Shown here piece after piece: positions 1 through 64,000 of a stretch of DNA of 64,000 nucleotides. The position numbers and the translations under genes are program-made. This stretch comes from Bacteroidia bacterium (GTDB lineage: Bacteria > Bacteroidota > Bacteroidia > B-17B0 > Aurantibacillaceae). The notes beneath the pieces were generated by a model. That model saw only the letters and a list, made by a program, of their open reading frames with translations. It made no database searches and had not been told where the DNA came from. Numbering within the stretch: position 1 is the stretch's first letter; the number at the start of each line of letters is the position of its first letter. The stretch covers positions 62,001 through 126,000 of the forward strand of contig JALHPG010000001.1 of assembly GCA_022842625.1 (NCBI GenBank), read 5' to 3'.

Positions 1-111
1 GGTGTAAGCACCGGTATCTATTTTTGCTTCTACCTTATAAACACCAAGCAAAGGAAAATCAACAAACTCGCGTCTGCCAATTAACTTTAAACTATTTTTT
101 TTAGTGGTCAT
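1..111 (-). CDS. Retropepsin-like ATP-dependent zinc protease family protein (N-terminal part, cut by window edge)
   Basis: An uninterrupted 37-codon reading frame runs off the left edge of the window, starting at the ATG at 111-109. The peptide begins MTTKKNSLKLIGRREF and ends with IDTGAYT at the window edge. The IGRRE...FP-LLG...AKIDTGA pattern is typical of the small cytoplasmic family annotated as ATP-dependent zinc protease/RimK-associated retropepsin-like proteins, in which DTGA resembles the aspartic protease active site. The start overlaps the last 11 bases of the FAD oxidoreductase gene, so the two are probably translationally coupled. Only the N-terminus is visible, so the family call rests on one motif and its spacing. 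Confidence 0.7.
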   Translation of the reverse strand, partial: MTTKKNSLKLIGRREFVDFPLLGVYKVEAKIDTGAYT

Positions 112-1159
112 AGTGTGAATAGAAACGATCTATATTTACATCTTTAGGTAGATCTTCTATTTTTAAGTAGAAATTTACGAACTTTTTTGCAAAATAAGGG
201 GCTAACATAACGCCTTTTGTGCCTAAACCATTAAAAACATATAAATTAGTGTGTTTTGGGTGTAGGCCAATAATTGGTCTCCTGTCTACAGAAGAAGGTC
301 TAACACCCGCCTCATGTTTAGTTATCGTATAATTGCAAGTAATTAGTTGCGATAATTTATCGGTTAATTCGGTTAAGCCTTTTTTGGTTGTATCTTCTGT
401 AAGTTCTTGCCATTCATAGGTTGCTCCAACTTTAAATGTATCATTTTCAAGATCCATTAAAAAGCCATTTTTGTTCAAGATCTGATCTTTTAATTTTAAT
501 TCAGGTGAAGATATAGTAAGTACTTCTCCTTTTGCAGGTTTTAGTGGTATCCAGTTAAACAACGGATTATTTTTTACCAAATAGCCTTCACAAAAAATAA
601 TGTTTTTTGCTTTTATGTTTTTATATAAAACAAAATCTGAATTTATTTCTAATTTAGAATGGTCAAAGATTTCATCCACCAGGTCTTCTTTAAAAAAGAG
701 ATCAGTTGTTCTTAAAAACTCCGGCATATTTAAATTTCCGCTTTGCTTTACAACTCCAAATTGATTGCCGATCTTACAATTTACTAACGATTGTGAATTA
801 GGATCATAAATTGTGTCATCTAAAAATTCACCTAATTCTAAACTTGCTTTTTTTAACCACAAATTTTTTTCCTGCTCTTCGGTAAATGGTTTTAATAATT
901 GACGTTGGGTGATCAATTTTTTATTTACGCGTTGTTCGCAACTATTATAAAACGTATTTAAAAACGGAACAATATCATCTGCCAACCAACTTTTTGTTAA
1001 GCGTTTAAAAACAATGGGGTTCCAAATTCCTGCAGCCACCTTTGAACACTTACTTAGGGTTTGATCACCAATAATTTTAAAAGAAATTTTTTCTTCATGA
1101 AGTGTATGTGCAATTACACTTGCGGCAAGACCTCTTCCAACGATAATAAAATCGATCAT
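101..1159 (-). CDS. FAD-dependent oxidoreductase (DadA/glycine-oxidase-like)
   Basis: A 352-residue flavoprotein of the D-amino-acid/glycine oxidase superfamily. The N-terminus carries the Rossmann dinucleotide-binding stretch IIVGRGLAASVIAHTL. The C-terminal part has the second FAD-contact region (GVRPSSVDRRPIIGLHP followed by NGLGTKGVMLAP), as in DadA, ThiO and the MnmC C-terminal domain. No signal peptide is seen, so it is probably cytoplasmic and oxidises a small amine or amino acid; the substrate cannot be told from sequence. Its ATG overlaps the stop of the upstream beta-barrel gene by 4 bases, and its own end overlaps the retropepsin-like gene by 11 bases, so the three look like one minus-strand operon. 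Confidence 0.8.
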   Translation of the reverse strand: MIDFIIVGRGLAASVIAHTLHEEKISFKIIGDQTLSKCSKVAAGIWNPIVFKRLTKSWLADDIVPFLNTFYNSCEQRVNKKLITQRQLLKPFTEEQEKNLWLKKASLELGEFLDDTIYDPNSQSLVNCKIGNQFGVVKQSGNLNMPEFLRTTDLFFKEDLVDEIFDHSKLEINSDFVLYKNIKAKNIIFCEGYLVKNNPLFNWIPLKPAKGEVLTISSPELKLKDQILNKNGFLMDLENDTFKVGATYEWQELTEDTTKKGLTELTDKLSQLITCNYTITKHEAGVRPSSVDRRPIIGLHPKHTNLYVFNGLGTKGVMLAPYFAKKFVNFYLKIEDLPKDVNIDRFYSHYDH

Positions 1160-1704
1160 TTTTTACTTTCCGATCTAACGTTAGGATTGTAATTTCGTTT
1201 AACGCCTCTGTATGCCCCCGAGAAAAATAAAAGAAGCTTAATGCCAACCACACTTTGTTTATAGTTTATTTCGGCAAAAACCTCGGCTCCTATTCCAATA
1301 TCGTAAGCGAATTTTTTTACAGCTTGAGCGCAAACATAGGCGCCAATTCCCTGATAAAATTCAGGCTTATAGGTTCCGGCAGTATCCGGCAAACCATAAA
1401 CCCCCGTAAAAAAAGTAGGTCCTCCAAAAAATGCTAAATTATAACTAACGGTTTCTTTTCTGTAACCATAACCAAAACGTATTTGTGTGTGATTGTTCTC
1501 TAAAAACTTATTGCCACTAATAGCAATGCCTGTTTGAAAATACTGACGACGAATATGAAAATGAAAATCTAAGCCAACTCCTTGTTGCCCGGCAGATCGT
1601 AGACTTGAATTAAAAAAAGAACCTCCAATAGTTAAATAATCATTGTACTTCCTGTATCGTTTACCATCATGAATGATCTCTTCCTTTCTGAAATAGGCTG
1701 GCAT
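1156..1704 (-). CDS. Small outer-membrane beta-barrel-like protein, probably with a longer N-terminus
   Basis: The ATG frame gives 182 residues rich in alternating aromatic/polar strands (FGYGYRKETVSYNLAFFGG and similar), as in outer-membrane beta-barrels of Bacteroidota. I do not recognise the family. The frame stays open upstream of this ATG to a stop at 1804-1806, and this extension reads RKYALIITLLYSLDFLAQDP, a convincing signal peptide, but contains no ATG, GTG or TTG. The real start may be a non-standard codon such as ATC at 1782-1780, or a base in the start codon may be wrong. A promoter-like pair lies just upstream. The stop overlaps the FAD oxidoreductase start (ATGA). Confidence 0.6.
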   Translation of the reverse strand: MPAYFRKEEIIHDGKRYRKYNDYLTIGGSFFNSSLRSAGQQGVGLDFHFHIRRQYFQTGIAISGNKFLENNHTQIRFGYGYRKETVSYNLAFFGGPTFFTGVYGLPDTAGTYKPEFYQGIGAYVCAQAVKKFAYDIGIGAEVFAEINYKQSVVGIKLLLFFSGAYRGVKRNYNPNVRSESKK

Positions 1705-1786
1705 TCCCGGAATAAGGATAGGGTCTTGAGCTAAAAAGTCAAGGCTATATAAAAGAGTAATTATGAGTGCGTATTTTCTGATAAGG

Positions 1787-1819
1787 TAAAGATAGCCAGA
1801 ATATTAATTTGGAGCTCAA
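1787..1819 (-). promoter_or_regulatory. Candidate promoter of the beta-barrel/FAD oxidoreductase operon
   Basis: On the minus strand TTG (1819-1817) is followed after 22 bases by TATCTTTA (1794-1787), close to the Bacteroidota consensus TTG-N(17-23)-TAnnTTTG. Transcription would begin at about 1781, that is at the ATC codon proposed as the start of the signal-peptide frame, implying a leaderless message. The last base of the -7 element deviates from consensus. Confidence 0.3.
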
Positions 1820-1874
1820 TTTTATGGTGTAAAACTTTGCAAAATGCGGGATATTATTGGTAACTGGTAAAATC

Positions 1875-2513
1875 TTAAACTAAAAACGGATTATTCTCTT
1901 TCTCATAACCAATTGTTGTGCTTGGACCATGACCACTAAATACTTTTACATCGCCCGGTAAACAAAATAATTTTTCTTTAATGGAATTTATAAGGGTTTG
2001 GTGATCGCCTTTTGGCAAGTCTGTTCTACCAATACTGTTTTGAAATAAAACATCGCCACTAATTAATAGTTTATTTTCTTTATTGTAATACGAAATACTT
2101 CCGGGAGAATGGCCTGGGGTGAAAATAGTTTCAAACTCATAAGCACCCAATATTATCTTATCGCCCGGAACAACAAATTTTTCGGGAAAAAGGGAAGGGT
2201 CGCAAGGTACACCGTACATTGCAGCTGTTTGAGGTAAGCGTTCAATAAAAAACACTTCTTCTTTATGCATCTCAGGCAGCAAACCATAATTATCAAATAT
2301 AAATTTATTGCCAAGTATATGATCGATATGCGCATGCGTTAAAAGCAAGCGCGTAAGCTTTAATTGTTTTTCTTCAATAAAATTTTTAAGCAGTGTGTTT
2401 TCTGAAGATGAATAATTTCCCGGATCGATGATAAACGCAGTTCCCTCGTTATCGTACAACAAATACGTATTTTGCTGAAACGGATTAAAACAAAAAGATT
2501 TTAAATAAAGCAT
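1875..2513 (-). CDS. MBL-fold metallo-hydrolase (glyoxalase II-like)
   Basis: A 212-residue metallo-beta-lactamase-fold hydrolase. The metal-binding motif THAHIDH is at residues 59-65 (H60, H62, D64, H65); further ligands are in GHSPGS and SGDVLF, with GRTDLP after them, and a final GHGPST carries the last His. This order and length match the stand-alone glyoxalase II-like or YcbL-type hydrolases found in many bacteria, which cleave thioesters such as S-lactoylglutathione; the true substrate here is unknown. No signal peptide, so cytoplasmic. It lies 11 bases downstream of the amidohydrolase gene on the same strand and is probably co-transcribed with it. Confidence 0.85.
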   Translation of the reverse strand: MLYLKSFCFNPFQQNTYLLYDNEGTAFIIDPGNYSSSENTLLKNFIEEKQLKLTRLLLTHAHIDHILGNKFIFDNYGLLPEMHKEEVFFIERLPQTAAMYGVPCDPSLFPEKFVVPGDKIILGAYEFETIFTPGHSPGSISYYNKENKLLISGDVLFQNSIGRTDLPKGDHQTLINSIKEKLFCLPGDVKVFSGHGPSTTIGYEKENNPFLV

Positions 2514-2524
2514 TTTGAATATTT

Positions 2525-3682
2525 TTAAGTTAGTTTTTTTATAAAATTTAGCTGATCATTTTTAACCTCAACAAGATTTAATCCCGAGTTTTTTCCCGGC
2601 AGTAATTGTCCGAAATTTTCAGTAATACCCAAAGCCGCAGCGCCATTATAGGTTAGCATTTGCAACACATTTTCTACGGTCAATTTTTTTGAATGTGATA
2701 AGATTACATTTGCCTCACAAATTAGATCTAAACATCCATTGCTTGCTAAACTATCCGTTCCAATGCAGAGTTGGTTAATGTGATTCTGAAATAAGTTATA
2801 ATCGGGCAATTTATTTTCGATGTATAAATTTGCATTCGGACAAAAACAAAAGAAACAATTTTTATCTGCTGCCAATTGAATATCCGCTTGATCTGAAAAA
2901 GTATTATGAACTAAAATAGCTTTTTGGTCTTTTAAAGTTTCTATATAACTCCTCAAACTAGAGCAGCCCGGAGCTTTAAACCAAGAAATATCCAACTTTA
3001 AAAAATCGTATAATTTTTTAAAATCGTTTTCGTGCCCAAAAAAGAATTTTGTTTCCTCCTCTGTTTCTTGATTATGAATTGAAAATGGAAGATTATTTTC
3101 CCTGTCATAATTGGCTATTGCAGCAATTAATTCTACCGATGTGCTATAAGGTGCATGAGGCGCTAAACTACCCTTCAAACCTAAAGAATTTAAAAGCTTT
3201 AAAATTGTTAATCCAAATTCAAACATGACATCTTTATTGGCTGGATTTAACCCTAATATCTCAATAAATGTGTGATAAACTATTTTTGAATTCTGTTTGG
3301 TTTTAAAACTTTCATCGGCATTGCTAATGTCGCCAACGGCAACAATACCGTTATTCCACATTTCAACATCCGCATTAGTAGCACATTCATAAATTTGTTC
3401 TTTAGTAAAACCACCCATGCGCTGGCTAATGATCTGTTTTCCAAATTCAGGAATTCCGGTGTGTTTTTGGATCTTATTTTTTAAATGGCTTAACTCTAAA
3501 TGACAATGGGCGTTTACAAAGCCGGGAGTAATTATTCCGTTAAAAAATTCTATCTTATCTTTTTCTATGCCCGTTTCAGAAATTATCTCTTTTAACTTAT
3601 TTTGGCTGTCAATTACTATTACAGAGGATTGCGGCAAATACTGTTTGCCATCAAATATCTTATTTGCCTTTAAAAATTGCAC
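2525..3682 (-). CDS. Amidohydrolase-family metal-dependent deaminase/hydrolase
   Basis: A 385-residue TIM-barrel amidohydrolase of the ATZ/TRZ and cytosine-deaminase group. Metal-site motifs appear in order: NAHCHLELSHL near residue 58, APHAPYSTS, the HNTFSD segment, and IGTDSLASNG for the catalytic Asp. Relatives include S-adenosylhomocysteine/methylthioadenosine deaminases and aminodeoxyfutalosine deaminase of the futalosine menaquinone route. The menaquinone reading is attractive because a UbiD-type decarboxylase of menaquinone-enzyme length lies at 41.3-43.2 kb, but sequence alone does not settle it. It is divergent from rlmN, with 54 bases between the starts, and is followed closely by the MBL hydrolase. 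Confidence 0.75.
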   Translation of the reverse strand: MQFLKANKIFDGKQYLPQSSVIVIDSQNKLKEIISETGIEKDKIEFFNGIITPGFVNAHCHLELSHLKNKIQKHTGIPEFGKQIISQRMGGFTKEQIYECATNADVEMWNNGIVAVGDISNADESFKTKQNSKIVYHTFIEILGLNPANKDVMFEFGLTILKLLNSLGLKGSLAPHAPYSTSVELIAAIANYDRENNLPFSIHNQETEEETKFFFGHENDFKKLYDFLKLDISWFKAPGCSSLRSYIETLKDQKAILVHNTFSDQADIQLAADKNCFFCFCPNANLYIENKLPDYNLFQNHINQLCIGTDSLASNGCLDLICEANVILSHSKKLTVENVLQMLTYNGAAALGITENFGQLLPGKNSGLNLVEVKNDQLNFIKKLT

Positions 3683-3683
3683 C

Positions 3684-3710
3684 TTGTAAAGTTAGTTATT
3701 TATAAGTTTG
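3684..3710 (+). promoter_or_regulatory. Candidate rlmN promoter
   Basis: TTG (3684-3686), a 16-base spacer, then TAAGTTTG (3703-3710), which matches the TAnnTTTG -7 element of Bacteroidota. The spacer is one base shorter than the usual 17-23. The rlmN ATG lies 26 bases downstream. Confidence 0.4.
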
Positions 3711-3736
3711 TATGGTATCTTTACATCCTAATAAAA

Positions 3737-4795
3737 ATGGTTAAAAAAGACATACGCGCATTAACGGTTGAACAATTAACCCAATTGTTCAAGGAGATCA
3801 ACGAGCCTGCTTTTAGAGCAAAACAGGTTTATGATTGGTTATGGGCAAAAAGTGCCATTAATTTTGATCAAATGTCTAATCTCTCTAAAAATTTAAGAGA
3901 TTATTTAAATACAAATTTTGCGATCAATGCCGTTCAGATAAGCGAGTTGCAAGTTAGCTCCGATAGAACCATTAAATGCGCCATGCGTTTGCATGATAAT
4001 TACGTGGTTGAAAGCGTTTTAATTCCGCACCAAACACGTTATACCGCCTGTATCTCATCACAAGTAGGTTGTAGTTTAACATGTAAGTTTTGTGCTACCG
4101 GAAAATTAAAACGTATGCGTAATTTAAATGCCGACGAAATTTATGATCAGGTTGCTTTAGTAAAAAGTACTGCTTTAGAAAGATACAATGCACCCTTAAC
4201 CAATATAGTTTATATGGGCATGGGAGAACCTTTATTAAATTATGCAGAGGTATTAAAATCGGTAGATAAAATCACTAGTCCGCAGGGCCTAGGAATGGCT
4301 GCAAAGCGCATCACTGTTTCAACTGCAGGAGTAGCAAAAATGATAGCAAAATTAGGAGATGATAATGTGAAATTTCATTTAGCACTTTCGCTTCATGCGG
4401 CTAATGATGAAAAACGAAATCACATTATGCCAATAAATGAAACCAACACATTAGAAAATTTGGCTAATTCGTTAAACTATTTTACAGATAAAACAGGTAC
4501 TCGTCCAACATTTGAATACATAGCCTTTAAGGATTATAACGACTCTATCGCTGACGCTCAAGACCTCGTAAACTTTTGCAAAAAAGTAAAAAGCAAAGTA
4601 AATATTATTGAATACAACCCTATTGATGATGGTGAATTTAAACAAACAACAAGAGAGCGTTTAAAAGCCTTTACCGATCATTTAGAAAAAAACGGCATTA
4701 TTTGTAATGTGCGTCATAGTCGCGGAAAAGATATAGATGCGGCATGCGGACAATTAGCAAATAAAAATAAATTAGCCATGGAACAATTAAAATAA
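3737..4795 (+). CDS. rlmN: 23S rRNA (adenine(2503)-C2)-methyltransferase RlmN
   Basis: A 352-residue radical-SAM enzyme that methylates C2 of A2503 in 23S rRNA and A37 of some tRNAs. The [4Fe-4S] ligand motif CxxxCxxC is C112, C116 and C119 (GCSLTCKFCATG). The covalent-intermediate Cys lies in DIDAACGQL near the C-terminus (C337). The stretches VYMGMGEPLLNY and RITVSTAGV are hallmarks of the family. The frame stays open further upstream to a TTG at 3677, but that adds a hydrophobic, non-conserved 20-residue tail that would begin inside the divergent amidohydrolase gene; the ATG at 3737 gives the expected N-terminus. The polyprenyl synthase follows 20 bases later. Confidence 0.96.
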   Translation: MVKKDIRALTVEQLTQLFKEINEPAFRAKQVYDWLWAKSAINFDQMSNLSKNLRDYLNTNFAINAVQISELQVSSDRTIKCAMRLHDNYVVESVLIPHQTRYTACISSQVGCSLTCKFCATGKLKRMRNLNADEIYDQVALVKSTALERYNAPLTNIVYMGMGEPLLNYAEVLKSVDKITSPQGLGMAAKRITVSTAGVAKMIAKLGDDNVKFHLALSLHAANDEKRNHIMPINETNTLENLANSLNYFTDKTGTRPTFEYIAFKDYNDSIADAQDLVNFCKKVKSKVNIIEYNPIDDGEFKQTTRERLKAFTDHLEKNGIICNVRHSRGKDIDAACGQLANKNKLAMEQLK

Positions 4796-4815
4796 AAGTT
4801 TAATTTAGAACTACT

Positions 4816-5793
4816 TTGTCTAAAGCAATAAATCAAATAAAACAACCTGTAGCCGAGCACATGCTGGCCTTTGAAGAAAAATTCAAAGATGCCATGAAAA
4901 GCTCTGTGCCTTTGTTGGACAAGATCACTAATTACATTGTTAAACGCAAAGGAAAGCAGATCAGACCTTTATTTGTTTTTTTAAGTGCTCAAAATGCAGG
5001 TACAATAAACGAAAGCACCTACAGAGCAGCAGCTTTAATTGAATTATTGCACACAGCTACTTTAGTTCATGACGATGTTGTGGATGACAGTAACGAACGC
5101 AGAGGTTTTTTTAGTGTAAACGCTTTATTTAAAAATAAAATTGCTGTGTTAATTGGCGATTTTTTACTTTCAAAAGGTTTATTGCTTTCACTTGATAATA
5201 ATGATTTTCATCTTTTAAAGATCGTAAGTAATGCAGTTCGTGAAATGAGTGAGGGTGAGTTATTACAAATAGAAAAAGCCCGTAGACTTGATATTTCGGA
5301 AGAAATATATTTTGAGATTATCACAAAAAAAACAGCCACATTAATTGCAGCCTGCTGTGCTGCAGGAGCAGCCTCGGTTAATGAAGACCAATCTGTTATT
5401 TCATTATCAAAAGAATTTGGCACATTGACAGGAATTGCATTTCAAATTAAGGATGACCTATTTGACTTTGGGAACGACGACCAAATTGGAAAGCCTACAG
5501 GCATTGATATTAAAGAAAAAAAGATGACCCTGCCTTTGATCTATGCATTAAACAATTGCACCTGGTTAGAGAAACGCAAAATCATTAACATTATTAAAAA
5601 TCATAACGAAGAAAGTGAACAAGTAAAAGTTGTGATTGATTTTGTAATAGAAAAAGGTGGGATTGCTTATGCTAATAAGGTAATGCAGGAGTATAAAAAT
5701 AAAGCGTTAAGTGTATTAGAGAACTTACCAAAAAATGATGCAAGAGATAGTTTAGAAAGACTTTTGATCTACGCTATTGAAAGAAAAAATTAA
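4816..5793 (+). CDS. Polyprenyl diphosphate synthase (IspA/IspB family)
   Basis: A 325-residue trans-prenyltransferase that condenses isopentenyl diphosphate with an allylic diphosphate. The first Asp-rich motif is HDDVVDDSNERRG, the second KDDLFDFG, and the substrate-binding segment RKGKQIRPLFVFLS precedes them; the length fits long-chain synthases that make the menaquinone side chain. The start is TTG at 4816: the first ATG is 15 codons in, but the residues before it (IKQPVAEHM) look like the conserved family N-terminus, which supports TTG. It sits directly downstream of rlmN, and the MORN lipoprotein follows 25 bases after its stop. Chain length cannot be read from sequence with confidence. 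Confidence 0.9.
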   Translation: MSKAINQIKQPVAEHMLAFEEKFKDAMKSSVPLLDKITNYIVKRKGKQIRPLFVFLSAQNAGTINESTYRAAALIELLHTATLVHDDVVDDSNERRGFFSVNALFKNKIAVLIGDFLLSKGLLLSLDNNDFHLLKIVSNAVREMSEGELLQIEKARRLDISEEIYFEIITKKTATLIAACCAAGAASVNEDQSVISLSKEFGTLTGIAFQIKDDLFDFGNDDQIGKPTGIDIKEKKMTLPLIYALNNCTWLEKRKIINIIKNHNEESEQVKVVIDFVIEKGGIAYANKVMQEYKNKALSVLENLPKNDARDSLERLLIYAIERKN

Positions 5794-5818
5794 AATAAAA
5801 AAACAGAATATTTTTTAT

Positions 5819-6325
5819 ATGAAAAAAATACTTTTTATACTGTCGCTAGTTCTTATTTTATTCTCGTGTAACAACAGCAATGAATCCAAAATTATAGAAG
5901 ATGGTGATAAAGTTCGCTTAGCTGATTCAATTTCTAAACAACAGCAGAAAATTGTTGTAGACTCTTTAAAAAAGAAAAACCCTTTATTAATATTGCCACC
6001 CGACAGTAATTACACCGGTGAATATGTAGATAAATACGACAACGGAATAATTAAGTTTAAAGGCAATTACAGATTTGGTAAACGTCATGGACAATGGATG
6101 TCGTTTTACCCAAGCGGATTGGCTTGGAGTGAAATGCATTATGATAAAGGATCTCGTCAAGGACCAAACCTTACTTATTTTGAAAACGGGAAATTACGTT
6201 ATGCAGGTTATTACAAGAACGATGCTAGAGATAGTGTTTGGTTATATTACGATTCGCTAGGTAAAGTTGCCGAAAAGGTATTGTTTAAGAATGATAAGGT
6301 TGTAAAAAAATTGCCCTTAAAATAA
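5819..6325 (+). CDS. MORN-repeat (YwqK-like) lipoprotein
   Basis: A 168-residue lipoprotein from the ATG at 5819, where MKKILFILSLVLILFSC gives a clean signal peptide with lipobox LFSC and an Asn-rich mature start. A longer frame from 5777 adds a charged extension that would spoil the signal peptide and overlap the polyprenyl synthase. The mature part has MORN-variant repeats (YDNGIIKFKGNYRFGKRHGQW, then a GLAWSEMHYDKGSRQGP and an ENGKLRYAGYYKND unit), as in proteins often labelled YwqK-family antitoxin. That label implies no toxin partner here; a role in envelope scaffolding is only a guess. Confidence 0.8.
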   Translation: MKKILFILSLVLILFSCNNSNESKIIEDGDKVRLADSISKQQQKIVVDSLKKKNPLLILPPDSNYTGEYVDKYDNGIIKFKGNYRFGKRHGQWMSFYPSGLAWSEMHYDKGSRQGPNLTYFENGKLRYAGYYKNDARDSVWLYYDSLGKVAEKVLFKNDKVVKKLPLK

Positions 6326-6334
6326 ATTAATTAA

Positions 6335-7339
6335 TTATTTTCCAGATTTACTGCCGTCGTAAGCCCACTTTAGGTAAACAGCGCCCCAAGTAAATCCACC
6401 ACCAAAGGCAGCTAAAATAATTGTGTCACCTTTTTTAAGTTGTTTTTCGTAATCCCAAAGTAAAAGCGGTATAGTGCCGGCCGTTGTGTTTCCGTAACGT
6501 TCAATATTCATCATTACTTTTTCAGGCCCAACACCCATGCGGCTAGCTGTAGCGTCAATAATGCGTTTATTTGCCTGATGCGCGGCAAGCCAAGTAACAT
6601 CTTTGTCGGTTAAATTATTTTTTGCCATGATATCGGCACTTACCTCAGCCATATTGTAAACAGCGTTTTTAAATACAGATTGTCCTTCTTGATAAACAAA
6701 GTGCATTTTCTTATCTACCGTTTCATGGCTTGCAGGTTTTAAAGATCCGCCGGCTTTCATATGTAAGGCTGAAGCCCCGTTCCCATCTGAATGTAATATA
6801 AAATCAACTATTCCAACATCCTCAGTACTCGGCTCTAATAATACGGCGCCAGCGCCATCACCAAAAATAACACAAGTCGTTCTATCGGTATAATCTATAA
6901 TTCGGCTCATCATATCTGCGCCAACAATTACAACTTTTTTGTAACGTCCGGTTTCAATAAATTGAGCGCCTGTTGTTAAGGCATAAATAAATCCTGAGCA
7001 TGCAGCACTAACATCAAAACTCCAAGCATTTTTTGCGCCAATTTTTGCAGCAATTAAATTTGCAGTTGCAGGAAAAACCATATCCGGCGTTACAGTACCG
7101 CAAATTAAAAGATCGATTTCTTCGGGATTGATGCCGCGTTTTTTACATAATAGTTTTACTGCTTCCACTCCCATATCAGACGTGGCTTTATTAGGGTCAT
7201 TTTCTAAATGACGCTCCTTAATACCTGTTCGGGAGGTTATCCACTCATCAGTAGTATCAATGATCTTTTCAAGATCGGCGTTGGTTACAATGTTATCAGG
7301 TAAAAACCCAGCTACTGCTGTTATGGCGGCTCTAATCAT
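6335..7339 (-). CDS. fabH: Beta-ketoacyl-ACP synthase III (FabH)
   Basis: A 334-residue enzyme that starts fatty-acid chains by condensing acetyl-CoA (or a branched acyl-CoA) with malonyl-ACP. The catalytic triad is visible: C114 in SAACSGFIYAL, H254 in AAHQANKRI and N284 in ERYGNTTAGT. The C-terminal glycine-rich AFGGGFTWGA is also typical. It overlaps the stop of plsX by one base (TAATG), so the two are translationally coupled. Its 3' end converges on the MORN lipoprotein gene with a 9-base gap and no visible terminator. Confidence 0.97.
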   Translation of the reverse strand: MIRAAITAVAGFLPDNIVTNADLEKIIDTTDEWITSRTGIKERHLENDPNKATSDMGVEAVKLLCKKRGINPEEIDLLICGTVTPDMVFPATANLIAAKIGAKNAWSFDVSAACSGFIYALTTGAQFIETGRYKKVVIVGADMMSRIIDYTDRTTCVIFGDGAGAVLLEPSTEDVGIVDFILHSDGNGASALHMKAGGSLKPASHETVDKKMHFVYQEGQSVFKNAVYNMAEVSADIMAKNNLTDKDVTWLAAHQANKRIIDATASRMGVGPEKVMMNIERYGNTTAGTIPLLLWDYEKQLKKGDTIILAAFGGGFTWGAVYLKWAYDGSKSGK

Positions 7340-8277
7340 TATTGAAAAGTTTGTTGTATTTTTTCTGTTAACTTAACATCTACCAGATCTTTTGCTAACA
7401 ACAATGAGTTTTTAAATGCCAATGGGCTAGAGATGCCATGACAAATGATCACATTAGAATTAATTCCTAAAATTGGCGTTCCGCCATATAATTCATAATT
7501 AAATTTATCAAAATATTCATGCCCGCGATCTAACTTTTTAGTTACCGCATAAAACGCCTCAGCCATTTTTAAAACAACATTTCCAACAAATCCTTCGCAA
7601 ACAACAACATCCGCTTTATCTTTAAAAATATCTCCTCCTTCTATGTTTCCAATAAAGTTAAAATCTTTCGTATCCTTCATTAATGCGTGTGCAGCTTGAG
7701 AAACTAGATTACCCTTCTCCGGCTCTTCGCCAATATTTAATAAGCCTACCTTTGGATTATTAATTTTATAAATTTCTTTTGCAAGTATCGAACCTAAAAT
7801 TCCAAACTGATATAAAACATCCGGTTTACAATCTGCATTGGTTCCAACATCTAATATTAATCCAAATGTGCCGTCTTCCTTTGGTAAAATTGAGGTAATA
7901 CACGGGCGAATAACACCCGGAACAGCTTTTACCGTAAACATAGAGCCTACAAGCATGGCGCCGGTATTTCCTGCGCTAATAAAAGCATCTAGTTGAGCTT
8001 CTTTTAATAATTTAAACCCCAAATTAATACTACTATTGGGTTTTTGAGAAAAAGCTTTTGTTGGGTGTTCACCCATTTCAATGACTTCTGTGGTATGCAC
8101 ATAATCAAATCCATTTGGATCAATACCACTTTTCTTAAAATACGCTTTAGCCACATCGCTATCACCGATAAGAACTACCTTATCTTCTGCAGGAAGTTCT
8201 TTAAATGCTAAAACTGCACCTTCTAAACAATTGTTTGGAGCAAAATCACCACCCGAAATATCAAATCCAATTTTCAT
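7339..8277 (-). CDS. plsX: Phosphate acyltransferase PlsX
   Basis: A 312-residue enzyme that converts acyl-ACP to acyl-phosphate, the donor for glycerol-3-phosphate acylation in phospholipid synthesis. The N-terminal MKIGFDISGGDFAPNN corresponds to the family start (usually DxxGGD). Also visible are SAGNTGAMLVGSMF, LDVGTNADCKP and VVCEGFVGNVVLKMAE, all diagnostic. Length is normal for PlsX of Bacteroidota. It precedes fabH with one base of overlap. The usual companion rpmF lies upstream on the same strand but is separated by a terminator and a 354-base gap, so plsX-fabH must have its own promoter there. Confidence 0.97.
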   Translation of the reverse strand: MKIGFDISGGDFAPNNCLEGAVLAFKELPAEDKVVLIGDSDVAKAYFKKSGIDPNGFDYVHTTEVIEMGEHPTKAFSQKPNSSINLGFKLLKEAQLDAFISAGNTGAMLVGSMFTVKAVPGVIRPCITSILPKEDGTFGLILDVGTNADCKPDVLYQFGILGSILAKEIYKINNPKVGLLNIGEEPEKGNLVSQAAHALMKDTKDFNFIGNIEGGDIFKDKADVVVCEGFVGNVVLKMAEAFYAVTKKLDRGHEYFDKFNYELYGGTPILGINSNVIICHGISSPLAFKNSLLLAKDLVDVKLTEKIQQTFQ

Positions 8278-8409
8278 ATTTATTTAATCGAAAAACTAAT
8301 TTTTAACAAGTACAATAATACAATTTTATATGCTTAAAATAACCTGAAATAGGTTGATTTATTAATATTTTAATTGTTGAGGAACTATCTGCTTTATATT
8401 TAAATTCAT

Positions 8410-8430
8410 AAAGCACATCAACTGTGCTTT
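8410..8430. repeat. Perfect 8-bp inverted repeat upstream of plsX
   Basis: AAAGCACA and TGTGCTTT are separated by 5 bases. No T-run follows on either strand, so it does not look like a terminator. Its position about 135 bases before the plsX start would suit an operator or an mRNA leader hairpin; nothing in the sequence names the regulator. Confidence 0.4.
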
Positions 8431-8580
8431 GGATTATTCTCTGCAAAAACGAATAAACATAAACCGTAACCATTTGGTTTTCAGAATAAATGGTTTTTTA
8501 TGATTAAAATGTGCGAAACAAAGCTAAAAAATTACAGTGCCTTTATTGGCTAAAACAATTTTACGCAATTTTATAAACTC

Positions 8581-8608
8581 AAAAAGCAGGTAAAATTACC
8601 TGCTTTTT
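8581..8608 (-). terminator. Intrinsic terminator after rpmF
   Basis: AAAAAGCAGGTA pairs with TACCTGCTTTTT across a 4-base loop, and an A/T-rich run flanks both sides. It begins 24 bases past the rpmF stop on the minus strand. Confidence 0.8.
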
Positions 8609-8631
8609 AAAAAATATTAAATAGTTTTTAA

Positions 8632-8814
8632 TTATGCTTTTTCCATTACTACTTTACCTTTATAGTAAAGTTTACCTTCAAACCAGTGAGCGCGGTGCAT
8701 TAAATGCGCCTCACCTGTGGTTGAATCTTTTGAAATTGTCATAGATGGTGCTTTGTATGTTGCACGACGTGAGTCTCTACGTGAACGGGATAGTTTTCGT
8801 TTTGGATTTGGCAT
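8632..8814 (-). CDS. rpmF: 50S ribosomal protein L32
   Basis: A 60-residue basic protein beginning [18 protein letters not shown], the invariant L32 N-terminus, with the [17 protein letters not shown] segment near the end. The zinc-binding Cys pairs of some L32 forms are absent, which is normal in this phylum. It lies 10 bases downstream of the DUF177 gene, the widely conserved yceD-rpmF pair, and is followed by a strong terminator. Confidence 0.97.
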
Positions 8815-8824
8815 GGTTTCTAAA

Positions 8825-9367
8825 TTAATTTTTATTAAACTTTTTTATTTTATTTAATTGGTCCCATAAAGGGTTGTTACTATTTTCCGATCCATTTTCA
8901 TCTGTATCAGAGGTTAATTTATCTAGTTTATCTCTCGTTTCGAAATCACAAACAAACTCTTCTTCATCAAGTTCGCAGGGCACACGGCGCGCGGGAATAG
9001 CTAAAATAATATATTCATATAAGTAGTGCGATACATCAAACTCTTCACATCCTTCTTCAATAACTAAAATTTCGTCATTGCTCTCATCCGGATTTCCAAA
9101 TTTTATTACCAGATTATCTTCTCCTTCAATAGGAAAATCAAATTCTTTTAAACAGCGGTCGCAATCAACCTTTACAGTACCTTCAAATTTAAAATTCATT
9201 TGTAACAAATGATTTTGCTTTGTTAAGATAGCGGTAATGTCTATTTCGCCACTTTGTATCTCACTATTTTCAATCTTACTAAAGAACTTCTCGTTTACTT
9301 CAAATTCAAATTCGTGTAAACCAACAGGTAAGCCTCCAAATTGTATTATGTACTCGCTCTTGCCCAT
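8825..9367 (-). CDS. DUF177 (YceD-like) protein, rpmF partner
   Basis: A 180-residue acidic cytoplasmic protein of the DUF177/YceD family, known to be linked to rpmF and implicated in 23S rRNA processing in plants and bacteria. The diagnostic [16 protein letters not shown] segment (CxxC) sits at about residues 86-101. The second conserved patch, acidic ([17 protein letters not shown]), follows. It heads a two-gene operon with rpmF and has a near-perfect promoter at 9390-9418. Confidence 0.88.
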
Positions 9368-9389
9368 ATCCTCTTTTTAAAAAGGACTG

Positions 9390-9418
9390 CAAATATAGGT
9401 TTTTTGTTTGATATACAA
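9390..9418 (-). promoter_or_regulatory. Promoter of the DUF177-rpmF operon
   Basis: On the minus strand TTG (9418-9416), an 18-base spacer and TATATTTG (9397-9390) match the Bacteroidota TTG-N(17-23)-TAnnTTTG consensus exactly. The start codon lies 22 bases downstream of the -7 box. Confidence 0.7.
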
Positions 9419-9472
9419 AATTTATTAACATTTTGCAGTTCCTTCGAACAATTTGCAGATCCTAAAAAAAAT

Positions 9473-9509
9473 AAAAAAGCCGTTTTGGGATTAGCAAAAC
9501 GGCTTTTTT
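9473..9509 (-). terminator. Intrinsic terminator after rpmH
   Basis: AAAAAAGCCGTTTT pairs with AAAACGGCTTTTTT (14 bases) around a 9-base loop, 16 bases past the rpmH stop. It isolates rpmH from the DUF177-rpmF operon. Confidence 0.88.
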
Positions 9510-9524
9510 AAATTTTAAAACTTA

Positions 9525-9680
9525 TTATTTATGAGTTTTTTCGCTGCTAACAGTTAATTTTTTACGTCCTTTTGCACGTCTAGATGCAAGTACACGACGG
9601 CCATTTGCTGATGCCATACGCTCTTTAAATCCGTGTTTATTTTTTCTCTTACGCTGCGATGGTTGAAAGGTCCTTTTCAT
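9525..9680 (-). CDS. rpmH: 50S ribosomal protein L34
   Basis: A 51-residue, very basic protein translated from the ATG at 9680-9678: it begins [18 protein letters not shown] and continues [23 protein letters not shown], the unmistakable L34 sequence. The C-terminal extension TVSSEKTHK is typical of Bacteroidota. L34 is usually next to rnpA and dnaA; here it stands alone, with its own promoter and terminator, beside the L32 operon. Confidence 0.97.
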
Positions 9681-9724
9681 GATATTAAATATTTAATGTT
9701 AATTATACTTTTAAAAATGGATTG

Positions 9725-9754
9725 CAAATATAGAGGTAATTTTTATTCTGGCAA
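9725..9754 (-). promoter_or_regulatory. rpmH promoter
   Basis: TTG (9754-9752), a 19-base spacer and TATATTTG (9732-9725) on the minus strand form an exact Bacteroidota consensus promoter. It would give a leader of about 40 bases before the rpmH ATG. Confidence 0.7.
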
Positions 9755-9826
9755 ACTTTATTTAAAATTTAACCGTTTTTAAAGTTCCTAATTACAATTT
9801 AATGACAAGAGAGCGCTTTAAACCCT

Positions 9827-9834
9827 TAATTTTG
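9827..9834 (+). promoter_or_regulatory. Candidate -7 element of the ABC exporter gene
   Basis: TAATTTTG fits TAnnTTTG and ends 8 bases before the ATG at 9843, so transcription would start almost at the start codon. No well-spaced TTG was found. Confidence 0.35.
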
Positions 9835-9842
9835 TCGTTTTT

Positions 9843-11678
9843 ATGGCAAAACGCAGAGGGGCTGGCCCAACAAATAGTGATACAGACGAATTACCAAAGG
9901 CAAAGCTTAGCCTGGCAAACTTCAAAAAATCGTTGCGTTTATTCGGCTATTTAGGAAAACACAAATGGAAGTTCATTCTTGGAATGATCTTTTTAGTTGG
10001 TAGTGCGGGTGTTGGTTTGGTGTTTCCATTAAAATCGGGCGAAATGTTTGGGTATTTAGGGGAAAGTGTAAAAGGCCCCGATCAGGTACGTACCGAATTA
10101 ATGAGCATTGGTTTAATTTTGTTAGTTATTTTATTGGCGCAAGCGGTCTTTTCATTCGGACGAGTTTATTTATTTGCGCAGGTTACCGAGAATATTTTAA
10201 AAGAGGTAAGAAAAGATACGTTTAAACGTTTGATACAAATGCCGATGAGTTTTTTCTCAAAAAACCAAGTGGCAGAATTAAGTAGCAGAATGGCAACGGA
10301 TATTAGCGTAATTTCTGATGCCTTCACCATAAATATTGCAGAATTTATTCGACAAAGTATTGTTGGTGTAGGCGGGTTGATCTTATTGATCTATACTACC
10401 GAATGGACGATCGCCAAATGGTTCTTAATTATTATTCCGCCGTTAACTGTTGCTGCAATATTATTTTCAAAAAGGATCAGAAAATTTTCAAAATCATATC
10501 AAGAAAAAATTGCCGAATCCAACGTAATTGTTGGCGAGGCTTTAACCGGTATTACTAATGTAAAAACCTTTACCAACGAAAATTACGAAGTTGCGAAATA
10601 TGAAAAAATTTCTGACAGCATCCGTGAGTTTGGCTTAAAGTATGGGATCTTTAGGGGCTTGTTCTTTTCTTTCGTAATGGTATTTGTATTCGGTTCTATC
10701 TTTTTTATTTTATGGCAAATGCTGTTTGCTTTAAAAGTTGAACATACAATTACGCCGCAGGCCTTTGGAACATTTATGATGTTATCGTTATTTGTTGCCG
10801 GTTCGTTAGGCGGTTTACCTGAGCAGATCGCCTCTATACAACGAGCGCTTGGCGCAACAGATAGAGTATTTGAATTAATTGATGGGGAGGTAGAAAATAT
10901 TGAGTTTTTAAAAGAAAACACACCTGCTAAACAAACAAAAGGCGAAATTGAATTTAGTTCTGTATCTTTTAATTATCCGTCTCGACCTGATTTTAAGGTA
11001 CTACAAGATATTTCATTTAAAGCAGAAGCTGGTCAAACTGTAGCTCTTGTAGGCTCAAGTGGTTCCGGCAAAACTACTATTGCTTCCTTAATTCTTCGGT
11101 TTTATGATCCAATAAACGGCAGCATTTTAATTGACGGCTTGGATTCAAGATCTATTTCATTAACAGAATTAAGGAAACAAATTGCCTTAGTGCCGCAAGA
11201 TGTGATCTTATTTGCAGGAACAATAAGAGATAATATAGCCTATGGCAAACCAAACGCAACAGACCTTGAAGTTGAAGAGGCTGCTCGCAAAGCAAACGCT
11301 TTAGATTTTATTATATCGTTTCCTGATCAATTTAAAACATTAGTTGGCGAAAGAGGGATACAACTTTCGGGAGGGCAAAGACAACGTATTGCTATTGCAA
11401 GAGCTGTTTTAAAAAACCCTAGTATTTTAATTTTAGATGAAGCAACCAGTAGTTTAGATAGTGAAAGCGAACATTTGGTGCAGGAAGCGTTAGATAAATT
11501 AATGGTGGGGCGCACAAGTATTGTTATTGCGCATAGATTATCAACTATTAGAAATGCCGATAAAATTGTTGTACTTCAAAATGGATTGGTGCAAGAAGTT
11601 GGCCCACATCAAGAACTAATTTTAAACGAAAGTGGCTTGTATTACAAACTAAACAAAATGCAGTTTGAATTAAGTTAG
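9843..11678 (+). CDS. ABC exporter, fused permease/ATPase (MsbA-like)
   Basis: A 611-residue half-transporter that would act as a homodimer in the inner membrane. After a charged N-terminus, about six transmembrane helices (residues 40-335) form the exporter domain. The ATPase domain follows with Walker A GSSGSGKT, signature LSGGQRQRIAIARA, Walker B ILILDEATSSLDSES and switch His in IAHRLSTI. The family includes MsbA (lipid A flippase) and multidrug exporters; a Bacteroidota cell needs MsbA, and lipid A genes lie elsewhere in the window, but substrate is not proven. It converges on the HAD phosphatase, overlapping its 3' end by 9 bases. Confidence 0.9.
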   Translation: MAKRRGAGPTNSDTDELPKAKLSLANFKKSLRLFGYLGKHKWKFILGMIFLVGSAGVGLVFPLKSGEMFGYLGESVKGPDQVRTELMSIGLILLVILLAQAVFSFGRVYLFAQVTENILKEVRKDTFKRLIQMPMSFFSKNQVAELSSRMATDISVISDAFTINIAEFIRQSIVGVGGLILLIYTTEWTIAKWFLIIIPPLTVAAILFSKRIRKFSKSYQEKIAESNVIVGEALTGITNVKTFTNENYEVAKYEKISDSIREFGLKYGIFRGLFFSFVMVFVFGSIFFILWQMLFALKVEHTITPQAFGTFMMLSLFVAGSLGGLPEQIASIQRALGATDRVFELIDGEVENIEFLKENTPAKQTKGEIEFSSVSFNYPSRPDFKVLQDISFKAEAGQTVALVGSSGSGKTTIASLILRFYDPINGSILIDGLDSRSISLTELRKQIALVPQDVILFAGTIRDNIAYGKPNATDLEVEEAARKANALDFIISFPDQFKTLVGERGIQLSGGQRQRIAIARAVLKNPSILILDEATSSLDSESEHLVQEALDKLMVGRTSIVIAHRLSTIRNADKIVVLQNGLVQEVGPHQELILNESGLYYKLNKMQFELS

Positions 11679-12377
11679 ATCAACTGATTCGATCTTTTCG
11701 TTTACAACTGTAAAGAATTTTGTTTTTACCAATTTTCTTTTTTCGATATAGTTCTTATAATCTAACGTTGAATCTTTTCGGTTAGTGATAACTTCATTAA
11801 AATTTTCGTTTAAAGCAATTAATAATTCAGAAGCCTCGCGAACCGCGAACTGCCCGCCTTGCGAAGCTGTTAAATAATCAACTAAATTATTTTTTATACA
11901 GTAATTAGCAAATAAAGGGTTTGCTTTTTGATTCACTAAAATTCTTACACCACACACCTCAGCCATTGAAAGGTCTAATACGTCGTCAAAAAAATAAGCC
12001 ACTTCGCTTGGTTTAATATTTTCTTTTTCACAAATAAAATTTAAAGCATTAATTTTTGTGGCAACTTTAAAAAACGAATAGTCAAAACATTCTCGTTTAC
12101 AAAAGTAAAATGCAGTTTCATTTTTTTCGCCACTAATAACAGCTGCTAATGGCAGTTGTTTGTTTTTTATAAAATGAGAATACCGTAATAAATTAGTGCC
12201 CATGCTATCTACTTCACTAAAATTACTGCTACCGTTAGCGCTTTTTTCTCCGTTATTAAAAACACCATCCCAATCAAAAATATAAGCCTTTATGTGACTT
12301 AATTTATCTTTGACCTCATTAATAGGTGTAATAAACTTTCCTCCAATATACGAGTATGAATTTTCGATCTCTTGCAT
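11670..12377 (-). CDS. KdsC-like HAD phosphatase
   Basis: A 235-residue HAD-superfamily enzyme of the KdsC (Kdo-8-phosphate phosphatase) type, with an N-terminal extension of about 30 residues. Motif I is IFDWDGVFNNG (nucleophile and acid Asp); motif II lies in AAVISGEKN; the conserved Lys is in ATKINAL; motif III is AYFFDDVLDLSMAEVCG. The C-terminal GGQFAVREASELLI matches the KdsC AVRE tail that completes the neighbouring active site of the tetramer. Likely substrates are Kdo-8-P or another nonulosonate phosphate. It is 37 bases downstream of the transaldolase-CBS gene, and a terminator-like hairpin with its T-run directly abuts its start codon, so expression probably depends on read-through. 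Confidence 0.72.
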   Translation of the reverse strand: MQEIENSYSYIGGKFITPINEVKDKLSHIKAYIFDWDGVFNNGEKSANGSSNFSEVDSMGTNLLRYSHFIKNKQLPLAAVISGEKNETAFYFCKRECFDYSFFKVATKINALNFICEKENIKPSEVAYFFDDVLDLSMAEVCGVRILVNQKANPLFANYCIKNNLVDYLTASQGGQFAVREASELLIALNENFNEVITNRKDSTLDYKNYIEKRKLVKTKFFTVVNEKIESVDLT

Positions 12378-12402
12378 AAAAAAAGCCCTATTTAAAGGGC
12401 TT
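12378..12402 (-). terminator. Terminator or attenuator hairpin between transaldolase-CBS and KdsC-like genes
   Basis: AAGCCCT (12383-12389) and AGGGCTT (12396-12402) pair around 6 bases. On the minus strand a run of seven T follows and ends directly at the ATG of the KdsC-like gene (12377). It is both an intrinsic terminator for the upstream gene and a structure in the ribosome-binding region of the downstream gene. Confidence 0.7.
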
Positions 12403-12414
12403 ATTAATTTTGAA

Positions 12415-13425
12415 TTATGATTTCAAGTCTTGAATATCTAGCATCCCAACAGGCTTGCCATTATCTGTAACTACGATTGTATCAACATTTGTCTTTTTAA
12501 ATAAATTATTGGCCTCATTTAATAAAACATTCCCATCAATTGAAATTGGCTCACGATATTCAAGATCGCTTAACTTTTTAGTTAAAATATCTCTTCCCTT
12601 TTCGCCTAATAATTTACGTAAGCTACCATCGGTAAACACACCTTTAATGCTGCCATCTTTTTTAACAACAGTTATGGCGCCAAAATTATATTCAGTTAAT
12701 TTAATGATCGCATCGGTAATGTTAGTATCTTCAGAAACAACAGGATTAACACCATTAATAGCTTCTTTTACTTTAACCATCATCAAACGCGTATCCATAA
12801 TAAATTGGTCGGTTCCAACGGTTGTGAAATTATTTTCGGTTAATTGTTTTAATATTTTTAACGGAACAGTAATGGTGTGAACTCCAATATTTATTGCATT
12901 TCTTACATGCTCAACAGTTCTTACTGAGGAGAACATGATCTTAGTATCGTATCCGTAAATTTCAACTGCATCAACACACTGTTCTACTAAAGCTAATGCA
13001 TCGTGACCTTGATCCTGCAAACGTCCTACTAAAGGACAAACATACGTTGCGCCGGCTTGCATAGCCATATAAGCTTGTTGCAAGGTGTAAACCAAATGCA
13101 CGTTAACCAATAAACCTTTATCGCGTAACATTTTGCAAGCGCGAACGCCCTCTAATGAAACCGGTATTTTAAAAACGGTTTTTGTGGGATCTAAACCTAA
13201 TTTTATTTGGCGCTCAGCTTCAGCTAAAACTTCTTCTGCTGTGTTGCCCAATGCTTCGATTTGAAGGATAGGAACTATCTTGCTGAGTTTTACAATTGTT
13301 CCGTCAATATCTGTAATTCCCTCCTTTTGCATAAAAGTAGGGGTAGTTGTTAAACCGTTCAAAAAGCCTAATTTAAAACCTTCTTCAATTTCTTTTAAGT
13401 TGGCTGAATCTAAGTATAATTCCAT
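12415..13425 (-). CDS. Transaldolase/fructose-6-phosphate aldolase-like enzyme fused to two CBS domains
   Basis: A 336-residue two-module protein. Residues 1-215 are a TalC/FSA-type transaldolase: MELYLDSANLKEIEEG start, Schiff-base Lys K86 in VFKIPVSLEG, AGATYVCPLVGRLQDQG, and HTITVPLKIL. The usual TTNPS loop reads TTTPT, so the conserved Asn is replaced. Residues 222-336 are a CBS pair (PVVSEDTNITDAI..., GVFTDGSLRKLLGEKG, PVGMLDIQDLKS) that closely resembles the CBS pair of KdsD/KpsF arabinose-5-phosphate isomerase. The next gene is KdsC-like. I infer a sugar-phosphate enzyme controlled by a nucleotide or CMP-sugar through the CBS pair. It could simply be a regulated transaldolase of the pentose pathway. 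Confidence 0.85.
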   Translation of the reverse strand: MELYLDSANLKEIEEGFKLGFLNGLTTTPTFMQKEGITDIDGTIVKLSKIVPILQIEALGNTAEEVLAEAERQIKLGLDPTKTVFKIPVSLEGVRACKMLRDKGLLVNVHLVYTLQQAYMAMQAGATYVCPLVGRLQDQGHDALALVEQCVDAVEIYGYDTKIMFSSVRTVEHVRNAINIGVHTITVPLKILKQLTENNFTTVGTDQFIMDTRLMMVKVKEAINGVNPVVSEDTNITDAIIKLTEYNFGAITVVKKDGSIKGVFTDGSLRKLLGEKGRDILTKKLSDLEYREPISIDGNVLLNEANNLFKKTNVDTIVVTDNGKPVGMLDIQDLKS

Positions 13426-13494
13426 GTAATAATATTATTTTAAAGTGTAAAGAAACTAAAAAAAATTGGATTTATCAGCATCGCCGTTAAATAA

Positions 13495-13531
13495 AAAAGC
13501 CTTGGCTCAGTTGTGCTGAGGCAAGGCTTTT
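13495..13531 (-). terminator. Intrinsic terminator after the 258-aa T9SS cargo gene
   Basis: AAAAGCCTTG and CAAGGCTTTT form the outer stem, with CTCAG/CTGAG extending it inward around a short loop. It lies 20 bases past the stop at 13551, between this gene and the start of the transaldolase-CBS gene. Confidence 0.85.
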
Positions 13532-13550
13532 AAAGAAAAAATTTAAATTA

Positions 13551-14327
13551 CTATTTTACTACTAACTTTTTAGTTACAGCTCCATTTGCCATTTTTATTT
13601 GAGCAAAATAAACACCGGAACTTAAATCATTAACACTTATTTCTAATTTATTTTTACCTTCTGATATAACCACAGGTTGTTCAGAAACAATAGCGCCAAG
13701 AGCATTATAAACAATCACTTTTGCATCCATAGCCTTTTGTGAATTAACTTTTAAAACAGTTACATCAGTCGCAGGGTTTGGAAAAATCTCGAAAGATGAT
13801 AATGCATTATTGTTTAATTCTGATACTCCGGCAGGGGCATTGTATTTAATGCTGATTTGAACAGAATCGCTAACGTTAGCGGTATTAAAAACTGTATACT
13901 TAATAAAGCTATAACCCACAGCTGAAGCCTCATCTAAGTCTGCTGTTAACATATTATAAGTCCCTTGAAGCTCTGATGCACTTTGACCAGAAGTTAAGGT
14001 TAAGGATTGAAGCGATAGTGTAACATTACTACCATAACAATTTCCGCCAAAACAAAAATAAGCATCAGCTATTGTGCTTGTTGATGCAACAGCGTTAAGG
14101 ACAATATCATAACGCTTAACATGATATGTCTTAGTTGCCGGGCTGGTGTTTTTTACATCAAAGTCAATCTTTGTTGGCGAGGCTGCAGCTGTTGTTGCTG
14201 AAACAATACCGTTTGGCGAAATAACGATCGGCGAAGCGGTATTGGTAACATTTGTAATCAATATGCTTGATTGCGAAAAACCTTTTAAACAAAAAAAGGA
14301 AGCTATAATTAATAAAGATTTTTTCAT
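13551..14327 (-). CDS. Small T9SS cargo protein with YFCFGxNC motif (paralogue A)
   Basis: A 258-residue secreted protein. Signal peptide MKKSLLIIASFFCLKGFSQ; a beta-rich domain of about 145 residues; a type A T9SS sorting domain from about residue 180 (FEIFPNPATDVTVLKV to the final KLVVK). The domain carries YFCFGGNCY at residues 90-98 (C92, C97) and KYTVFNTANVSDSV, both shared with the 271-residue protein at 16635-17450. The domain is not one I can name. It would cross the outer membrane through the T9SS and be attached to the surface or released. The gene begins 15 bases after the terminator hairpin of the Omp28-like gene upstream, leaving little room for its own promoter. Confidence 0.85.
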   Translation of the reverse strand: MKKSLLIIASFFCLKGFSQSSILITNVTNTASPIVISPNGIVSATTAAASPTKIDFDVKNTSPATKTYHVKRYDIVLNAVASTSTIADAYFCFGGNCYGSNVTLSLQSLTLTSGQSASELQGTYNMLTADLDEASAVGYSFIKYTVFNTANVSDSVQISIKYNAPAGVSELNNNALSSFEIFPNPATDVTVLKVNSQKAMDAKVIVYNALGAIVSEQPVVISEGKNKLEISVNDLSSGVYFAQIKMANGAVTKKLVVK

Positions 14328-14342
14328 TTTTTAAAATTTAAA

Positions 14343-14371
14343 AGCCTTACCAAATTTTATTTGGTAAGGCT
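14343..14371 (-). terminator. Terminator/attenuator between the 670-aa Omp28-like gene and paralogue A
   Basis: AGCCTTACCAAAT and ATTTGGTAAGGCT (13 bases, perfect) flank a 3-base loop, 17 bases after the stop of the Omp28-like gene. Fifteen bases separate it from the next start codon. Confidence 0.8.
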
Positions 14372-14387
14372 CTAATTAATACAAATA

Positions 14388-16400
14388 TTATTTAGTAACA
14401 GTTAATTTTTTTACCATTGAACCATTATTTGACTCAACCATAACATTATATAAACCGCTAGCAAAATCTTTAGCGTCTATTTGAAGCGTGTTAACACCTA
14501 CAGTTAATTCAACTTGTTTGCTATAAACAATTTGACCTAATGTATTCATTACGATAACGTTTGCGTTACCGCCAACAACTGCATCAATTTTTACGTTAGT
14601 TTCTCCTCTTGTAGGATTAGGGTAAACATCAAAACTTACATTGTTGTTAGTGTTTGCTTTAACTGAAGTAGCAACAGCTTGAGATAAATTGATATTATCT
14701 ACATACATGTTATTTCCATAATCAGATGTAGCAACAAACTTAACTAAAACTTCAGGTGAATTTGAATAAGAAGTTAATGCAACGTTTACTGTTTTCCATT
14801 GTGAAGCATTTGGAACAAATGCAGCAGTAACAGGACTAGCATTAGTAGCTAATACTGTACCAGCTTGACTAAATACAGTAGACCAAGTAGTACCACAATT
14901 TGTAGAAACTTTTACTTCTAACTTATCATTTTCGTTATTTGGCACAGCAGTATAAAATGCATAAGCAACGTCAAAAGATAATACAGGAGAAGTAGTTCCT
15001 GTTAAGCTTGTAGGCGGTAAATATAAATCATCAGCATCTCCTGTTACAGCGTTGTTGTAGAAATCATATTTTGAAGCACCTGTGTTAGTACCATAAGCCC
15101 CTACAGCACCGTTTCTGCTCCAAGTTGGACCAGCATTTGAGTTAACCATAGCCCAATTAGTTGGAGGGAAAGTTACAACAGTAAATGGTTCTACAACCGG
15201 ATTTGCAAAGTAAACAGGAGAGCAAACAAAACTAGTAGATTTCTTATTGTTTGTTAAATTATTTTCGCCACCACTTACTGCAATAATGTTATAAGAATAA
15301 GTGTGAGCTCCTGCAGTAGTAGTTAAAAGGTTAGTAGGAATAGTTGTAGAAGCACCAGGAGCTAAATTACCTGTCCAAACAACGTTTGCGCCAATAACTG
15401 CATCTAATGCCGGTTGTACAGTAAACGCAGTAATTGCATTTGAACCGTGATTTTTTACTGTTACAGTTGGAATTAAAGTGGTAGAACAAACTACTGCTGA
15501 AATATTTGCAGAAATAGCTTTAGCATCATTAGCTAAACCAACAGTGTTCGATAAAGCAGCTTGTTGTACTCTTTTGTTTCCGTCATCTTGAATAAAACCA
15601 ATAAAAGCTACTTCAGATTTATCTCTGATGTATGAAGGTAAAACACAGTTGATAGTGAATGTTTGATTTTGACCGGTAGTCCACGCAGATGCCATAGCCG
15701 TACCCATGCTTGTAGTTACAGTTCCAGCTTGTGTAGTTGGAAATGATTTTACAGCCACGTCTTCAAAATCCTTCTCACCGTTTGTACCCGGAGCAGTAGC
15801 AAAATTAATATGTCTTTCGATCATTACTAAACGGTAAACTAAAGCACCAGTAGATGTATAGTTTGCGCTAGCAGTAATGTTTACAGTTAATGTTACTGAA
15901 GAAAAAGTAGGATCCCATGCACGGTTCATTGTAATAGAGAATGGTGATGTGAATGAAGATGCCGCATTAAATAATGTAGCATTACCATTTCCTGCATGGT
16001 TACTTGAAGCTCCACCACCTGGCACAGCCCATAAGTGACCGCCATCAATTCTACCTTGAGGCGCAGAGTTGATACCTCCTGTTGGAGTGTCTGTAGAAGT
16101 CCAAGCTGACATATAACCGTATCCAGCAGGAGACGGAGAATAACGCCACTTGATCTCTGATTCGTTAGTTTTCCATAACGACCAAGTAGTGGTTGGCGCA
16201 GAAGGAATTGGCACTTGCCATTTAATAGCAACAACTTTTGTTGAGTTTGCAGCGATGTTAGCATTTAAGCCCGGATTTGTTGCTGCACAAGGAGGACAAT
16301 TTTCTCCTGTAAACTCTTCGAATAATGATAAACGTGGAGTCTGCGCTACAGCAGTAATTCCAGCGATCACTAAACCTAAGGTTAATAGATTTTTTTTCAT
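14388..16400 (-). CDS. Omp28-related thioredoxin-like T9SS cargo protein (long form 1)
   Basis: A 670-residue secreted protein. Signal peptide MKKNLLTLGLVIAGITAVAQ, then an Omp28-like domain beginning LFEEFTGENCPPCAATNPG, where C35 and C38 form a thioredoxin-type CPPC. The middle part has CARDB-like (VTVKNHGSNAITAF) and cleaved-adhesin-like (FPPTNWAMVNSN...VLSFDVAYAFY) beta domains. A type A T9SS sorting domain closes it (FDVYPNPTRGETNVKI, final KKLTVTK). It is a clear paralogue of 18841-20760: same order of domains and the same TPRLSLFEEFTGE start. A consensus promoter lies 40 bases upstream. A disulfide-exchange or adhesion role at the surface is inferred only. Confidence 0.88.
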   Translation of the reverse strand: MKKNLLTLGLVIAGITAVAQTPRLSLFEEFTGENCPPCAATNPGLNANIAANSTKVVAIKWQVPIPSAPTTTWSLWKTNESEIKWRYSPSPAGYGYMSAWTSTDTPTGGINSAPQGRIDGGHLWAVPGGGASSNHAGNGNATLFNAASSFTSPFSITMNRAWDPTFSSVTLTVNITASANYTSTGALVYRLVMIERHINFATAPGTNGEKDFEDVAVKSFPTTQAGTVTTSMGTAMASAWTTGQNQTFTINCVLPSYIRDKSEVAFIGFIQDDGNKRVQQAALSNTVGLANDAKAISANISAVVCSTTLIPTVTVKNHGSNAITAFTVQPALDAVIGANVVWTGNLAPGASTTIPTNLLTTTAGAHTYSYNIIAVSGGENNLTNNKKSTSFVCSPVYFANPVVEPFTVVTFPPTNWAMVNSNAGPTWSRNGAVGAYGTNTGASKYDFYNNAVTGDADDLYLPPTSLTGTTSPVLSFDVAYAFYTAVPNNENDKLEVKVSTNCGTTWSTVFSQAGTVLATNASPVTAAFVPNASQWKTVNVALTSYSNSPEVLVKFVATSDYGNNMYVDNINLSQAVATSVKANTNNNVSFDVYPNPTRGETNVKIDAVVGGNANVIVMNTLGQIVYSKQVELTVGVNTLQIDAKDFASGLYNVMVESNNGSMVKKLTVTK

Positions 16401-16439
16401 GTGATTTGTTTTTTAAATTGATTTAGTTTTTTAGTTAAG

Positions 16440-16470
16440 CAAATATAATCAACTGAAGTCAATTATTCAA
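16440..16470 (-). promoter_or_regulatory. Promoter of the Omp28-like gene at 14388-16400
   Basis: Minus strand: TTG (16470-16468), 20-base spacer, TATATTTG (16447-16440). Exact match to the Bacteroidota consensus, with a leader of about 32 bases. Confidence 0.7.
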
Positions 16471-16582
16471 CTAGAATTTTGTTAAATAGCAATTTGAAAT
16501 TTTGGTTTAAAACAGACTGAAAATGAGGTGTTTGATAAGCAAGTAGGAGTTGAAAAATATTAATCTAAAATATCTAAATAAA

Positions 16583-16612
16583 AAAGACTGCTTTAATAAA
16601 AAAACAGTCTTT
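16583..16612 (-). terminator. Terminator after the 271-aa T9SS cargo gene
   Basis: AAAGACTG and CAGTCTTT pair around a 14-base A/T-rich loop, followed by an A/T run, 23 bases past the stop at 16635. Confidence 0.7.
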
Positions 16613-16634
16613 CTAAATATTAATATAAAGGAGG

Positions 16635-17450
16635 TTATTTTGAAATGATCAATCTTTTGTTTAAAGTAGTTTTTTCAGACTCGATCGATAGATTATAAAA
16701 TCCTGAGTTTAAATTATTGCAATTTAATTCAAGTGCGTTTGATCCCATATTTAGTTTGTAATAATTACTATCAATCAATTGGCCAATAGTATTTGTGATA
16801 TTAATTTTAACGCTAGATGTACCCGCCGAGTTAACAAAAACAGTTACCTTGTCTTTAGCCGGGTTAGGAAATAAGGTAACCGAAAAGTCTGTATTACCAC
16901 CTTTATCGTTTAATCCTAATGGCTGATTATATCCTATAAAAAAAGCCAAGCTATCATTTGGGTTTGCTACATTAAATAATTTATACTTCACAACATAGTT
17001 TCCTGTTACAGGCCCCTCCTCAAGATCAACAGAAAATGGCTGGTTATTGTCTACGGTATTATCGCCCATTGGAAATACCGAATTGGTTTGTCCTGAAGCC
17101 AGTAATATCGTATAGTCAGCAGCGCCAGGAGTGTTTACCGCAGGGGTAAAACAATTAAAACCAAAACAAAAATAAGTTGTTGGAGCATTTGCAACTATGC
17201 TTAAGTCTAATATTGGTGACTGAGAAACAATAGAGCGTGTTACATTAAATGTTTGAGTTACTGCTGCATTATTTTTTATTTTGAACTTTGTTACCTTTAA
17301 TGCGTTTGCCGAAGTTGATTCATAAACATAATTACCATTAGAAACTGTTGCTGTTGGCACAAAATTTACATCCGTTTTATAAAGAGAAAAACTCTGAGCA
17401 ACGCCTGCAAAAGAAACACCCATTACTAGGAAAGAAATTATTTTTTTCAT
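16635..17450 (-). CDS. Small T9SS cargo protein with YFCFGxNC motif (paralogue B)
   Basis: A 271-residue secreted protein: signal peptide MKKIISFLVMGVSFAGVAQ, a beta-rich domain of about 160 residues, and a type A sorting domain (VTLFPNPAKDKVTVFV to KRLIISK). It shares YFCFGFNCF (C95, C100), LASGQTNSVFP and KYKLFNVANPNDSLAFFIGYN with paralogue A, so the two are products of duplication. The function is unknown. Like paralogue A it starts just after the terminator hairpin of an Omp28-like gene (17529-18701), with about 30 bases between hairpin and ATG. This repeated arrangement suggests attenuated co-expression with the CxxC protein upstream. Confidence 0.85.
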   Translation of the reverse strand: MKKIISFLVMGVSFAGVAQSFSLYKTDVNFVPTATVSNGNYVYESTSANALKVTKFKIKNNAAVTQTFNVTRSIVSQSPILDLSIVANAPTTYFCFGFNCFTPAVNTPGAADYTILLASGQTNSVFPMGDNTVDNNQPFSVDLEEGPVTGNYVVKYKLFNVANPNDSLAFFIGYNQPLGLNDKGGNTDFSVTLFPNPAKDKVTVFVNSAGTSSVKINITNTIGQLIDSNYYKLNMGSNALELNCNNLNSGFYNLSIESEKTTLNKRLIISK

Positions 17451-17480
17451 TTTAAATATTTTATAATTATCATAAAAAAT

Positions 17481-17508
17481 AAAAGCCGACCATAAAAGGC
17501 CAGCTTTT
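17481..17508 (-). terminator. Terminator/attenuator between the 390-aa Omp28-like gene and paralogue B
   Basis: On the minus strand AAAAGCTGGCC pairs with GGTCGGCTTTT if two G-U wobbles are allowed; the plus-strand transcript would have mismatches instead, so the hairpin is directional. It lies 20 bases past the stop of the Omp28-like gene. Confidence 0.7.
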
Positions 17509-17528
17509 ATATTTAATTTATTAAACGA

Positions 17529-18701
17529 TTACTTAGAGATAGTTAGCTTTTGTGTTTTTTCTTTATTACCAACCATTACTTTTACAAAATAAACTCCACT
17601 TTGTAGATCGGAAATATTTAAATCAATAGAATGAATTCCTTTTTCTAAATCTGAAGAGGTAGTGTAAACTTCAGCCCCTAACATATTATACATTTTCACA
17701 ACAACATTCTCCTGCTTGCTAATTAATAAAGCAAGAGTGGCTTTATCTGCCGCAGGATTTGGAAATACAGTTGCAGAATATTCTTCAGATGGGTCATATT
17801 TTTGAACTCCGGTAGGCATACCGCTAACAATAGTAATCGGGCCGGTGCAACCGGATACAATATTTTGCTGTGTTTCAGTTACAAAGGCAACTAATTTCAA
17901 TTTTGAAAGCAATACATTTGTTTTTATTGCGCCTCCACTAACTGTTAAAGGATATTGAGAAGCAATAGTATACGTGTAGGTCTTTGCAAACGTAAATCCT
18001 GTTGTTGTTGTTGGTATAACATCACCCCATTGGCCTGTAATCATATGACGTAATAGTTTATTGTGTTGGTATTGTTGACCAACCGGATTAGATGCAAACC
18101 ACATGGCTGGGTAATAGGTTGCGCCTGATGTTTGAGGGCCAAGCACACTATCTTGCAATAAAGCAATGTTTAAATAATTAGTCGGATTAATTCCATTACC
18201 TGTATAATAAACCTCTGCTTGAACTGTTAAAATATTTGTTACTGCATCAATTGTAGCTTGTAAAGCCACATTTAAATTTGACGGAAGAGCAATTATTGAA
18301 GCGCTAGAACTAGCCCACTTTGATCTGCTTTGAGCTGTTCCTGGAGTAGTTGTGTTTTGACTATTTGCAGGGATTAAGGTTCTATTTACAGTACCTGCAG
18401 GGTAACCCGTTAAGTTTGTTTGAGCAGCTATTGCTGAACCAAAAGCAGTTCTAAAATCAGGTGCACCTGAAGCGGGATTGGCGTATGACCCAGTGTGGAT
18501 ATTTATCGCATAGGCATTACCCGGATAAAATGCTGTTATTTGATCTGCTTTTAAGTGGCCGTCCGGACAAAATTGGCAAGTAATTCCTGTAAATTCCTCT
18601 AAAATTATTTTTCTGTTTTGCGGTGTTGTGCTAACAGGTAATTGAGCAAACGCTGTAAATACAGTTGATGCTGCAAGAATACTTAGTAATTGTTTCTTCA
18701 T
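17529..18701 (-). CDS. Omp28-related thioredoxin-like T9SS cargo protein (short form)
   Basis: A 390-residue secreted protein. Signal peptide MKKQLLSILAASTVFTAFAQ, then ILEEFTGITCQFCPDGH, in which C42 and C45 form the thioredoxin-like CxxC of the Omp28 family. The rest of the domain reads as a thioredoxin-fold-plus-beta region (ALLQDSVLGPQTSGATYY, HNKLLRHMITGQWG), typical of Omp28-like proteins. A type A sorting domain ends it (ATVFPNPAADKATLAL to KLTISK). A candidate promoter lies in the 139-base gap upstream; a terminator and then paralogue B follow. Confidence 0.88.
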   Translation of the reverse strand: MKKQLLSILAASTVFTAFAQLPVSTTPQNRKIILEEFTGITCQFCPDGHLKADQITAFYPGNAYAINIHTGSYANPASGAPDFRTAFGSAIAAQTNLTGYPAGTVNRTLIPANSQNTTTPGTAQSRSKWASSSASIIALPSNLNVALQATIDAVTNILTVQAEVYYTGNGINPTNYLNIALLQDSVLGPQTSGATYYPAMWFASNPVGQQYQHNKLLRHMITGQWGDVIPTTTTGFTFAKTYTYTIASQYPLTVSGGAIKTNVLLSKLKLVAFVTETQQNIVSGCTGPITIVSGMPTGVQKYDPSEEYSATVFPNPAADKATLALLISKQENVVVKMYNMLGAEVYTTSSDLEKGIHSIDLNISDLQSGVYFVKVMVGNKEKTQKLTISK

Positions 18702-18728
18702 GTATTTGGTTTTAAAGATTTATTAATA

Positions 18729-18757
18729 AAAACTTAACACTCTAAGGTAAACATCAA
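18729..18757 (-). promoter_or_regulatory. Candidate promoter of the 390-aa Omp28-like gene
   Basis: Minus strand TTG (18757-18755), 18-base spacer, TAAGTTTT (18736-18729), one base off TAnnTTTG, 27 bases before the ATG. Confidence 0.4.
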
Positions 18758-18792
18758 ATTTTTAAAATCCAATAAATATCTGTTAAAAACAA

Positions 18793-18819
18793 AAAAGGTT
18801 GCATAAAAAGCAACCTTTT
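18793..18819 (-). terminator. Terminator after the 639-aa Omp28-like gene
   Basis: AAAAGGTTGC and GCAACCTTTT pair around 7 bases and are followed by further T on the minus strand, 22 bases past the stop at 18841. Confidence 0.85.
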
Positions 18820-18840
18820 CTTTTTCTAAATTATTTAGAC

Positions 18841-20760
18841 CTATTTTGAGATAACTAATTTTTTTGTTGTTGAATATTTACCATTTTCAATTATTATAAA
18901 ATAAATTCCACTAGCAAGATCTTTTGTATCCATTTTAATAGTGTTTGTTCCCGAATTTAATACTACTTGTTTTGTATATACAATTTCGCCTATGGCATTA
19001 AACATCTTAATATTCGAACTACTAGAATTCTCTGATCTGATCTTTAAAACAGTTTCATTAATTGCAGGATTTGGGAAAATTGTAATATCCGAATTGTTGA
19101 AATTATTTTTTAAAACACCAAGAGTACTTGGTTGAGATAAATTTACATTATCAATAAACATATTGTTTCCCTTATCATTTGTTGCTCTAAATTTTACAAG
19201 AACATTTGGACTCGCAAACCCTGTAAGCGCAACTGTTTCAGTGATCCAATCTTGTGGCAAAGTAGGAAGGAAGGCATTACTAACTGCCGCGCTTGTTGCT
19301 AAAAATTGGCCTGCTTTACTATAAACATTTGACCAGGTTACTCCGCAATCAACAGAAACAAGAATATCCAATTGATCATTCTCATTTAGTTTTTGAGCTT
19401 TAGCAAGATCAAAAGATAAACTTGGAGTTGCAGATCCGCTTAAATCCATTGGAGGTAAGTATAATTCATCCACATCACCAGATACAGGGTTTGTATAAAA
19501 ATCAAATTTAATAGCGCCGTAATCAGCAAAATTGCCAAAACTCCCAACATTAGTAACTCTGCTCCATGATGGCCCATTATTTGAATTAATACCTGTCCAG
19601 TTTAAAGGAGGAAAGGCAGACATAGCAAAATCTTCAGCAACAGGAGTGGCTTGATAATTCGTAGCTACTAGATATTTTACCCTGTTTGAAACGGTAAATA
19701 AATTGTATGGGTTATCCATTACCAAAGTATACGAATATGTATGAACGCCGGATGTTGTTGGTGTTGATGTAGTATTTAATAGAAGTACTGTAGAGGCTCC
19801 AATTGCAAGATTGCCCGACCAAGGTGTAGTAGTTCCGGCTATTCCATCAACAAAAGAGGTAACTGTAAAAGAAGTTATTGGATTTGCACCATTATTATTA
19901 ATAGTAATTTGAGGAGAAATTGTAGAGGTACACGTTGCATCCACTTTTGTATCAAGCATTGTTAAAGCAGTTGTTGGAATTGCAACCTTATCGGCTCTAA
20001 AGGCTTGCAATACTTTTTTATTTGCAGCATCTTGAATAAAACCTACAAAAGCGATTTCTTCTTTTTTTCTGGTGTATGATGGTATTGGGCAATTAAGTGT
20101 AAATGTATGAACTTGTCCCACAGTCCATGCAGTTGGCAATGCGTAACCACTTTGAATGGATGGAAAAGATTTAATAGCAACGTCTTCAAAATTCTTTTCG
20201 CCATTCGTACCCGGCTGAACGCTAAATTGTATCAAACGTTCAATCATAACCGTTCTAAATTGTAAGGCATTTGTGGCAGTATAATTTGCACTAGCTTGAA
20301 CCGTAATAGTTAAATTAACCGAACTACAACCTGCGTCCCAAGCACGAACCATATTAATAGAAAAAGGTGAGGTTAGAGCTTGTGCGGTAGATATTAAACC
20401 CGGAGTACAGTTACCGGCATGATTACTGGCGCCACCAAAAACCGTTAGGCTTTGACCATCCATACGCCCTTGTGGAGCCGAATTCACAGCATAATAATTC
20501 ATTCGCGCGTTAATCTCAACAGCATTTGTTTGATATAAAGACCAAGTATTTGTTGGCGCACTAGGAATTGCCACTTGCCACTTAATTGCAACAACCTTTG
20601 AAGCGTTAGCTGTTAATGTTGCATTTAAGCCCGGGTTGGTGCTTGCGCAAGGAGGACAGGTTTCGCCTGTAAACTCTTCAAACAAAGACAAACGAGGAGT
20701 TTGGCAAAATGCAGTAAAACCTGCAAACATTAGTGCTACTGAAAGTAAATTTTTTTTCAT
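18841..20760 (-). CDS. Omp28-related thioredoxin-like T9SS cargo protein (long form 2)
   Basis: A 639-residue secreted protein when started at the ATG at 20760, which gives MKKNLLSVALMFAGFTAFCQ as signal peptide; the open frame to 20802 adds 14 residues that would bury it. The Omp28-like start LFEEFTGETCPPC (C35, C38) and the whole domain order match the 670-residue protein at 14388-16400, including a FPPLNWTGINSN cleaved-adhesin-like region and a type A sorting domain (ITIFPNPAINETVLKI, final KKLVISK). It is the first of the five tandem cargo genes in transcription order. Minus-strand TATATTTG at 20798-20791 may be its -7 box, without a clear TTG. No small Cys-x4-Cys partner follows. Confidence 0.87.
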   Translation of the reverse strand: MKKNLLSVALMFAGFTAFCQTPRLSLFEEFTGETCPPCASTNPGLNATLTANASKVVAIKWQVAIPSAPTNTWSLYQTNAVEINARMNYYAVNSAPQGRMDGQSLTVFGGASNHAGNCTPGLISTAQALTSPFSINMVRAWDAGCSSVNLTITVQASANYTATNALQFRTVMIERLIQFSVQPGTNGEKNFEDVAIKSFPSIQSGYALPTAWTVGQVHTFTLNCPIPSYTRKKEEIAFVGFIQDAANKKVLQAFRADKVAIPTTALTMLDTKVDATCTSTISPQITINNNGANPITSFTVTSFVDGIAGTTTPWSGNLAIGASTVLLLNTTSTPTTSGVHTYSYTLVMDNPYNLFTVSNRVKYLVATNYQATPVAEDFAMSAFPPLNWTGINSNNGPSWSRVTNVGSFGNFADYGAIKFDFYTNPVSGDVDELYLPPMDLSGSATPSLSFDLAKAQKLNENDQLDILVSVDCGVTWSNVYSKAGQFLATSAAVSNAFLPTLPQDWITETVALTGFASPNVLVKFRATNDKGNNMFIDNVNLSQPSTLGVLKNNFNNSDITIFPNPAINETVLKIRSENSSSSNIKMFNAIGEIVYTKQVVLNSGTNTIKMDTKDLASGIYFIIIENGKYSTTKKLVISK

Positions 20761-20878
20761 GAAATTAGTATTTAGCATTTTATATAATATCAAATATAAC
20801 AAACTAAACCGATATAGTGCTCTTGCCTAAACGTTAAAATTTAAAAGTCAAATCTAATCGATATAGAAATTTATTGCC

Positions 20879-20886
20879 TAATTTTG
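20879..20886 (+). promoter_or_regulatory. Candidate -7 element of mfd
   Basis: TAATTTTG ends 7 bases before the mfd ATG; initiation from it would give a near-leaderless transcript. No well-placed TTG was seen. Confidence 0.35.
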
Positions 20887-20893
20887 CCGCAAA

Positions 20894-23800
20894 ATGATCC
20901 TAAACAAAAAGCTAGAGGGGATTTTTAATTCTAAAATACAAGCCATAAACCTTAACCAAAACTACTGGCTACAAGGTTTAAACGGATCCGCTTTGTCTTT
21001 TTTTATTCAATCGCTTTATTTAGCGCATAAAAAAAATTGCGTAATTATTGCCTCAGATAAAGAAAAAGCGGCGTATTTGCTAAATGATCTTGAAACATTA
21101 CTTCCGCAAGACAAGATCTTATTTTTTCCTGAATCATACCGGCAACCTTACCAAATAGAAAAAACAACCAACGCCAATATTCAAGAAAGGGCCGAGGTGT
21201 TAAGTCTTTTATCCAAAGAAAATTTTACAGGTATCGTTATTACCTACCCGCAGGCCCTTGCCGAAAAAGTTACTCTCAAACAAAAGCTTCAGCAAAACAC
21301 TCTTCAAATAAAAAAAGGCGAAAAACTTTCTATCGATTTTATTTCTGAATTTTTACTGTCTTACGATTTTGAACATGTAGATTTTGTTTTTGAGCCGGGG
21401 CAATTTAGTATCAGAGGTGGGATAATTGATATTTTCTCGTTTGCAAATGAATTTCCTTATCGCATAGAATTATTTGGAAATGAAGTAGAAGCCATTAAAA
21501 CATTTGATCCGGCAGACCAATTATCAAATGCGAAATTTGATTTTGTAACGATCATCCCAAACATTAACTCTAAGATCTTTACCGAAGAAAAAGTATTACT
21601 GCTTAATTATTTTGGCAACCATAGTTCGTTTTTGTTTTTTGAAGACGCACAATATTCATTAGATGTTTTTGACAAAAAATTTGACGCCGCTACCAAGGCC
21701 TACCAGCAATACTCCGGAGAGGTAAAACAAATTGAACCCGAAAAATTATATTCCAAATCGGAGGACCTAAAAGAACAACTGAAAAAATTTACATCTTTCG
21801 AATTTGGGATCAGGTCAATTTTATCTTCTGAAAGTATAAAATTCGATCAAAAACCACAGCCTTCTTTCAACAAAAATTTCGACCTGTTAATTGCTAATTT
21901 AAAAGAAAACAAGGCAAAAGGTTTCCAAAATTATTTCTTAACCGATAATGTTAAACAAGCCGAAAGATTAATAAGTATTTTTAACGACCTCCTTGCAAAA
22001 GAGCATCGCGCTTACGATACAATAATAGATTATTTACAACTCGATATTCATGAAGGATTTGTTGACGACGAATTTAAAATTGCCATCTATACCGACCACC
22101 AGATTTTTGAACGCTACCATCGCTTTAAATTAAAAGAATTAAAACATAAAAGCGCCGAAGCGTTTACTATTAAAGAATTGCTCACATTAAATCCGGGAGA
22201 TTATGTGACCCACATCGATCACGGTATTGGCCGATTTGCAGGGTTACAAAAAATAAATACGAATGGCAAAGAACAAGAAAGTGTAAAGCTTCTATTTAGA
22301 GATAACGATGTACTTTATGTTAGCATTCATAGTTTACACCGCATAAGTAAATTTAGCGGCAAAGAAGGTAACGTTCCGCGCATTGACAAATTAGGCAGTA
22401 CAAATTGGGCAACCCTAAAATCAAAAACCAAACGTAATGTAAAAGAACTTGCTTACGACCTAATTAAGTTGTATGCCGAAAGAAAATCCAGACCGGGTCA
22501 TGCCTTCCCTAAAGATAATTATCTGCAGCACGAACTTGAAGCGTCATTTATCTATGAAGATACGCCCGATCAAATTAAAGTTACAAAAGATGTAAAACGG
22601 GATATGGAAAAACCACATCCGATGGATAGATTAGTTTGCGGGGATGTTGGTTTTGGAAAAACAGAAATTGCAGTAAGAGCTGCTTTTAAAGCCGTTTGCG
22701 ACAGTAAGCAGGTTGCAGTGCTTGTGCCAACAACCATTTTAGCGTATCAACATTATAAAACATTTAAAGAGCGTTTAAAAGATCTGCCTTGCAACGTCGA
22801 TTATATTAATCGCTTTAGATCAGCTAAGCAAGTAAAAGAAACATTAAGGAATTTAGCCGATGGCAAATTAGACATTATTATAGGTACACATAAATTAGTA
22901 GGCAAGGATGTAAAGTTTAAAGACCTTGGTTTATTAATAATTGATGAAGAACAAAAGTTTGGAGTAAGCATAAAAGACAAATTAAAAACCTTTAAAAGTA
23001 ATATTGATACATTAACTTTAACCGCAACCCCTATTCCGAGAACCTTGCAATTTAGTCTGATGGGCGCTCGCGATCTGTCAGTAATATCTACTCCCCCACC
23101 CAATCGTTACCCGGTACAAACAGAATTGCATGCGTTTGACGAAGAACTAATTCGCGATGCCGTAAGCTATGAATTAAAACGTGGCGGTCAGGTATTTTTT
23201 GTACACAATAAAGTACAAAATATAATGGACATTGCCGGTATCATTCAACGCTTAGTGCCTGATGCAAGGATTGCAATTGGCCATGGCCAAATGGACGGCG
23301 ACAAACTGGAAGACGTTATGTTGGGTTTTATGGAAGGCGAATACGATGTTTTAGTTGCAACAACAATTATTGAAAGCGGCTTGGACATCAGTAACGCCAA
23401 TACTATTATTATTAATGATGCGCAAAATTTTGGCTTAAGTGATCTGCATCAAATGCGCGGTCGTGTTGGTAGAAGCAACAAAAAAGCGTTCTGTTACCTA
23501 TTAGCACCATCACAAATCATGCTTACAAGCGAAGCGCAAAAACGATTAAAGGCAATTGTAGATTTTAGTGATCTTGGAAGTGGTTTTCAAATTGCCATGC
23601 GCGATCTGGATATTCGAGGCGCAGGAAATTTATTAGGCGGAGAGCAAAGTGGTTTTATAAACGATATGGGCTTTGATACCTATATGAAAATTTTAAATGA
23701 GGCTATTGAAGAATTAAAAGAAGAAGATTGGTATAAAGATGTGGTGGGCGAGGAACACGAATCAGATAAATCTATTTTCTCTCGACAGTTCGTAAAAGAA

Positions 23801-24280
23801 ACTGTAATAGATACCGACCTTCCGTTACTTATACCAGACACTTATGTTAGCAGCTTAACCGAAAGATTATTGTTGTATAGAGAGCTTGATAACATTACAA
23901 AAGAAGAAGATCTTCAGAAATTTGAACTAAATTTAAAAGATAGGTTTGGTCCTTTGCCAATAGAAGTAACCGAGCTTATTAATGTTGTTCGCATGCGATG
24001 GAAGGCGATGAAATTAGGTTTTGAAAAACTAACATTAAAAAATAAAAAATTATTGGCCTACTTTTTAAATAAGCAAGAAAGTGATTACTTTTCTAGTCCA
24101 ATGTTTCAAGCCGCCTTGCTTTTTGCGCAAAAATATCCTAACCTTTGTACTTTAAAAGAACAAAATAAAAAATTATATTTAACCGTTGAAGATGTGGCCT
24201 CAGTTAAGCGATCCGCAGAAGTATTAACACAAATAGAGAACTTAATTCAATTTCCGGAGGTATTACCAAGTGAAAGCTAG
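20894..24280 (+). CDS. mfd: Transcription-repair coupling factor Mfd
   Basis: A 1128-residue ATP-driven translocase that removes stalled RNA polymerase at DNA lesions and recruits UvrA. The UvrB-like N-terminal region (residues 1-330) includes FEPGQFSIRGGIIDIF. The CarD-like RNA-polymerase-interaction domain begins near residue 434 (GDYVTHIDHGIGRFAGLQKI). The RecG-like motor follows: GDVGFGKTEIAVRAAF (Walker A), LLIIDEEQKFG, TLTATPIPRTLQFSLMGARDLS, and QMRGRVGRSNKKAFCYLL. The C-terminal TRCF domain is present. Length is normal. Its last 11 bases overlap the histidine-kinase start, so mfd appears to head the kinase/BtuFCD gene string. Confidence 0.97.
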   Translation: MILNKKLEGIFNSKIQAINLNQNYWLQGLNGSALSFFIQSLYLAHKKNCVIIASDKEKAAYLLNDLETLLPQDKILFFPESYRQPYQIEKTTNANIQERAEVLSLLSKENFTGIVITYPQALAEKVTLKQKLQQNTLQIKKGEKLSIDFISEFLLSYDFEHVDFVFEPGQFSIRGGIIDIFSFANEFPYRIELFGNEVEAIKTFDPADQLSNAKFDFVTIIPNINSKIFTEEKVLLLNYFGNHSSFLFFEDAQYSLDVFDKKFDAATKAYQQYSGEVKQIEPEKLYSKSEDLKEQLKKFTSFEFGIRSILSSESIKFDQKPQPSFNKNFDLLIANLKENKAKGFQNYFLTDNVKQAERLISIFNDLLAKEHRAYDTIIDYLQLDIHEGFVDDEFKIAIYTDHQIFERYHRFKLKELKHKSAEAFTIKELLTLNPGDYVTHIDHGIGRFAGLQKINTNGKEQESVKLLFRDNDVLYVSIHSLHRISKFSGKEGNVPRIDKLGSTNWATLKSKTKRNVKELAYDLIKLYAERKSRPGHAFPKDNYLQHELEASFIYEDTPDQIKVTKDVKRDMEKPHPMDRLVCGDVGFGKTEIAVRAAFKAVCDSKQVAVLVPTTILAYQHYKTFKERLKDLPCNVDYINRFRSAKQVKETLRNLADGKLDIIIGTHKLVGKDVKFKDLGLLIIDEEQKFGVSIKDKLKTFKSNIDTLTLTATPIPRTLQFSLMGARDLSVISTPPPNRYPVQTELHAFDEELIRDAVSYELKRGGQVFFVHNKVQNIMDIAGIIQRLVPDARIAIGHGQMDGDKLEDVMLGFMEGEYDVLVATTIIESGLDISNANTIIINDAQNFGLSDLHQMRGRVGRSNKKAFCYLLAPSQIMLTSEAQKRLKAIVDFSDLGSGFQIAMRDLDIRGAGNLLGGEQSGFINDMGFDTYMKILNEAIEELKEEDWYKDVVGEEHESDKSIFSRQFVKETVIDTDLPLLIPDTYVSSLTERLLLYRELDNITKEEDLQKFELNLKDRFGPLPIEVTELINVVRMRWKAMKLGFEKLTLKNKKLLAYFLNKQESDYFSSPMFQAALLFAQKYPNLCTLKEQNKKLYLTVEDVASVKRSAEVLTQIENLIQFPEVLPSES
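24255..24272 (+). promoter_or_regulatory. Shine-Dalgarno sequence that selects the GTG start of the histidine kinase
   Basis: CGGAGG at 24255-24260 lies 9 bases before GTG (24270-24272), inside the end of mfd. A strong Shine-Dalgarno is unusual in this phylum, where most genes lack one, and supports the non-ATG start. Confidence 0.6.
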
Positions 24281-25241
24281 ATCACGTTCCATACTTATTT
24301 TAGGCATCCTATTTGGATACATATTACTGCAATTCTTATGGTGGGAAGTTTTATTAGTAAAACAAACCGGACAGATAATTGACCTAAAACAAAAGATCTC
24401 AGAACTTTCAATTACAAATGAATCAACACTTATAAACGAGATTGCATTATTGCATAAAAAAAAGACAATGCAGGTAATGATGATCGTTGGCGAAGGAACA
24501 GTTTTTTTATTACTGCTTTTATTTGGCATCTATAAGATCAAACAATCGCAAGACAAAGAAACAGCATTAAACAATCAACAAAAGAATTTTTTCTTAAGCA
24601 TCACGCACGAATTAAAAACACCAATAGCGGCAACAAAACTTCAGCTTCAAACACTGCAAAAACAAAAACTATCCGAGCAAATTCAACAAGAATTAATATC
24701 CAATGCGCTTATTGAAACCGAACGTTTAAACGCATTGATAGATAATGTACTTTTAGCAAGTCGCTTAGATGCAGGCGAATTTATTTTTAAATTAAGTCAA
24801 CAAAATATTAGCGAACTCGTTTTAAAAACAGTAAACAGATACTATAAAAGAGAAGTGAATTCAGGGGAATTACAAATTAAGGTAACCAATAACATATTTG
24901 GAGAAATAGACGAAACAACATTTCCTTCAATAATTACAAATCTCATTGATAACGCAATTAAATATTCTCCAGATCAAAAAGAAATAGTTATTGAATTGTC
25001 AATTAAAAACAATAAACCAATTTTAATTGTTCGTGATGCAGGTTGCGGAATAAGTGCCGATGACAAAGAAAAAATCTTTGCCAAATTTTTTAGAGCCGGA
25101 AATGAAGAGACGAGAGGCGCAAAAGGAACCGGACTAGGATTATATATTGTAAATTATATTGTAAACAATCATAACGCTACAATAAAAGTAAAAGATAATC
25201 AACCTAAAGGCTCTGTTTTTGAAATTCAATTCAATGCATAA
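24270..25241 (+). CDS. Sensor histidine kinase with a minimal input region
   Basis: A 323-residue membrane kinase. Two hydrophobic segments (about residues 8-27 and 68-90) flank a short periplasmic stretch of about 40 residues, too small for a known sensor domain. The phosphoacceptor H113 is in SITHELKTPIAATKL; the ATPase part has the N box (ITNLIDNAIKYSPD), G1 (VRDAGCGIS), F box (FAKFFRAGNEETRGAKG) and G2 (GTGLGLYIV). It starts at GTG 24270 with a good Shine-Dalgarno and overlaps mfd. No response regulator lies beside it, so its partner must be encoded elsewhere. The following BtuF-like gene overlaps its end by 8 bases, hinting that it responds to, or is produced with, metal/cobalamin uptake. 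Confidence 0.9.
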   Translation: MKARSRSILILGILFGYILLQFLWWEVLLVKQTGQIIDLKQKISELSITNESTLINEIALLHKKKTMQVMMIVGEGTVFLLLLLFGIYKIKQSQDKETALNNQQKNFFLSITHELKTPIAATKLQLQTLQKQKLSEQIQQELISNALIETERLNALIDNVLLASRLDAGEFIFKLSQQNISELVLKTVNRYYKREVNSGELQIKVTNNIFGEIDETTFPSIITNLIDNAIKYSPDQKEIVIELSIKNNKPILIVRDAGCGISADDKEKIFAKFFRAGNEETRGAKGTGLGLYIVNYIVNNHNATIKVKDNQPKGSVFEIQFNA

Positions 25242-26391
25242 TTCAATTTTAAAATATCTATTTTTGGGTGCAACCTGCTTCCTTTTTGGCTGTCATCAAT
25301 CAACCGAAAATAAAACCACTGTTTTTTCGATCCCACAAAAAAATACTACTATAAAATATTCAAAACGTTTTGCTATATCAAAAGCTAAAGGACTCACGTA
25401 TATCTATCTTTTTGGAAATAGTTCAAATTTTGACACTACTGCTACTTATTTGATCTATGAAGATCCTGAATTAATAAAAAATATACCAAAAACTATTATT
25501 CCTGTAAAAAGTCCTTGCGAAAATATTGCTGCCCTAAGCAGTATCTATGCAAATATGATCAGCGAACTGGGTCTGATAAAAAATCTAACGGCAATTGACA
25601 ACATTGATTATATTAATAATCCTGAAATAATTTCAAAACATAAAGCCGGCCAACTTCTTGAATTAGCAAAGGGTACGGAAATTGATCTTGAACAAACCAT
25701 CAAATTATATCCAGATATCGTATTTACATTTGGAATGGGAGATCCAAAAAAAGATGTTAATCCAAAGCTATTATTAACTAAAATTCCGATAGCTGTAAGT
25801 TTAGATCACAAAGAGGAATCACCATTAGCGCGTGCCGAATGGATAAAGTTTTTTGCAGCATTTGTGAACAAGAATGAATTGGCTGACTCGATTTTTAATG
25901 AAGTAGAAAAAAACTACAATACGCTTAAAGGTTTAGCGCAAAAAACAGAAATAAGACCAACTGTTTTTACAGATGTTAAGTACAGTGATTCTTGGTATAT
26001 TCCCGGAGGCAAAAGTTATATCGCAAAATTTTTTGCAGATGCGGGTGCAAACTATTTATGGAGAGATGATGAAAATACAGGAAGCGTACCCTTAAGTTTT
26101 GAGCAAGTTTATGTTAAAGCAAAAGATGCAGATTTTTGGTTAAACCCATCTACACTCAAAACAAAAAAAGAACTATTAGCTTTTGATAACCGTTATGCTG
26201 AATTTAAAGCTTTTAATAAAGGATCGGTTTTTAACAATACAAAAACTACGAACGCTAAAGGTTATAGTAATTATTGGGAAACAGGCATGATCTATCCGGA
26301 TAGGATATTACACGATATGATCTTAATTTTTCATCCCGAATTAAATAAAGAAATAAAAAATGAATATTATTATTACGAAAAATTAAATTAG
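25234..26391 (+). CDS. BtuF/FepB-type ABC substrate-binding lipoprotein
   Basis: A 385-residue periplasmic-binding protein for iron chelates, haem or cobalamin. The ATG at 25234 gives a signal peptide ending in the lipobox LFGC; an upstream TTG only adds 5 residues. The conserved binding-protein features are visible: IAALSSIYANMISELGL, LELAKGTEIDLEQTIKLYPDIVF, a WYIPGGKSYIAKFFADAGANYLW segment, and DFWLNPSTL. A TonB-dependent receptor is not present in the window. The first codons overlap the kinase gene, and the permease gene follows 3 bases after the stop. Confidence 0.88.
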   Translation: MHNSILKYLFLGATCFLFGCHQSTENKTTVFSIPQKNTTIKYSKRFAISKAKGLTYIYLFGNSSNFDTTATYLIYEDPELIKNIPKTIIPVKSPCENIAALSSIYANMISELGLIKNLTAIDNIDYINNPEIISKHKAGQLLELAKGTEIDLEQTIKLYPDIVFTFGMGDPKKDVNPKLLLTKIPIAVSLDHKEESPLARAEWIKFFAAFVNKNELADSIFNEVEKNYNTLKGLAQKTEIRPTVFTDVKYSDSWYIPGGKSYIAKFFADAGANYLWRDDENTGSVPLSFEQVYVKAKDADFWLNPSTLKTKKELLAFDNRYAEFKAFNKGSVFNNTKTTNAKGYSNYWETGMIYPDRILHDMILIFHPELNKEIKNEYYYYEKLN

Positions 26392-26394
26392 ACT

Positions 26395-27381
26395 TTGCAA
26401 GAAAATACCGGCATAAAATTTTTAGTTTTAATTATTCTGCTTTTTATAGCGGGCTATTTAAGCCTGTTTTTTGCCGGAAGTGAAAGTATAACTGTTTCAG
26501 AACTTAGTTTAAACAATTTTATTTTTTGGCAAATTCGTTTTCCAAAAACATTAACTGCTATTTTAGCCGGCAGCACTCTTTCGGCAGCGGGACTAATTTT
26601 ACAAATAATTTTCAGAAACCCCTTGGCCGGACCATATGTGTTAGGTATTAGCTCCGGAGCTTCCTTAATGGTATCACTTAGTATTTTAGCAGGAGGTTCA
26701 TTAAACTTGCTTTCAAATTTTTTTATTGGCAAATCATTTATTGTGGTTTCTGCAATTGCCGGAAGTGTTTTAGTAACCACCTTAATTTTGGCGATTTCAA
26801 AAAAAGTAAATAGCAGTGTTATTTTGTTGCTCATTGGCTTAATGATCTCTCAAATATGCGGAGCCCTGCAAATCGGATTAGAATATTTTTCGGATGCAAC
26901 CAGCTTAAAAAGTTTTGTTACTTGGGGCATGGGCTCACTTGCAAATACCACAAATTTTGATCTATTGATCTTTTTACCAATTGCATTAATTTCATTATTG
27001 GCTCTTTTGTTTTTTATAAAACCACTTAATGCTTTATTGCTTGGCGAAAACTATTCTCAAAATATTGGTGTTAATTTTAATTCAAGTCGCTTTTATTTAA
27101 TATTTATTTCTTCCGTATTAACGGGTTTAACCACTGCATTTTGCGGTCCAATTGCATTTGTTGGAATTGCTGTACCTATTCTCTCGCGCATGATATTTAA
27201 AAGCTCGAAACAACAATTGCATTTAGCATCGTGTATATTGCTTGGAAGCATCATCCTTTTATTTTCTGATACTTTAGCCAACACATTAATTAAAAATATT
27301 TCTCTTCCAATAAATATGCTAACTACATTTATTGGCGCGCCATTAGTTATTTATTTAATGTTTAAAAATAAAAGCTGGTAA
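26395..27381 (+). CDS. FecCD/BtuC-family ABC permease
   Basis: A 328-residue inner-membrane permease for iron-siderophore, haem or cobalamin uptake, working as a dimer with the adjacent ATPase. Family signatures: FWQIRFPKTLTAILAGSTLS near the N-terminus, IIFRNPLAGPYVLGISSGASL, and FCGPIAFVGIAVPILSRM toward the end. About nine or ten hydrophobic segments are seen by eye. The start is TTG at 26395, 3 bases after the BtuF-like stop; no in-frame ATG occurs before conserved sequence. It shares one base with the ATPase gene (TAATG). Confidence 0.92.
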   Translation: MQENTGIKFLVLIILLFIAGYLSLFFAGSESITVSELSLNNFIFWQIRFPKTLTAILAGSTLSAAGLILQIIFRNPLAGPYVLGISSGASLMVSLSILAGGSLNLLSNFFIGKSFIVVSAIAGSVLVTTLILAISKKVNSSVILLLIGLMISQICGALQIGLEYFSDATSLKSFVTWGMGSLANTTNFDLLIFLPIALISLLALLFFIKPLNALLLGENYSQNIGVNFNSSRFYLIFISSVLTGLTTAFCGPIAFVGIAVPILSRMIFKSSKQQLHLASCILLGSIILLFSDTLANTLIKNISLPINMLTTFIGAPLVIYLMFKNKSW

Positions 27382-28124
27382 TGGAAAATAAACCTTGCAT
27401 AGAATTTAAAAACATTACTCTTGGTTATAAAAAAACCGGCGAAACAATTTCAATTCTTAAGAACATTAATTTAAGTTTTTTTGAAGGTGACCTTATTGGC
27501 ATAGTTGGATTAAATGGTGTTGGAAAATCAACGCTTATAAAAAGTTTATCAGGTTTACTGCCCGTTTTAAAAGGCGAAATATTAATTGATGAGAAACCAA
27601 TTTCAAATTATAATCTAAATGAACTCGCAAAAAAAATTGCCATTGTTTTAACTGAAAAAATTGGCGGTTTTAATTTAACAGCTTTCGATGTTGTATCAGC
27701 AGGCCAAATGCCCTATACCAATTCATTTAATAAATTATCGAGCCACAATTTAGAGATCATTGATGCGGCAATTAGTACATGTGGGATAGCAGAACATCAG
27801 AATAAATTACTTTATGAATTAAGCGATGGTCTGTTTCAAAAAACCATTATAGCAAAAGCACTTGCGCAACAAACTCCAATAATGTTGTTAGATGAGCCAA
27901 GCGCATTTTTAGATTTTGCATCAAAGCACGAATTGTTTTTATTGCTAAAAAAATTAACCGAAGAACAAAAAAAATGTGTTTTAGTAAGCTCACACGATTT
28001 AGATTTAATTCTAAAATATTGCACTAAACTGTTGGTGATTTCAACAACTAAAGTTGAACTAATTTCATCATCAGAAGCAAAAACAAACGCAACTTTTAAG
28101 GAAATTGGCGGGAGGTTTATTTAA
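27381..28124 (+). CDS. FecE/BtuD-type ABC transporter ATP-binding protein
   Basis: A 247-residue ATPase of the iron/cobalamin importer. Walker A is GLNGVGKST, Walker B MLLLDEPSAFLD and switch His in VSSHDLDLIL. The signature segment reads ELSDGLFQKTIIAKALAQ: LSGGQ is replaced by LSDGL, and a Q lies two residues further on, a divergent form seen in some FecE-like ATPases. It is the last gene of the mfd-kinase-BtuFCD string; 85 bases separate it from the SET-domain gene, with no obvious terminator. Confidence 0.9.
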   Translation: MENKPCIEFKNITLGYKKTGETISILKNINLSFFEGDLIGIVGLNGVGKSTLIKSLSGLLPVLKGEILIDEKPISNYNLNELAKKIAIVLTEKIGGFNLTAFDVVSAGQMPYTNSFNKLSSHNLEIIDAAISTCGIAEHQNKLLYELSDGLFQKTIIAKALAQQTPIMLLDEPSAFLDFASKHELFLLLKKLTEEQKKCVLVSSHDLDLILKYCTKLLVISTTKVELISSSEAKTNATFKEIGGRFI

Positions 28125-28193
28125 ACTGTCCGCCTAATGCTGTTAACTTACAAACATTTTAGTGGAATTTTACTAAATATATAATTAAACCAT

Positions 28194-28201
28194 TATTTTT
28201 G
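28194..28201 (+). promoter_or_regulatory. Candidate -7 element of the SET-domain gene
   Basis: TATTTTTG fits TAnnTTTG and ends 8 bases before the ATG at 28210, implying a near-leaderless transcript. Confidence 0.35.
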
Positions 28202-28209
28202 CAGCCATT

Positions 28210-28632
28210 ATGGCATTACTAGTTAAAACCTCCAAATTACCTAACGCAGGTAAAGGTTTGTTTACCGACAAACCAATAAAAAAAGATTCGAAAATTATTG
28301 AATATAAAGGCGAGATTATTGATTGGAAAGAATACGAAAAAAGAGTATTAGAAGATAAAGATGGCTATTTATTTTTTATAAATAAAAAACGTTGTATCGA
28401 TGCTTTTTCTACTCCGCAACATAAAGCACGTTACGCAAACGATGCCGCAGGTATTGGCCGTGTTGCAGGTTTAAAAAACAATGCTAATTACGAAATTTTT
28501 GACGACCATTGTTATATTGTTGCCTCGCGCGATATTAAAGCCGGCGAAGAAATTTTTGTAAACTATACAAAAGAGTATTGGGATTGTATACGCTACAACA
28601 TTAAAAACAAGCTTTACAAAACAAAAAAATAA
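28210..28632 (+). CDS. SET-domain protein (putative protein-lysine methyltransferase)
   Basis: A 140-residue protein that is little more than a SET domain. The opening GKGLFTDKPIKKDSKIIEYKGEII matches the first SET strands; ARYANDAAG occupies the place of the usual RFxNHSC AdoMet-binding motif, and GEEIFVNYTKEYW the place of GEELTxDY, with a catalytic Tyr. There is no pre-SET or Cys-rich post-SET region. Such small SET proteins are known in many bacteria with largely unknown targets; related ones in Chlamydia methylate a histone-like protein. It has its own candidate -7 element and precedes pth. Confidence 0.85.
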   Translation: MALLVKTSKLPNAGKGLFTDKPIKKDSKIIEYKGEIIDWKEYEKRVLEDKDGYLFFINKKRCIDAFSTPQHKARYANDAAGIGRVAGLKNNANYEIFDDHCYIVASRDIKAGEEIFVNYTKEYWDCIRYNIKNKLYKTKK

Positions 28633-28684
28633 TACATTACTCTACTTTTCGCATTATTAAAACTAACACTAAATTTAATTTGTA

Positions 28685-29251
28685 ATGAGTAAATTTTTAA
28701 TAGTTGGCTTAGGCAATATTGGCGAAGAGTACGCAGAAACCCGCCACAACATTGGATTTAAAGTAGTTGATCATTTAGCTGCAGAGGCCGGAATAAAATT
28801 TTCTTCAGATCGTTATGCCGACGTAGCTCATTTAAAACATAAAGGCAAACAACTTATATTAATAAAGCCTACCACTTATATGAACCTAAGCGGAAAGGCA
28901 GTAAACTATTGGATGCAATCAGAAAAAATTGATCTCGAAAACATTATGGTTTTGGTAGATGAATTGGCTTTGCCATTCGGAAAAATTCGTATTGGCCCTA
29001 AAGGTAGCGATGGCGGACATAACGGATTAAAAAGCATTCAAGAAACATTAAACACGCCAAATTACCCGCGCTTACGTTTTGGCATAAGCAACGAATTTAA
29101 TAAAGGCGCTCAGGTAAATTACGTATTAGGCAAATGGAGCGAAGAGGAGTTAAAAACACTTAACGACAGGATCAAAGTTGCAGCCGATGCAGTAAAAGCA
29201 TTTGCGTTTATTGGTTTACAACGCTGCATGAATGAGTTTAACAGCAAGTAA
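28685..29251 (+). CDS. pth: Peptidyl-tRNA hydrolase
   Basis: A 188-residue cytoplasmic enzyme that frees tRNA from prematurely released peptidyl-tRNA. N-terminal FLIVGLGNIGEEYAETRHNIGF contains the catalytic H21; KPTTYMNLSG and GSDGGHNGLKSI are family signatures, and the LVDELALPFG segment corresponds to the usual HDDLDLP region. Length is normal. It is followed after 23 bases by the holB-like gene, on the same strand. Confidence 0.96.
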   Translation: MSKFLIVGLGNIGEEYAETRHNIGFKVVDHLAAEAGIKFSSDRYADVAHLKHKGKQLILIKPTTYMNLSGKAVNYWMQSEKIDLENIMVLVDELALPFGKIRIGPKGSDGGHNGLKSIQETLNTPNYPRLRFGISNEFNKGAQVNYVLGKWSEEELKTLNDRIKVAADAVKAFAFIGLQRCMNEFNSK

Positions 29252-29274
29252 AAATTTTCTATTATCTTTAACTT

Positions 29275-30396
29275 ATGCTTTACAGTGAAATAATTGGTCA
29301 GCAAGAACCTAAATTTCGTTTACTTAAAATGGTGAACGAAGAAAGGGTTCCGCATGCACTTTTATTTAGCGGAAAAGAAGGTAGCGGAAACTTACCTGCC
29401 GCCATAGCGTTTGCTCAGCATCTTTATTGTAAAAACAAAACTGATCAAGGCGCTTGCGGAAACTGCACTTCTTGCAATAAAGTTTCAAAATTAATTCATC
29501 CCGATCTGCATTTGGTTTTTCCAATTGCAAAAAGTAAAGATGTAAAAAGCAGTAATGATCTAATAAAAGAATTCAGAGAGGTTTTTTTAGCGCACCCATA
29601 CATGAGTTTAACCGATTGGTTCAACGAGTTAAGTGCTGACAATAAGCAACCGATCATTCCTGTTGAAGAAGCAAATGATATTTTAAAAAAACTTAGTTAC
29701 ACCAGTTACGAAGGTTCGTATAAAATAATGATCATTTGGCAACCCGAAAAAATGAATGCTGAGGCGGCAAATAAGCTTTTAAAGATTTTAGAAGAACCGC
29801 CTGAAAAAACGATTTTTGTTTTAGTGACAAATCACAGCGACCAGCTATTAGCGACAATTATTTCTCGTGTACAAAACATTCCTTTTTATAGTTGCAGCGA
29901 ACAGGAAATTGCAGATGCTTTAATTCAAAACTATAAAGTTAATGCCGATGTTGCCAGACAAACTGCTATTTTGGCGAACGGAAATTACGCTGAGGCAATA
30001 AGTTTACTAACTCATAATGAAGAAAGCATTTCGTTTTTAACACATTTTCAAACCTTCATGCGTTTAGCCTTGAAATTTGACGCAGGCAAAGCTATAACCT
30101 GGATAGATGAAAATGCCGCAACAGGAAGAGAAAAACAAAAACAATTTTTACAATATGGCTTGGAAGTTTTTCGCGATTGCTTAATGTATAATTTTGGCGA
30201 TAAAAATTTGGTGCGATTAAGCGGCCAAGAAAAACAATTTCTTGAAAAATTTGCACCGTTCATAAACCAAAAAAATTACGAAAAACTAGTTGAAGAATTT
30301 AACAGCAACTATTATTATATAGAAAGAAATGCAAATCCTAAAATTTTATTCATGGATCTGATCCTAAAAACAAACGAACTGATCAATACTAAATAA
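29275..30396 (+). CDS. holB: DNA polymerase III subunit delta prime (clamp loader)
   Basis: A 373-residue AAA+ clamp-loader subunit. IIGQQEPKFRLLKMV is the usual opening; LLFSGKEGSGNLPAA stands in the P-loop position but lacks the GKT, as expected for catalytically inactive delta prime. A zinc-site cluster (C-x8-CGNCTSC) follows, and LLKILEEPPEKTIFVLVT and TIISRVQNIPF are diagnostic; the last contains the SRC-like arginine-finger region as SRV. It converges on the OmpA-like gene at a strong two-way terminator. Confidence 0.9.
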   Translation: MLYSEIIGQQEPKFRLLKMVNEERVPHALLFSGKEGSGNLPAAIAFAQHLYCKNKTDQGACGNCTSCNKVSKLIHPDLHLVFPIAKSKDVKSSNDLIKEFREVFLAHPYMSLTDWFNELSADNKQPIIPVEEANDILKKLSYTSYEGSYKIMIIWQPEKMNAEAANKLLKILEEPPEKTIFVLVTNHSDQLLATIISRVQNIPFYSCSEQEIADALIQNYKVNADVARQTAILANGNYAEAISLLTHNEESISFLTHFQTFMRLALKFDAGKAITWIDENAATGREKQKQFLQYGLEVFRDCLMYNFGDKNLVRLSGQEKQFLEKFAPFINQKNYEKLVEEFNSNYYYIERNANPKILFMDLILKTNELINTK

Positions 30397-30412
30397 GTTT
30401 TAAAAAGTCCAA

Positions 30413-30447
30413 AAAAAAGGCGAAGTAATTATTACTTCGCCTTTTTT
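30413..30447. terminator. Bidirectional terminator between holB and the PorE-like gene
   Basis: AAAAAAGGCGAAGTAA pairs perfectly with TTACTTCGCCTTTTTT (16 bases) around 3 bases, with T-runs for both converging transcripts. Confidence 0.9.
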
Positions 30448-30462
30448 ATTTAAGAATTATAA

Positions 30463-32670
30463 CTAGGGTTTAATTTTTACGATCTTAAATTCGGTTCTAC
30501 GATTTTGAGCGTGTTGCTCTTCACTACAAGGAACAACAACAGTTCCTTCGCACTTACAATCATTAATTAATTTTGTTTCACCATAACCTTTTCCGTAAAT
30601 GCGGGTTGGACTAACACCTTTTGAAATTACATAACCGGCAGATGCTTTAGCACGACGATCAGATAAAGCCAAATTCCCTGCTGCGCCACCTCTACAATCA
30701 GAGTGCGAGCTTAACTCAATTGTAATACTTGGGTTTTCGGTCAACAACTGAACTATTTTTTCAAGTTCTACTTTCGCATCTGGTCTAACTATAGATTTTC
30801 CCAAGTCAAAATAAATAGGATTTAGATCAACTACCTTTCCAATATCAGCACCCAATTTTATTTTATACATTTTAGTATTTAAGTAGTCGTGTAACAAAAC
30901 ATATCCTTCTTTTTTAATTGTAATATCAACCGGTTGTATCTTGGTTAAATAACCTTCTTTTTCTAATTTAATAAGATAGGTTAAATCATCGCCCACCTTT
31001 TTGTCTTTATAAATATGTCTAAAGTCTCCATCTTTATCTGTGGTAAAATTCATAAATTCAGTTTTATTAAAAGCGTCGGTGATGGTAACTTTAACACCTT
31101 CAATCGGCGTAAGATCATCAGCATCTGCAATTAAACCAAGCAAACCAATAATTTTTTTCTCAACTAAAATTTCTTTTTTAGAATTGGCTAATGAGGCAAT
31201 TTCCTCTTCCTTTATAATACCAACACTTTCCTTGTAACCATTTTTATTGGCTTTAGTTTTATACCCTTTTCCCGGCAATACATTAAATTTAACTTCACCA
31301 TTACCGTCTGTTTGTCCTTCATAAACCGGCTTTCCGGTCTCGTCAATTAAAACAATGGTAGCATTTGGTATAATTTCTTTTGAAAGATTATCCTTTACGA
31401 TTAAATTAATTGCACTACTAATGATCGGACGCTTTGAAACAAAACTATAAATATCATCTTTTGTATTTCCTCTATTAGACGCAAAGTAACCGGTAGTAGT
31501 GGTTTTAGCATAAAAACCAAAATCATCAAATTGCGAATTTACAGGGTAACCTAAATTCTGAGCTTCAAAAAAAGCATCGCCTGCTGGCACAGTATAAAAT
31601 ACATCTAAGCCGCCTAAGCCTATTTTTCCGTCGCTTGAATAAAATAAAACTTCATCCTCAAATAATTGAGGGAACATTTCTCTTCCTTCGGAGTTAACAG
31701 ATTGACCAAGGTTCTCAGGCTTTGTCCAACTGTTATTTTCAAAAGTAGTAACCCAAACATCGGTTAATCCTAAAGTCCCCGGCATATCCGATACAAAATA
31801 TAAGGTTTTTCCGTCAGCGCTAACCGCGGGGTCTCCGCACGAATAATCATCACTGTTAAAAGGAAATTCAACCCACTCTCCCCAATTTTCACCTTCTTTT
31901 TTTCTACTAAAGATCTTAAGGTTTACTCTTCCGTCTTTGCTTTTTTTGTACTTATTTTTTACAAAATTATTACGTGTTATAAATTGCGTATTGCCATCCT
32001 TCGTAAAACAAAGAGGCCCTTCGTGTACTTTAGTTTTTAAACCCTCTTTAACAGCATGTTCATTTTTCACATCAGTTCCTTCAATATAACCCTTGTAAAC
32101 GTCTAAATAATATGAATTGTCCCATCCATACTTGCGTCCATTAATTGAAGTGTTTCTACGAGAGGAAAGAAAATATAATTCGTTGTTTACTACATATGGA
32201 CAAAAATCATTTTCATCAGAATTAATCGCCAATCTTTTTAATGAATAGTTGCTCGAATCTTTTTTTAATTCTTCGATCACTAATTTTTTTTGCGCCATAT
32301 TCTCTCTTATCAATTTATACTGATTGTCATTGATCTTAGAAAAAACCTCTGAAGCTTTTGTGTAATTTGTATTGTATTTTAAAACCTGGTAATAATTATA
32401 AAGGTCTTGATCCGTCATTCCTGTGTTAGCATAGGCTTTATCATAGAACATCTGAGCTTTACGATAGTCGCCCATATTTAAATTACTTTCGCCTGCGCGC
32501 ACATAATATTTAATTTTTGGATGCTTACTTCTCGATAACTCCTCATACATTTCTGATGCAGAAAAATATTCCAAATTATTAAAACGCTTATCGGCGATTT
32601 TTTCTTTAACGGACTGTGATTTAATTAACGGGGTAATTAAGATCAAAAGTAGTACTAGTATTTTTTTCAT
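30463..32670 (-). CDS. OmpA-family, PD40-repeat protein (T9SS PorE-like)
   Basis: A 735-residue envelope protein from the ATG at 32670 (MKKILVLLLILITPLIKSQ signal peptide; the frame to 32706 adds a His-rich tail that does not belong). Order: TPR-like repeats (residues 20-120), WD40-like PD40 strands (CPYVVNNELYFLSSRR, GDPAVSADGKTLYFVSD, VLFYSSDGKIGLGGLDVF), two carboxypeptidase-regulatory/CNA-B-like beta domains (about 430-590), and a C-terminal OmpA peptidoglycan-binding domain (IYFDLGKSIVRPDA, SHSDCRGGAAGNLALSDRRA). This is the PorE-like architecture that ties T9SS surface proteins to the cell wall. It is last in the cluster after the adhesin and PorP/SprF genes. Confidence 0.85.
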   Translation of the reverse strand: MKKILVLLLILITPLIKSQSVKEKIADKRFNNLEYFSASEMYEELSRSKHPKIKYYVRAGESNLNMGDYRKAQMFYDKAYANTGMTDQDLYNYYQVLKYNTNYTKASEVFSKINDNQYKLIRENMAQKKLVIEELKKDSSNYSLKRLAINSDENDFCPYVVNNELYFLSSRRNTSINGRKYGWDNSYYLDVYKGYIEGTDVKNEHAVKEGLKTKVHEGPLCFTKDGNTQFITRNNFVKNKYKKSKDGRVNLKIFSRKKEGENWGEWVEFPFNSDDYSCGDPAVSADGKTLYFVSDMPGTLGLTDVWVTTFENNSWTKPENLGQSVNSEGREMFPQLFEDEVLFYSSDGKIGLGGLDVFYTVPAGDAFFEAQNLGYPVNSQFDDFGFYAKTTTTGYFASNRGNTKDDIYSFVSKRPIISSAINLIVKDNLSKEIIPNATIVLIDETGKPVYEGQTDGNGEVKFNVLPGKGYKTKANKNGYKESVGIIKEEEIASLANSKKEILVEKKIIGLLGLIADADDLTPIEGVKVTITDAFNKTEFMNFTTDKDGDFRHIYKDKKVGDDLTYLIKLEKEGYLTKIQPVDITIKKEGYVLLHDYLNTKMYKIKLGADIGKVVDLNPIYFDLGKSIVRPDAKVELEKIVQLLTENPSITIELSSHSDCRGGAAGNLALSDRRAKASAGYVISKGVSPTRIYGKGYGETKLINDCKCEGTVVVPCSEEQHAQNRRTEFKIVKIKP

Positions 32671-32706
32671 TTTATTAATTCCTTTATTATGAATGTGATG
32701 TGTCAA

Positions 32707-33636
32707 TTAAAAATAACGTGGTGATTTTAATGCTTTTTGATTTGAAAGGAAATCAAAACCTAAAATTACCTCATGTGAACTTGGGCTATATCTTCCCATG
32801 TTATTGATGGAGTAATCATATGCATAACCAACTCTAAGTTGTTTAGTGAAGTTATAAACGATGTTTGCTCCGGCAGCAGAACCATGACGATACATCACAC
32901 CAAACCAGATTTTCTCATTAAATAAAACGGATAAGTTTCCATCAATTGAAAGTGGTGCGTTTTGAGTGTATTTAATTGCACATCCGGGTTTAAGATCCCA
33001 AAGACTGTTTAATTTAATTACATAACCCGCAATTAAATAATAGTGCAACACCTGTTTTGAATCTGCAAAATTTACATCCTTACTTAATTTATTTGGGATG
33101 ATCTTAGGAGCAGTTAAACCTACAAAAAAACGTTGTCCGTAATAATAAACACCGGCACCCGTATTAAATGTATTGGTGTTAAAGTTTGTATTGTTTATCA
33201 CTAAAGGATCTGCAGCATCGTTTACCGATAAACTTGATAAATTATTTCTAATTAGATCGGCTCCGGCACGAAGGCCAAAACATAAACGATCGTTATTTTT
33301 ATTTAAACGTAAGCGGTAAGCAAAATCTCCGAACAAAGCTGTTTTGTTTGTTGGCCCTATTACATCATTTACAACGTTTAAACCTACACCAATAGATTCA
33401 TTCATTAATGGTGTGTGCATAATAAAACTATTTGTTTTAGGAGCGCCTTTCCAGCCTGTCCATTGACTGCGGGCATCAACAACAACGCTTAACGCATCAC
33501 GACTGCCGGCATAGGCAGGGTTTAATATTGAGGAGTTAAACATGTAAAATGAGTTTTGTACCTCTTGCTGCGCAGATAAAGTGATGCTTAAAAAAGTCAT
33601 CGTTATTATAACTGCTATTTTTAAATTCTTGTTCAT
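32707..33636 (-). CDS. PorP/SprF-family T9SS outer-membrane protein
   Basis: A 309-residue outer-membrane beta-barrel with signal peptide to SAQ and the hallmark NSFYMFNSSILNPAYAGSRD near the N-terminus, followed by RSQWTGWKGAPKTN and VGLNVVNDVIGPTN. SprF/PorP proteins assist in secretion and surface anchoring of large type B cargo proteins. It lies directly between the 1626-residue adhesin (24 bases upstream) and the PorE-like gene (36 bases downstream), the standard gene order for such a cargo/anchor pair. Confidence 0.93.
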   Translation of the reverse strand: MNKNLKIAVIITMTFLSITLSAQQEVQNSFYMFNSSILNPAYAGSRDALSVVVDARSQWTGWKGAPKTNSFIMHTPLMNESIGVGLNVVNDVIGPTNKTALFGDFAYRLRLNKNNDRLCFGLRAGADLIRNNLSSLSVNDAADPLVINNTNFNTNTFNTGAGVYYYGQRFFVGLTAPKIIPNKLSKDVNFADSKQVLHYYLIAGYVIKLNSLWDLKPGCAIKYTQNAPLSIDGNLSVLFNEKIWFGVMYRHGSAAGANIVYNFTKQLRVGYAYDYSINNMGRYSPSSHEVILGFDFLSNQKALKSPRYF

Positions 33637-33660
33637 TTTAATTATTCTTATTGCTTTCTA

Positions 33661-36600
33661 TTAGTATTGTAACTGAATAAATCCTCTTAAAATTGTTTTA
33701 TCATCATCACCTAGATCCAAAATATAGAAGTAGGTTGCTGTTGGTAATTTACTTGTTCCTGTTTTACCGGCAGTATTTGGTGTTCCATCCCAATCGTTTT
33801 TATACGGCTTAGCAAAATAAACCGGATTTCCCCAACGGTTAAATATTTGTAAACTATTGTTTGGATATGAATCTAAACCTTTTATCTCAAACACATCATT
33901 ATGTCCATCTCCGTTTGGTGTAAATACTTCCGGCACTGTACCGATCTTCTCATTAACTTTTATTACAACCTCAGCAGTTGATGTACAAGCACCATTCATT
34001 GAAACTAAAACAACAGTATAAGTTCCGGGTGAACTAAAAACATTTGTTGGATTGGTTTGAGTCGAAGTACCGTTTCCAAAGTTCCATGAATAAGTTATTG
34101 CCCCTGTACTTTGATTTGTGAACACTACTGTTAAAGGAGGTGCTCCTATTGTAACATCTGGGTTAAATGCGGCATTAACTGTTGTACTATTTACGCTTAC
34201 TGTTTGAGTTGATGAACAACCTGTAATATTATCAGTTACTAATACGGTATAAACACCTGCGCCACTAACCTCTGCATTGGCAGTATTTGAGCCATTCGTA
34301 ACAGCTGGTCCACTCCAATTATAAGTAACATTGGTATTACTTGCTGTTGCATTTAATGTTGTTGTGCCGGCTGCACCGCATGGTAAACTGCCAGCGGCAC
34401 TTGCAGTGAAGCTTGGTGTAATTGTATTATTAGTAACTGCAATAGTTTGAGAGGCTGAACAGTTTGAGTTGATATCTACAACTGTTACTGTATAAACGCC
34501 TGCATTTGCAGTATTTATTACCGATGATGTAGAACCCGAACTCCAGCTATACGTTACTGCTCCTGATGAAGAAGCGGTTAATGAAACTGTATTCGTATTA
34601 GGTTGGCAACTAATACCAATGCTAGAACTACTTGAAACATTTAAGGTAGGTGGCATATTCGTTCCAACCACAGGAACCGTAATAGATGTACTACTGCAAC
34701 CCGTTAGTGAATTAGTAACCGTTAAACTATATGATCCATTTTGATTAACTTGTACACTTGAGTTATTAGAACTTCCAACAATACCCGGACCAGACCAAGT
34801 ATACGTTAAGTTAGCGGAAGGTGTAAAAGTTGGTGCTATAGTTACAATCGTATTTGTACAAGATATTGTTTGTGCTGTGCCTGTGCCCGCTACAACTGTT
34901 GGCGCAAGAGTTGCGTTAGCAACTGATACCGTTGTTGTAGAGATACAACCATTGGTTGCTGTAATAACACCTGTATAAGTTCCGGCGGCTGTAAATGTTA
35001 CAACACTGGTATTTGTTGGCCCTGATATACCTGACCCCGGACTCCAAGAGTACGATTGAATAGAAACCGTTGAAGTTAAACCAACCGTTACATTTGGAGA
35101 AGATGTTAAACAAGTAATGCTCGGATTTGAGTTACTTAAAGTAAATGTAGGAGCATTAGTATTTGGTGATACCGTTGCAGTTGCTGCGGCAGCCGAACAA
35201 CCGTTAGCGCCTGTTGCAATTAAAGAGAATGTACCAACACTCGAGCTGCTTACTTGAACTGTTGGAGAAAAAGGCGAACTTAATATATTACCGCCTGCAG
35301 GTGCGATCCAAGTATAACTTACCGCTCCCGTAGCAGAACCTACCAAGTTAGCAGTTTGCGCAGGACAAGCTAATACAACATTATTTGGACTAATACTTAC
35401 TGCGGTAGGTGCAATAGTGTTTGCCACAACGTTAATAGTTTGAGAACCCGTGCAACCATTTGCTGTGTTGGTTACTGTTACAACATAATTTGTATTAACA
35501 GTAGGATTAACAGAAACAGAAGAGCTTGTAGCCCCTGTGCTCCAGCTATAGGTAAATGCTGATGATGTTGGAGTTGGCGCAGTTGATATTGTTGCTGTAG
35601 TTACATTGCAATTTACAGAGTTACTTGTTGTTGCGTTTGGAGTAATAGGCGTATTGTTTGCTGATAAAATATAAGATGCCGTTGAATTACAATTGTTACT
35701 TGTATTTGTAACAGTTAGATTATAAACTCCAGCTAAACTGCCTGTAACTGCTGACGTAGTATTTGTTCCAACAATTCCTGGTCCTGTCCATGCATAGGTA
35801 ACTCCACTTGCCGGATTAGACGTTACAGTGGTAGACTGTACAGTGTTTGCACAAGTAACTGTTCCGCTAACGGATGACACTGTTAACGTAGGTTGATTTG
35901 CTGAAGGATTAACTGTATAAACTAAAGAAGAAATACAACCTGTAACAGGGTGTGTAGAATTTAATGTATAAGTTGTAGATCCGTTTACGATAACCGTTGA
36001 GTTATTTACCCCGCTTGCAAAACCACCAGACGAAGTCCATGTATATGTGCTACCAGCCGGTGTAGCTGTACCTGAGAGAGTCACTAAGCTACTTGTTCCA
36101 CAACCTGAATTTGCTGTTTGACTTCCTAAGGCTGTTATTGAAGGTGTCGCTAAATTAGAAGTAATATTTACTGTTGCAGGTGTTGTTGAAACACAACCAT
36201 TACTAGTACTTGTAACTGCTAATGAATATAAGCCAGGAGAGCTTACGCTTACGTTTGCAAGGGTATTAGTGCCAACAATTGTGCCGCCAGTCCATGAATA
36301 AGATACTGTAGTTGCAGGACCACCATTAATTGTAACTGTTGGATTTGTACAAGTAATTACCGGAGTAGTATTAATAACTGCTATTGGTTTTACAGTTTGT
36401 GTTATAACAGCAATAGCATTTGTATTTGTGCAACCATTAATGGTGTTAGTTACGTTAAGTGTATAAGTTCCAGGTCCGCTGCCACTTGCACTGGCGGTAT
36501 TACCACCACTGCTTATTGAAGAACCTGCAGGTGGCACCCAGGTGTAAGTTACTCCCCCGGTTCCCGATGTTAGATTAATTGCATTATTTACACAAGTCAC

Positions 36601-38541
36601 AGTTCCTGTGGTTGCAACACTTGGAACACCTTGAACGGTATTAACAACAGCCGCAATTGTACCTACTTGTGAGCAACCGTTTGTAGTATTAAAAACTGTA
36701 ACAGAATAAGTTCCTGAATTAGATCCTGTTGCTGCAGCGGAGTTTACCCCTGAAGTAATTGAAGCTCCACCCGGAGCGGTCCAAGTATAATTATGCCCGG
36801 CCTGATTGGTTGTAGTTAAGTTAATTGTATTATTAACACACGTTACACTTCCTGTTGTAGCAGGAGCAATCACAATTGTATTATTTATTGCTGGAATAGC
36901 AAGATTTGTTGAACTTGAACAGCCATTAATGGTTGATGTAACGGTCATGTTGTATGTTCCTCCGGTATTTACTAAAGGTGTTGCAGATGTTCCTCCGGAA
37001 ACGATTCCGGGGCCGGCCCATAGATAGGTTACATTGCTCGCTGGAGTTCCGGTTAAATTAATGGATGGGTTACTGCAATTTAAAACTGTTGCAGTTGTAA
37101 TTGCAGGAATAGGAAGAACAGTATTAACAGGAACACTAACGGTTGCCACATTGGTAGAAGTACAACCCGCAGCAGAGGTTACGATTAAAGAAAAAGGTCC
37201 GGGGCCATTTACCGTAGGGCTCGCAGAAGTGCCGCCGCTAACAATTCCAGTACCACTCCAAACATACGTTCCACCACCAGAACCGGTTAGAACTCGCGTT
37301 GGATTTGAACAGGTAATAGAGGCAGGAGGTGTTCCGGCATTAGCAACGGGTAAAGGGTTTAAAGTAATTTGTCTGGTATAACTTTGAACAGCACAACCAT
37401 TTGGCTGTGTAATATTTACAGTATAAACTGTTGTGCCTACTACGGTTGGTGTAGCCGTAATGCTTAAGGTTGTATTAGATCCGCCTATAGCTCCTGAAGT
37501 ACTAGCTACCCATGAAAATGTTGAACCGGCTACTGTGTTGCTTGTGGTTAAAACCGCAGTTTGATTTTGACAAAGAGCCGACGCCCCTGCGGTTAAAGTA
37601 GCAATTTGAACTCCATTCATGGGGGTTACTGTATAGTCACAATAATTTCCCGCGTAACCATCGATCATAATATAATAATCAGTTCCAGGAGTTAGAGCAG
37701 TGGTGGCCCCAACAGTAAAACTTGCAGGGCCGGTATTTTGACTAACACAATTTGAAACAGCAGAAAATGTATTACAATTTGTCGAAGCTAACAGCAACAT
37801 TTGAATTCCACTTGCAGAAGATGCACAATTAGCAACGTTAACAGAAAATGTAGGTGTAGGAGAATTCGCAGTAAACACTAACCAACTATTATTTTCGATA
37901 CTTCCGCAAAAAGTATTATTTGTAGTGAATGTATTTGGAAAGTTATTTATTTCTGCATTTGTAGCGGCTATGTTTTCGTTATCCGCAGTATACCATCCGC
38001 CGGTGTTTCCGCAATAAGGGTCGGTATCACAAATACGTGTGGTACTGGCGCAATTATCACCTGCGGGTAAATTGCCAGAGCAACCAACAGGCGGGCAGCC
38101 AATAATAGCAGAGTAACCATCGCCCACGTTATTATCCAAATCTGTTGTAAAACGAATGGTTATTATTCCGGTTGTAGATGTTACAGCGCTTCCTAAAGAT
38201 GTATAGGTGTTTGTAAAAGTTGCCAATAAAGGGCCTCCTGTTCCTACACCTTGATAAACTCTTACAAAATCTCCAGTATTTAAATCTAAAAAGGTAAAAT
38301 TAATTCTAATTGGCATCCCGGGTGTACCACTTTGGAAGGTATTAAAATGATTATCGCCTTGGCAATAATAAACCGCCGTACAGAATGGTGGGTCGTAACA
38401 ACATAAATCGTTTTGAACAAAGCCTTTACAAGTTGTAAAAACACTGCCACCGGGAGGTGATAGAATATAGGTTTGAGATTTTAATTGATTTATTGTAAAC
38501 AATAAAAACAAAAAAGTGATAAAATGTAATTTTAATTTCAT
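33661..38541 (-). CDS. Giant Ig-repeat surface adhesin with type B T9SS (gliding-motility-type) C-terminal domain
   Basis: A 1626-residue secreted protein. Signal peptide (MKLKLHFITFLFLLFTINQLKSQ), a Cys-rich CUB-like domain to about 160, a beta domain with WLVFTANSPTPTFSVNV to about 310, then roughly 14 tandem Ig-like units of 75-90 residues, each with two Cys, a YxWxGPGI-type core and a TxxGCxS ending. A PKD domain follows (SWNFGNGTSTQTNPTNVFSSPG, about 1460-1530) and the last 90 residues are the type B sorting domain (VPEVFTPNGDGHNDVFEI, IFNRWGNPVYF). Ser, Thr and Gly are very common. It should be exported by the T9SS and held at the surface by the PorP/SprF neighbour, likely for adhesion or gliding. 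Confidence 0.92.
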   Translation of the reverse strand: MKLKLHFITFLFLLFTINQLKSQTYILSPPGGSVFTTCKGFVQNDLCCYDPPFCTAVYYCQGDNHFNTFQSGTPGMPIRINFTFLDLNTGDFVRVYQGVGTGGPLLATFTNTYTSLGSAVTSTTGIITIRFTTDLDNNVGDGYSAIIGCPPVGCSGNLPAGDNCASTTRICDTDPYCGNTGGWYTADNENIAATNAEINNFPNTFTTNNTFCGSIENNSWLVFTANSPTPTFSVNVANCASSASGIQMLLLASTNCNTFSAVSNCVSQNTGPASFTVGATTALTPGTDYYIMIDGYAGNYCDYTVTPMNGVQIATLTAGASALCQNQTAVLTTSNTVAGSTFSWVASTSGAIGGSNTTLSITATPTVVGTTVYTVNITQPNGCAVQSYTRQITLNPLPVANAGTPPASITCSNPTRVLTGSGGGTYVWSGTGIVSGGTSASPTVNGPGPFSLIVTSAAGCTSTNVATVSVPVNTVLPIPAITTATVLNCSNPSINLTGTPASNVTYLWAGPGIVSGGTSATPLVNTGGTYNMTVTSTINGCSSSTNLAIPAINNTIVIAPATTGSVTCVNNTINLTTTNQAGHNYTWTAPGGASITSGVNSAAATGSNSGTYSVTVFNTTNGCSQVGTIAAVVNTVQGVPSVATTGTVTCVNNAINLTSGTGGVTYTWVPPAGSSISSGGNTASASGSGPGTYTLNVTNTINGCTNTNAIAVITQTVKPIAVINTTPVITCTNPTVTINGGPATTVSYSWTGGTIVGTNTLANVSVSSPGLYSLAVTSTSNGCVSTTPATVNITSNLATPSITALGSQTANSGCGTSSLVTLSGTATPAGSTYTWTSSGGFASGVNNSTVIVNGSTTYTLNSTHPVTGCISSLVYTVNPSANQPTLTVSSVSGTVTCANTVQSTTVTSNPASGVTYAWTGPGIVGTNTTSAVTGSLAGVYNLTVTNTSNNCNSTASYILSANNTPITPNATTSNSVNCNVTTATISTAPTPTSSAFTYSWSTGATSSSVSVNPTVNTNYVVTVTNTANGCTGSQTINVVANTIAPTAVSISPNNVVLACPAQTANLVGSATGAVSYTWIAPAGGNILSSPFSPTVQVSSSSVGTFSLIATGANGCSAAAATATVSPNTNAPTFTLSNSNPSITCLTSSPNVTVGLTSTVSIQSYSWSPGSGISGPTNTSVVTFTAAGTYTGVITATNGCISTTTVSVANATLAPTVVAGTGTAQTISCTNTIVTIAPTFTPSANLTYTWSGPGIVGSSNNSSVQVNQNGSYSLTVTNSLTGCSSTSITVPVVGTNMPPTLNVSSSSSIGISCQPNTNTVSLTASSSGAVTYSWSSGSTSSVINTANAGVYTVTVVDINSNCSASQTIAVTNNTITPSFTASAAGSLPCGAAGTTTLNATASNTNVTYNWSGPAVTNGSNTANAEVSGAGVYTVLVTDNITGCSSTQTVSVNSTTVNAAFNPDVTIGAPPLTVVFTNQSTGAITYSWNFGNGTSTQTNPTNVFSSPGTYTVVLVSMNGACTSTAEVVIKVNEKIGTVPEVFTPNGDGHNDVFEIKGLDSYPNNSLQIFNRWGNPVYFAKPYKNDWDGTPNTAGKTGTSKLPTATYFYILDLGDDDKTILRGFIQLQY

Positions 38542-38562
38542 GTTAAGTTATATTTAATTTAC

Positions 38563-39048
38563 TTAGTTTCTTCTAGTGTTATTTTCTGGAATTGCTTCAC
38601 GAGTCGTAACTGGTTTACCAGGTAATTCGTTTACACCAATTACTTCATTATCGTATTTTACTTTTGTAAAACCAAGTTGTTTTAATAACGAATGTATATC
38701 TGTTAAATTAAACGGTTTACTAGAGGAATAATACAAAGAGCCAATTTTATATTCAGCAGAATAACCGCTTTTATAATTATTAAATAATACAAACTCCTTA
38801 GATTTATTTGAATAAGCTTCAAACTGCGCTTGATTAACTTCTAATATTCTAAAATAAAAGGAACTGCCTTTTTCGGAGTTTTTAATTCTTCCGCTATATA
38901 CTTCGGCCACAGGATTTTGCGCAAAAATAAATGCGTTTACAAAGAAGAATAAAATGAAAATAAAAGAATTTTTTCTTGATTTTATAGACTTTCTATAATT
39001 TTTGAGCCCTTGTGAGTTAAATGCCATTTTCTTATTTTTAAATTTCAT
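38563..39048 (-). CDS. Secreted or membrane protein of unknown function, T9SS cluster
   Basis: A 161-residue protein I do not recognise. A long basic N-region (about 25 residues with many Lys/Arg) precedes a hydrophobic segment NSFIFILFFFVNAFIFAQ that looks like a signal peptide or anchor. The mature part (YSGRIKNSEKGSSFYFRILEV... NNYKSGYSAEYKIGSLYY... LLKQLGFTKVKY) is beta-alpha-beta with periodic Tyr and faintly recalls a SPOR fold, which is only an impression. A second in-frame Met lies 7 residues in. It is 21 bases upstream of the giant adhesin and is probably the first gene of that operon. Confidence 0.6.
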   Translation of the reverse strand: MKFKNKKMAFNSQGLKNYRKSIKSRKNSFIFILFFFVNAFIFAQNPVAEVYSGRIKNSEKGSSFYFRILEVNQAQFEAYSNKSKEFVLFNNYKSGYSAEYKIGSLYYSSSKPFNLTDIHSLLKQLGFTKVKYDNEVIGVNELPGKPVTTREAIPENNTRRN

Positions 39049-39147
39049 TGACGAAAATAAGAATAAAAACGACTATAAAAAGCTAAAAAGTGGTTTAGTG
39101 ACTCCCTAATTCAATTTAGAGGGTAAAATTTAACAAATTATCGAAAA

Positions 39148-40410
39148 TTAAGCTTCTTTTAAAACTAGCTTTCTGAGCAAATTTAAGGCGGTTTGGCTAG
39201 TCATAACAATGTTTCTTTGCCTATCATCACCAAAAATAAATTTAAAGGCTAGGGTTTTTTCTTTTGAGGAAACCGCAATCCAAACAGTACCAACCGGTTT
39301 TTCATCTGTGCCACCTGTTGGGCCGGCAACTCCGGAAACTGCAATTGAAAAATCACTGCCGAATTTATTTAGCACATTTTTAGCCAATTGCTCTACGCAC
39401 TCTTTGCTCACTGCGCCCACCGAAGAAAATACAGATTCGTCTACTTGCAGCAAATTATGCTTTGCCTCGTTAGTATACGGCACTATAGCCCCCTTAAAAA
39501 TATCAGAAGCTCCTGCAATTGAGGTAAATAAAGATGCTATATACCCCCCGGTACAACTTTCTGCTAAGGCAACTGTTTTTTTATTTTCACGTAAGAGTTC
39601 ACTTACAATTTTTGCCAACGAAGGTGTTTCTTGGCCATAGTTTTCATAACCAAAAATATATTTATGAATAATGATCTTTAGATTTTCAATTTCAGATTCT
39701 ATGTTTTTTTTCAAATCCTCCAAATTTGGTCCGGTAGAAGAAAGTCTTAAACGCACCATTCCGGGCTGTGGCAGATAGGCTAATTTAATATTTTTGTTTA
39801 TCAAATTGTCTTCCCAACTTTCTATTAACTCGGCTAATGCACTTTCGCCAATGCCATTTGTTAGAACAGTTTTATGATAAATATTTGGAAATTTATTTTC
39901 AGCTACTAACTTCGGCAATACGCCATCCGTGATCATGGCCTTCATTTCGTAAGGAACACCCGGCAAACTAATAAAAACTGTATTATTTTTTTTCATCCAC
40001 ATACCTGGCGCGGTACCGTTTAGGTTATTTATAATAAAACAACCTTTTGGCACCAAGGCCTGATTGCGATTAATTTCAGTAACCTCACGGCCGCGTTTAA
40101 TAAAAAAAGAGGAAACTTGTTTTAAAACTTCATCATCTAAAATTAATTCTGCATTAAAATATTTAGAAAAAGTTTTTTTTGTGATATCATCTTTTGTTGG
40201 GCCTAATCCCCCTGTAATAAAAACAAAATCGGCGCGCTTTTGCGCCGCATCAAATGCATCAACAATTGCCTTCTCATCATCAGCAACACTTGCCATGTGA
40301 ACAACTTTTACCCCAATTAAGTTAAGTTGCTGTGCTATCCAAACACTATTAGTATTTGTTATTTGCCCAATTAATATTTCGTCGCCAATTGTAAGAATTT
40401 CTGCATTCAT
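39148..40410 (-). CDS. cinA: CinA-family nicotinamide-nucleotide amidohydrolase
   Basis: A 420-residue cytoplasmic protein with the two-domain CinA layout. The N-terminal MoaB-like (MoCF) domain begins AEILTIGDEILIGQITNTNS and contains FITGGLGPTKDDIT. The C-terminal amidase domain has ALAESCTGGYIASLFTSIAGAS, with the catalytic Ser in the SCTGG turn, and IAVSGVAGPTGGTDEKPVGTVWIA. It hydrolyses nicotinamide mononucleotide in pyridine-nucleotide salvage. It is single, minus strand, and followed by the T9SS operon. Confidence 0.95.
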   Translation of the reverse strand: MNAEILTIGDEILIGQITNTNSVWIAQQLNLIGVKVVHMASVADDEKAIVDAFDAAQKRADFVFITGGLGPTKDDITKKTFSKYFNAELILDDEVLKQVSSFFIKRGREVTEINRNQALVPKGCFIINNLNGTAPGMWMKKNNTVFISLPGVPYEMKAMITDGVLPKLVAENKFPNIYHKTVLTNGIGESALAELIESWEDNLINKNIKLAYLPQPGMVRLRLSSTGPNLEDLKKNIESEIENLKIIIHKYIFGYENYGQETPSLAKIVSELLRENKKTVALAESCTGGYIASLFTSIAGASDIFKGAIVPYTNEAKHNLLQVDESVFSSVGAVSKECVEQLAKNVLNKFGSDFSIAVSGVAGPTGGTDEKPVGTVWIAVSSKEKTLAFKFIFGDDRQRNIVMTSQTALNLLRKLVLKEA

Positions 40411-40510
40411 AGTTTAAACCTAAAGAGAATAAGTATATTTCACAAATTTTAAAACCATCAAATCCCTCAATAGTTTATATTTGTTCTAAATTTAAGTAAT
40501 CTTAATAAAC

Positions 40511-41272
40511 ATGAAAAAAGTAATTTTAGCCGCGTGTGTTTTATTTTCAATTTCTCTTTCCTCTCAAACGATGATGGAGAAACTAAAACTAAAAAAAGAT
40601 AGTATTGAGAAAGCCGCAAGAGAAAAAGCAGCTGCAATAGTTACAGGAACGGTTGCTCCGCCGGCGCTTACAAACGAAGAAGTTATTAAAGGATTAAAAG
40701 AGGCTTTAACCATAGGGACTAATAACTCGTCCGGAATGGCCAGCAAATTAGATGGCTTTTACAAAAATCCAAAAATATATATCCCATGGCCTGAAGAAGC
40801 AAAAGACATGAAAGTAAAACTTACTAAAATGGGCATGACCAAAAAAATTAATGAGTTTGAAACAAGCTTGAACAGAGCAGCCGAAGAGGCAGCATTAAAA
40901 GCTGCACCGGTGTTTATTGATGCTATTACCAATATGAGTTTACAAGATGGTTTTGCAATTTTAAAAGGAGTTGATACTGCTGCCACAAATTATTTGCGTA
41001 AAACTACTTATAGTCCTCTAAAGGAAAAATTCATGCCAATAGTTAAAGAAGCAGTTGCAAAAGTAAAAGTAACCAGTTACTGGTTGCCACTTGCTACAGC
41101 TTACAATAAATTACCGGGTGTAAAAAAACAAAATCCTAATTTAGATGAATATGTGACTAACAAAGCCATTAACGGTTTAATGTTATTAATAGCCGATGAA
41201 GAAATTAAGATCAGAAAAGACCCAATGGCGCGCGTTACCGATCTATTAAAAAAAGTTTTTGGATTTAAATAA
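40511..41272 (+). CDS. DUF4197 secreted/periplasmic protein
   Basis: A 253-residue protein with signal peptide MKKVILAACVLFSISLSSQ, followed by a Lys/Glu-rich helical linker and a DUF4197 domain (GLKEALTIGTNNSSGMASKLDGFYKNPKIYIPWP, then FEKxLNRAAEEAA-like FETSLNRAAEEAALKAAP). The family is alpha-helical, widespread in Gram-negative bacteria and of unknown function. A TATATTTG box at 40476-40483 is a likely -7 element, 27 bases before the ATG. A strong two-way terminator separates it from the converging decarboxylase gene. Confidence 0.8.
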   Translation: MKKVILAACVLFSISLSSQTMMEKLKLKKDSIEKAAREKAAAIVTGTVAPPALTNEEVIKGLKEALTIGTNNSSGMASKLDGFYKNPKIYIPWPEEAKDMKVKLTKMGMTKKINEFETSLNRAAEEAALKAAPVFIDAITNMSLQDGFAILKGVDTAATNYLRKTTYSPLKEKFMPIVKEAVAKVKVTSYWLPLATAYNKLPGVKKQNPNLDEYVTNKAINGLMLLIADEEIKIRKDPMARVTDLLKKVFGFK

Positions 41273-41293
41273 TCATTCGAGAAAAATATAATT

Positions 41294-41331
41294 AAAAACC
41301 CTTTCAAAACATACACTTTGAAAGGGTTTTT
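41294..41331. terminator. Bidirectional terminator between DUF4197 and decarboxylase genes
   Basis: AAAAACCCTTTCAAA and TTTGAAAGGGTTTTT pair perfectly (15 bases) around an 8-base loop. Confidence 0.9.
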
Positions 41332-41334
41332 TAT

Positions 41335-43176
41335 TTATGCCCACTTTTCCAGGCTTGCACCTTTTTTAAAAAAACGTTCGATGCTTTTTTCTGTTTCGGG
41401 TAAAATTTTTAATTCAGGAGCATGATGCGGTTTTTTTCTTGCATCTATTATCATTGCCCCTTCACATCCCCAGTGTTTATTTTCGGTTATTTCCCCTACG
41501 CCATATATATCATGACTTGGATTGCTTCTGGTATAAGTGATCCAAACATAATCGTTTAAATTTTTTGGATCTTTTTCAAAAACAAAATCATCATAAATAA
41601 CGATCTGCACAATTCCATTAAATTCATTTTTATTCTGAAGTATGTATTCACTTAGTTTTTGAATTTCTGTTTTTGCATTTTCGTAATTCGAAAATTTATT
41701 TAATTCCAATCCAATCACTCCCTCCATTAAAACAACAGCGTTAGAAACAAAATCTGCTGAAGAAATGGATTTTGGAACTTCATTACTTAAGTCTCTTTTT
41801 TTATCACCGTACGCTGCAACAACCAATTTACTTCCCTCGTTAACACCATCACCACTGTAATCCAAAGTATCAATGGTAGTTTTAGTATAAAAGTGGAGAT
41901 CTCTTTTCAGATCAATTCTCTCAAATAGATATTTAAAAAATCTACGTACATCGTGACAGTCAACATCATCGTTATCGCTGCCGGTTATAAATAAAAATTT
42001 TGCTAAACTTAACTGTCCTGTTCCTAAAATTCTATTTGCCTGAGTTAATAATTCGGCAGGGCGTTTGTTTTTTAAATAGGGTGTATAACGTTCACTTCCA
42101 ACAGCGAGTAATAAAGGATGAACGCCTGCAGCATCAACTGCATGCACTTCTTTCACTCCCGGTATCTCGTTTGGAATAGCACTTCCGCTTATCTCATGAA
42201 TGAGGGCGCCAAAGGCAGTATCTTCTTGAGGAGGACGACCAACAATCGTAAAAGGCCAAATAGCATTATCTTTTGCATAAACTTTATGCACCCGCATTAG
42301 AGGGAACTCGTGGGTTAAACTATAATAACCTAAGTGATCGCCAAATGGTCCTTCAGGTTTATTTTCATTAGGATAAACTTCTCCTGTAATTACAAAATCG
42401 GCATCTAACGAAATACAAAAACCATCAACATAAGCGTATCTAAATCTTCTTCCGCCAACCGCCCCTGCAAAGGTTAATTCGCTTATACCTTCGGGTAATG
42501 GCATAACCGCCGCCAATGAATGACTTGGAGGACCACCTACAAATACACTTACTTTAAGCGGCAAGTTTTTTTTATTGGTTTTGGTTTGATGCACACCTAT
42601 GCCTCTGTGCAATTGGTAATGCAAACCAATTTCTTTATTTAATTCGTAACTATTACCATTTAATTGAATGCGATACATGCCAAGGTTTGAATTCATTACT
42701 CCAGGCTTATCACTATCTTCAGAATAGACTTGTGGCAAGGTAACAAAAGCACCGCCATCCATAGGCCAGTGTTTTATTAAAGGCAAGTCGGAAATTTTTA
42801 TTTCTTTAAATCCTGCAGAAGAAAACGAAGATCTTTTTGGCAAAGCATTTAATGCTGCAATGCCTGTTGAAGCAAATTTAAAGGGACTCTTTAAAGCTGC
42901 AATGGGATTGTTACGCAGCTCAACCATTTTTTGAACTTTAGTAAATGTATCTCTAAACATAAATTTGCTTCGCACAATGGTGCCAAACAAATTACTTACC
43001 GCTTTATACTTTGTGCCTTTTACGTTTTCGAAAAAAATTGCCGGCCCGCCTTTTTTAAATATTCTTAAATGAATGGCGGCCATCTCCAAGTTGGGGTCCA
43101 CCTCTTCGGTAACTCTAATTAGATGTCCGTTTTTTTCCAGATCAACAATACACTCATGTAAATTTTTATAATTCAT
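41335..43176 (-). CDS. UbiD-family prenylated-FMN decarboxylase (menaquinone-type)
   Basis: A 613-residue decarboxylase from the ATG at 43176; a TTG five codons upstream is less likely. Diagnostic stretches include EVDPNLEMAAIHLRIFKKGGPAIFFENVKG, GGPPSHSLAAVMPLPEG, and EGPFGDHLGYYS, which carries part of the Glu/Arg/Glu catalytic set for prenylated FMN. At over 600 residues it is longer than E. coli UbiD (about 490) and fits the menaquinone-biosynthesis decarboxylases of the futalosine pathway group. The prenylating partner UbiX is not in the window. The exact substrate is an inference. Confidence 0.85.
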   Translation of the reverse strand: MNYKNLHECIVDLEKNGHLIRVTEEVDPNLEMAAIHLRIFKKGGPAIFFENVKGTKYKAVSNLFGTIVRSKFMFRDTFTKVQKMVELRNNPIAALKSPFKFASTGIAALNALPKRSSFSSAGFKEIKISDLPLIKHWPMDGGAFVTLPQVYSEDSDKPGVMNSNLGMYRIQLNGNSYELNKEIGLHYQLHRGIGVHQTKTNKKNLPLKVSVFVGGPPSHSLAAVMPLPEGISELTFAGAVGGRRFRYAYVDGFCISLDADFVITGEVYPNENKPEGPFGDHLGYYSLTHEFPLMRVHKVYAKDNAIWPFTIVGRPPQEDTAFGALIHEISGSAIPNEIPGVKEVHAVDAAGVHPLLLAVGSERYTPYLKNKRPAELLTQANRILGTGQLSLAKFLFITGSDNDDVDCHDVRRFFKYLFERIDLKRDLHFYTKTTIDTLDYSGDGVNEGSKLVVAAYGDKKRDLSNEVPKSISSADFVSNAVVLMEGVIGLELNKFSNYENAKTEIQKLSEYILQNKNEFNGIVQIVIYDDFVFEKDPKNLNDYVWITYTRSNPSHDIYGVGEITENKHWGCEGAMIIDARKKPHHAPELKILPETEKSIERFFKKGASLEKWA

Positions 43177-43208
43177 TTTTAGTAAAACCAACTTACAGGC
43201 TTTATGTT

Positions 43209-44297
43209 TTAGAGATAAGAATAAATTTTTGTCTTCATGAATTTTTCATAGAACTTTGGGGTTTTATTTTTAAAACGCCAACCAAAAGTAGTGTTTGCCG
43301 TGTATGAAGATGTTGTTGCCGAAACCTTGGTGCTGTTGTAAACATTATAATCTCTTGCAATTGCCCATATCATGTAAAAACGCTTCATATTTAATCCGAA
43401 TGAAACTCTGCCGGTTCCGCTCCAGCCTATATAAGAAATTGTGCGATAACTGGTTGTAAGATTATAGTTACGCCATTGCTGCTCAGGCCCTAATGTAAAA
43501 TAACCACCAATAAACCAAGCTTTAAAAATTACAATTGTTGCAGCAATTCCAACATTAGCAGAAAGGTTAACTGACCTTATACCTTTCATATTTGAATAGT
43601 CGTTATACAAATAGCGAGCTTTTTGAGGGATAATAGCACTATCATTCTTTAGATCAAAAACGCTAAAACTTCCTCCCCAAATAAAAGAGGCTGCGCTTTT
43701 TAATTGCCTGTAATTGCAACCAAAGCCGGCTTTATAGGAATACTTTTCGTGATTTCTAAAACGCATAAAACGCGTCATAAATAAGGAAGTTACCATACTA
43801 GGCTGCAAATAATATTGCTTGGTTTGATTATAATTTGAGCTATCGAAATTAGGAGTGGTTGAATTATAAAACCCTTTAAATCTTTTAAAATAAGTTTCAG
43901 ATACCCATCTGTTATCGCCAACACTTAACCCCAAACCAAAAACATTTGTATGCCCTTTTCCTCCGGCAGTGCTGGGAGGACTGATTCCTTGTGAAATTGA
44001 AAGTTGAAATTTATCATAATTAAGTACAACACCGGCGGCACCGGAAAAATCGATCTCAGTGCTATAGGTGTGACTTGATAAATTTAGAGTATCTCTGTTT
44101 ATCGTTTGTTCGAAGTCGATATTAAACGTACGATATTGTTGGTAAAGGCCTACGATCAAAGCCCTTTCAAATTTTTGATACTTTAAAGTGTCCCATTTTC
44201 TGGCTTTTTTTTCGATCACAACTTGAGCATCGGTATTAGTTTGAGCACTAATGGCAGTTGTAAATAAAATGAAAAAGATGAATAAAAATTTTTGCAC
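43209..44297 (-). CDS. DUF4421-like outer-membrane protein
   Basis: A 362-residue protein started at GTG 44297, giving MQKFLFIFFILFTTAISAQ as a clean signal peptide. The mature sequence alternates aromatic and polar residues in many strands (SGAAGVVLNYDKFQLSISQG, WVSETYFKRFKGFYNST, YKAGFGCNYRQLKSAASF), as in beta-barrels, and I recognise it as DUF4421-like from memory. Function unknown. It lies 32 bases upstream of the decarboxylase start and is divergent from the MscS channel gene. Confidence 0.68.
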   Translation of the reverse strand: MQKFLFIFFILFTTAISAQTNTDAQVVIEKKARKWDTLKYQKFERALIVGLYQQYRTFNIDFEQTINRDTLNLSSHTYSTEIDFSGAAGVVLNYDKFQLSISQGISPPSTAGGKGHTNVFGLGLSVGDNRWVSETYFKRFKGFYNSTTPNFDSSNYNQTKQYYLQPSMVTSLFMTRFMRFRNHEKYSYKAGFGCNYRQLKSAASFIWGGSFSVFDLKNDSAIIPQKARYLYNDYSNMKGIRSVNLSANVGIAATIVIFKAWFIGGYFTLGPEQQWRNYNLTTSYRTISYIGWSGTGRVSFGLNMKRFYMIWAIARDYNVYNSTKVSATTSSYTANTTFGWRFKNKTPKFYEKFMKTKIYSYL

Positions 44298-44345
44298 TTT
44301 TTTTAATTAACTTTGGTTGTTGTAAAAATATAAAAAAAAATAAAC

Positions 44346-45140
44346 ATGCCCCCATACTTAGATAAACATATCGATAAATTGATAGGCGTAATAGTTGAAT
44401 ATTCGCCAAAAGTAGTAATGTCATTAATTGTATTGCTTATTGGTCTTTGGTTGGTTAAACGAATTGCGATAATAGCCGATAAGGCCATGCAAAAAAGAGA
44501 ATTGGAAGTGAGCTTACGCACGTTCTTAAAAAGTTTGATCTCTATTGGTTTAAAAATTGTTTTAATAGTTACAGTTGCCGGCATGATAGGCATTGGCACG
44601 GCTAGTTTTGTAACCATTTTAGGCGCTGCGGGTTTGGCAGTTGGTTTGGCTTTACAAGGTTCGCTATCTAATTTTGCAGGAGGTGTTTTGATTTTAATTT
44701 TTAAACCATTTAAAGTAGGAGATTCTATTGAGGCCGGCGGACAAAGCGGTGAAGTAAAAGAGATACAGATCTTTAATACCATATTAGTAACAGGAGATCA
44801 CAAAACAGTAATTCTTCCCAACGGTCCGCTTTCAAACGGAACAATTGTGAACACAACTCGTTTTGGCAATTTAAGAGTTGACTTGGATCTGAAAATCAGT
44901 AACGAGAATGATCTTTCGAAGGTAAAAACACTAATAAAAGAGGTGCTTAGTAAAAATAATAAAATAGTTAACGCAGATGCAGCGGATATTATTATTGGTA
45001 AATTCTCTGACGGCCAAATACAACTAAACGTGAAACCTTATTGTTTACCTGCAAACACCGGTGCGCTAACAAGCGAATTGTATGAAGAAATTAAGATCGC
45101 GTTTGAAAAAAATAATATTAAACTTGCCGTTATAAAATAG
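44346..45140 (+). CDS. Small-conductance mechanosensitive channel (MscS family)
   Basis: A 264-residue inner-membrane channel of the short MscS type. Three transmembrane helices lie at about residues 18-40, 58-82 and 87-115; the pore helix carries GLAVGLALQGSLSNFAGGVLIL, the Gly/Ala-rich MscS signature. The cytoplasmic beta domain follows (KPFKVGDSIEAGGQSGEVKEI, PNGPLSNGTIVN). It releases solutes on osmotic downshock. A TAACTTTG box at 44308-44315 is a plausible -7 element. The MazG gene begins 2 bases after its stop. Confidence 0.93.
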   Translation: MPPYLDKHIDKLIGVIVEYSPKVVMSLIVLLIGLWLVKRIAIIADKAMQKRELEVSLRTFLKSLISIGLKIVLIVTVAGMIGIGTASFVTILGAAGLAVGLALQGSLSNFAGGVLILIFKPFKVGDSIEAGGQSGEVKEIQIFNTILVTGDHKTVILPNGPLSNGTIVNTTRFGNLRVDLDLKISNENDLSKVKTLIKEVLSKNNKIVNADAADIIIGKFSDGQIQLNVKPYCLPANTGALTSELYEEIKIAFEKNNIKLAVIK

Positions 45141-45142
45141 CT

Positions 45143-45469
45143 ATGAAAATTTCAGACGCACAATTAATTGTTGATGAGTGGATCAAAAAATACGGGGTAC
45201 GTTATTTTAATGAATTAACCAACACGGCCATTTTAATGGAAGAAGTTGGTGAAGTGGCGCGAATAATGGCTCGCAGATATGGAGAACAAAGTGAAAAAGA
45301 AAGTGATAAACAAATAAAATTAGAAGATGAGTTGGCGGATGTACTCTTTGTATTAATTTGTATAGCCAATCAAACCGGAATTAGCTTAGAAGATGCGCTT
45401 AAGAAAAATCTGGATAAAAAAACCGATCGCGATTCAACCAGACATTTAAATAACGAGAAATTAACGTAA
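45143..45469 (+). CDS. MazG-like nucleotide pyrophosphohydrolase
   Basis: A 108-residue all-alpha NTP pyrophosphatase of the MazG/dUTPase superfamily. The Mg-binding Glu/Asp sets are MEEVGEVARI (ExxE) and EDELADVLFVL (ExxD), in the right order; a DRDSTRHL C-terminus follows. Such enzymes hydrolyse non-canonical or excess NTPs in the cytoplasm. It is tightly coupled to the MscS gene and ends 10 bases from the converging Ntox23-like gene. Confidence 0.9.
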   Translation: MKISDAQLIVDEWIKKYGVRYFNELTNTAILMEEVGEVARIMARRYGEQSEKESDKQIKLEDELADVLFVLICIANQTGISLEDALKKNLDKKTDRDSTRHLNNEKLT

Positions 45470-45479
45470 ACTTTTACGC

Positions 45480-46424
45480 CTAGTAAAAAATATTGGGATT
45501 TGAAAAAACATTCCAATACAGTTTTGGCTTTCTTACTTTACTTTCGGGTTGATATAAATATTGATCGCCATTTTCATCTATCATTGGGATGTGACAGTTC
45601 TTAGCCTTATTCCATTTTTTAGGAATAAATTTCATATTATGAATAAATTTATTTTGAAAAGCATCCCTTACCTGCTCTGCATCAATTCCTAAATTTGTTT
45701 GAACTGTTTGAGATAACCCAATATTATATTTGAACTGCGCACTTAATAAACCGTGCGAGATGTTTGAATAAACACCATTTGTGGTATCCATATAACATTT
45801 GGTGTAAATTTCCGGCCGATCGGTTTCAACTGTTTTGCCCATTTTCCCTGTCCACATAGTGCAATTAAGTGCTGCCTGAAAAACATCCTGATATTGATAT
45901 TGTAGTAAAATTGCTCCTGTCCTAAAGCGATCTAAAATAGGTTTTGCTAAAATGTCGTTTTCTGTTATCAAACTAATTTTATCGAATTGAAAAGCCGCAA
46001 TACCTGTAACCTGAGAGGTTTTAATTTTATTATAATAACTATTATACGAGTACCCTATAGAATTTTTAAAACCGGTTTGATTTGAGATGGTACTTAAAAA
46101 AGGATTATAAAAAGATTGTTTAGAGCCATAACCAAAAACAACACCTTGTGCTAAAACTAATTCAGGGTTAATAAATTTTGGTCCCAAATTTTTAAAACTA
46201 AAGTAAGCTCGTAGTTCTGAATTAGCTTGAAAAAAATTATTGACATAAAAAAAATTCACACTTATGCCAAATCTTTGAAAGTGAGACCCGATAGCGCAAT
46301 TAGCACCAACATTAAAGCCTACATTCTTATTATAGTAAAGCGTTTCTTGAGAAAAGAGTGGCCGAACTAAAATAAAAAAAATGAAGATTATTGTTAACTT
46401 AATTATATTATTTTTTATAATCAC
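45480..46424 (-). CDS. Secreted protein with a polymorphic-toxin-type-23-like domain
   Basis: A 314-residue protein: signal peptide (IIKLTIIFIFFILVRPLFSQ), strand-rich middle (FGISVNFFYVNNFFQANSELRAYFSFKNLGPKF, SLITENDILAKPILDRFRTGAILLQYQ, WTGKMGK, SNISHGLLSAQF) and a C-terminus ending IPMIDENGDQYLYQPESK followed by a short NIFY tail. This combination recalls Bacteroidota proteins annotated as polymorphic toxin type 23 (Ntox23); I am working from memory. The domain follows a signal peptide directly, without any polymorphic-toxin delivery module, and no immunity gene is apparent, so toxin activity is doubtful. An outer-membrane barrel is the alternative. The start overlaps the end of aroK by 17 bases. 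Confidence 0.55.
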   Translation of the reverse strand: MIIKNNIIKLTIIFIFFILVRPLFSQETLYYNKNVGFNVGANCAIGSHFQRFGISVNFFYVNNFFQANSELRAYFSFKNLGPKFINPELVLAQGVVFGYGSKQSFYNPFLSTISNQTGFKNSIGYSYNSYYNKIKTSQVTGIAAFQFDKISLITENDILAKPILDRFRTGAILLQYQYQDVFQAALNCTMWTGKMGKTVETDRPEIYTKCYMDTTNGVYSNISHGLLSAQFKYNIGLSQTVQTNLGIDAEQVRDAFQNKFIHNMKFIPKKWNKAKNCHIPMIDENGDQYLYQPESKVRKPKLYWNVFSNPNIFY

Positions 46425-46938
46425 TAATTATTTGTTTCAATAGTTGTGGCGTTAAACTTAATCCAGAAACGGTCATATGCGCCTGGTCGTAAAATGCTTT
46501 TCGTTCATTTAATTTATTGGCAACAAAAGTTACTAATTCTTCGCCGTTTAAATTTTTAATTAAGGGTCGCTTTACTTTAGACATCTCAAGCCTTTGTGCT
46601 AATGCAGAAGAAGGAAGGTCAATAAAAACCAATAGTCCGTTTTCTTTTATTTTGTCCAAATTGTTTTCGAAACAAATTGTTCCGCCGCCCAAAGCAATAA
46701 CGGTTTGTTTTTCATTCTTAAGAATTTCGATCAGGCAGGCTTGCTCAATTTTTCGAAAAGCCTGTTCGCCAAAATTCTCGAATAATGATTGCACTGTTAA
46801 CTTTTCTTTTTGCTCGATGTAATGATCCAGATCGATAAACTTCAGTCTCAAGAGTTTTGCTAATTTTTTTCCGGCGGTGCTTTTGCCGCTACCCATAAAG
46901 CCCGTTAAAAAAATATTTCCCGATAAAAATAAAGGCAT
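46408..46938 (-). CDS. aroK: Shikimate kinase
   Basis: A 176-residue cytoplasmic kinase of aromatic amino acid synthesis. P-loop GFMGSGKSTAGKKLA, shikimate-binding DLDHYIE and FRKIE, and the ALGGGTICF loop are all present; an RP lid pair is in KRPLIKNL. Length is typical. Its 3' end overlaps the Ntox23-like gene and it lies 37 bases downstream of the SiaB-like gene on the same strand. Confidence 0.95.
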   Translation of the reverse strand: MPLFLSGNIFLTGFMGSGKSTAGKKLAKLLRLKFIDLDHYIEQKEKLTVQSLFENFGEQAFRKIEQACLIEILKNEKQTVIALGGGTICFENNLDKIKENGLLVFIDLPSSALAQRLEMSKVKRPLIKNLNGEELVTFVANKLNERKAFYDQAHMTVSGLSLTPQLLKQIISDYKK

Positions 46939-46975
46939 ATTGGCAATTTAAAAAATATCAAATCTTATAAGACGA

Positions 46976-47506
46976 TCACCCTTTTTCAATCGTGTTGATC
47001 TTAAAATTTATGCTGAATAAATAGTTATCGCTATATTCTTTAAAATTAAAATTAAAATCGTTGGTTTTTAAGGCCAGATCTATTAACCCCAAGCCTTCGC
47101 TACTTATAGCATTATTGTCTCCTTCTGTAATTTGTGTTTTTAGAGCCAATAATTCATCTTTTGATTTTGACTGCAAAAAATTTAATCTCTCAATAATAAT
47201 GGCTTTTTGATTCGCATTTACAACATTAACTGCATCTATCGTATAACATTTTTCACCCATAGAAACCAACAACAATGATTTATAATGCAAAAGTGCATCC
47301 TCAGGAAAAAAATTGTGTTTAATAATATTTTCCACACATTCGTTAATGGCACTATAAACTCTTTTTACAACAACAATGTTTTCTTTATTACTCTCTAATT
47401 TGCTTCTAGTGATATTTAAAACTTGCGTCAAAACTTTAGTATCAATAAATCCGTAATAACTAAAAAGTACATTATTTGTGTATAATATTTCGCTTAAGGT
47501 TCTCAT
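46976..47506 (-). CDS. SiaB-like/DUF6272 HATPase-type kinase
   Basis: A 176-residue cytoplasmic protein of the DUF6272/SiaB family. The N box is INECVENIIKH (Asn and His for Mg-ATP) and the G1-like motif EGLGLIDLALKT; LNFLQSKSKDELLALK lies between, as in SiaB relatives. In Pseudomonas SiaB phosphorylates SiaC in a stress/biofilm switch reversed by SiaA; neither partner is encoded nearby, so the partner here is unknown. It sits between hemB and aroK on the minus strand. Recognition is by motif order from memory. Confidence 0.7.
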   Translation of the reverse strand: MRTLSEILYTNNVLFSYYGFIDTKVLTQVLNITRSKLESNKENIVVVKRVYSAINECVENIIKHNFFPEDALLHYKSLLLVSMGEKCYTIDAVNVVNANQKAIIIERLNFLQSKSKDELLALKTQITEGDNNAISSEGLGLIDLALKTNDFNFNFKEYSDNYLFSINFKINTIEKG

Positions 47507-47524
47507 GTTATTTATTTAATTGAT

Positions 47525-48502
47525 CTATTTTTTCGACAAAGCAAATTCTTTCGCAAAATACGTTAATATAACCGAAGCTCCTGCACGTTTCATACTCAGT
47601 AAGATCTCGTCTCTCACTTTATCACCATCTATCCACTTTTTTGCTGCTGCAGCTTTAACCATGGCGTATTCGCCACTAACATTGTATGCGGCTATTGGTA
47701 AGTTAAAATTATCGTTTAATGATTTAATAATATCTAAATAACTTAAAGCCGGCTTTACCATTAAAAAATCGGCACCTTCTATAAAATCAAGATCAGCCTC
47801 TAACAAAGCTTCTTTACTATTTGCAGGATCCATCTGATATGTTTTTTTATCTCCAAATTTTGGAGCACTGTCCAATGCATCTCTAAATGGTCCATAAAAC
47901 GCGCTTGCGTATTTGGCCGTGTAACTCATTATAGATACATCTGTAAATCCTGCATCGTCCAAAGCCTCCCTAATATAACCAACCCGTCCGTCCATCATAT
48001 CACTTGGCCCAATAATATCAGCACCCGCTTCTGCCTGAACTAAGGCCATTTTAGCAAGAATACTTAAGGTTTCATCATTTAAAATTTGCCCGTTTTTTAC
48101 TAAACCGTCATGTCCATCACTGCTGTATGGATCCATGGCTACATCGGTCATAATAACCGCCTCAGGAAAATATTTTTTAATTTCTCTGATCATGCTTGGG
48201 TATAATCCCTTTTTATTAAGAGACTCTGTAGCTTTTTTATCTTTTAACTTATCGTTTAGACTCGGAAAAATATCGAAGGTAGTAAGGCCTAATTTTAAGC
48301 AGCTTTCAATTTCCTTTAACATCAAATCGCTGCTTAGCCTGTAAATTCCAGGCATCGAAGCAACTTCAGACTTTTTGTTTTTTCCTTCGATCAAAAACAA
48401 AGGAAAAATAAGGTCGTTTACCGTAACAGAATTTTCCTGTATCATATTTCTGATAGCGGCATTCTTGCGATTTCTGCGTGGGCGTTGGGATAAATTTATC
48501 AT
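47525..48502 (-). CDS. hemB: Delta-aminolevulinic acid dehydratase (porphobilinogen synthase)
   Basis: A 325-residue cytoplasmic enzyme that joins two 5-aminolevulinate molecules into porphobilinogen for haem. The two Schiff-base lysines are K197 in SYTAKYASAFYGPFRDA and K250 in DFLMVKPALSYLD. The metal-binding loop reads DVAMDPYSSDGHDG, without the three Cys of the zinc-dependent form, which points to the Mg-dependent type. It lies between a lytic transglycosylase gene and the SiaB-like gene, minus strand. Confidence 0.97.
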   Translation of the reverse strand: MINLSQRPRRNRKNAAIRNMIQENSVTVNDLIFPLFLIEGKNKKSEVASMPGIYRLSSDLMLKEIESCLKLGLTTFDIFPSLNDKLKDKKATESLNKKGLYPSMIREIKKYFPEAVIMTDVAMDPYSSDGHDGLVKNGQILNDETLSILAKMALVQAEAGADIIGPSDMMDGRVGYIREALDDAGFTDVSIMSYTAKYASAFYGPFRDALDSAPKFGDKKTYQMDPANSKEALLEADLDFIEGADFLMVKPALSYLDIIKSLNDNFNLPIAAYNVSGEYAMVKAAAAKKWIDGDKVRDEILLSMKRAGASVILTYFAKEFALSKK

Positions 48503-48572
48503 AAAATAATTTAGATAAAATTACATCATTTTTATTAAATAATTCAGTATTAATTTTTAAGAAAATAAGAAG

Positions 48573-49562
48573 TTATTTCTTTGCGATCAGAGCTCTCTCG
48601 TTCATTTCCAGCATAGCAGCTAACACCAACTGAGAGTAGTTTTGAGAGGCATTTTTAAACCTGGCGGTTTGTGTTTGCCATAGGGTGTAGATAAGATCCA
48701 TATTGCCGTGTTGCGGCTTGAAAGCAAATAAGGCTTTTTCTACATTATATGCGCCGGCATGATAAACGTGCATTACCAATAATTTAAACCACAAATCACT
48801 TTCGCTGTATCCTGTAATGTTTAGATCTTCTAACATTTTATGCGCTTTAGGGATACAAATTGTTTTGATCAAACTACTGGATGCATAGGCGCTTCTTTCA
48901 AAATCGGCACGCTCATCTATCTCCTTATTCACTTTTAAGCCGTATAGTCTTGCAACATCTTTCATTAATTGAAAGGGCCCATATGCGCCTGCGTTAGATT
49001 TTTGTAATTTGTTTGGACTTTCAATTAATAAGATGGCCTGCGCAAACCAAGGGTCAACGCCGTTCGCAACAAAACAATTTATGCCATTATGGAAATTTTG
49101 TGAGGTTTTATCAAAATCGTAAAAGAATTTTTTTCCGCTTGTAATTAAAACGCGATTTGTTGAATCAACATTATTAGCCAATCGCACGCTATCTCGGAAA
49201 AACTTTTTTATTGAATCCGGTTTTGAATTCCAATCCTTTATGTTAATTTTTTGAATGATGGTTCTTGAGCTTCCAAAATTCACAATGGCACTATCTTGAT
49301 GCAAATTCATAATGCTTCGCCAAAATTTTACCTGAGCAACTGTGTCTAATTTTAAATGATACAAAGATCTATCTAAAATATAATCTTCGTTGAATTTTGT
49401 TTTAGGATTAAGCACTCCAACTACATTATAGCAAAGGGTTTTAGGTTCGTTGATCTTATTCTCAGATATAGTAACTGTTTTTTTTGCGATTGGTTCAACC
49501 GGGGTTGTTGCAATGTTAGTGCAAGAGTATAAAAAAACAAATATTAATATAAAAAATCTCAT
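48573..49562 (-). CDS. Lytic murein transglycosylase (SLT domain) lipoprotein
   Basis: A 329-residue lipoprotein when started at ATG 49562 (MRFFILIFVFLYSC gives lipobox LYSC); the frame to 49628 has no proper start context. An N-terminal region of about 160 residues precedes the SLT domain: FAQAILLIESPNKLQKS contains the catalytic Glu, followed by NAGAYGPFQLMKDVARLYGL and later VYHAGAYNVEKAL. It cleaves the glycan strands of peptidoglycan with formation of 1,6-anhydro ends, from the periplasmic side of a membrane. It is 70 bases upstream of hemB. Confidence 0.88.
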   Translation of the reverse strand: MRFFILIFVFLYSCTNIATTPVEPIAKKTVTISENKINEPKTLCYNVVGVLNPKTKFNEDYILDRSLYHLKLDTVAQVKFWRSIMNLHQDSAIVNFGSSRTIIQKINIKDWNSKPDSIKKFFRDSVRLANNVDSTNRVLITSGKKFFYDFDKTSQNFHNGINCFVANGVDPWFAQAILLIESPNKLQKSNAGAYGPFQLMKDVARLYGLKVNKEIDERADFERSAYASSSLIKTICIPKAHKMLEDLNITGYSESDLWFKLLVMHVYHAGAYNVEKALFAFKPQHGNMDLIYTLWQTQTARFKNASQNYSQLVLAAMLEMNERALIAKK

Positions 49563-49737
49563 ATCCTTATAAAGTAAATTTAATGAATATTTTCTATAAT
49601 TCAAATAGGCACTGTTGTAAAAAATCAACCTAGCTATGTTGCTAATAAAAAGGGGTATAAAAGTAAATTCCTTATCGATTAAAACGAATTAAATAGCGAC
49701 ACATTCATAAATAATTCTTACAAAGTGAATGGCTAGT

Positions 49738-50772
49738 CTATTTTTTATTGGCAGGCGCAAGATCTTGCTTTCGATAATCCGAAATAAAATCACCATACTT
49801 TTTTGTTTTATAGGCATTTGATCCGATATACTTCAAGATCGGTTTCATTTGTTCGGGCGATTGGTAAAAATTTAAAACATCAATAGAATTTAGTTGCTCA
49901 TCCAACAAACAAATAGCAGGTAAGCTAAACCTATTATTAGTTAGCATTAAAGCCAAATTATGCAATGGATAATTATTTACAAGTTGCTTGTAATATTTGG
50001 TCTTTTTAAAAACAATGGTATCATTTGATTCGGCATTAAAATTTACCAGATAAAAATTCTGATTTAAATAATTAGCAATACTTGTATCAACAAAAGTTGT
50101 TTTAGAAATTACCTTGCAGGTATTACAAAAATTAGCACCAATATTAACAATTACTTTTTTAGGTTTCTTTTTTTGAAGTTTTTCTAATTCAGAAAAAGAG
50201 TAGCTGTTAACTTTTGCCTTTACAAAATTTGTATCTACAAATGTGTTGGCAAAGTGCTTATTAAAATCATCGAACACACTTGTTCTCCATGCATTTTCGA
50301 CCATAAAAATTAAAATAGGCTCAATCTTTTTTTCGTCTAAATAACCTTGGGTTAATAAATTGTATTCAAAATTATTTGTAATAAACATTGTTGAGGGGTA
50401 ACTCAGGCTGCTTGATAAAAATTTTATCGCTAATTCGTGTGGTGTTTTAGGGTCGGCAGATAATGGCTTATAGATCTTTCCATTATATTCGATAGTATCT
50501 TTGGTTTCGGCATCAAACTTAACAGCATAAAAATTATTATTAATATAGTCAGCAATTGCCGGATTAGAATAAGTGGTTTTCATCATGTGTTTACACCAGC
50601 CACACCAATCTGTATATATATCAACTAAAAATGGTTTTTGAAGTGTCTTGTTTTTTTCCTGCGCTTCTTTAAACGTTAACCATTTAACAAGTCCGTCTTT
50701 TTCTACCTGCGAAAAAGCAGCATTTATTAAGCTAATAACACAAATTATAGTAATAAAGAGTTTATTTAACAT
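49738..50772 (-). CDS. Double-thioredoxin-domain secreted protein
   Basis: A 344-residue periplasmic protein from ATG 50772 (MLNKLFITIICVISLINAAFSQ signal). Two thioredoxin-fold halves: the first has VDIYTDWCGWCKHMMKTTY (active CGWC), the second VNIGANFCNTCKVISKTTF (CNTC). Each is followed by an Asn-rich NFYxVxFxAExxDT pattern, so the protein arose by internal duplication. It is likely a disulfide or reductant-relay protein of the periplasm. Divergent from the T9SS gene at 50833 with 60 bases between starts. Confidence 0.87.
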   Translation of the reverse strand: MLNKLFITIICVISLINAAFSQVEKDGLVKWLTFKEAQEKNKTLQKPFLVDIYTDWCGWCKHMMKTTYSNPAIADYINNNFYAVKFDAETKDTIEYNGKIYKPLSADPKTPHELAIKFLSSSLSYPSTMFITNNFEYNLLTQGYLDEKKIEPILIFMVENAWRTSVFDDFNKHFANTFVDTNFVKAKVNSYSFSELEKLQKKKPKKVIVNIGANFCNTCKVISKTTFVDTSIANYLNQNFYLVNFNAESNDTIVFKKTKYYKQLVNNYPLHNLALMLTNNRFSLPAICLLDEQLNSIDVLNFYQSPEQMKPILKYIGSNAYKTKKYGDFISDYRKQDLAPANKK

Positions 50773-50801
50773 ACGTTTAACCTTATTAAAATACAAATAC
50801 T

Positions 50802-50809
50802 TATTTTTG
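50802..50809 (+). promoter_or_regulatory. Candidate -7 element of the T9SS cargo gene at 50833
   Basis: TATTTTTG fits TAnnTTTG and lies 23 bases before the ATG. No TTG at suitable spacing was found. Confidence 0.35.
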
Positions 50810-50832
50810 TATAAATTTAAAAACTATTTACT

Positions 50833-51819
50833 ATGATAAAAAAATTACTTTCACTTTCATTATTAGCTTTTGGTGTTAATACCATTAACGCACAAAGTTT
50901 TTCTTTGTATTATCCATTTACAGCGGTACCTCAAGGTTCTACTACACTAATAACAGTTGACCCTACACCAGCTCCAACAGCTACAGGTATCAACTCCGGT
51001 TCGTTTACTGCAGTAGGAACAGGAACGGGATCAACAACTAACAGTGTATTTTCATTTGTAGGCTGGGGAACCGGTGCAACTAGTGGAAATAATACAACTT
51101 TTACCGGGGCTATTGACTTAGGTAAATATTACGAAATTGTACTTACACCGCAACCTAATTATGTAGTAACTTTAAACAGTATGACTTTTGGTGCAACCCG
51201 TTCAGGAACAGGTGTTCGTAACTGGGCAGTAAGAACTAACAAAGATAGTTACTCTACAAACTCTGCTGCAACTTATACTGCGTTTAGCTCTGCGGCATCT
51301 AGTCCAACAATTCCTGTAACCGTTCAAGGCGGTAATACATTTTTCTGGACCGCTGATGCTGTAACAGGGAATGCTGCTTTTGCAACCTACAACATTTGTC
51401 AGGTTAATTTTAACCCTTCAACTCACACAAATCAAAACACGCCATTTAACGTTCGTATGTACGCTTGGAATGCTGAAGCAGGAACCGGAACTTTTCGTAT
51501 TGACACCCTAACTATTAACGGTATTGCTACAATGTCATTAGGTGTTGGTCTGCCAACTGTTAGTCATGATATTAATGCTAAGATCAAATTGTATCCAAAC
51601 CCAACTAATGATGGTGTTGTTTCAATTGACGCTGCTACAACAAACTATACTAAAATTGAAGTTTTAAATATTTTAGGTGCAGTTGTTGCTTCTCAAAATA
51701 ATACTTTAACTGAAGAAAAAATTAAATTAGATCTTGCTACTTTACCAACCGGAACCTACTTTGTAAGAGTAACTGCGGGAGATAAATCGTATACTGAAAA
51801 ACTAATTATTTCTAAATAA
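50833..51819 (+). CDS. T9SS type A cargo protein of unknown function
   Basis: A 328-residue secreted protein: signal peptide MIKKLLSLSLLAFGVNTINAQ, a beta-rich domain of about 220 residues (FTGAIDLGKYYEIVLTPQ, LNSMTFGATRSGTGVRNW, FRIDTLTINGI, a jelly-roll-like pattern), and a type A sorting domain (KIKLYPNPTNDGVVSI to KLIISK). The domain resembles the T9SS-linked proteins that bind or decorate the surface, but I cannot name a family. Single gene with its own -7 box and a strong terminator. Confidence 0.83.
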   Translation: MIKKLLSLSLLAFGVNTINAQSFSLYYPFTAVPQGSTTLITVDPTPAPTATGINSGSFTAVGTGTGSTTNSVFSFVGWGTGATSGNNTTFTGAIDLGKYYEIVLTPQPNYVVTLNSMTFGATRSGTGVRNWAVRTNKDSYSTNSAATYTAFSSAASSPTIPVTVQGGNTFFWTADAVTGNAAFATYNICQVNFNPSTHTNQNTPFNVRMYAWNAEAGTGTFRIDTLTINGIATMSLGVGLPTVSHDINAKIKLYPNPTNDGVVSIDAATTNYTKIEVLNILGAVVASQNNTLTEEKIKLDLATLPTGTYFVRVTAGDKSYTEKLIISK

Positions 51820-51840
51820 ACTGTTTTATCACTAAACAAA

Positions 51841-51870
51841 AAAACCCGGGTCATTAACGATCCGGGTTTT
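51841..51870 (+). terminator. Terminator after the T9SS cargo gene at 50833
   Basis: AAAACCCGGGTC pairs with GATCCGGGTTTT (one G-U pair) around 6 bases and is followed by a T-run, 21 bases past the stop. Confidence 0.85.
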
Positions 51871-52029
51871 TTTGTTTCCTTGTCATACCCACAAAAGGAG
51901 GTATCTTTTTACGTATAAGATTTAACTGTTAAACAAGTATATAAAGTATAATTGTTTTTCGTTTATTCAGATCCCTCCTATCGTCGGGATGATAAACTAA
52001 ATAACCCTTTATAAATTATCTTACACAAT

Positions 52030-55000
52030 CTACTCAGACTTAACAACAACACCGCTCATTGGATCACCGGCTGTTCCGGAATCTTTGCCGTTAACATCTT
52101 TAATGTTGTTTACTGTTTCTTTATCGATTATTTTATTGTAAGGGTCTATCCCAAACATATAAGGTTCTTTATCAACTATAAATTCGATTGTTTGCTCTTT
52201 GGAAGTGATCTTATGTTTCTTTAAATAAATAACATCCCCTAATTGTGTTGCATTTGCTTTTCCCTTTGAAAAAACAGCAAGATCAAACCAATTATTAGGC
52301 ACGACTTCTTTTGCTTTACCTAAACTATCACTTTGCGTTTTTATACATTCAATTTTAGCGGTGATCTTAAATTTACCATCACTTGTTTTTTTATAGCTCC
52401 AGCTTTTTACGCTGTTATCATAAACAACAATTCTTTCAAACATATCCTTTACAGTTTCCTTTAAGCTATCTGGTGTTGCTTGTTTAACAAAATCATAAAG
52501 CTCCAAAGAGGTTGTGTATGGTGGTTCTTGAAAAGCCACATGTTTTACATATCTGCTAAGCGCCGCATTCAAAGTGTCTTCTCCCAAATAATCTTTAAGC
52601 GCATACATAATAACACTTCCCTTATTGTAATGAATGTATTGTTGATTTTCACACAATAACAAAGGCACTTCTTTTTTACCTTCTTGTGCGCGACCTTGCA
52701 AATACTTATTCATCTCATATCTTAAAAACTTACTCATTGATGCTTGCCCATATTCTTTTTCCATTACCATTAAGGCACTGTACTGACTCATAGTTTCGCT
52801 TGTAACTGTGCAGCCCTGAACATTAGCGCCAATAACCTGATGCGCCCACCACTGATGTGCAACCTCATGTGCTGTAACATAAAACGGATAATCTACTTTA
52901 TTAGGATCTGTATCATCCACCTTTGCAATAAAACCTATGCCTTCAGAAAACGGAATAGTATTTGGAAACGATTGTGCAAAAGTAGAATATCTCGGAAATT
53001 CAAGGATACGAACTTGTTTATGTTGGTATGGACTAAAACTTTTTGTATAATAATCTAATGATCTTTTTATTCCTTTTATCATTCCATCAATATTATACTC
53101 ATGCCCTTTTTGATAATAGATCTCAATATTTACTGTGTTGGTTGTATTTAACGGATCGATCCATTTATCTTTTTTAATTTGATATGCAGCGGATAAAAAC
53201 GAATAAAAATTTAAGATAGGCGCATCCATTTTATATTGAAAATAATGACGATCTTTTTCTTTCCAATCTTTTAATAAATATCCGGGTGCTATTGCAGTTT
53301 GTCCCGTTTTTGTTGAAACAATACATTCAAAACGGATCCAATCTGCATCGTGAGAAATATACGTATTGGCATAAGCGTTAGTATCTGTAACGTTTGCGAT
53401 ACGTGGTTTTGGTGCTAACTTATATTTTTTACGTGTAGAATTTTCGCCCAATTCCATATCGGGATTATACCCAATAGACGGAAGAATGCCGCTGTTAAAG
53501 AACGAGCCATTTTCAACCACCATTGATTGCTCTTGTCTCATAATAAAGTTTTTCGGGAAATACTCAAGGTCGAATTCAAACTTCAATGAATCATTTGGTT
53601 GTAAAGCTGTTGTTAATTCGTAACCATAAAAACCATTTTTCTTATCGTCAACAAACTTTTTATTAGGCACGCTAAACTTTAATTCAGTTAGTTTTACATC
53701 TGTAATTGCATTAATAAATATTTTTGAGAGTGGTTGTTTGTGTTTATTTTTTAAATAATAAAAACCTTTTACTTTTGCGCCCAACTCATCCGGAAAAATA
53801 TCTACCTTAACATTCGATTCAACAACTCTTGGCTGCAATTCTTTCTCGTATTTTTTGTATGCAATTTCAAACTCAGCCGTTAGCTTTTCAATATCTTTTT
53901 CAGACTTATACGGATTTAAAACGCGTGTGTTATAATAAATAACAGAGCCACAACTTAAAAAAAACATCGTTCCTAATATTATTGCGTATTTATAGGAAGG
54001 TTTAAAGTTTTTACGCGCCTGTTTCCAACGAACAGCAAATGGTTGTTCTTTTCCGCGTTGATACATTGCAATAGCGAGGGTGCAAACTATCAACATTAGG
54101 CCCATCCAATAACCTTTAAATATAAAAAAGTTTGGAAGCGTATGTCCGTGTCCGTTCATGTCAGAATACGCCATTTGATCACCAGCGGAATTATACCTGA
54201 ACATTTCATTCGTATAATTTAACGCTCTTAATATTAACGGCATTCCTAAAACAATAAACACCATTACAAAAAATGCCACGTAACGATTTTTAAAAAACAC
54301 TTGCATTGATAAGCCTAAAGCCACTAATAAAGAAATGCTGAATATCTTTAACAGAATCAAATCGGTAAAATACAATCCTATTTCGAAATTGGTATAACCG
54401 GAAAGACTTTGAATACAGATACAAGTAAATATGCAAACAAGATTAACGGCTAGAGATAAAAATAATAACGAAAAGAATTTTGATCCAAATAGAACTCCGT
54501 TTTTTACAGGAGTAGAGCCCACCAATTCATCCACTTTACTGTCTTTTTCGCGCCAAATTAAAATACCAGTATAAAATACGATCATAATTAATTGAAAGAA
54601 ACTAAACGTTCCGCTCGCTAATTCAATTTGCATATAGGTTACAGGATAGGTTTCTGTACCATAAATTAATCCCGAGAATTGAGAAGTTAAAACAGTTAAC
54701 AAAATAGATAAACCAAGAATAATTATAAAGAAAACTGATTTAGCGATCTTTAAAAATTCAAACTTAGTAAGAAACACTAATTGTTCAATAACCAAACGGC
54801 GATCAAACACCTGAGATACTTTTGGCAAATGGCCAATAGATTGAATGGCTTTAGAAGGTTGCGATTTGGTTTCTTTTGCTTTGCGTTTAAATAAACTTAC
54901 AGGATTTAAAAACTGATTAAAGCTAAATTTATAATAGGTAAAAATTAATAAAGCAAATGACAAGCCCAGCCACAACAAACGGTTATATAAAATATAACTT

Positions 55001-55731
55001 GTAAATGGGATCAGGCGAGTATTAGTTTCTGCTGGCGTCCAGTATTCGGTAATAGAATCTAAAGCCTGAGCGCCAAACGGATCCATTAAAGCAGCAATTG
55101 TTTTATTATCAATATCTGAAGTAATGCTGCGTGATATGCCAGCAACTACAATAAAAACGAGACTTCCAACATAACCACTTGTCATGTTACGTGTAAAAGT
55201 TACCAGAGAGAAAAACAGGGTGCCAATAAAAAAAGTGTTTGGCAATAAAAAATAAATAAAGGGCTGAAAGAAATTAATGAATTTGAAATCGCCTAATTGC
55301 CCATTATCATTATTAGCCAATAAAAACGCAAATAGTATTCCAAAAATAATTCCAGTTAAAACAAAAGTGGTTAATAAAAACGAAGCGCTAAATCTGCCAA
55401 ATAAATAACTGAATTTTGTAATTGGTTTTGTAAAATAAAATGAAAAACAATTGTATTGAAAATCTTTTTGCACACAACCTGCCATTAAAGCCACACAGAT
55501 CAAAAGTGTAATTAATCCGAACAAATAATCGGTATTAAAACTTGTAACAATACCTGCAATTGTTACTGCAGAATTGATGTAAGAATTTGTGTCGGCCGAA
55601 ACCCCACTAAACATGCCGGATATAGCCGCACCTAATAAAAAGGCCAATGCCATGAAGACAGCAAAATAAATATAAACACCCGGTCGTTTTAACCACTGTT
55701 TTAATTCGTAAACAAAAATTTCTTTAAACAT
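52030..55731 (-). CDS. ABC-2-type permease fused to M1-family aminopeptidase
   Basis: A 1233-residue membrane protein. The N-terminal half holds two blocks of hydrophobic helices (roughly residues 15-270 and 330-610) resembling a doubled ABC-2 permease, including FYFTKPITKFSYLFGRF. After a last membrane segment near residue 590 comes an M1 gluzincin metallopeptidase: zinc motif HEVAHQWW near residue 954 and the distal Glu in SETMSQYSALMVMEKEYG, 19-22 residues further. The MRQEQS...GILPSIGYNP region resembles the GxMEN-side segment only loosely. The peptidase should face the periplasm. This fusion is known in Bacteroidota, with unknown substrate. Its ATPase gene lies 24 bases upstream. Confidence 0.88.
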   Translation of the reverse strand: MFKEIFVYELKQWLKRPGVYIYFAVFMALAFLLGAAISGMFSGVSADTNSYINSAVTIAGIVTSFNTDYLFGLITLLICVALMAGCVQKDFQYNCFSFYFTKPITKFSYLFGRFSASFLLTTFVLTGIIFGILFAFLLANNDNGQLGDFKFINFFQPFIYFLLPNTFFIGTLFFSLVTFTRNMTSGYVGSLVFIVVAGISRSITSDIDNKTIAALMDPFGAQALDSITEYWTPAETNTRLIPFTSYILYNRLLWLGLSFALLIFTYYKFSFNQFLNPVSLFKRKAKETKSQPSKAIQSIGHLPKVSQVFDRRLVIEQLVFLTKFEFLKIAKSVFFIIILGLSILLTVLTSQFSGLIYGTETYPVTYMQIELASGTFSFFQLIMIVFYTGILIWREKDSKVDELVGSTPVKNGVLFGSKFFSLLFLSLAVNLVCIFTCICIQSLSGYTNFEIGLYFTDLILLKIFSISLLVALGLSMQVFFKNRYVAFFVMVFIVLGMPLILRALNYTNEMFRYNSAGDQMAYSDMNGHGHTLPNFFIFKGYWMGLMLIVCTLAIAMYQRGKEQPFAVRWKQARKNFKPSYKYAIILGTMFFLSCGSVIYYNTRVLNPYKSEKDIEKLTAEFEIAYKKYEKELQPRVVESNVKVDIFPDELGAKVKGFYYLKNKHKQPLSKIFINAITDVKLTELKFSVPNKKFVDDKKNGFYGYELTTALQPNDSLKFEFDLEYFPKNFIMRQEQSMVVENGSFFNSGILPSIGYNPDMELGENSTRKKYKLAPKPRIANVTDTNAYANTYISHDADWIRFECIVSTKTGQTAIAPGYLLKDWKEKDRHYFQYKMDAPILNFYSFLSAAYQIKKDKWIDPLNTTNTVNIEIYYQKGHEYNIDGMIKGIKRSLDYYTKSFSPYQHKQVRILEFPRYSTFAQSFPNTIPFSEGIGFIAKVDDTDPNKVDYPFYVTAHEVAHQWWAHQVIGANVQGCTVTSETMSQYSALMVMEKEYGQASMSKFLRYEMNKYLQGRAQEGKKEVPLLLCENQQYIHYNKGSVIMYALKDYLGEDTLNAALSRYVKHVAFQEPPYTTSLELYDFVKQATPDSLKETVKDMFERIVVYDNSVKSWSYKKTSDGKFKITAKIECIKTQSDSLGKAKEVVPNNWFDLAVFSKGKANATQLGDVIYLKKHKITSKEQTIEFIVDKEPYMFGIDPYNKIIDKETVNNIKDVNGKDSGTAGDPMSGVVVKSE

Positions 55732-55755
55732 AAATTTGTATTAATGACAATGTAA

Positions 55756-56625
55756 TTATTTTGCGTTGATGTAAGAGAAATAAACATCTTCCAGATCACC
55801 CTCTATTACAGTGAATTTATGATCCGGTAAAGAATCACTCATTACATGAACAACAATTTTTCCTTCAGCCACTCTTGTAGAAATGACATTAAATTGCTGA
55901 CGGTAATCTGCAAGCTCTTCTTTTGCAATTACCACTTTATATATTTTACCTTTTAAAAGATCTAAAGCTTCTGTGGTTTTACCATTAAACATTACCTGAC
56001 CTAAATTCATAACCGCCATTTTTTCGCAAAGGTTACTTACATCCTCTACTATATGTGTTGAAAGGATAACGATAATATTTTCTCCAACTTCACTCAACAA
56101 ATTATGAAAACGATTACGCTCTTGCGGATCCAAACCTGCTGTTGGCTCATCAACAATAACCACTTTAGGATTTCCTAATAATGCCTGAGCAATACCAAAA
56201 CGCTGACGCATACCGCCACTATAATCACCAATGTAACGCTTACGCACCTCGTATAAATTTGTTTGATGTAACAATGCATCACACACTTCTTTACGCTCTG
56301 CTTTATTTGAAATGCCTTTTAAAATTGCGAAATGGTGCAGCATATCATCGGCACTTACTTTTGGGTAAAAACCAAAATCCTGCGGCAAATAGCCCAGTAC
56401 CTTGCGCATTTCCTCTTTATTATTTATTACATCAAGGTCATCTAAAAAAATTGTTCCTTCGCTTGGTTCTTGCAAAGTAGAAATGGTTCGCATTAAACTG
56501 GATTTACCTGCACCATTAGGGCCAAGTAAACCAAACATGCCGTTTGAAATTTCTAAATTTACGTTTGATAAAGCTTTTAATCCTCCCGGATAAACTTTAC
56601 TGAGGTTTGATATCTTTAATTCCAT
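55756..56625 (-). CDS. ABC transporter ATP-binding protein (partner of the ABC-2/M1 fusion)
   Basis: A 289-residue ATPase: Walker A GPNGAGKSS, Q-loop YLPQDFGFYPKVSADDML, signature YSGGMRQRFGIAQALLGNP, Walker B VVIVDEPTAGLDPQER, switch His in LSTHIVEDVSNLCEK. The C-terminal 65 residues are an extra domain as in CcmA/NatA-type ATPases. It directly precedes the permease/aminopeptidase fusion, so the two form one exporter-like complex in the inner membrane. Confidence 0.92.
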   Translation of the reverse strand: MELKISNLSKVYPGGLKALSNVNLEISNGMFGLLGPNGAGKSSLMRTISTLQEPSEGTIFLDDLDVINNKEEMRKVLGYLPQDFGFYPKVSADDMLHHFAILKGISNKAERKEVCDALLHQTNLYEVRKRYIGDYSGGMRQRFGIAQALLGNPKVVIVDEPTAGLDPQERNRFHNLLSEVGENIIVILSTHIVEDVSNLCEKMAVMNLGQVMFNGKTTEALDLLKGKIYKVVIAKEELADYRQQFNVISTRVAEGKIVVHVMSDSLPDHKFTVIEGDLEDVYFSYINAK

Positions 56626-56730
56626 AATATAAATTAAAGATAGAAGTTTAAGCCTTTAACCTATAATAATAGTTACAAAGTGCAAAATACTTACATGAAC
56701 AGCAAAAAAACAAGGATGAGAAGCGTTGGA

Positions 56731-57363
56731 TTATTTTGCGGGTTTAAAATCCACAACATTCAGTTGTTTATCACAAATAAAATATTCGTCCTGAATAGCA
56801 TTAGAGGCAACAATAACAGTGCGATCCTTAGAATGATCTTTAAGGAGTTGTTTATACCAAGCTATTGCGTTTGCATCAAGGTTGGATACAGGCTCGTCTA
56901 ATAATAATAAAGGTGTATCGCATAAAATAGCAACGCCTAATTTTAAACGTTGTTTCATGCCGCTACTGAATTGTTTGATCAATTTATTCTTTGCGTGAGT
57001 AAGATCCATCAATTCAATGATCTGCTCTGTAGAAAGATCTTTTATGAAAGGTTTATAAATTTTGGTATGATCGATCATTTCGGTTAAAGTAAAATCTTCA
57101 ACCAAATGAATGTACGGTGAAGCAAACGAAATGTAATTTTTTATTTTATCTACGGGAACGATCTTGTCGTTAACCTTGTAAATAACCTCACCCTCATTCT
57201 CAGTTATAAAACCACTAATTACCTGTAGTAACGTAGATTTACCCGAACCGTTTCCGCCTAAAATAACTACCTTATCATTTGCGTTTATGGTAAAAGAAAG
57301 GTCTTTAAAGATCCATTCTTTATTAAATTTTTTACTGAGATGATTTAGTTGAATGGATAACAT
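56731..57363 (-). CDS. ABC transporter ATP-binding protein (short)
   Basis: A 210-residue ATPase without C-terminal extension: Walker A GGNGSGKST, signature FSSGMKQRLKLGVAILCDTP (LSGGQ replaced by FSSGM), Walker B LLLLDEPVSNLD. A His is missing at the usual switch position (VIVASNAIQDEYFICD). No permease gene lies beside it; it follows lpxA by 9 bases on the same strand and its partner is unknown. A link to lipid or envelope export is suggested only by position. Confidence 0.85.
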   Translation of the reverse strand: MLSIQLNHLSKKFNKEWIFKDLSFTINANDKVVILGGNGSGKSTLLQVISGFITENEGEVIYKVNDKIVPVDKIKNYISFASPYIHLVEDFTLTEMIDHTKIYKPFIKDLSTEQIIELMDLTHAKNKLIKQFSSGMKQRLKLGVAILCDTPLLLLDEPVSNLDANAIAWYKQLLKDHSKDRTVIVASNAIQDEYFICDKQLNVVDFKPAK

Positions 57364-57372
57364 TTTTTTAAA

Positions 57373-58146
57373 TTAAATTCCTTTTATGATCCCGTCTTTT
57401 TGGTTGCGGATAAAATCAATGATCTGTTTACGAATTGGTGTATCCGGCATTTCATTTTCAACAATTTCTAAAGCGTTGGTTACGTTATGTCCACGTACAA
57501 AAATAATACGATAAATATCTTCTATTTGTTTTATTACTTCTTTATCAAAACCTCTGCGGGCTAAACCAATGGTGTTAACGCCAATAAATTGTAACGGTTC
57601 ACGTGCCACTCTGCAATACGGCGGAATACTTTTTCTTACAAGCGATGCGCCGGCAACAAAAGAGTGAGCGCCAATATTTACGAATTGCTGTGCGGCAACT
57701 ACACCTTCAATGATCACAAAATCCTCTACAGTAATGTGTCCGGCTAAACTACCGTTGTTTGCAATAATAACATTATTACCTATAGCGCAATCGTGTCCTA
57801 AATGCGTGTAACACATTATCAAACAATTATCGCCAACCTTGGTGGTCATTCTATCTGCAGTGCCTTTGTGAATTGTAGCATACTCGCGAATAGTGGTGTT
57901 TTTACCAATAACGGTATTTGATTTTTCGCCTTTATATTTAAGGTCTTGATTTATTATACCAATAACTGCACCCGGAAAAATTTTACATCCGCTACCAATA
58001 ATGGTATCGGGATAAATAACCGCGTTTGGGTGAATATAACAATCGTCCCCAATTTCAACATCTTCGTAAATAGTAGCAAATGCTTCAATGGTAACGTTAT
58101 TACCAATTTTAGCTCTGGGGCTAACGTTTGCGAGAGGTGATATCAT
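57373..58146 (-). CDS. lpxA: UDP-N-acetylglucosamine acyltransferase LpxA
   Basis: A 257-residue left-handed beta-helix acyltransferase that puts a hydroxyacyl chain on UDP-GlcNAc, the first step of lipid A synthesis. Hexapeptide repeats fill the N-terminal two thirds (SPRAKIGNNVTIEAFATIYE, VTIEGVV...), and the catalytic His lies in MCYTHLGHDCAIGNN. The C-terminal helical part (LARRGFDKEVIKQIEDIYRIIF) matches LpxA rather than LpxD. It starts 3 bases after the lpxC-fabZ stop and is coupled to it. Confidence 0.96.
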   Translation of the reverse strand: MISPLANVSPRAKIGNNVTIEAFATIYEDVEIGDDCYIHPNAVIYPDTIIGSGCKIFPGAVIGIINQDLKYKGEKSNTVIGKNTTIREYATIHKGTADRMTTKVGDNCLIMCYTHLGHDCAIGNNVIIANNGSLAGHITVEDFVIIEGVVAAQQFVNIGAHSFVAGASLVRKSIPPYCRVAREPLQFIGVNTIGLARRGFDKEVIKQIEDIYRIIFVRGHNVTNALEIVENEMPDTPIRKQIIDFIRNQKDGIIKGI

Positions 58147-58149
58147 AAA

Positions 58150-59580
58150 TTAAGTTAGTTGTGGTTCGGTTGTTTTTACTTCAATATTTTTTACCTTAAC
58201 AATTTGCGCCATCATTTCGGCTTCCATTACCGGTTTGTTGTTGACATAAGCTACACCACGCATGTGGCAAATACCACGGCGAATAGGAGTAACTAATACT
58301 AAACTAAATACAACAGTGTCACCGGGAATAACCATCTTTTTAAATTTAACGCCATCAATTTTCATGAAGTAGGTTAAATAATTTTCAGGGTCGGGAACTG
58401 TTTTTAATACTAGTACGCCGCCACATTGTGCCATGGCTTCAATTAATAACACTCCCGGCATTACAGGGTTTTCAGGAAAGTGACCTTTAAAGAACTCTTC
58501 GTTTAAAGTAACATTTTTTACACCTATTACATGCTCCAAAGAAAGCTCCATGATCTTATCTACCAATAGCATTGGCTGACGGTGTGGTAAAATTTTCATG
58601 ATATCCATTATATTTAATAATGGCGGTTTATTAAGATCGATCTTAGGATAATCTTTTTCGGCTTTTTGTTTTTTTGCTAAAGCTTTTAATTTTTTAGCAA
58701 AATCTACATTTCCCGCATGACCGGGACGAGCAGCTAAAACGTGTATCTTCATTGGTTTTCCAACCAAAGCAAGATCACCGACAATATCTAATAATTTATG
58801 GCGAGCAGGCTCATTATAAAAATGCATTTTGGTATTATTTAAAACACCACGACCTTTAACTTCTACATTTGGCTTATTAAATACTTTGCGCAAGTAATCT
58901 AATTTCTCTTCCGGTAATTCGCTATCAACTAAAACTATTGCATTATCAAGATCTCCCCCTTTAATTAAATTATGTGCTAATAACGCTTCTAATTCTCTTA
59001 AAAAAACAAAGGTTCTGCATGGTGCGATCTGTGATTTAAACTCGCGCAAATTATACATCGAGGCGTGTTGTGTTCCCAACACTTCGCTGCCATAATCTAC
59101 CATTACGGTAACTCTAAATTCATCTTGTGGCACGGCTAACATTTCTACTTTTTTGATCGGATCTTCAAAAGTTAAATTTTCAGTTAACTCAAAATAATCA
59201 CGATCGGCTTCTTGTTCAACAATACCAGTTTTTTCAAGTATCTCAACAAATTTTGATGAGCTTCCGTCCAATATTGGCATTTCCGGACCGGTAACCTGAA
59301 TAAGACAATTATCAATTCCTAAACCCATTAAGGCAGCAAGCACATGCTCGGTTGTGTGCACTTTTGCTCCGTTCTTCTCAAGAGTTGTTCCTCTTGATGT
59401 ATCCACTGCTAAATCTGCGTCTGCATCAATAATTGGTTGCCCTTCAAGATCTATTCGTTGAAATTTATACCAATGATTTTCGGGCGCCGGATTAAATGTT
59501 AATGTAACGGGCGCACCTGTATGTAATCCTACACCTGATATAGAAACAGGGCCTTGTATCGTTCTTTGCTTATCACTCAT
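58150..59580 (-). CDS. lpxC-fabZ: Bifunctional LpxC deacetylase / FabZ dehydratase
   Basis: A 476-residue fusion. Residues 1-310 are LpxC (UDP-3-O-acyl-GlcNAc deacetylase): VHTTEHVLAALMGLGIDN carries zinc His residues, HKLLDIVGDLALVG the third His and Asp, and LAARPGHAGN the catalytic His. Residues 330-470 are FabZ (3-hydroxyacyl-ACP dehydratase): LPHRQPMLLVDKI, FKGHFPENPVMPGVLLIEAMAQCGG. The fusion is characteristic of Bacteroidota and Chlorobi and joins lipid A and fatty-acid synthesis, since both use 3-hydroxyacyl-ACP. lpxA follows. Confidence 0.97.
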   Translation of the reverse strand: MSDKQRTIQGPVSISGVGLHTGAPVTLTFNPAPENHWYKFQRIDLEGQPIIDADADLAVDTSRGTTLEKNGAKVHTTEHVLAALMGLGIDNCLIQVTGPEMPILDGSSSKFVEILEKTGIVEQEADRDYFELTENLTFEDPIKKVEMLAVPQDEFRVTVMVDYGSEVLGTQHASMYNLREFKSQIAPCRTFVFLRELEALLAHNLIKGGDLDNAIVLVDSELPEEKLDYLRKVFNKPNVEVKGRGVLNNTKMHFYNEPARHKLLDIVGDLALVGKPMKIHVLAARPGHAGNVDFAKKLKALAKKQKAEKDYPKIDLNKPPLLNIMDIMKILPHRQPMLLVDKIMELSLEHVIGVKNVTLNEEFFKGHFPENPVMPGVLLIEAMAQCGGVLVLKTVPDPENYLTYFMKIDGVKFKKMVIPGDTVVFSLVLVTPIRRGICHMRGVAYVNNKPVMEAEMMAQIVKVKNIEVKTTEPQLT

Positions 59581-59722
59581 AAAAATAAAAATGGTAGTTT
59601 GTAAATGTAGCTAAATTTAATAAAAATCTTTCTATATTCTTAAGCCTCCTAAAGACTCATTTTAAACAAATTATATCAACAAAACACTAGCGCTAGCAAT
59701 GCCTGCATTAAGCAATGGTGTA

Positions 59723-60622
59723 TCAATTAAAACTTAGGTATGGCATAAGCTTATTGTAAGCCTGATCGTCATTAATGATGTCTTTTAAATTAACAGCAGT
59801 AATTACTGTCTTTTTGCGCCAATCAAACAAAGTTTTAGTTAATTCATAACTCAAATACGGATGTTTATTAATACTCTTAAAATCATCTTTATTTAAGTTT
59901 AATTTTTTAATAAGATCGGCGTTAACGGTTACGTTAGGCTTAATTTTTTCAAACATTTCATCCGTAAAGCCATACACTTCTTTTAATTGTTCTACAGAAA
60001 CAAAACCACCTAAAAGGCTTCTGTATTTTAAAATTCGTTTAGCAAACGCAGGGCCAATGCCATTAATATCTAGCAATGTTAGGCTATCTGCAGTGTTTAA
60101 TTCTACTTTAGTTTGGTTTTTATTTGCGCTGGCAGTAACAGTACTTTGACTCTTATTGGAATTTAACTTCGTGGCACTGTTTTTATTTTCTATTATAATG
60201 TATGGCTCTAGTTTCGAATAAAAATTTTCTGATATGCCATATACTTTTTTAAGATCGCTTTTTTGTTTAAACACAAAACCTCTGTCTCTGAACTTTAAAA
60301 ATGTTTGTGCGGTTTTTTTATTAAAACCTAACTGAATTAATTGTTGATCGTTGATGGTGTTAGGATCGAACACAAATAAATTTACTACACTGTTTTCTTG
60401 AGCGAAATTTGCTGAAAACCGACCTTGTGACAGCTGATAAGAACTGTCTAGTTTTTTTTCGATCAGTGGCAGGTTCTTAATTTCAATTTTGTCGGGAGTA
60501 ATAAACGAAGGATAAATTATTCTTACCAAAAACAAGCTTAAACTAATTATTGAAAGAAAAAGTAAGCCGTTTCGTTGTTGCTTATTAAATCCAAAATAAT
60601 TATTCAGAAAACTGTTTACCAT
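59723..60622 (-). CDS. Helix-hairpin-helix (ComEA-like) membrane protein
   Basis: A 299-residue protein: one transmembrane anchor at about residues 18-37 (GLLFLSIISLSLFLVRIIYP), a linker, then at least three HhH units. The clearest is VELNTADSLTLLDINGIGPAFAKRILKYR at about residues 173-201, preceded by VFDPNTINDQQLIQLGFN and followed by a third half-unit. ComEA-like HhH proteins bind DNA in natural transformation, but the long form with several HhH repeats is common and uncharacterised in Bacteroidota. It overlaps the amino-acid permease gene end by 23 bases. Confidence 0.85.
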   Translation of the reverse strand: MVNSFLNNYFGFNKQQRNGLLFLSIISLSLFLVRIIYPSFITPDKIEIKNLPLIEKKLDSSYQLSQGRFSANFAQENSVVNLFVFDPNTINDQQLIQLGFNKKTAQTFLKFRDRGFVFKQKSDLKKVYGISENFYSKLEPYIIIENKNSATKLNSNKSQSTVTASANKNQTKVELNTADSLTLLDINGIGPAFAKRILKYRSLLGGFVSVEQLKEVYGFTDEMFEKIKPNVTVNADLIKKLNLNKDDFKSINKHPYLSYELTKTLFDWRKKTVITAVNLKDIINDDQAYNKLMPYLSFN

Positions 60623-62045
60623 TTTTATGCATCTTAAAAATATAAAAAATTGGAATTCCTAAAAACATAATTAAAACCCCCAATCCTGTATTAAGAGTTT
60701 TAAAAATTAAAAGATCAACGCAAATTGCCGAGGCTAATAAAATATAAAGAGCAGGTAAAACAGGGTAACCAAGTGCTTTATATGGACGTGGCGTTTCGGG
60801 TTCTTTTTTACGTAAATAAAATAAAGCCGAAATAGTAACAATATAAAACACTAATGAAGCAAACGTGCAATAATCCAATAACGAACCATACGAACCACTC
60901 AAACATAAAACGGATGCCCATATTGCTTGAAACCACAAGGCTTTTGAAGGAACATGATTTTTATTAATGAAAGCTGCAGACTTAAAAAACAAACCCTCTT
61001 TTGCCATAGATTGAAATAAACGCGAGCCGGATAAAATTAAACCATTATTACAACCAAAGGTTGAGATAATAATTAAAGCTGCCATTATGTAAGCCGACAG
61101 TTCGCCGAAAATTGCCGACATAGAAGCTGTGCCTACTCTGTCGTTTTGCGCATAGGCAATTCCTTTTTCAAATACCGTTTGTCCCTCGGGAGAACCTAAT
61201 GCCGGTAGCAACATAAAATAGGCGATGTTTGCCAAAATATATAAAACGGTAACTATTAAAACACCAATTAATAAACCCAAGGGTATATTTTTTTGAGGTT
61301 CTTTAACTTCGCCCGCAATAAAGGTAACGTTGTTCCAGGCATCGCTGCTAAAAAGAGCACCAATGAGTGCAACACCTAAAGCACATAATAAAGAGGTAAT
61401 ACTAAAATTCGAATTAGCAACAGTAGAAGTTAAACCCGATCCACTAAACGGTAATTGAATATTACTTTTCCAATAACCGGTTTTATACCCCACAAAAAAT
61501 CCAATAAAGATCAATCCTAATAAGGCAAACAATTTAGCACTGGTAAAAACCCGTTGAATGATTTTGCCGTTATTAATTCCTAATGTATTTAAATAACTTA
61601 AAAAAAAGATAGAAGCAACACCTAAAACCTGAGTTGTTGAAATGGAGAAATTACCTATTTCTAATAGGCTGTTCTTTTCATCAAAAAAAGGAATAAAAAC
61701 GCCGACAAATCGTGCAAAAGCAACAGCAACAGCAGCAATAACGCCTGTTTGAATAACAGTAAACACCGTCCACCCATAAACAAAAGCAGTTAATTGGCCA
61801 TATGCGCGCTGGATATAAATAAATTGGCCTCCGGCTTTTGGCATCATTCCTGCTAATTCGCCATAACTTAAAGCTGCAAATAATGTAATTACCCCACTAA
61901 TGAGCCAACACATTAACACCCAAAAGGGTGAGCCTAAAGTGCGCATCATATCTGCACTTACAATAAAAATACCCGACCCGATCATGCTTCCCGAAACGAT
62001 CATAATGGTATCAAATAAATTTAAACTTCGTTTTAATTCGCTCAT
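60600..62045 (-). CDS. APC-family amino acid permease
   Basis: A 481-residue inner-membrane transporter with about 12 hydrophobic helices. The N-terminal LFDTIMIVSGSMIGSGIFIVSADMMR holds the helix-1 unwound G-SGIF substrate site; FSSDAWNNVTFIAGEVKEPQKNIP is the APC signature between helices 6 and 7. It imports or exchanges amino acids; the specificity is not readable. On the minus strand a TATCTTTA box lies about 20 bases before the start. The end overlaps the HhH gene. Confidence 0.9.
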   Translation of the reverse strand: MSELKRSLNLFDTIMIVSGSMIGSGIFIVSADMMRTLGSPFWVLMCWLISGVITLFAALSYGELAGMMPKAGGQFIYIQRAYGQLTAFVYGWTVFTVIQTGVIAAVAVAFARFVGVFIPFFDEKNSLLEIGNFSISTTQVLGVASIFFLSYLNTLGINNGKIIQRVFTSAKLFALLGLIFIGFFVGYKTGYWKSNIQLPFSGSGLTSTVANSNFSITSLLCALGVALIGALFSSDAWNNVTFIAGEVKEPQKNIPLGLLIGVLIVTVLYILANIAYFMLLPALGSPEGQTVFEKGIAYAQNDRVGTASMSAIFGELSAYIMAALIIISTFGCNNGLILSGSRLFQSMAKEGLFFKSAAFINKNHVPSKALWFQAIWASVLCLSGSYGSLLDYCTFASLVFYIVTISALFYLRKKEPETPRPYKALGYPVLPALYILLASAICVDLLIFKTLNTGLGVLIMFLGIPIFYIFKMHKNGKQFSE

Positions 62046-62047
62046 AG

Positions 62048-62079
62048 TTGGTTTATGGATTTAAAGATACTTAAATTTG
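62048..62079 (+). promoter_or_regulatory. Promoter of the 182-aa membrane protein gene
   Basis: TTG (62048-62050), 21-base spacer, TAAATTTG (62072-62079): an exact Bacteroidota consensus, 31 bases before the ATG. It overlaps the start region of the divergent APC permease gene. Confidence 0.6.
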
Positions 62080-62110
62080 CAATTAATTAAACAAAAGTGA
62101 ATTTTAAGCA

Positions 62111-62659
62111 ATGAAAGTTTTAGGGGATAGAATAAGTATTTTAAAAAAGGAAGATCTGTTAAGTGTTGTTATTTTACCAACTGTAGATAAGAAAAAATTA
62201 GGTATTTTATTCTTATGGATATTTGCTTGGACAGTTTGTGGTGTAATTGTTTTAGTGAATTATTTTAAATTACAAAATCAAGATGCAAAAGTTTTTATTA
62301 TTGGCTACTTGGCTTTTTGGGCCTACTTTGAATTTAAGATCGTGAGCACTTTTATCTGGAAAAAAAACGGAAAAGAAAAATTATGGATACAAAACGGAAT
62401 TGTACATTATCAAAGAGAATTAAATAAAAAAGGAAAAATTACCGAATATAATATTTCATTAATAGACGATTTTAAAATTATTGATCTTAGCAATACAAGT
62501 TTTGCCGACACTATTAATCAAAGCTTTTGGATAAAAGGTGGCGAACGACTTGAATTTATTTCGCAAGGAAAAGCAGTTAGATTTGGAATGCAGATCACAG
62601 ATGAAGAAGCGCGATCGTTGTTTAATGAGATAAATAAATTTATTTTTGGAAAAAAATAA
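62111..62659 (+). CDS. Small two-helix membrane protein of unknown function
   Basis: A 182-residue protein. Two transmembrane helices lie at about residues 32-53 (ILFLWIFAWTVCGVIVLV) and 60-80 (VFIIGYLAFWAYFEFKIV), with short flanks; the rest is a cytoplasmic strand-rich domain (WIQNGIVHYQRELNKKGKITEYNI...FWIKGGERLEFISQGKAVRFGMQITDEEA) of a kind often seen as a PH-like or YcxB-like fold. I do not recognise a family with confidence. It has its own consensus promoter and converges on the DUF4349 gene at a 13-base inverted repeat. Confidence 0.65.
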   Translation: MKVLGDRISILKKEDLLSVVILPTVDKKKLGILFLWIFAWTVCGVIVLVNYFKLQNQDAKVFIIGYLAFWAYFEFKIVSTFIWKKNGKEKLWIQNGIVHYQRELNKKGKITEYNISLIDDFKIIDLSNTSFADTINQSFWIKGGERLEFISQGKAVRFGMQITDEEARSLFNEINKFIFGKK

Positions 62660-62670
62660 TTTTAATTGAT

Positions 62671-62710
62671 TAGGCGAATTAGAATTTGCTTAAAAACTCT
62701 AATTCGCCTA
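62671..62710. terminator. Bidirectional terminator-like inverted repeat
   Basis: TAGGCGAATTAGA and TCTAATTCGCCTA (13 bases, perfect) flank a 14-base loop between the converging membrane-protein and DUF4349 genes. T-runs beside it are short, so termination efficiency is uncertain. Confidence 0.65.
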
Positions 62711-62724
62711 GCTAACTTTTTAAA

Positions 62725-63582
62725 TTAAATACCCGTACTTACTTTTTTGGTTAGGTAAACAATTAGTTTTCTTGTTAAAATGAAAAGAAAAACTAATATC
62801 AAGATCACTCCCCAACTATTTACAAGAAACAAAATAAAGCTCTTTAAGATCTGAAAGCCGTTTAAAAAAGAATTTCCTAGTTTTTCGGTAAATGAAATTT
62901 GATACGGCTCAATTGTATTTGGTATTGCTAACACCTGTTTTAAAATGGCTTGCGCTTGATAGGTTTCAATATTTATCGTGCTATAGTTAACCTGATCGAC
63001 CAACTCAAAAGATTCTATTCTTTTTTCATCTGCCGCGGTTTGTTTGCTTAAAATATTTTCTTCAGCATTTATTACTTGATTTGTTTTTGCTTTAGTAGAA
63101 CTTGTTTTTTGTTTTAAAGAACTATTAAAGTTTTTATATCTGTTCTCGGCCAACTGATTTGAAAATAATTTCATTTTTACATCATTCGAATGTAAATTTC
63201 TGTAATCGATAAAAAGTGCAAGATCGCTTATCAGCCTAAGCACAGTGTCTAAACGCTGGCTTGGCACTCGAATAGAAATGCTATTAACTGTGGTATAAAA
63301 AGTTTGTTCTACTAACGAGTCTTTATTGATTTGAGTGGATTGCGTGTAATTCTTGTTAGAGGATAATTCACTTGCGGAAACATAACCTCCATTAACCGCA
63401 ACAATATCCTCAATTTTTTTACTGCAGGCTAATACATCCTGAGTTTTAAATTTAAGATTTGCCTTTCGAATAAAATTGTGCGTTACGCCATTTATTGTAT
63501 CTGTAGAAATTCCTTTCAAATAAGAAGAAACAGAATCGGCAACTTCTTGAGAAGCTTTCGCGCCAGATTCTCGATCTCCCAT
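62725..63582 (-). CDS. DUF4349 lipoprotein, frameshifted at its 5' end
   Basis: The open frame with ATG gives 285 residues: a DUF4349 domain (LKFKTQDVLACSKKIEDIVAVNGGYVS, SISIRVPSQRLDTVL, YRNLHSNDVKMKLFSNQLAENR), a charged coiled-coil-like stretch, a strand block, and a C-terminal transmembrane helix (SWGVILILVFLFILTRKLIVYL). Upstream of the ATG this frame continues as FFFSCGSSAER and soon stops, while the missing signal peptide is in another frame behind a run of nine T. Restoring one base would give a complete lipoprotein from 63673. The domain is known from envelope proteins of unknown function. Confidence 0.75.
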   Translation of the reverse strand: MGDRESGAKASQEVADSVSSYLKGISTDTINGVTHNFIRKANLKFKTQDVLACSKKIEDIVAVNGGYVSASELSSNKNYTQSTQINKDSLVEQTFYTTVNSISIRVPSQRLDTVLRLISDLALFIDYRNLHSNDVKMKLFSNQLAENRYKNFNSSLKQKTSSTKAKTNQVINAEENILSKQTAADEKRIESFELVDQVNYSTINIETYQAQAILKQVLAIPNTIEPYQISFTEKLGNSFLNGFQILKSFILFLVNSWGVILILVFLFILTRKLIVYLTKKVSTGI

Positions 63583-63673
63583 TCTTTCTGCAGAAGACCC
63601 GCAACTAAAAAAAAACGGATGAAATAATTAAAAAGGATAAAAACTTAAACCCAAAATTTTTAGGCAATACCAT
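63583..63673 (-). pseudogene. Out-of-frame signal peptide of the DUF4349 lipoprotein
   Basis: The ATG at 63673-63671 opens MVLPKNFGFKFLSFLIISSVFF, which runs into nine T (63615-63607, minus strand). With eight T the frame would continue FFSCGSSAERMGD, a perfect lipobox and junction with the downstream domain. With nine it leaves the frame. Either slippage in the cell (phase variation) or a homopolymer sequencing error explains this. Confidence 0.75.
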
Positions 63674-63789
63674 TCCGGTTCTAATGAAAGCCTTGCTTGC
63701 ATCAGAACAATATTTTATACTGTTCATACGTTATTAGATTTTATTATTTATACCGAATTTTTAAAAAGGTAACCTTAATTAAATTTATT

Positions 63790-64000
63790 ATGAAAAAATC
63801 GAGTTTGTTTTTGATCGTCTTTGCTACTGTTTTTTTAAGCAGCTGTAAAAAAGAATATGCCTGTGAATGCACAAATCCGGGAGGGAAATATATAGCCTTT
63901 AATACAAATGGCACTAAAACAAAAGCAGAGCAAAAATGTAAGGACTATTATGACCAAAACTTTGGAAACATACCAATGAATGAAACAAATTGTATAATAA
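63790..64000 (+). CDS. Small Cys-rich lipoprotein (3' end cut by window edge)
   Basis: An open frame of at least 70 codons from the ATG at 63790, running off the right edge. MKKSSLFLIVFATVFLSSC is a lipoprotein signal peptide with lipobox LSSC, followed by KKEYACECTNPGGKYI and more Cys later (QKCKDYY, ETNC). This resembles short lipoproteins of Bacteroidota with four or five Cys and no known role. The gene is divergent from the DUF4349 gene, with about 115 bases between the starts. Confidence 0.75.
   Translation, partial: MKKSSLFLIVFATVFLSSCKKEYACECTNPGGKYIAFNTNGTKTKAEQKCKDYYDQNFGNIPMNETNCII

Follow-up and report, generated by a model that had tools for sequence, protein, structure and literature searches.

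The window analysed here, a 64,000-nucleotide stretch of Bacteroidia DNA, carries a cluster of five genes for cargo of the type IX secretion system (T9SS), in the order A, B, s1, A' and s2. The cluster is flanked at its A end by mfd (20894-24280, plus strand) and at its s2 end by a gene for a transaldolase-CBS fusion (TAL-CBS, 12415-13425). All five are read from the minus strand: A (18841..20760) encodes a 639-aa Omp28/HBP35-like protein with a CPPC motif at 20658-20647, B (17529..18701) a 390-aa Omp28-family protein with CQFC at 18578-18567, s1 (16635..17450) a 271-aa protein assigned to the PorA family with C-x4-C codons at 17168-17151, A' (14388..16400) a 670-aa Omp28/HBP35-like protein with CPPC at 16298-16287, and s2 (13551..14327) a 258-aa protein also assigned to the PorA family with C-x4-C codons at 14054-14037. 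Type A T9SS sorting tails score above cut-off in every one of them. An earlier, sequence-only reading had named four of these ORFs (B, s1, A' and s2), and we find all four where it placed them, together with the CQFC motif of B, the CPPC motif of A' and the motifs YFCFGFNCF and YFCFGGNCY in the small proteins; gene A, just upstream of B, was absent from its list.

A' and A share 50% identity along their whole length, whereas the similarity of A' to B is limited to the signal/CxxC segment and the C-terminal tail, so that, as judged from sequence, A and A' are tandem paralogues and B, an Omp28-family member, is related to them more distantly. The small proteins s1 and s2 are 29% identical and belong to separate old clades. 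The picture of two duplicated units, each a CxxC gene with its small gene, thus gives way, and with it the idea that a B-s unit was recently duplicated to give the A'-s unit. No further copy of the small family beyond s1 and s2 was found in the same genome. B is shorter here than the proteins of ~600-630 aa encoded at the same position in other species (L044, L046 and L050), and therefore seems to have lost its middle domains in the present lineage. Beyond the cluster, TAL-CBS combines a fructose-6-phosphate aldolase-like (TalC-type) domain with two CBS domains and is followed by a gene for a KdsC-like HAD phosphatase (11670-12377), a TAL-HAD pair that is conserved in the family.

Pairing of the genes in relatives

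We collected 80 loci around matches to the small family from genomes that belong to the same GTDB family as the window. Several species of the genus repeat the order mfd, A, B, s1, A', s2, TAL, HAD. Among the family's 100 small genes, 85 directly adjoin an Omp28-like gene recognised by profile, and in 79 of these cases a CxxC can be recognised. The surroundings of these pairs differ widely among the family loci, and this survival of the association through many different gene neighbourhoods supports the functional pair that had been proposed from the sequence. The order within the pair, which had been called conserved, varies: 41 small genes have an Omp28-like gene only upstream, 23 have one only downstream and 20 are flanked by Omp28-like genes, and class-wide the paired genes are often divergent. 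Starting reciprocally from Omp28-like proteins in named genomes, a small gene lies within ~4 kb at 38 of 75 loci, including one in the cultured Taibaiella chishuiensis. The other 15 of the 100 family small genes have no Omp28-like neighbour, and more such genes occur class-wide; the sequence-only reading had staked the pair on small genes neither standing apart from Omp28-like genes nor having promoters of their own, and both departures are found in part, as solitary small genes exist and some small genes carry promoter-like boxes. At one locus (L093:6238-9674), four tandem PorA-family genes stand beside a fructose-bisphosphatase gene, again with no Omp28-like neighbour.

A quick tree of 110 small proteins, in which many forks remain open, places s1 and s2 in two separate supported clades: most genes of the s1 clade lie downstream of B-type partners, and the s2 clade is made up largely of genes downstream of A-type partners. 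A sister genus (L050, L059) has a two-unit layout with both of its small proteins in the B clade, from which it appears that the layout probably arose twice, in parallel.

Junction hairpins and expression of the small genes

Terminator-like hairpins separate each CxxC gene from its small gene, as had been noted from the sequence, and begin 14-18 nt past the stop codon. The hairpin between B and s1 (17479..17510, minus strand) ends 28 nt before the ATG of s1, and that between A' and s2 (14341..14373, minus strand) ends 13 nt before the ATG of s2, with no promoter box on either side; a third, spotted by eye, lies 3' of s1 (16580..16614, minus strand; AAAGACTG...CAGTCTTTTTT). A' itself has a probable promoter at 16440..16470 on the minus strand, in which TTG (16470-16468) is followed after 20 nt by TATATTTG (16447-16440), an arrangement that we take to be the Bacteroidota -33/-7 consensus. 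Among relatives, a hairpin is present in 46 of 53 gaps in which a small gene follows an Omp28-like gene, compared with 5 of 54 other co-directional gaps. Across 12 members of the genus, seven of the nine stem pairs show compensated double changes, and the hairpin therefore appears to be kept by selection. A terminator-like hairpin also occurs in the window at 12378-12414 (GCCCTTTAAATAGGGCTTTTTTT), between the TAL-CBS and HAD genes and abutting the next ATG. Of 19 relatives, 17 share this layout of a terminator against a start between TAL and HAD; since it is found at such an unrelated junction, it is not a signature of the Omp28-like/small pair.

The junctions fall into two classes that suggest different routes of expression. 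In the short class (n=22, including that of s2 in the window), the hairpin ends no more than 20 nt from the start codon, and the Bacteroidota -7 element, the TAnnTTTG box, is absent from all 22, both 3' of the hairpin and in the 70 nt on its 5' side, in a scan that covered this promoter type only and that other promoter types would escape. A sigma-70 promoter scan is of no use here, since Bacteroidota use other promoters. As the hairpin leaves a promoter no room and no -7 box lies on either side of it, read-through is likely the simplest route of expression for short-class small genes, s2 among them. The A'-s2 junction thus shows the pattern expected of an attenuated operon, a conserved terminator with no TAnnTTTG promoter for the second gene, and s2 would depend on transcripts from A' that in part read through the hairpin, which would hold s2 below A'. 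In the long class (n=24, including that of s1, which itself has no exact TAnnTTTG box), the box stands directly 3' of the hairpin in 8 of 24 junctions, and the small genes so equipped probably start their own transcripts. Attenuation of the second gene, as first proposed, is hence plausible for s2 and does not extend to the pairs in general.

The pairs could also be chance neighbours, that is, unrelated tandem T9SS cargo genes with promoters of their own, between which the hairpins act as ordinary terminators. The simple tandem paralogy of A and A' and the promoter box in a third of the longer junctions both fit such an account; it is already weakened in that the pairing recurs among unrelated neighbours and with either gene first, and it sits poorly with the 22 short junctions devoid of the box and with the co-clustering of DUF6029 and TlpA genes described below. 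We consider it very improbable.

PorA-like small proteins and their thioredoxin-like partners

The comparisons that follow, from profiles and a structural model, identify s1 and s2 as PorA-family secreted surface proteins. No Pfam or NCBIfam model names or covers their N-terminal domain, and narrower profiles of the small family match neither PDB sequences, PorA included, nor proteins in named genomes. The class-wide profile A5, built from 70 small proteins that come mostly from other families of the class, matches PorA (6kjk_A) at E=3e-6 with the next match at 0.13, and its alignment sets the PorA segment LCFGQCMLP onto the FC-x3/4-CY motif of the small proteins. An AlphaFold2 model of s2 (pLDDT 92.8) has as its best solved match the N-terminal domain of PorA (6kjk; Foldseek 2e-6), with Z 14.3 and rmsd 2.3 over 124 of 134 residues, the next structure reaching Z 10.3. 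The small proteins score 53.0 and 54.5 bits against Por_Secre_tail (cut-off 27), and share with PorA a size of ~250 aa and an architecture of a single N-terminal domain followed by a type A T9SS tail.

PorA of Porphyromonas gingivalis (PGN_0123) is a 246-residue T9SS protein that acts upstream of PorXY-SigP and that BLAST, in the hands of its discoverers, found in Porphyromonas only (PMC7712824); the translocon Sov (SprA) has two main partners, PorA and PorV (PMC8754138). It resembles s1 and s2 (271 and 258 aa) in fold, profile match, tail and the aligned place of its cysteine motif (C-x3-C against C-x4-C), and differs from them in that they are only ~16% identical to it, occur as two copies and lie beside an Omp28-like thioredoxin gene. 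With the small family present in 173 of 395 sampled Bacteroidia genomes, a PorA family hitherto reported from one genus is widespread in the class. The motif cysteine pair is present in 94-95 of 96 family members, about 98%, in nearly all class-wide members and in PorA, and no other cysteine is well conserved in small-family proteins. In one PorA-family protein (L108_0, L108:4118-4861) the two motif cysteines have been lost together, a pattern to be expected of residues that work as a pair.

Among the partners, B matches Pfam Omp28 (PF11551) at 69.6 bits, above the cut-off of 34.9, and remains below the cut-off of the Omp28 lipoprotein subfamily NF033782 (86.4 against 150 bits); the window proteins differ from that family's lipoproteins in having no lipoprotein signal. 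A and A' have no Pfam Omp28 match listed at E up to 1 and are therefore called Omp28/HBP35-like. A model of the N-terminal 283 residues of A' (pLDDT 80), with the CPPC at residues 35-38, best matches HBP35 (5y1a; E=2.9e-8, Z 20.9 over 234 residues), while the Omp28 structure 2r2c fits its second half. The CxxC and its EE[FY]TG context are conserved among Omp28-like partners. HBP35 (PGN_0659) is a thioredoxin that P. gingivalis displays through the T9SS and that reduces insulin in a CxxC-dependent manner (PMC2907840). A and A' share with it a thioredoxin-like CxxC domain, a following Ig-like domain and a T9SS tail, and differ in their 12% identity, their roughly twofold length and a choice-of-anchor J type region. 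By its modelled fold and CxxC, A' is a putative surface thioredoxin of the HBP35 type, with predicted thiol reductase activity.

A candidate thiol partnership at the cell surface

Class-wide, we collected 60 small-family loci, which contain a DUF6029 outer-membrane barrel in 33 cases, a TlpA/ResA-type thioredoxin in 32, an Omp28 lipoprotein in 31 and an Omp28-like T9SS protein in 28, typically in the order lipoprotein-DUF6029-TlpA-Omp28-like and pointing away from the small gene. DUF6029 occurs in 167 of 172 SprA-positive genomes with the small family and in 107 of 211 without it, an association (Fisher 2e-27, on hand-compiled counts and ignoring phylogeny) that holds among SprA-positive genomes and for which the presence of the T9SS is thus unlikely to be the sole cause, phylogeny again being ignored. 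The small gene lies within 13 kb of sprA in at least 29 genomes (29 of the 50 for which both positions are listed), drawn from 12 families, and SprA was confirmed by Pfam in two collected loci; this linkage matches the known Sov-PorV-PorA complex (PMC8754138). At L171, L177, L196, L214 and other loci, the cluster adjacent to the PorA-like gene is often followed by cobB, maeB, ruvA and sprA. In the window's own genome, TlpA-DUF6029 lies at one contig end and DUF6029-Omp28 lipoprotein at another, and another member of the family (G063) keeps the whole cluster. The same small family is set class-wide in a DUF6029-TlpA-Omp28 lipoprotein cluster near sprA, whereas the window has only the Omp28-like/PorA-like part, next to mfd, and the mfd-TAL position looks derived.

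We propose, with a probability of roughly 45%, that the locus encodes two surface pairs, each of a thioredoxin-like protein (B or A') and a PorA-family protein (s1 or s2), joined in a thiol partnership. Such a partnership is well motivated by the conserved cysteine pairs, the thioredoxin-type domain of the partner as seen in sequence and model, and the presence of TlpA in the class-wide cluster; the most likely form of it is that the C-x3/4-C pair of the PorA-like protein, with its Ig/FimH-lectin-like domain, is the redox partner or substrate of the thioredoxin-like protein. The latter would reduce or isomerise the PorA-family disulfide at the surface, and the small protein, by analogy with P. 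gingivalis PorA, may work at the SprA-PorV translocon and pass a signal on to PorXY-SigP, so that the pair could report or set the surface redox state for the secretion system. The repeated placement of PorA-family genes beside those of thioredoxin-like surface proteins suggests a thiol-based switch, operated by these bacteria on the outer surface close to the protein exporter. Against this count the solitary small genes, 15 in the family and many in the class, and the fact that in P. gingivalis the locus numbers of porA (PGN_0123) and hbp35 (PGN_0659) place the two genes apart; the two-cysteine loop may also be a purely structural disulfide.

This last point leads to the main rival, in which PorA-like modules resembling the FimH lectin, with a structural disulfide, and substrate-recruiting Omp28-like proteins form a binding or scaffold pair with no redox role, whose shared surface site would explain the adjacency. 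The N-terminal domain of PorA does resemble the FimH lectin domain (PMC7712824), and the FimH and FmlH lectins are among the fold matches of the s2 model. The Omp28-related T9SS protein 00502 of Paraprevotella clara, which works with a second T9SS protein as the Omp28-like members of our pairs may do, recruits trypsin together with that protein, 00509 (PMC9477747), and the long Omp28-like proteins bear additional Ig/choice-of-anchor J domains. The strict conservation of the partner's CxxC and the class-wide co-clustering of the TlpA thioredoxin with the CxGGxC barrel point instead to thiol chemistry, and we hold the scaffold pair to be a serious but somewhat unlikely alternative. Distinctly less probable is a general foldase role, in which the Omp28/HBP35-like proteins and TlpA would make or mend the disulfides of a wide range of T9SS cargoes, the PorA-like protein being one of their clients. 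In line with such a role, HBP35 complements an E. coli dsbA mutant (PMC2907840), and the Omp28-like protein, TlpA and the Omp28 lipoprotein could pass for a general thiol set; the repeated adjacency, however, is specific to PorA-like genes as opposed to other cargo genes.

Returning to the thiol partnership, we offer a more elaborate version that is speculative and, on present evidence, unlikely to be correct in full: a relay from periplasmic TlpA through the DUF6029 barrel with its CxGGxC and the Omp28 lipoprotein to the HBP35/Omp28-like protein would set the oxidation of the SprA-bound PorA-family protein and thereby control the T9SS via PorXY-SigP, the window then holding a relocated and duplicated output end of the relay. 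These considerations bear on the route by which PorXY-SigP is signalled to turn on type IX secretion, and the widespread PorA-like proteins, their near-invariant cysteine pair, the frequent proximity of sprA and the surface thioredoxins make it a question testable in harmless species whether PorA is a surface redox switch.

The class-wide loci also give the DUF6029 family a first context. In the open-access literature we found a single paper that mentions DUF6029, which deals with polysaccharide porins, no description of the DUF6029-TlpA-Omp28 cluster, and nothing that links Omp28, PorA-like proteins and sprA. Thirty-four of 36 DUF6029 sequences end in CxGGxC close to RAGIFCVGGVCRNVPASNG, the other two being cut before the C-terminus. 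In examples such as L171:1808-3454 and L196:9302-10930, the DUF6029 motif reads CVGGVCR, a C-x4-C whose spacing resembles that of FCFGGNCY in the small proteins.

Follow-up and report, generated by a model that had tools for sequence, protein, structure and literature searches.

The closest described systems that combine a peptidase with an ABC transporter are the PCAT/AMS transporters (e.g., LahT) and the NSR system. The C39 cysteine protease of the PCAT/AMS transporters resides in the cytosol, and NSR belongs to the serine peptidases. In PCAT/AMS, peptidase and permease are parts of a single transporter polypeptide, and the accessible text of PMC6363468 describes inactive, degenerate versions as well as C39-like domains that recruit substrate without activity. 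According to the accessible part of PMC5583591, NSR is a separate peptidase that acts against nisin together with NsrFP, an ABC transporter with a BceAB-type permease, and the two-component system NsrRK. The M1 aminopeptidases (E. coli PepN, ERAP1/2, LTA4H, and PfA-M1) share with the fusion protein described below their fold, the HEXXH motif, a third zinc-binding Glu, a catalytic Tyr, and the Pfam domain Peptidase_M1. AplP and NosP, two M1 zinc peptidases that remove RiPP leader peptides, can act as endopeptidases; the accessible text of PMC13039773 describes NosP as an M1 family member and an endopeptidase. Finally, DrrAB and LanFEG are ABC-2 exporters of drugs and lantibiotics.

The component parts of the locus discussed here are already known; no paper on their combination is among the matches listed in our literature search. 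The window, i.e. the whole stretch of 64,000 nt that was analysed, encodes an ABC-2 permease joined to an M1-fold domain. An initial annotation had called this fusion functionally unexplored, which agrees with the literature search: no paper on an ABC-2/M1 fusion or its function is among the matches listed, and a search with the exact phrase pair returned no paper. Overall, the observation in the initial annotation was confirmed, while its interpretation is supported in part.

Layout of the locus and topology of the fusion

The fusion and ATPase ORFs fill the interval 52030-56625 exactly, with the ATPase gene upstream and 24 nt between the two (Table 1). Both the single polypeptide with doubled ABC-2 blocks and an M1 domain, and the adjacent ATPase gene, had been proposed in the initial annotation and were borne out, the latter by a Pfam ABC_tran match of 103.9 bits to the 289-aa protein. 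The AlphaFold2 model of fusion residues 1-1200 has a mean pLDDT of 76.6 and a pTM of 0.67.

Table 1 Features of the fusion locus (positions are those of the window)
Feature	Position	Strand	Basis
Fusion protein of 1233 aa with two ABC-2 halves, a linking helix, and an M1-fold domain predicted to be periplasmic	52030..55731	-	ORF, Pfam, AlphaFold2 model
ABC ATPase, 289 aa, presumed transporter motor	55756..56625	-	ORF; Pfam ABC_tran
First ABC-2 half, residues 1-270, six hydrophobic segments	54922..55731	-	Hydropathy; half-vs-half profile comparison
Second ABC-2 half, residues 318-560, six hydrophobic segments	54052..54780	-	Pfam ABC2_membrane_4; hydropathy
Thirteenth membrane helix, residues 582-600	53932..53988	-	Hydropathy; charge pattern; model helix 578-605
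M1-fold region, predicted periplasmic, residues 601-1195: N-terminal beta domain, catalytic domain, C-terminal beta sandwich	52147..53931	-	Model; Foldseek; VIA-align
FAQSFPNTIPFSE, residues 918-930, gapless counterpart of GAMEN...YRE stretch	52942..52980	-	HMMER alignments to ERAP2
Zinc site HEVAH-x19-E, residues 955-979	52795..52869	-	Aligned family members
Tyr1035 of YIHYNKG, counterpart of M1 catalytic tyrosine	52627..52629	-	Aligned with ERAP2 'YNKG'

Pfam ABC2_membrane_4 matches fusion residues 323-493 with 37.4 bits, above the gathering score, and is matched by 22/27 of the family members scanned. For the first membrane half by itself, Pfam gave no match at E up to 0.01. The profiles of the two halves, however, match each other over 241 columns (probability 98.7%, E 3e-16), which confirms the doubled ABC-2 blocks: the protein has two homologous six-helix ABC-2 domains (12 hydrophobic segments) and a linker helix. 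Because both halves already lie in one chain, the expected assembly would pair a single fusion chain with two copies of the ATPase and would not be a dimer of the fusion. In a fold search with the full-length model, M1 proteins made up all of the best 50 rows, a result that bears on the M1 part and not on the membrane part.

Together, the 13 hydrophobic segments show a strong positive-inside pattern, with 36 Lys and Arg residues in the seven stretches predicted to lie inside vs 4 in the six loops predicted to lie outside, all upstream of helix 13 in the chain. Helix 13 is thereby predicted to place the C-terminal part, including the M1 domain, in the periplasm, as the initial annotation had proposed for the peptidase.

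A gene-calling or assembly artefact was considered and rejected, given homologous ORFs of >1000 aa at 33/34 loci (L029, the remaining locus, is truncated at a contig end). A second ATPase nearby, of 210 aa (56731-57363), was likewise rejected as the partner, since the proteins that correspond to it in relatives share only about 21-28% identity with the actual partner. Such proteins were seen in close relatives. A scan for promoters and terminators gave numbers at chance level (21 vs 21.1 and 3 vs 3.1), and no match to the fusion system was found in the phage records searched.

The M1-fold domain and its zinc site

Pfam Peptidase_M1 matches fusion residues 889-1091 with 43.7 bits (gathering score 27.7) and was matched by 27/27 scanned members at E up to 0.001. 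The model of residues 601-1233 has a mean pLDDT of 82.7; with the model of the M1 region, the best Foldseek match (E 4.8e-24) is to an M1 aminopeptidase, and VIA-align aligns it with E. coli PepN with Z 28.0 and rmsd 4.8 over 508 residues. Judged by fold and zinc site, the fusion protein belongs to peptidase family M1. The chain of the modelled M1-fold region, whose domains are named in Table 1 as in M1 structures, ends without the helical domain IV.

The initial annotation had described a complete M1 gluzincin. This description holds for the zinc site, the catalytic Glu and Tyr, and the quoted motifs, with HEVAH at residue 955, but not for the GAMEN motif or the x18 spacing. In the 91 aligned proteins, which exclude L029 (contig end) and L062 (two ORFs), H955 is kept in 89, E956 in 90, H959 in 89, and E979 in 90; the spacing between HEXXH and Glu is x19 in 80 and x20 in 11, not the canonical x18. 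Tyr occupies the column of Tyr1035, presumably the catalytic tyrosine as in other M1 members, in 89/91. All five residues (H, E, H, E, Y) are present together in 89/91 proteins, and in 56/58 after thinning at 70% identity. Since the zinc ligands, Glu, and Tyr are so widely kept, most family members are probably enzymatically active. The M1 parts of the 89 complete proteins show pairwise identities down to 17%, with a median of 39%. L062, a Sphingomonas plasmid copy, consists of two overlapping ORFs, by frameshift or genuine split.

Zinc sites are degenerate, with the architecture kept, in L099, L111, and one Zymomonas plasmid protein, the C-terminal part of which can still be aligned to the family (378 columns, probability 98.7%). 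The existence of such homologues suggests that cutting is not always needed.

In the gapless HMMER alignment to ERAP2, Ser921 occupies the position of the GAMEN Glu. Across the family this column holds Ser in 63, Ala in 24, Leu in 2, Thr in 1, and Gly in 1, and Glu in 0/91 proteins, a comparison by sequence alignment that is secure for the majority of members but less certain for the most divergent ones (e.g., L063 and L064). Both the GAMEN Glu and the x18 spacing (counted by eye) are present in all seven further M1 proteins encoded in this genome. Judged from its sequence, the fusion peptidase does not qualify as a canonical M1 aminopeptidase. In 5/5 annotated plasmid regions examined, the homologue carries the label "M1 family aminopeptidase", a name put in doubt by the missing Glu.

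In the accessible texts of PMC3244404 and PMC13039773, the GAMEN Glu is assigned a role as exopeptidase motif. According to PMC3244404, as far as its accessible text goes, it is also implicated in catalysis itself, so its absence could mean weaker activity and not a different cut. Moreover, NosP keeps GAMEN and HEXXH-x18-E (accessible text of PMC13039773) yet acts as an endopeptidase; the missing Glu is therefore no proof of endoproteolysis.

Distribution, partner ATPase, and neighbouring genes

The near-full-length fusion is present in 64/296 sampled Bacteroidota genomes, i.e., about one in five carries this system. The recurrence in Bacteroidota claimed in the initial annotation is thus real, but the range is wider, with homologues on plasmids of Acidobacteriota, Gemmatimonadota, and Pseudomonadota. 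No match was found in 20/40 genomes of the window's genus, some of them incomplete. The distribution is patchy, and some genomes have two copies. With the membrane half as query, 87 genomes of the family gave 37 places, of which 33 lie in open frames of at least 1190 aa and the remaining 4 are cut by, or close to, contig ends. Judged on these frame lengths, no free-standing permease was seen in the 87 genomes at that sensitivity. An ordinary M1 aminopeptidase with an accidental fusion was rejected on these grounds: the fusion recurs widely, and the free permease was not seen.

The partner ATPase has Walker A (GPNGAGKSS), signature (YSGGM), Walker B (VVIVDEP), and His switch (STH) motifs, as read from the translation. 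An ATPase gene adjoins the fusion (upstream, same strand, within 700 nt) in 89/90 aligned loci, 86 scored by script and 3 more by inspection. Walker A, SGG, and Walker B were found in 84/86 partner ATPases with a pattern that replaced a stricter first one (51/86); the two that did not match come from short frames (171 and 164 aa). The identities of ATPase and membrane half correlate across 86 gene pairs (r 0.87). In genomes with two copies, the nearest relatives of permease and ATPase agree in only 4/14 copies and 3/7 genomes. The ATPase shows similarity to DrrA (179.5 bits) and to ATPases of lantibiotic protection (134.5 bits), with both scores below the curated cut-offs.

Near the homologue loci, 15 LytTR regulator genes were found vs about 2.2 expected; these 15 ORFs lie at 12/52 loci. 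At part of the loci a LytTR regulator or a histidine kinase, in some cases known from annotation, stands beside the peptidase-transporter. Near the window's copy, no two-component or regulator gene was found among ORFs of at least 100 aa at 48000-60000. Among recurrent neighbours (ORFs of at least 80 aa, a size that smaller precursors would escape), no peptide-precursor or biosynthesis family stood out, and no RiPP genes were recognised beside the fusion loci.

Possible functions and comparison with known systems

We favour a model, to which we give a rough probability of 0.45, in which the ABC-2 system exports or extracts a peptide-like substrate, and its M1-fold domain in the periplasm holds on to that substrate and usually cleaves it. 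Here, two ATPase copies would power one 12-helix permease chain, and helix 13 would anchor the M1-fold zinc domain at the periplasmic face of the inner membrane. The pump would expel a peptide, or extract it from the inner membrane, and the M1 domain would bind the peptide and in most members cleave it there. As the GAMEN Glu and the usual helical lid are missing, the M1 domain probably makes a specific cut (endoproteolytic or oligopeptide-releasing) and does not trim single N-terminal residues as does aminopeptidase N.

By analogy with NSR/NsrFP/NsrRK, the system could instead serve in defence, the pump clearing a membrane-active antimicrobial peptide and the M1 domain destroying it. The same three ingredients (peptidase, ABC transporter, and LytTR regulator or histidine kinase) occur at part of the loci, and the patchy distribution, double copies, and plasmid-borne copies would fit such a role. 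We consider it somewhat unlikely, however, with LytTR genes at only 12/52 loci and none beside the window's copy, and with NsrFP described as belonging to another permease class; moreover, we know of no drug or peptide phenotype for the fusion system.

The M1 domain might also act mainly by binding, i.e., recruiting or chaperoning the exported peptide as degenerate C39-like domains do in type I secretion, with cutting secondary. Substrate recruitment by inactive C39-like domains (accessible text of PMC6363468) and the retained architecture in the three proteins with degenerate zinc sites are in keeping with this idea. Nevertheless, five catalytic residues kept in 89/91 proteins despite a median M1-part identity of 39% argue for selected catalysis in most members, and make a mainly binding role improbable. 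We also see little likelihood that the domain serves nutrition or envelope turnover as a periplasmic peptidase tethered to the membrane, kept by the fusion beside a permease with unrelated cargo. Lipids, drugs, or polysaccharides are frequent cargo of ABC-2 transporters, and the same genome has seven other M1 proteins, both of which would suit such an arrangement; the M1 part, however, differs from these seven in two site features, and the free-standing permease was not seen in the 87 genomes.

Compared with the M1 aminopeptidases, the fusion lacks the GAMEN Glu and helical domain IV, has x19/20 in place of x18, and is joined to an ABC-2 permease. For AplP and NosP, no transporter fusion is described in the accessible text of PMC13039773. 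NSR/NsrFP/NsrRK resembles part of the fusion loci in its combination of peptidase, ABC transporter, and two-component system, whereas NSR is of another peptidase class than M1. The ATPase is similar to those of DrrAB and LanFEG; the fusion differs in having two ABC-2 halves in one chain and an M1 domain. In PCAT/AMS the peptidase is N-terminal, whereas the fusion has a C-terminal metallopeptidase, predicted to be periplasmic, an ABC-2 permease, and a separate ATPase, and no C39 domain was matched in the window protein or in 27 scanned members. A more far-reaching and rather speculative suggestion is that the fusion represents a separate class of peptidase-coupled ABC transporter, a Gram-negative, outer-side mirror of the C39 transporters. 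The peptide would be delivered into the open, GAMEN-less periplasmic M1 site, where a single specific endoproteolytic cut would mature or inactivate it, and members with a dead zinc site would be substrate receptors. If peptide transport and cutting are coupled, this would give Gram-negative bacteria a new route to peptide maturation, peptide signalling, or peptide destruction at the inner membrane.

Gene pair, topology and distribution

On the minus strand the ATPase gene precedes the fusion gene by 24 nt. The parts named in the initial annotation (ATPase, doubled ABC-2 halves, and M1 domain) are borne out by Pfam, whose cut-offs the fusion's matches to both ABC2_membrane_4 and Peptidase_M1 exceed, and by comparing the two membrane halves. 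Pfam gave no match for the first half; it is homologous to the second (probability 98.7%, E 3e-16, 241 columns). A Pfam scan of 27 aligned members found Peptidase_M1 in all 27 and ABC2_membrane_4 in 22. Hydropathy gives 13 segments (6 + 6 + 1), and 36 Lys and Arg residues fall in predicted cytoplasmic stretches vs 4 in outer loops. Together, these features predict that the N terminus is inside and that everything beyond residue 600 is periplasmic. Since a single chain holds both ABC-2 halves, the complex would be expected to contain one fusion chain and two ATPases.

The pair adjoins genes that we take, from their sequences, to be lpxA- and lpxC-fabZ-like, the latter a single ORF; LpxC-FabZ fusions are known in Bacteroidota. 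Between the pair and the lpxA-like acyltransferase gene lies a second, short ABC ATPase gene, which is without an evident permease and has counterparts in close relatives. A gene for a protein with a type IX secretion sorting tail is convergent with the fusion gene. No regulator gene stands beside this copy.

Features of the window and of homologous loci
Feature	Coordinates	Strand	Remarks
ABC ATPase, 289 aa	55756-56625	-	ABC_tran, 103.9 bits
Fusion, 1233 aa	52030-55731	-	ABC2_membrane_4, residues 323-493; Peptidase_M1, residues 889-1091
Short ABC ATPase, 210 aa	56731-57363	-	
ORF presumably resembling LpxC-FabZ fusion	58150-59580	-	
Protein with type IX sorting tail	50833-51819	+	
Homologue, locus L072	11549-15445		sole locus of 90 with ATPase apart: it lies upstream, separated by about 3.9 kb with other ORFs
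Homologue, locus L099	7702-11412		degenerate zinc site, architecture kept
Homologue, locus L111	7867-11145		degenerate zinc site, architecture kept
Homologue, locus L125	5001-8117		degenerate zinc site, architecture kept

The adjacency of the ATPase gene, also claimed initially, holds for 89 of 90 homologous loci. A script (same strand, within 700 nt upstream) found it in 86; inspecting the other four added two loci where an overlap filter had dropped the adjoining ATPase (L026 and L077) and one where the ATPase end lies at the contig edge (L004). Identities of the ATPase correlate with those of the membrane half (r 0.87) and the M1 part (0.77), genome kinship contributing to both values. Where a genome carries two copies that could be tested (seven genomes, 14 copies), the nearest relative elsewhere is shared by permease and ATPase for four copies (L069, L071, and both in L096) and differs for 10, so that this test hints faintly at permease–ATPase pairing in sequence evolution.

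The fusion recurs in Bacteroidota, as had been stated: 118 of 296 genomes in a phylum-wide sample have a match, and 64 have one covering >1000 query residues. The weak matches involve the M1 part only and presumably represent stand-alone M1 proteins. With the membrane half as sole query, 37 places were found in 34 of 87 genomes of the taxonomic family, 33 of them in frames of at least 1190 aa; the other four lie in shorter frames, at a contig end or close to one. Within the genus, 20 of 40 genomes, some incomplete, carry it. Among plasmids, 27 records match. In eight, a single place covers 80% or more of the query; four of these are from Hymenobacter and one from Spirosoma (Bacteroidota), and one each from Granulicella (Acidobacteriota), Sphingomonas (Pseudomonadota), and Gemmatirosa (Gemmatimonadota). 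The Granulicella gene table lists no ATPase, yet an upstream open frame bears a Walker A motif. Five Pseudoalteromonas plasmid records match partially; in two whose annotation was examined, the gene that directly follows an ABC ATPase gene encodes 1046 or 1050 aa. All five annotated plasmid regions examined label the homologue "M1 family aminopeptidase"; in Sphingomonas the label is on the C-terminal part.

An M1 domain with an altered active site

AlphaFold2 modeled the M1 part as a catalytic domain between an N-terminal beta domain and a beta sandwich (mean pLDDT 82.7 for residues 601-1233; 76.6 for residues 1-1200). M1 aminopeptidases head the Foldseek ranking (best E 4.8e-24), and VIA-align superimposes the part on E. 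coli PepN with Z 28.0 and rmsd 4.8 over 508 residues. Large M1 enzymes have a C-terminal helical domain IV; the fusion differs in lacking it, as the chain stops after the sandwich. The sandwich also appears to be missing from 12 of 91 aligned proteins: with lengths of 1046-1096 aa, these stop matching at about query residue 1100.

In this alignment (the query and 90 fusion ORFs >1000 aa), both zinc His residues and the Tyr are each kept in 89 proteins, and the catalytic Glu and the third ligand each in 90; all five occur together in 89/91, or 56/58 once the M1 parts are thinned at 70% identity. The initial description as a complete M1 gluzincin thus stands for the zinc site, catalytic Glu, and Tyr but not for the exopeptidase motif GAMEN or the spacing between the second HEXXH His and the third-ligand Glu. 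HMMER aligns FAQSFPNTIPFSE of the fusion with GAMENWGLITYRE of ERAP2 without gaps, placing Ser921 opposite the GAMEN Glu, and Glu occupies that column in none of the 91 (Ser 63, Ala 24, Leu 2, Thr 1, Gly 1). The spacing is 19 residues in 80, 20 in 11, and 18 in none. As a control, the genome encodes seven further M1 proteins; each has a spacing of 18 residues and retains Glu in a GAMEN-like motif (GAMEN, GAMEH, GGMEH, GGMEY, NGMEY, or DGMEY). Judged from sequence, the family's active site is intact but odd.

In M1 aminopeptidases the GAMEN Glu binds the substrate N terminus and is also implicated in catalysis (PMC3244404 and PMC13039773). Its absence from all 91 proteins leaves the label "aminopeptidase" unsupported on their sequences. 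The domain may instead cut inside peptides, an activity also described for NosP, an M1 enzyme keeping GAMEN (PMC13039773); weaker activity is a possible alternative meaning of the loss.

Some members have degraded the site further. At L099, HE..H is replaced by QQ..Q and the Tyr is missing; L111 has RE..K and neither third ligand nor Tyr. A 1038-aa Zymomonas plasmid protein, annotated as an ABC transporter permease and encoded after an ABC ATPase gene, aligns through its C-terminal part with the M1 region (378 columns, probability 98.7%) and has a degraded zinc motif. These three members (loci L099, L111, and L125) show that the architecture can outlive the peptidase, and would be natural pseudo-peptidase transporters. 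C39-like domains in type I secretion likewise persist after peptidase loss (PMC6363468).

Neighboring genes and relation to known systems

Clusters recurring beside fusion loci, named from scanned representatives only, include LytTR response regulators (15 loci), LytS-type histidine kinases (13), DUF2975 proteins (10), and GntR regulators (3). Within 734 kb of flank at 52 loci, 15 LytTR ORFs lie in 12 loci vs roughly 2.2 expected from the mean density of their 44 genomes, a rough comparison, detection having differed between the counts and the loci being non-independent. Over all loci, 11 of 18 listed LytTR ORFs are upstream on the opposite strand. The DUF2975-cluster gene precedes the ATPase-fusion pair on the same strand (L073, L103-L108, L110, L115, and L116), and all 10 of these loci have the 20-residue spacing; the eleventh such member, L094, is outside the cluster. 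No biosynthetic or precursor family is prominent among neighboring ORFs of at least 80 aa, a listing that small precursors would escape.

The initial view of the fusion as functionally unexplored agrees with our literature search, which found no functional paper; subscription journals and preprints were mostly outside its reach, so work may exist. The best-fitting reading is an ABC-2 pump whose outer domain grips peptides and usually cuts them. By analogy, its role would be maturing an exported peptide or destroying a harmful one. Destruction is made biologically sensible by NSR/NsrFP/NsrRK (PMC5583591), and maturation by PCATs. The fusion is functionally like both systems and a member of neither.
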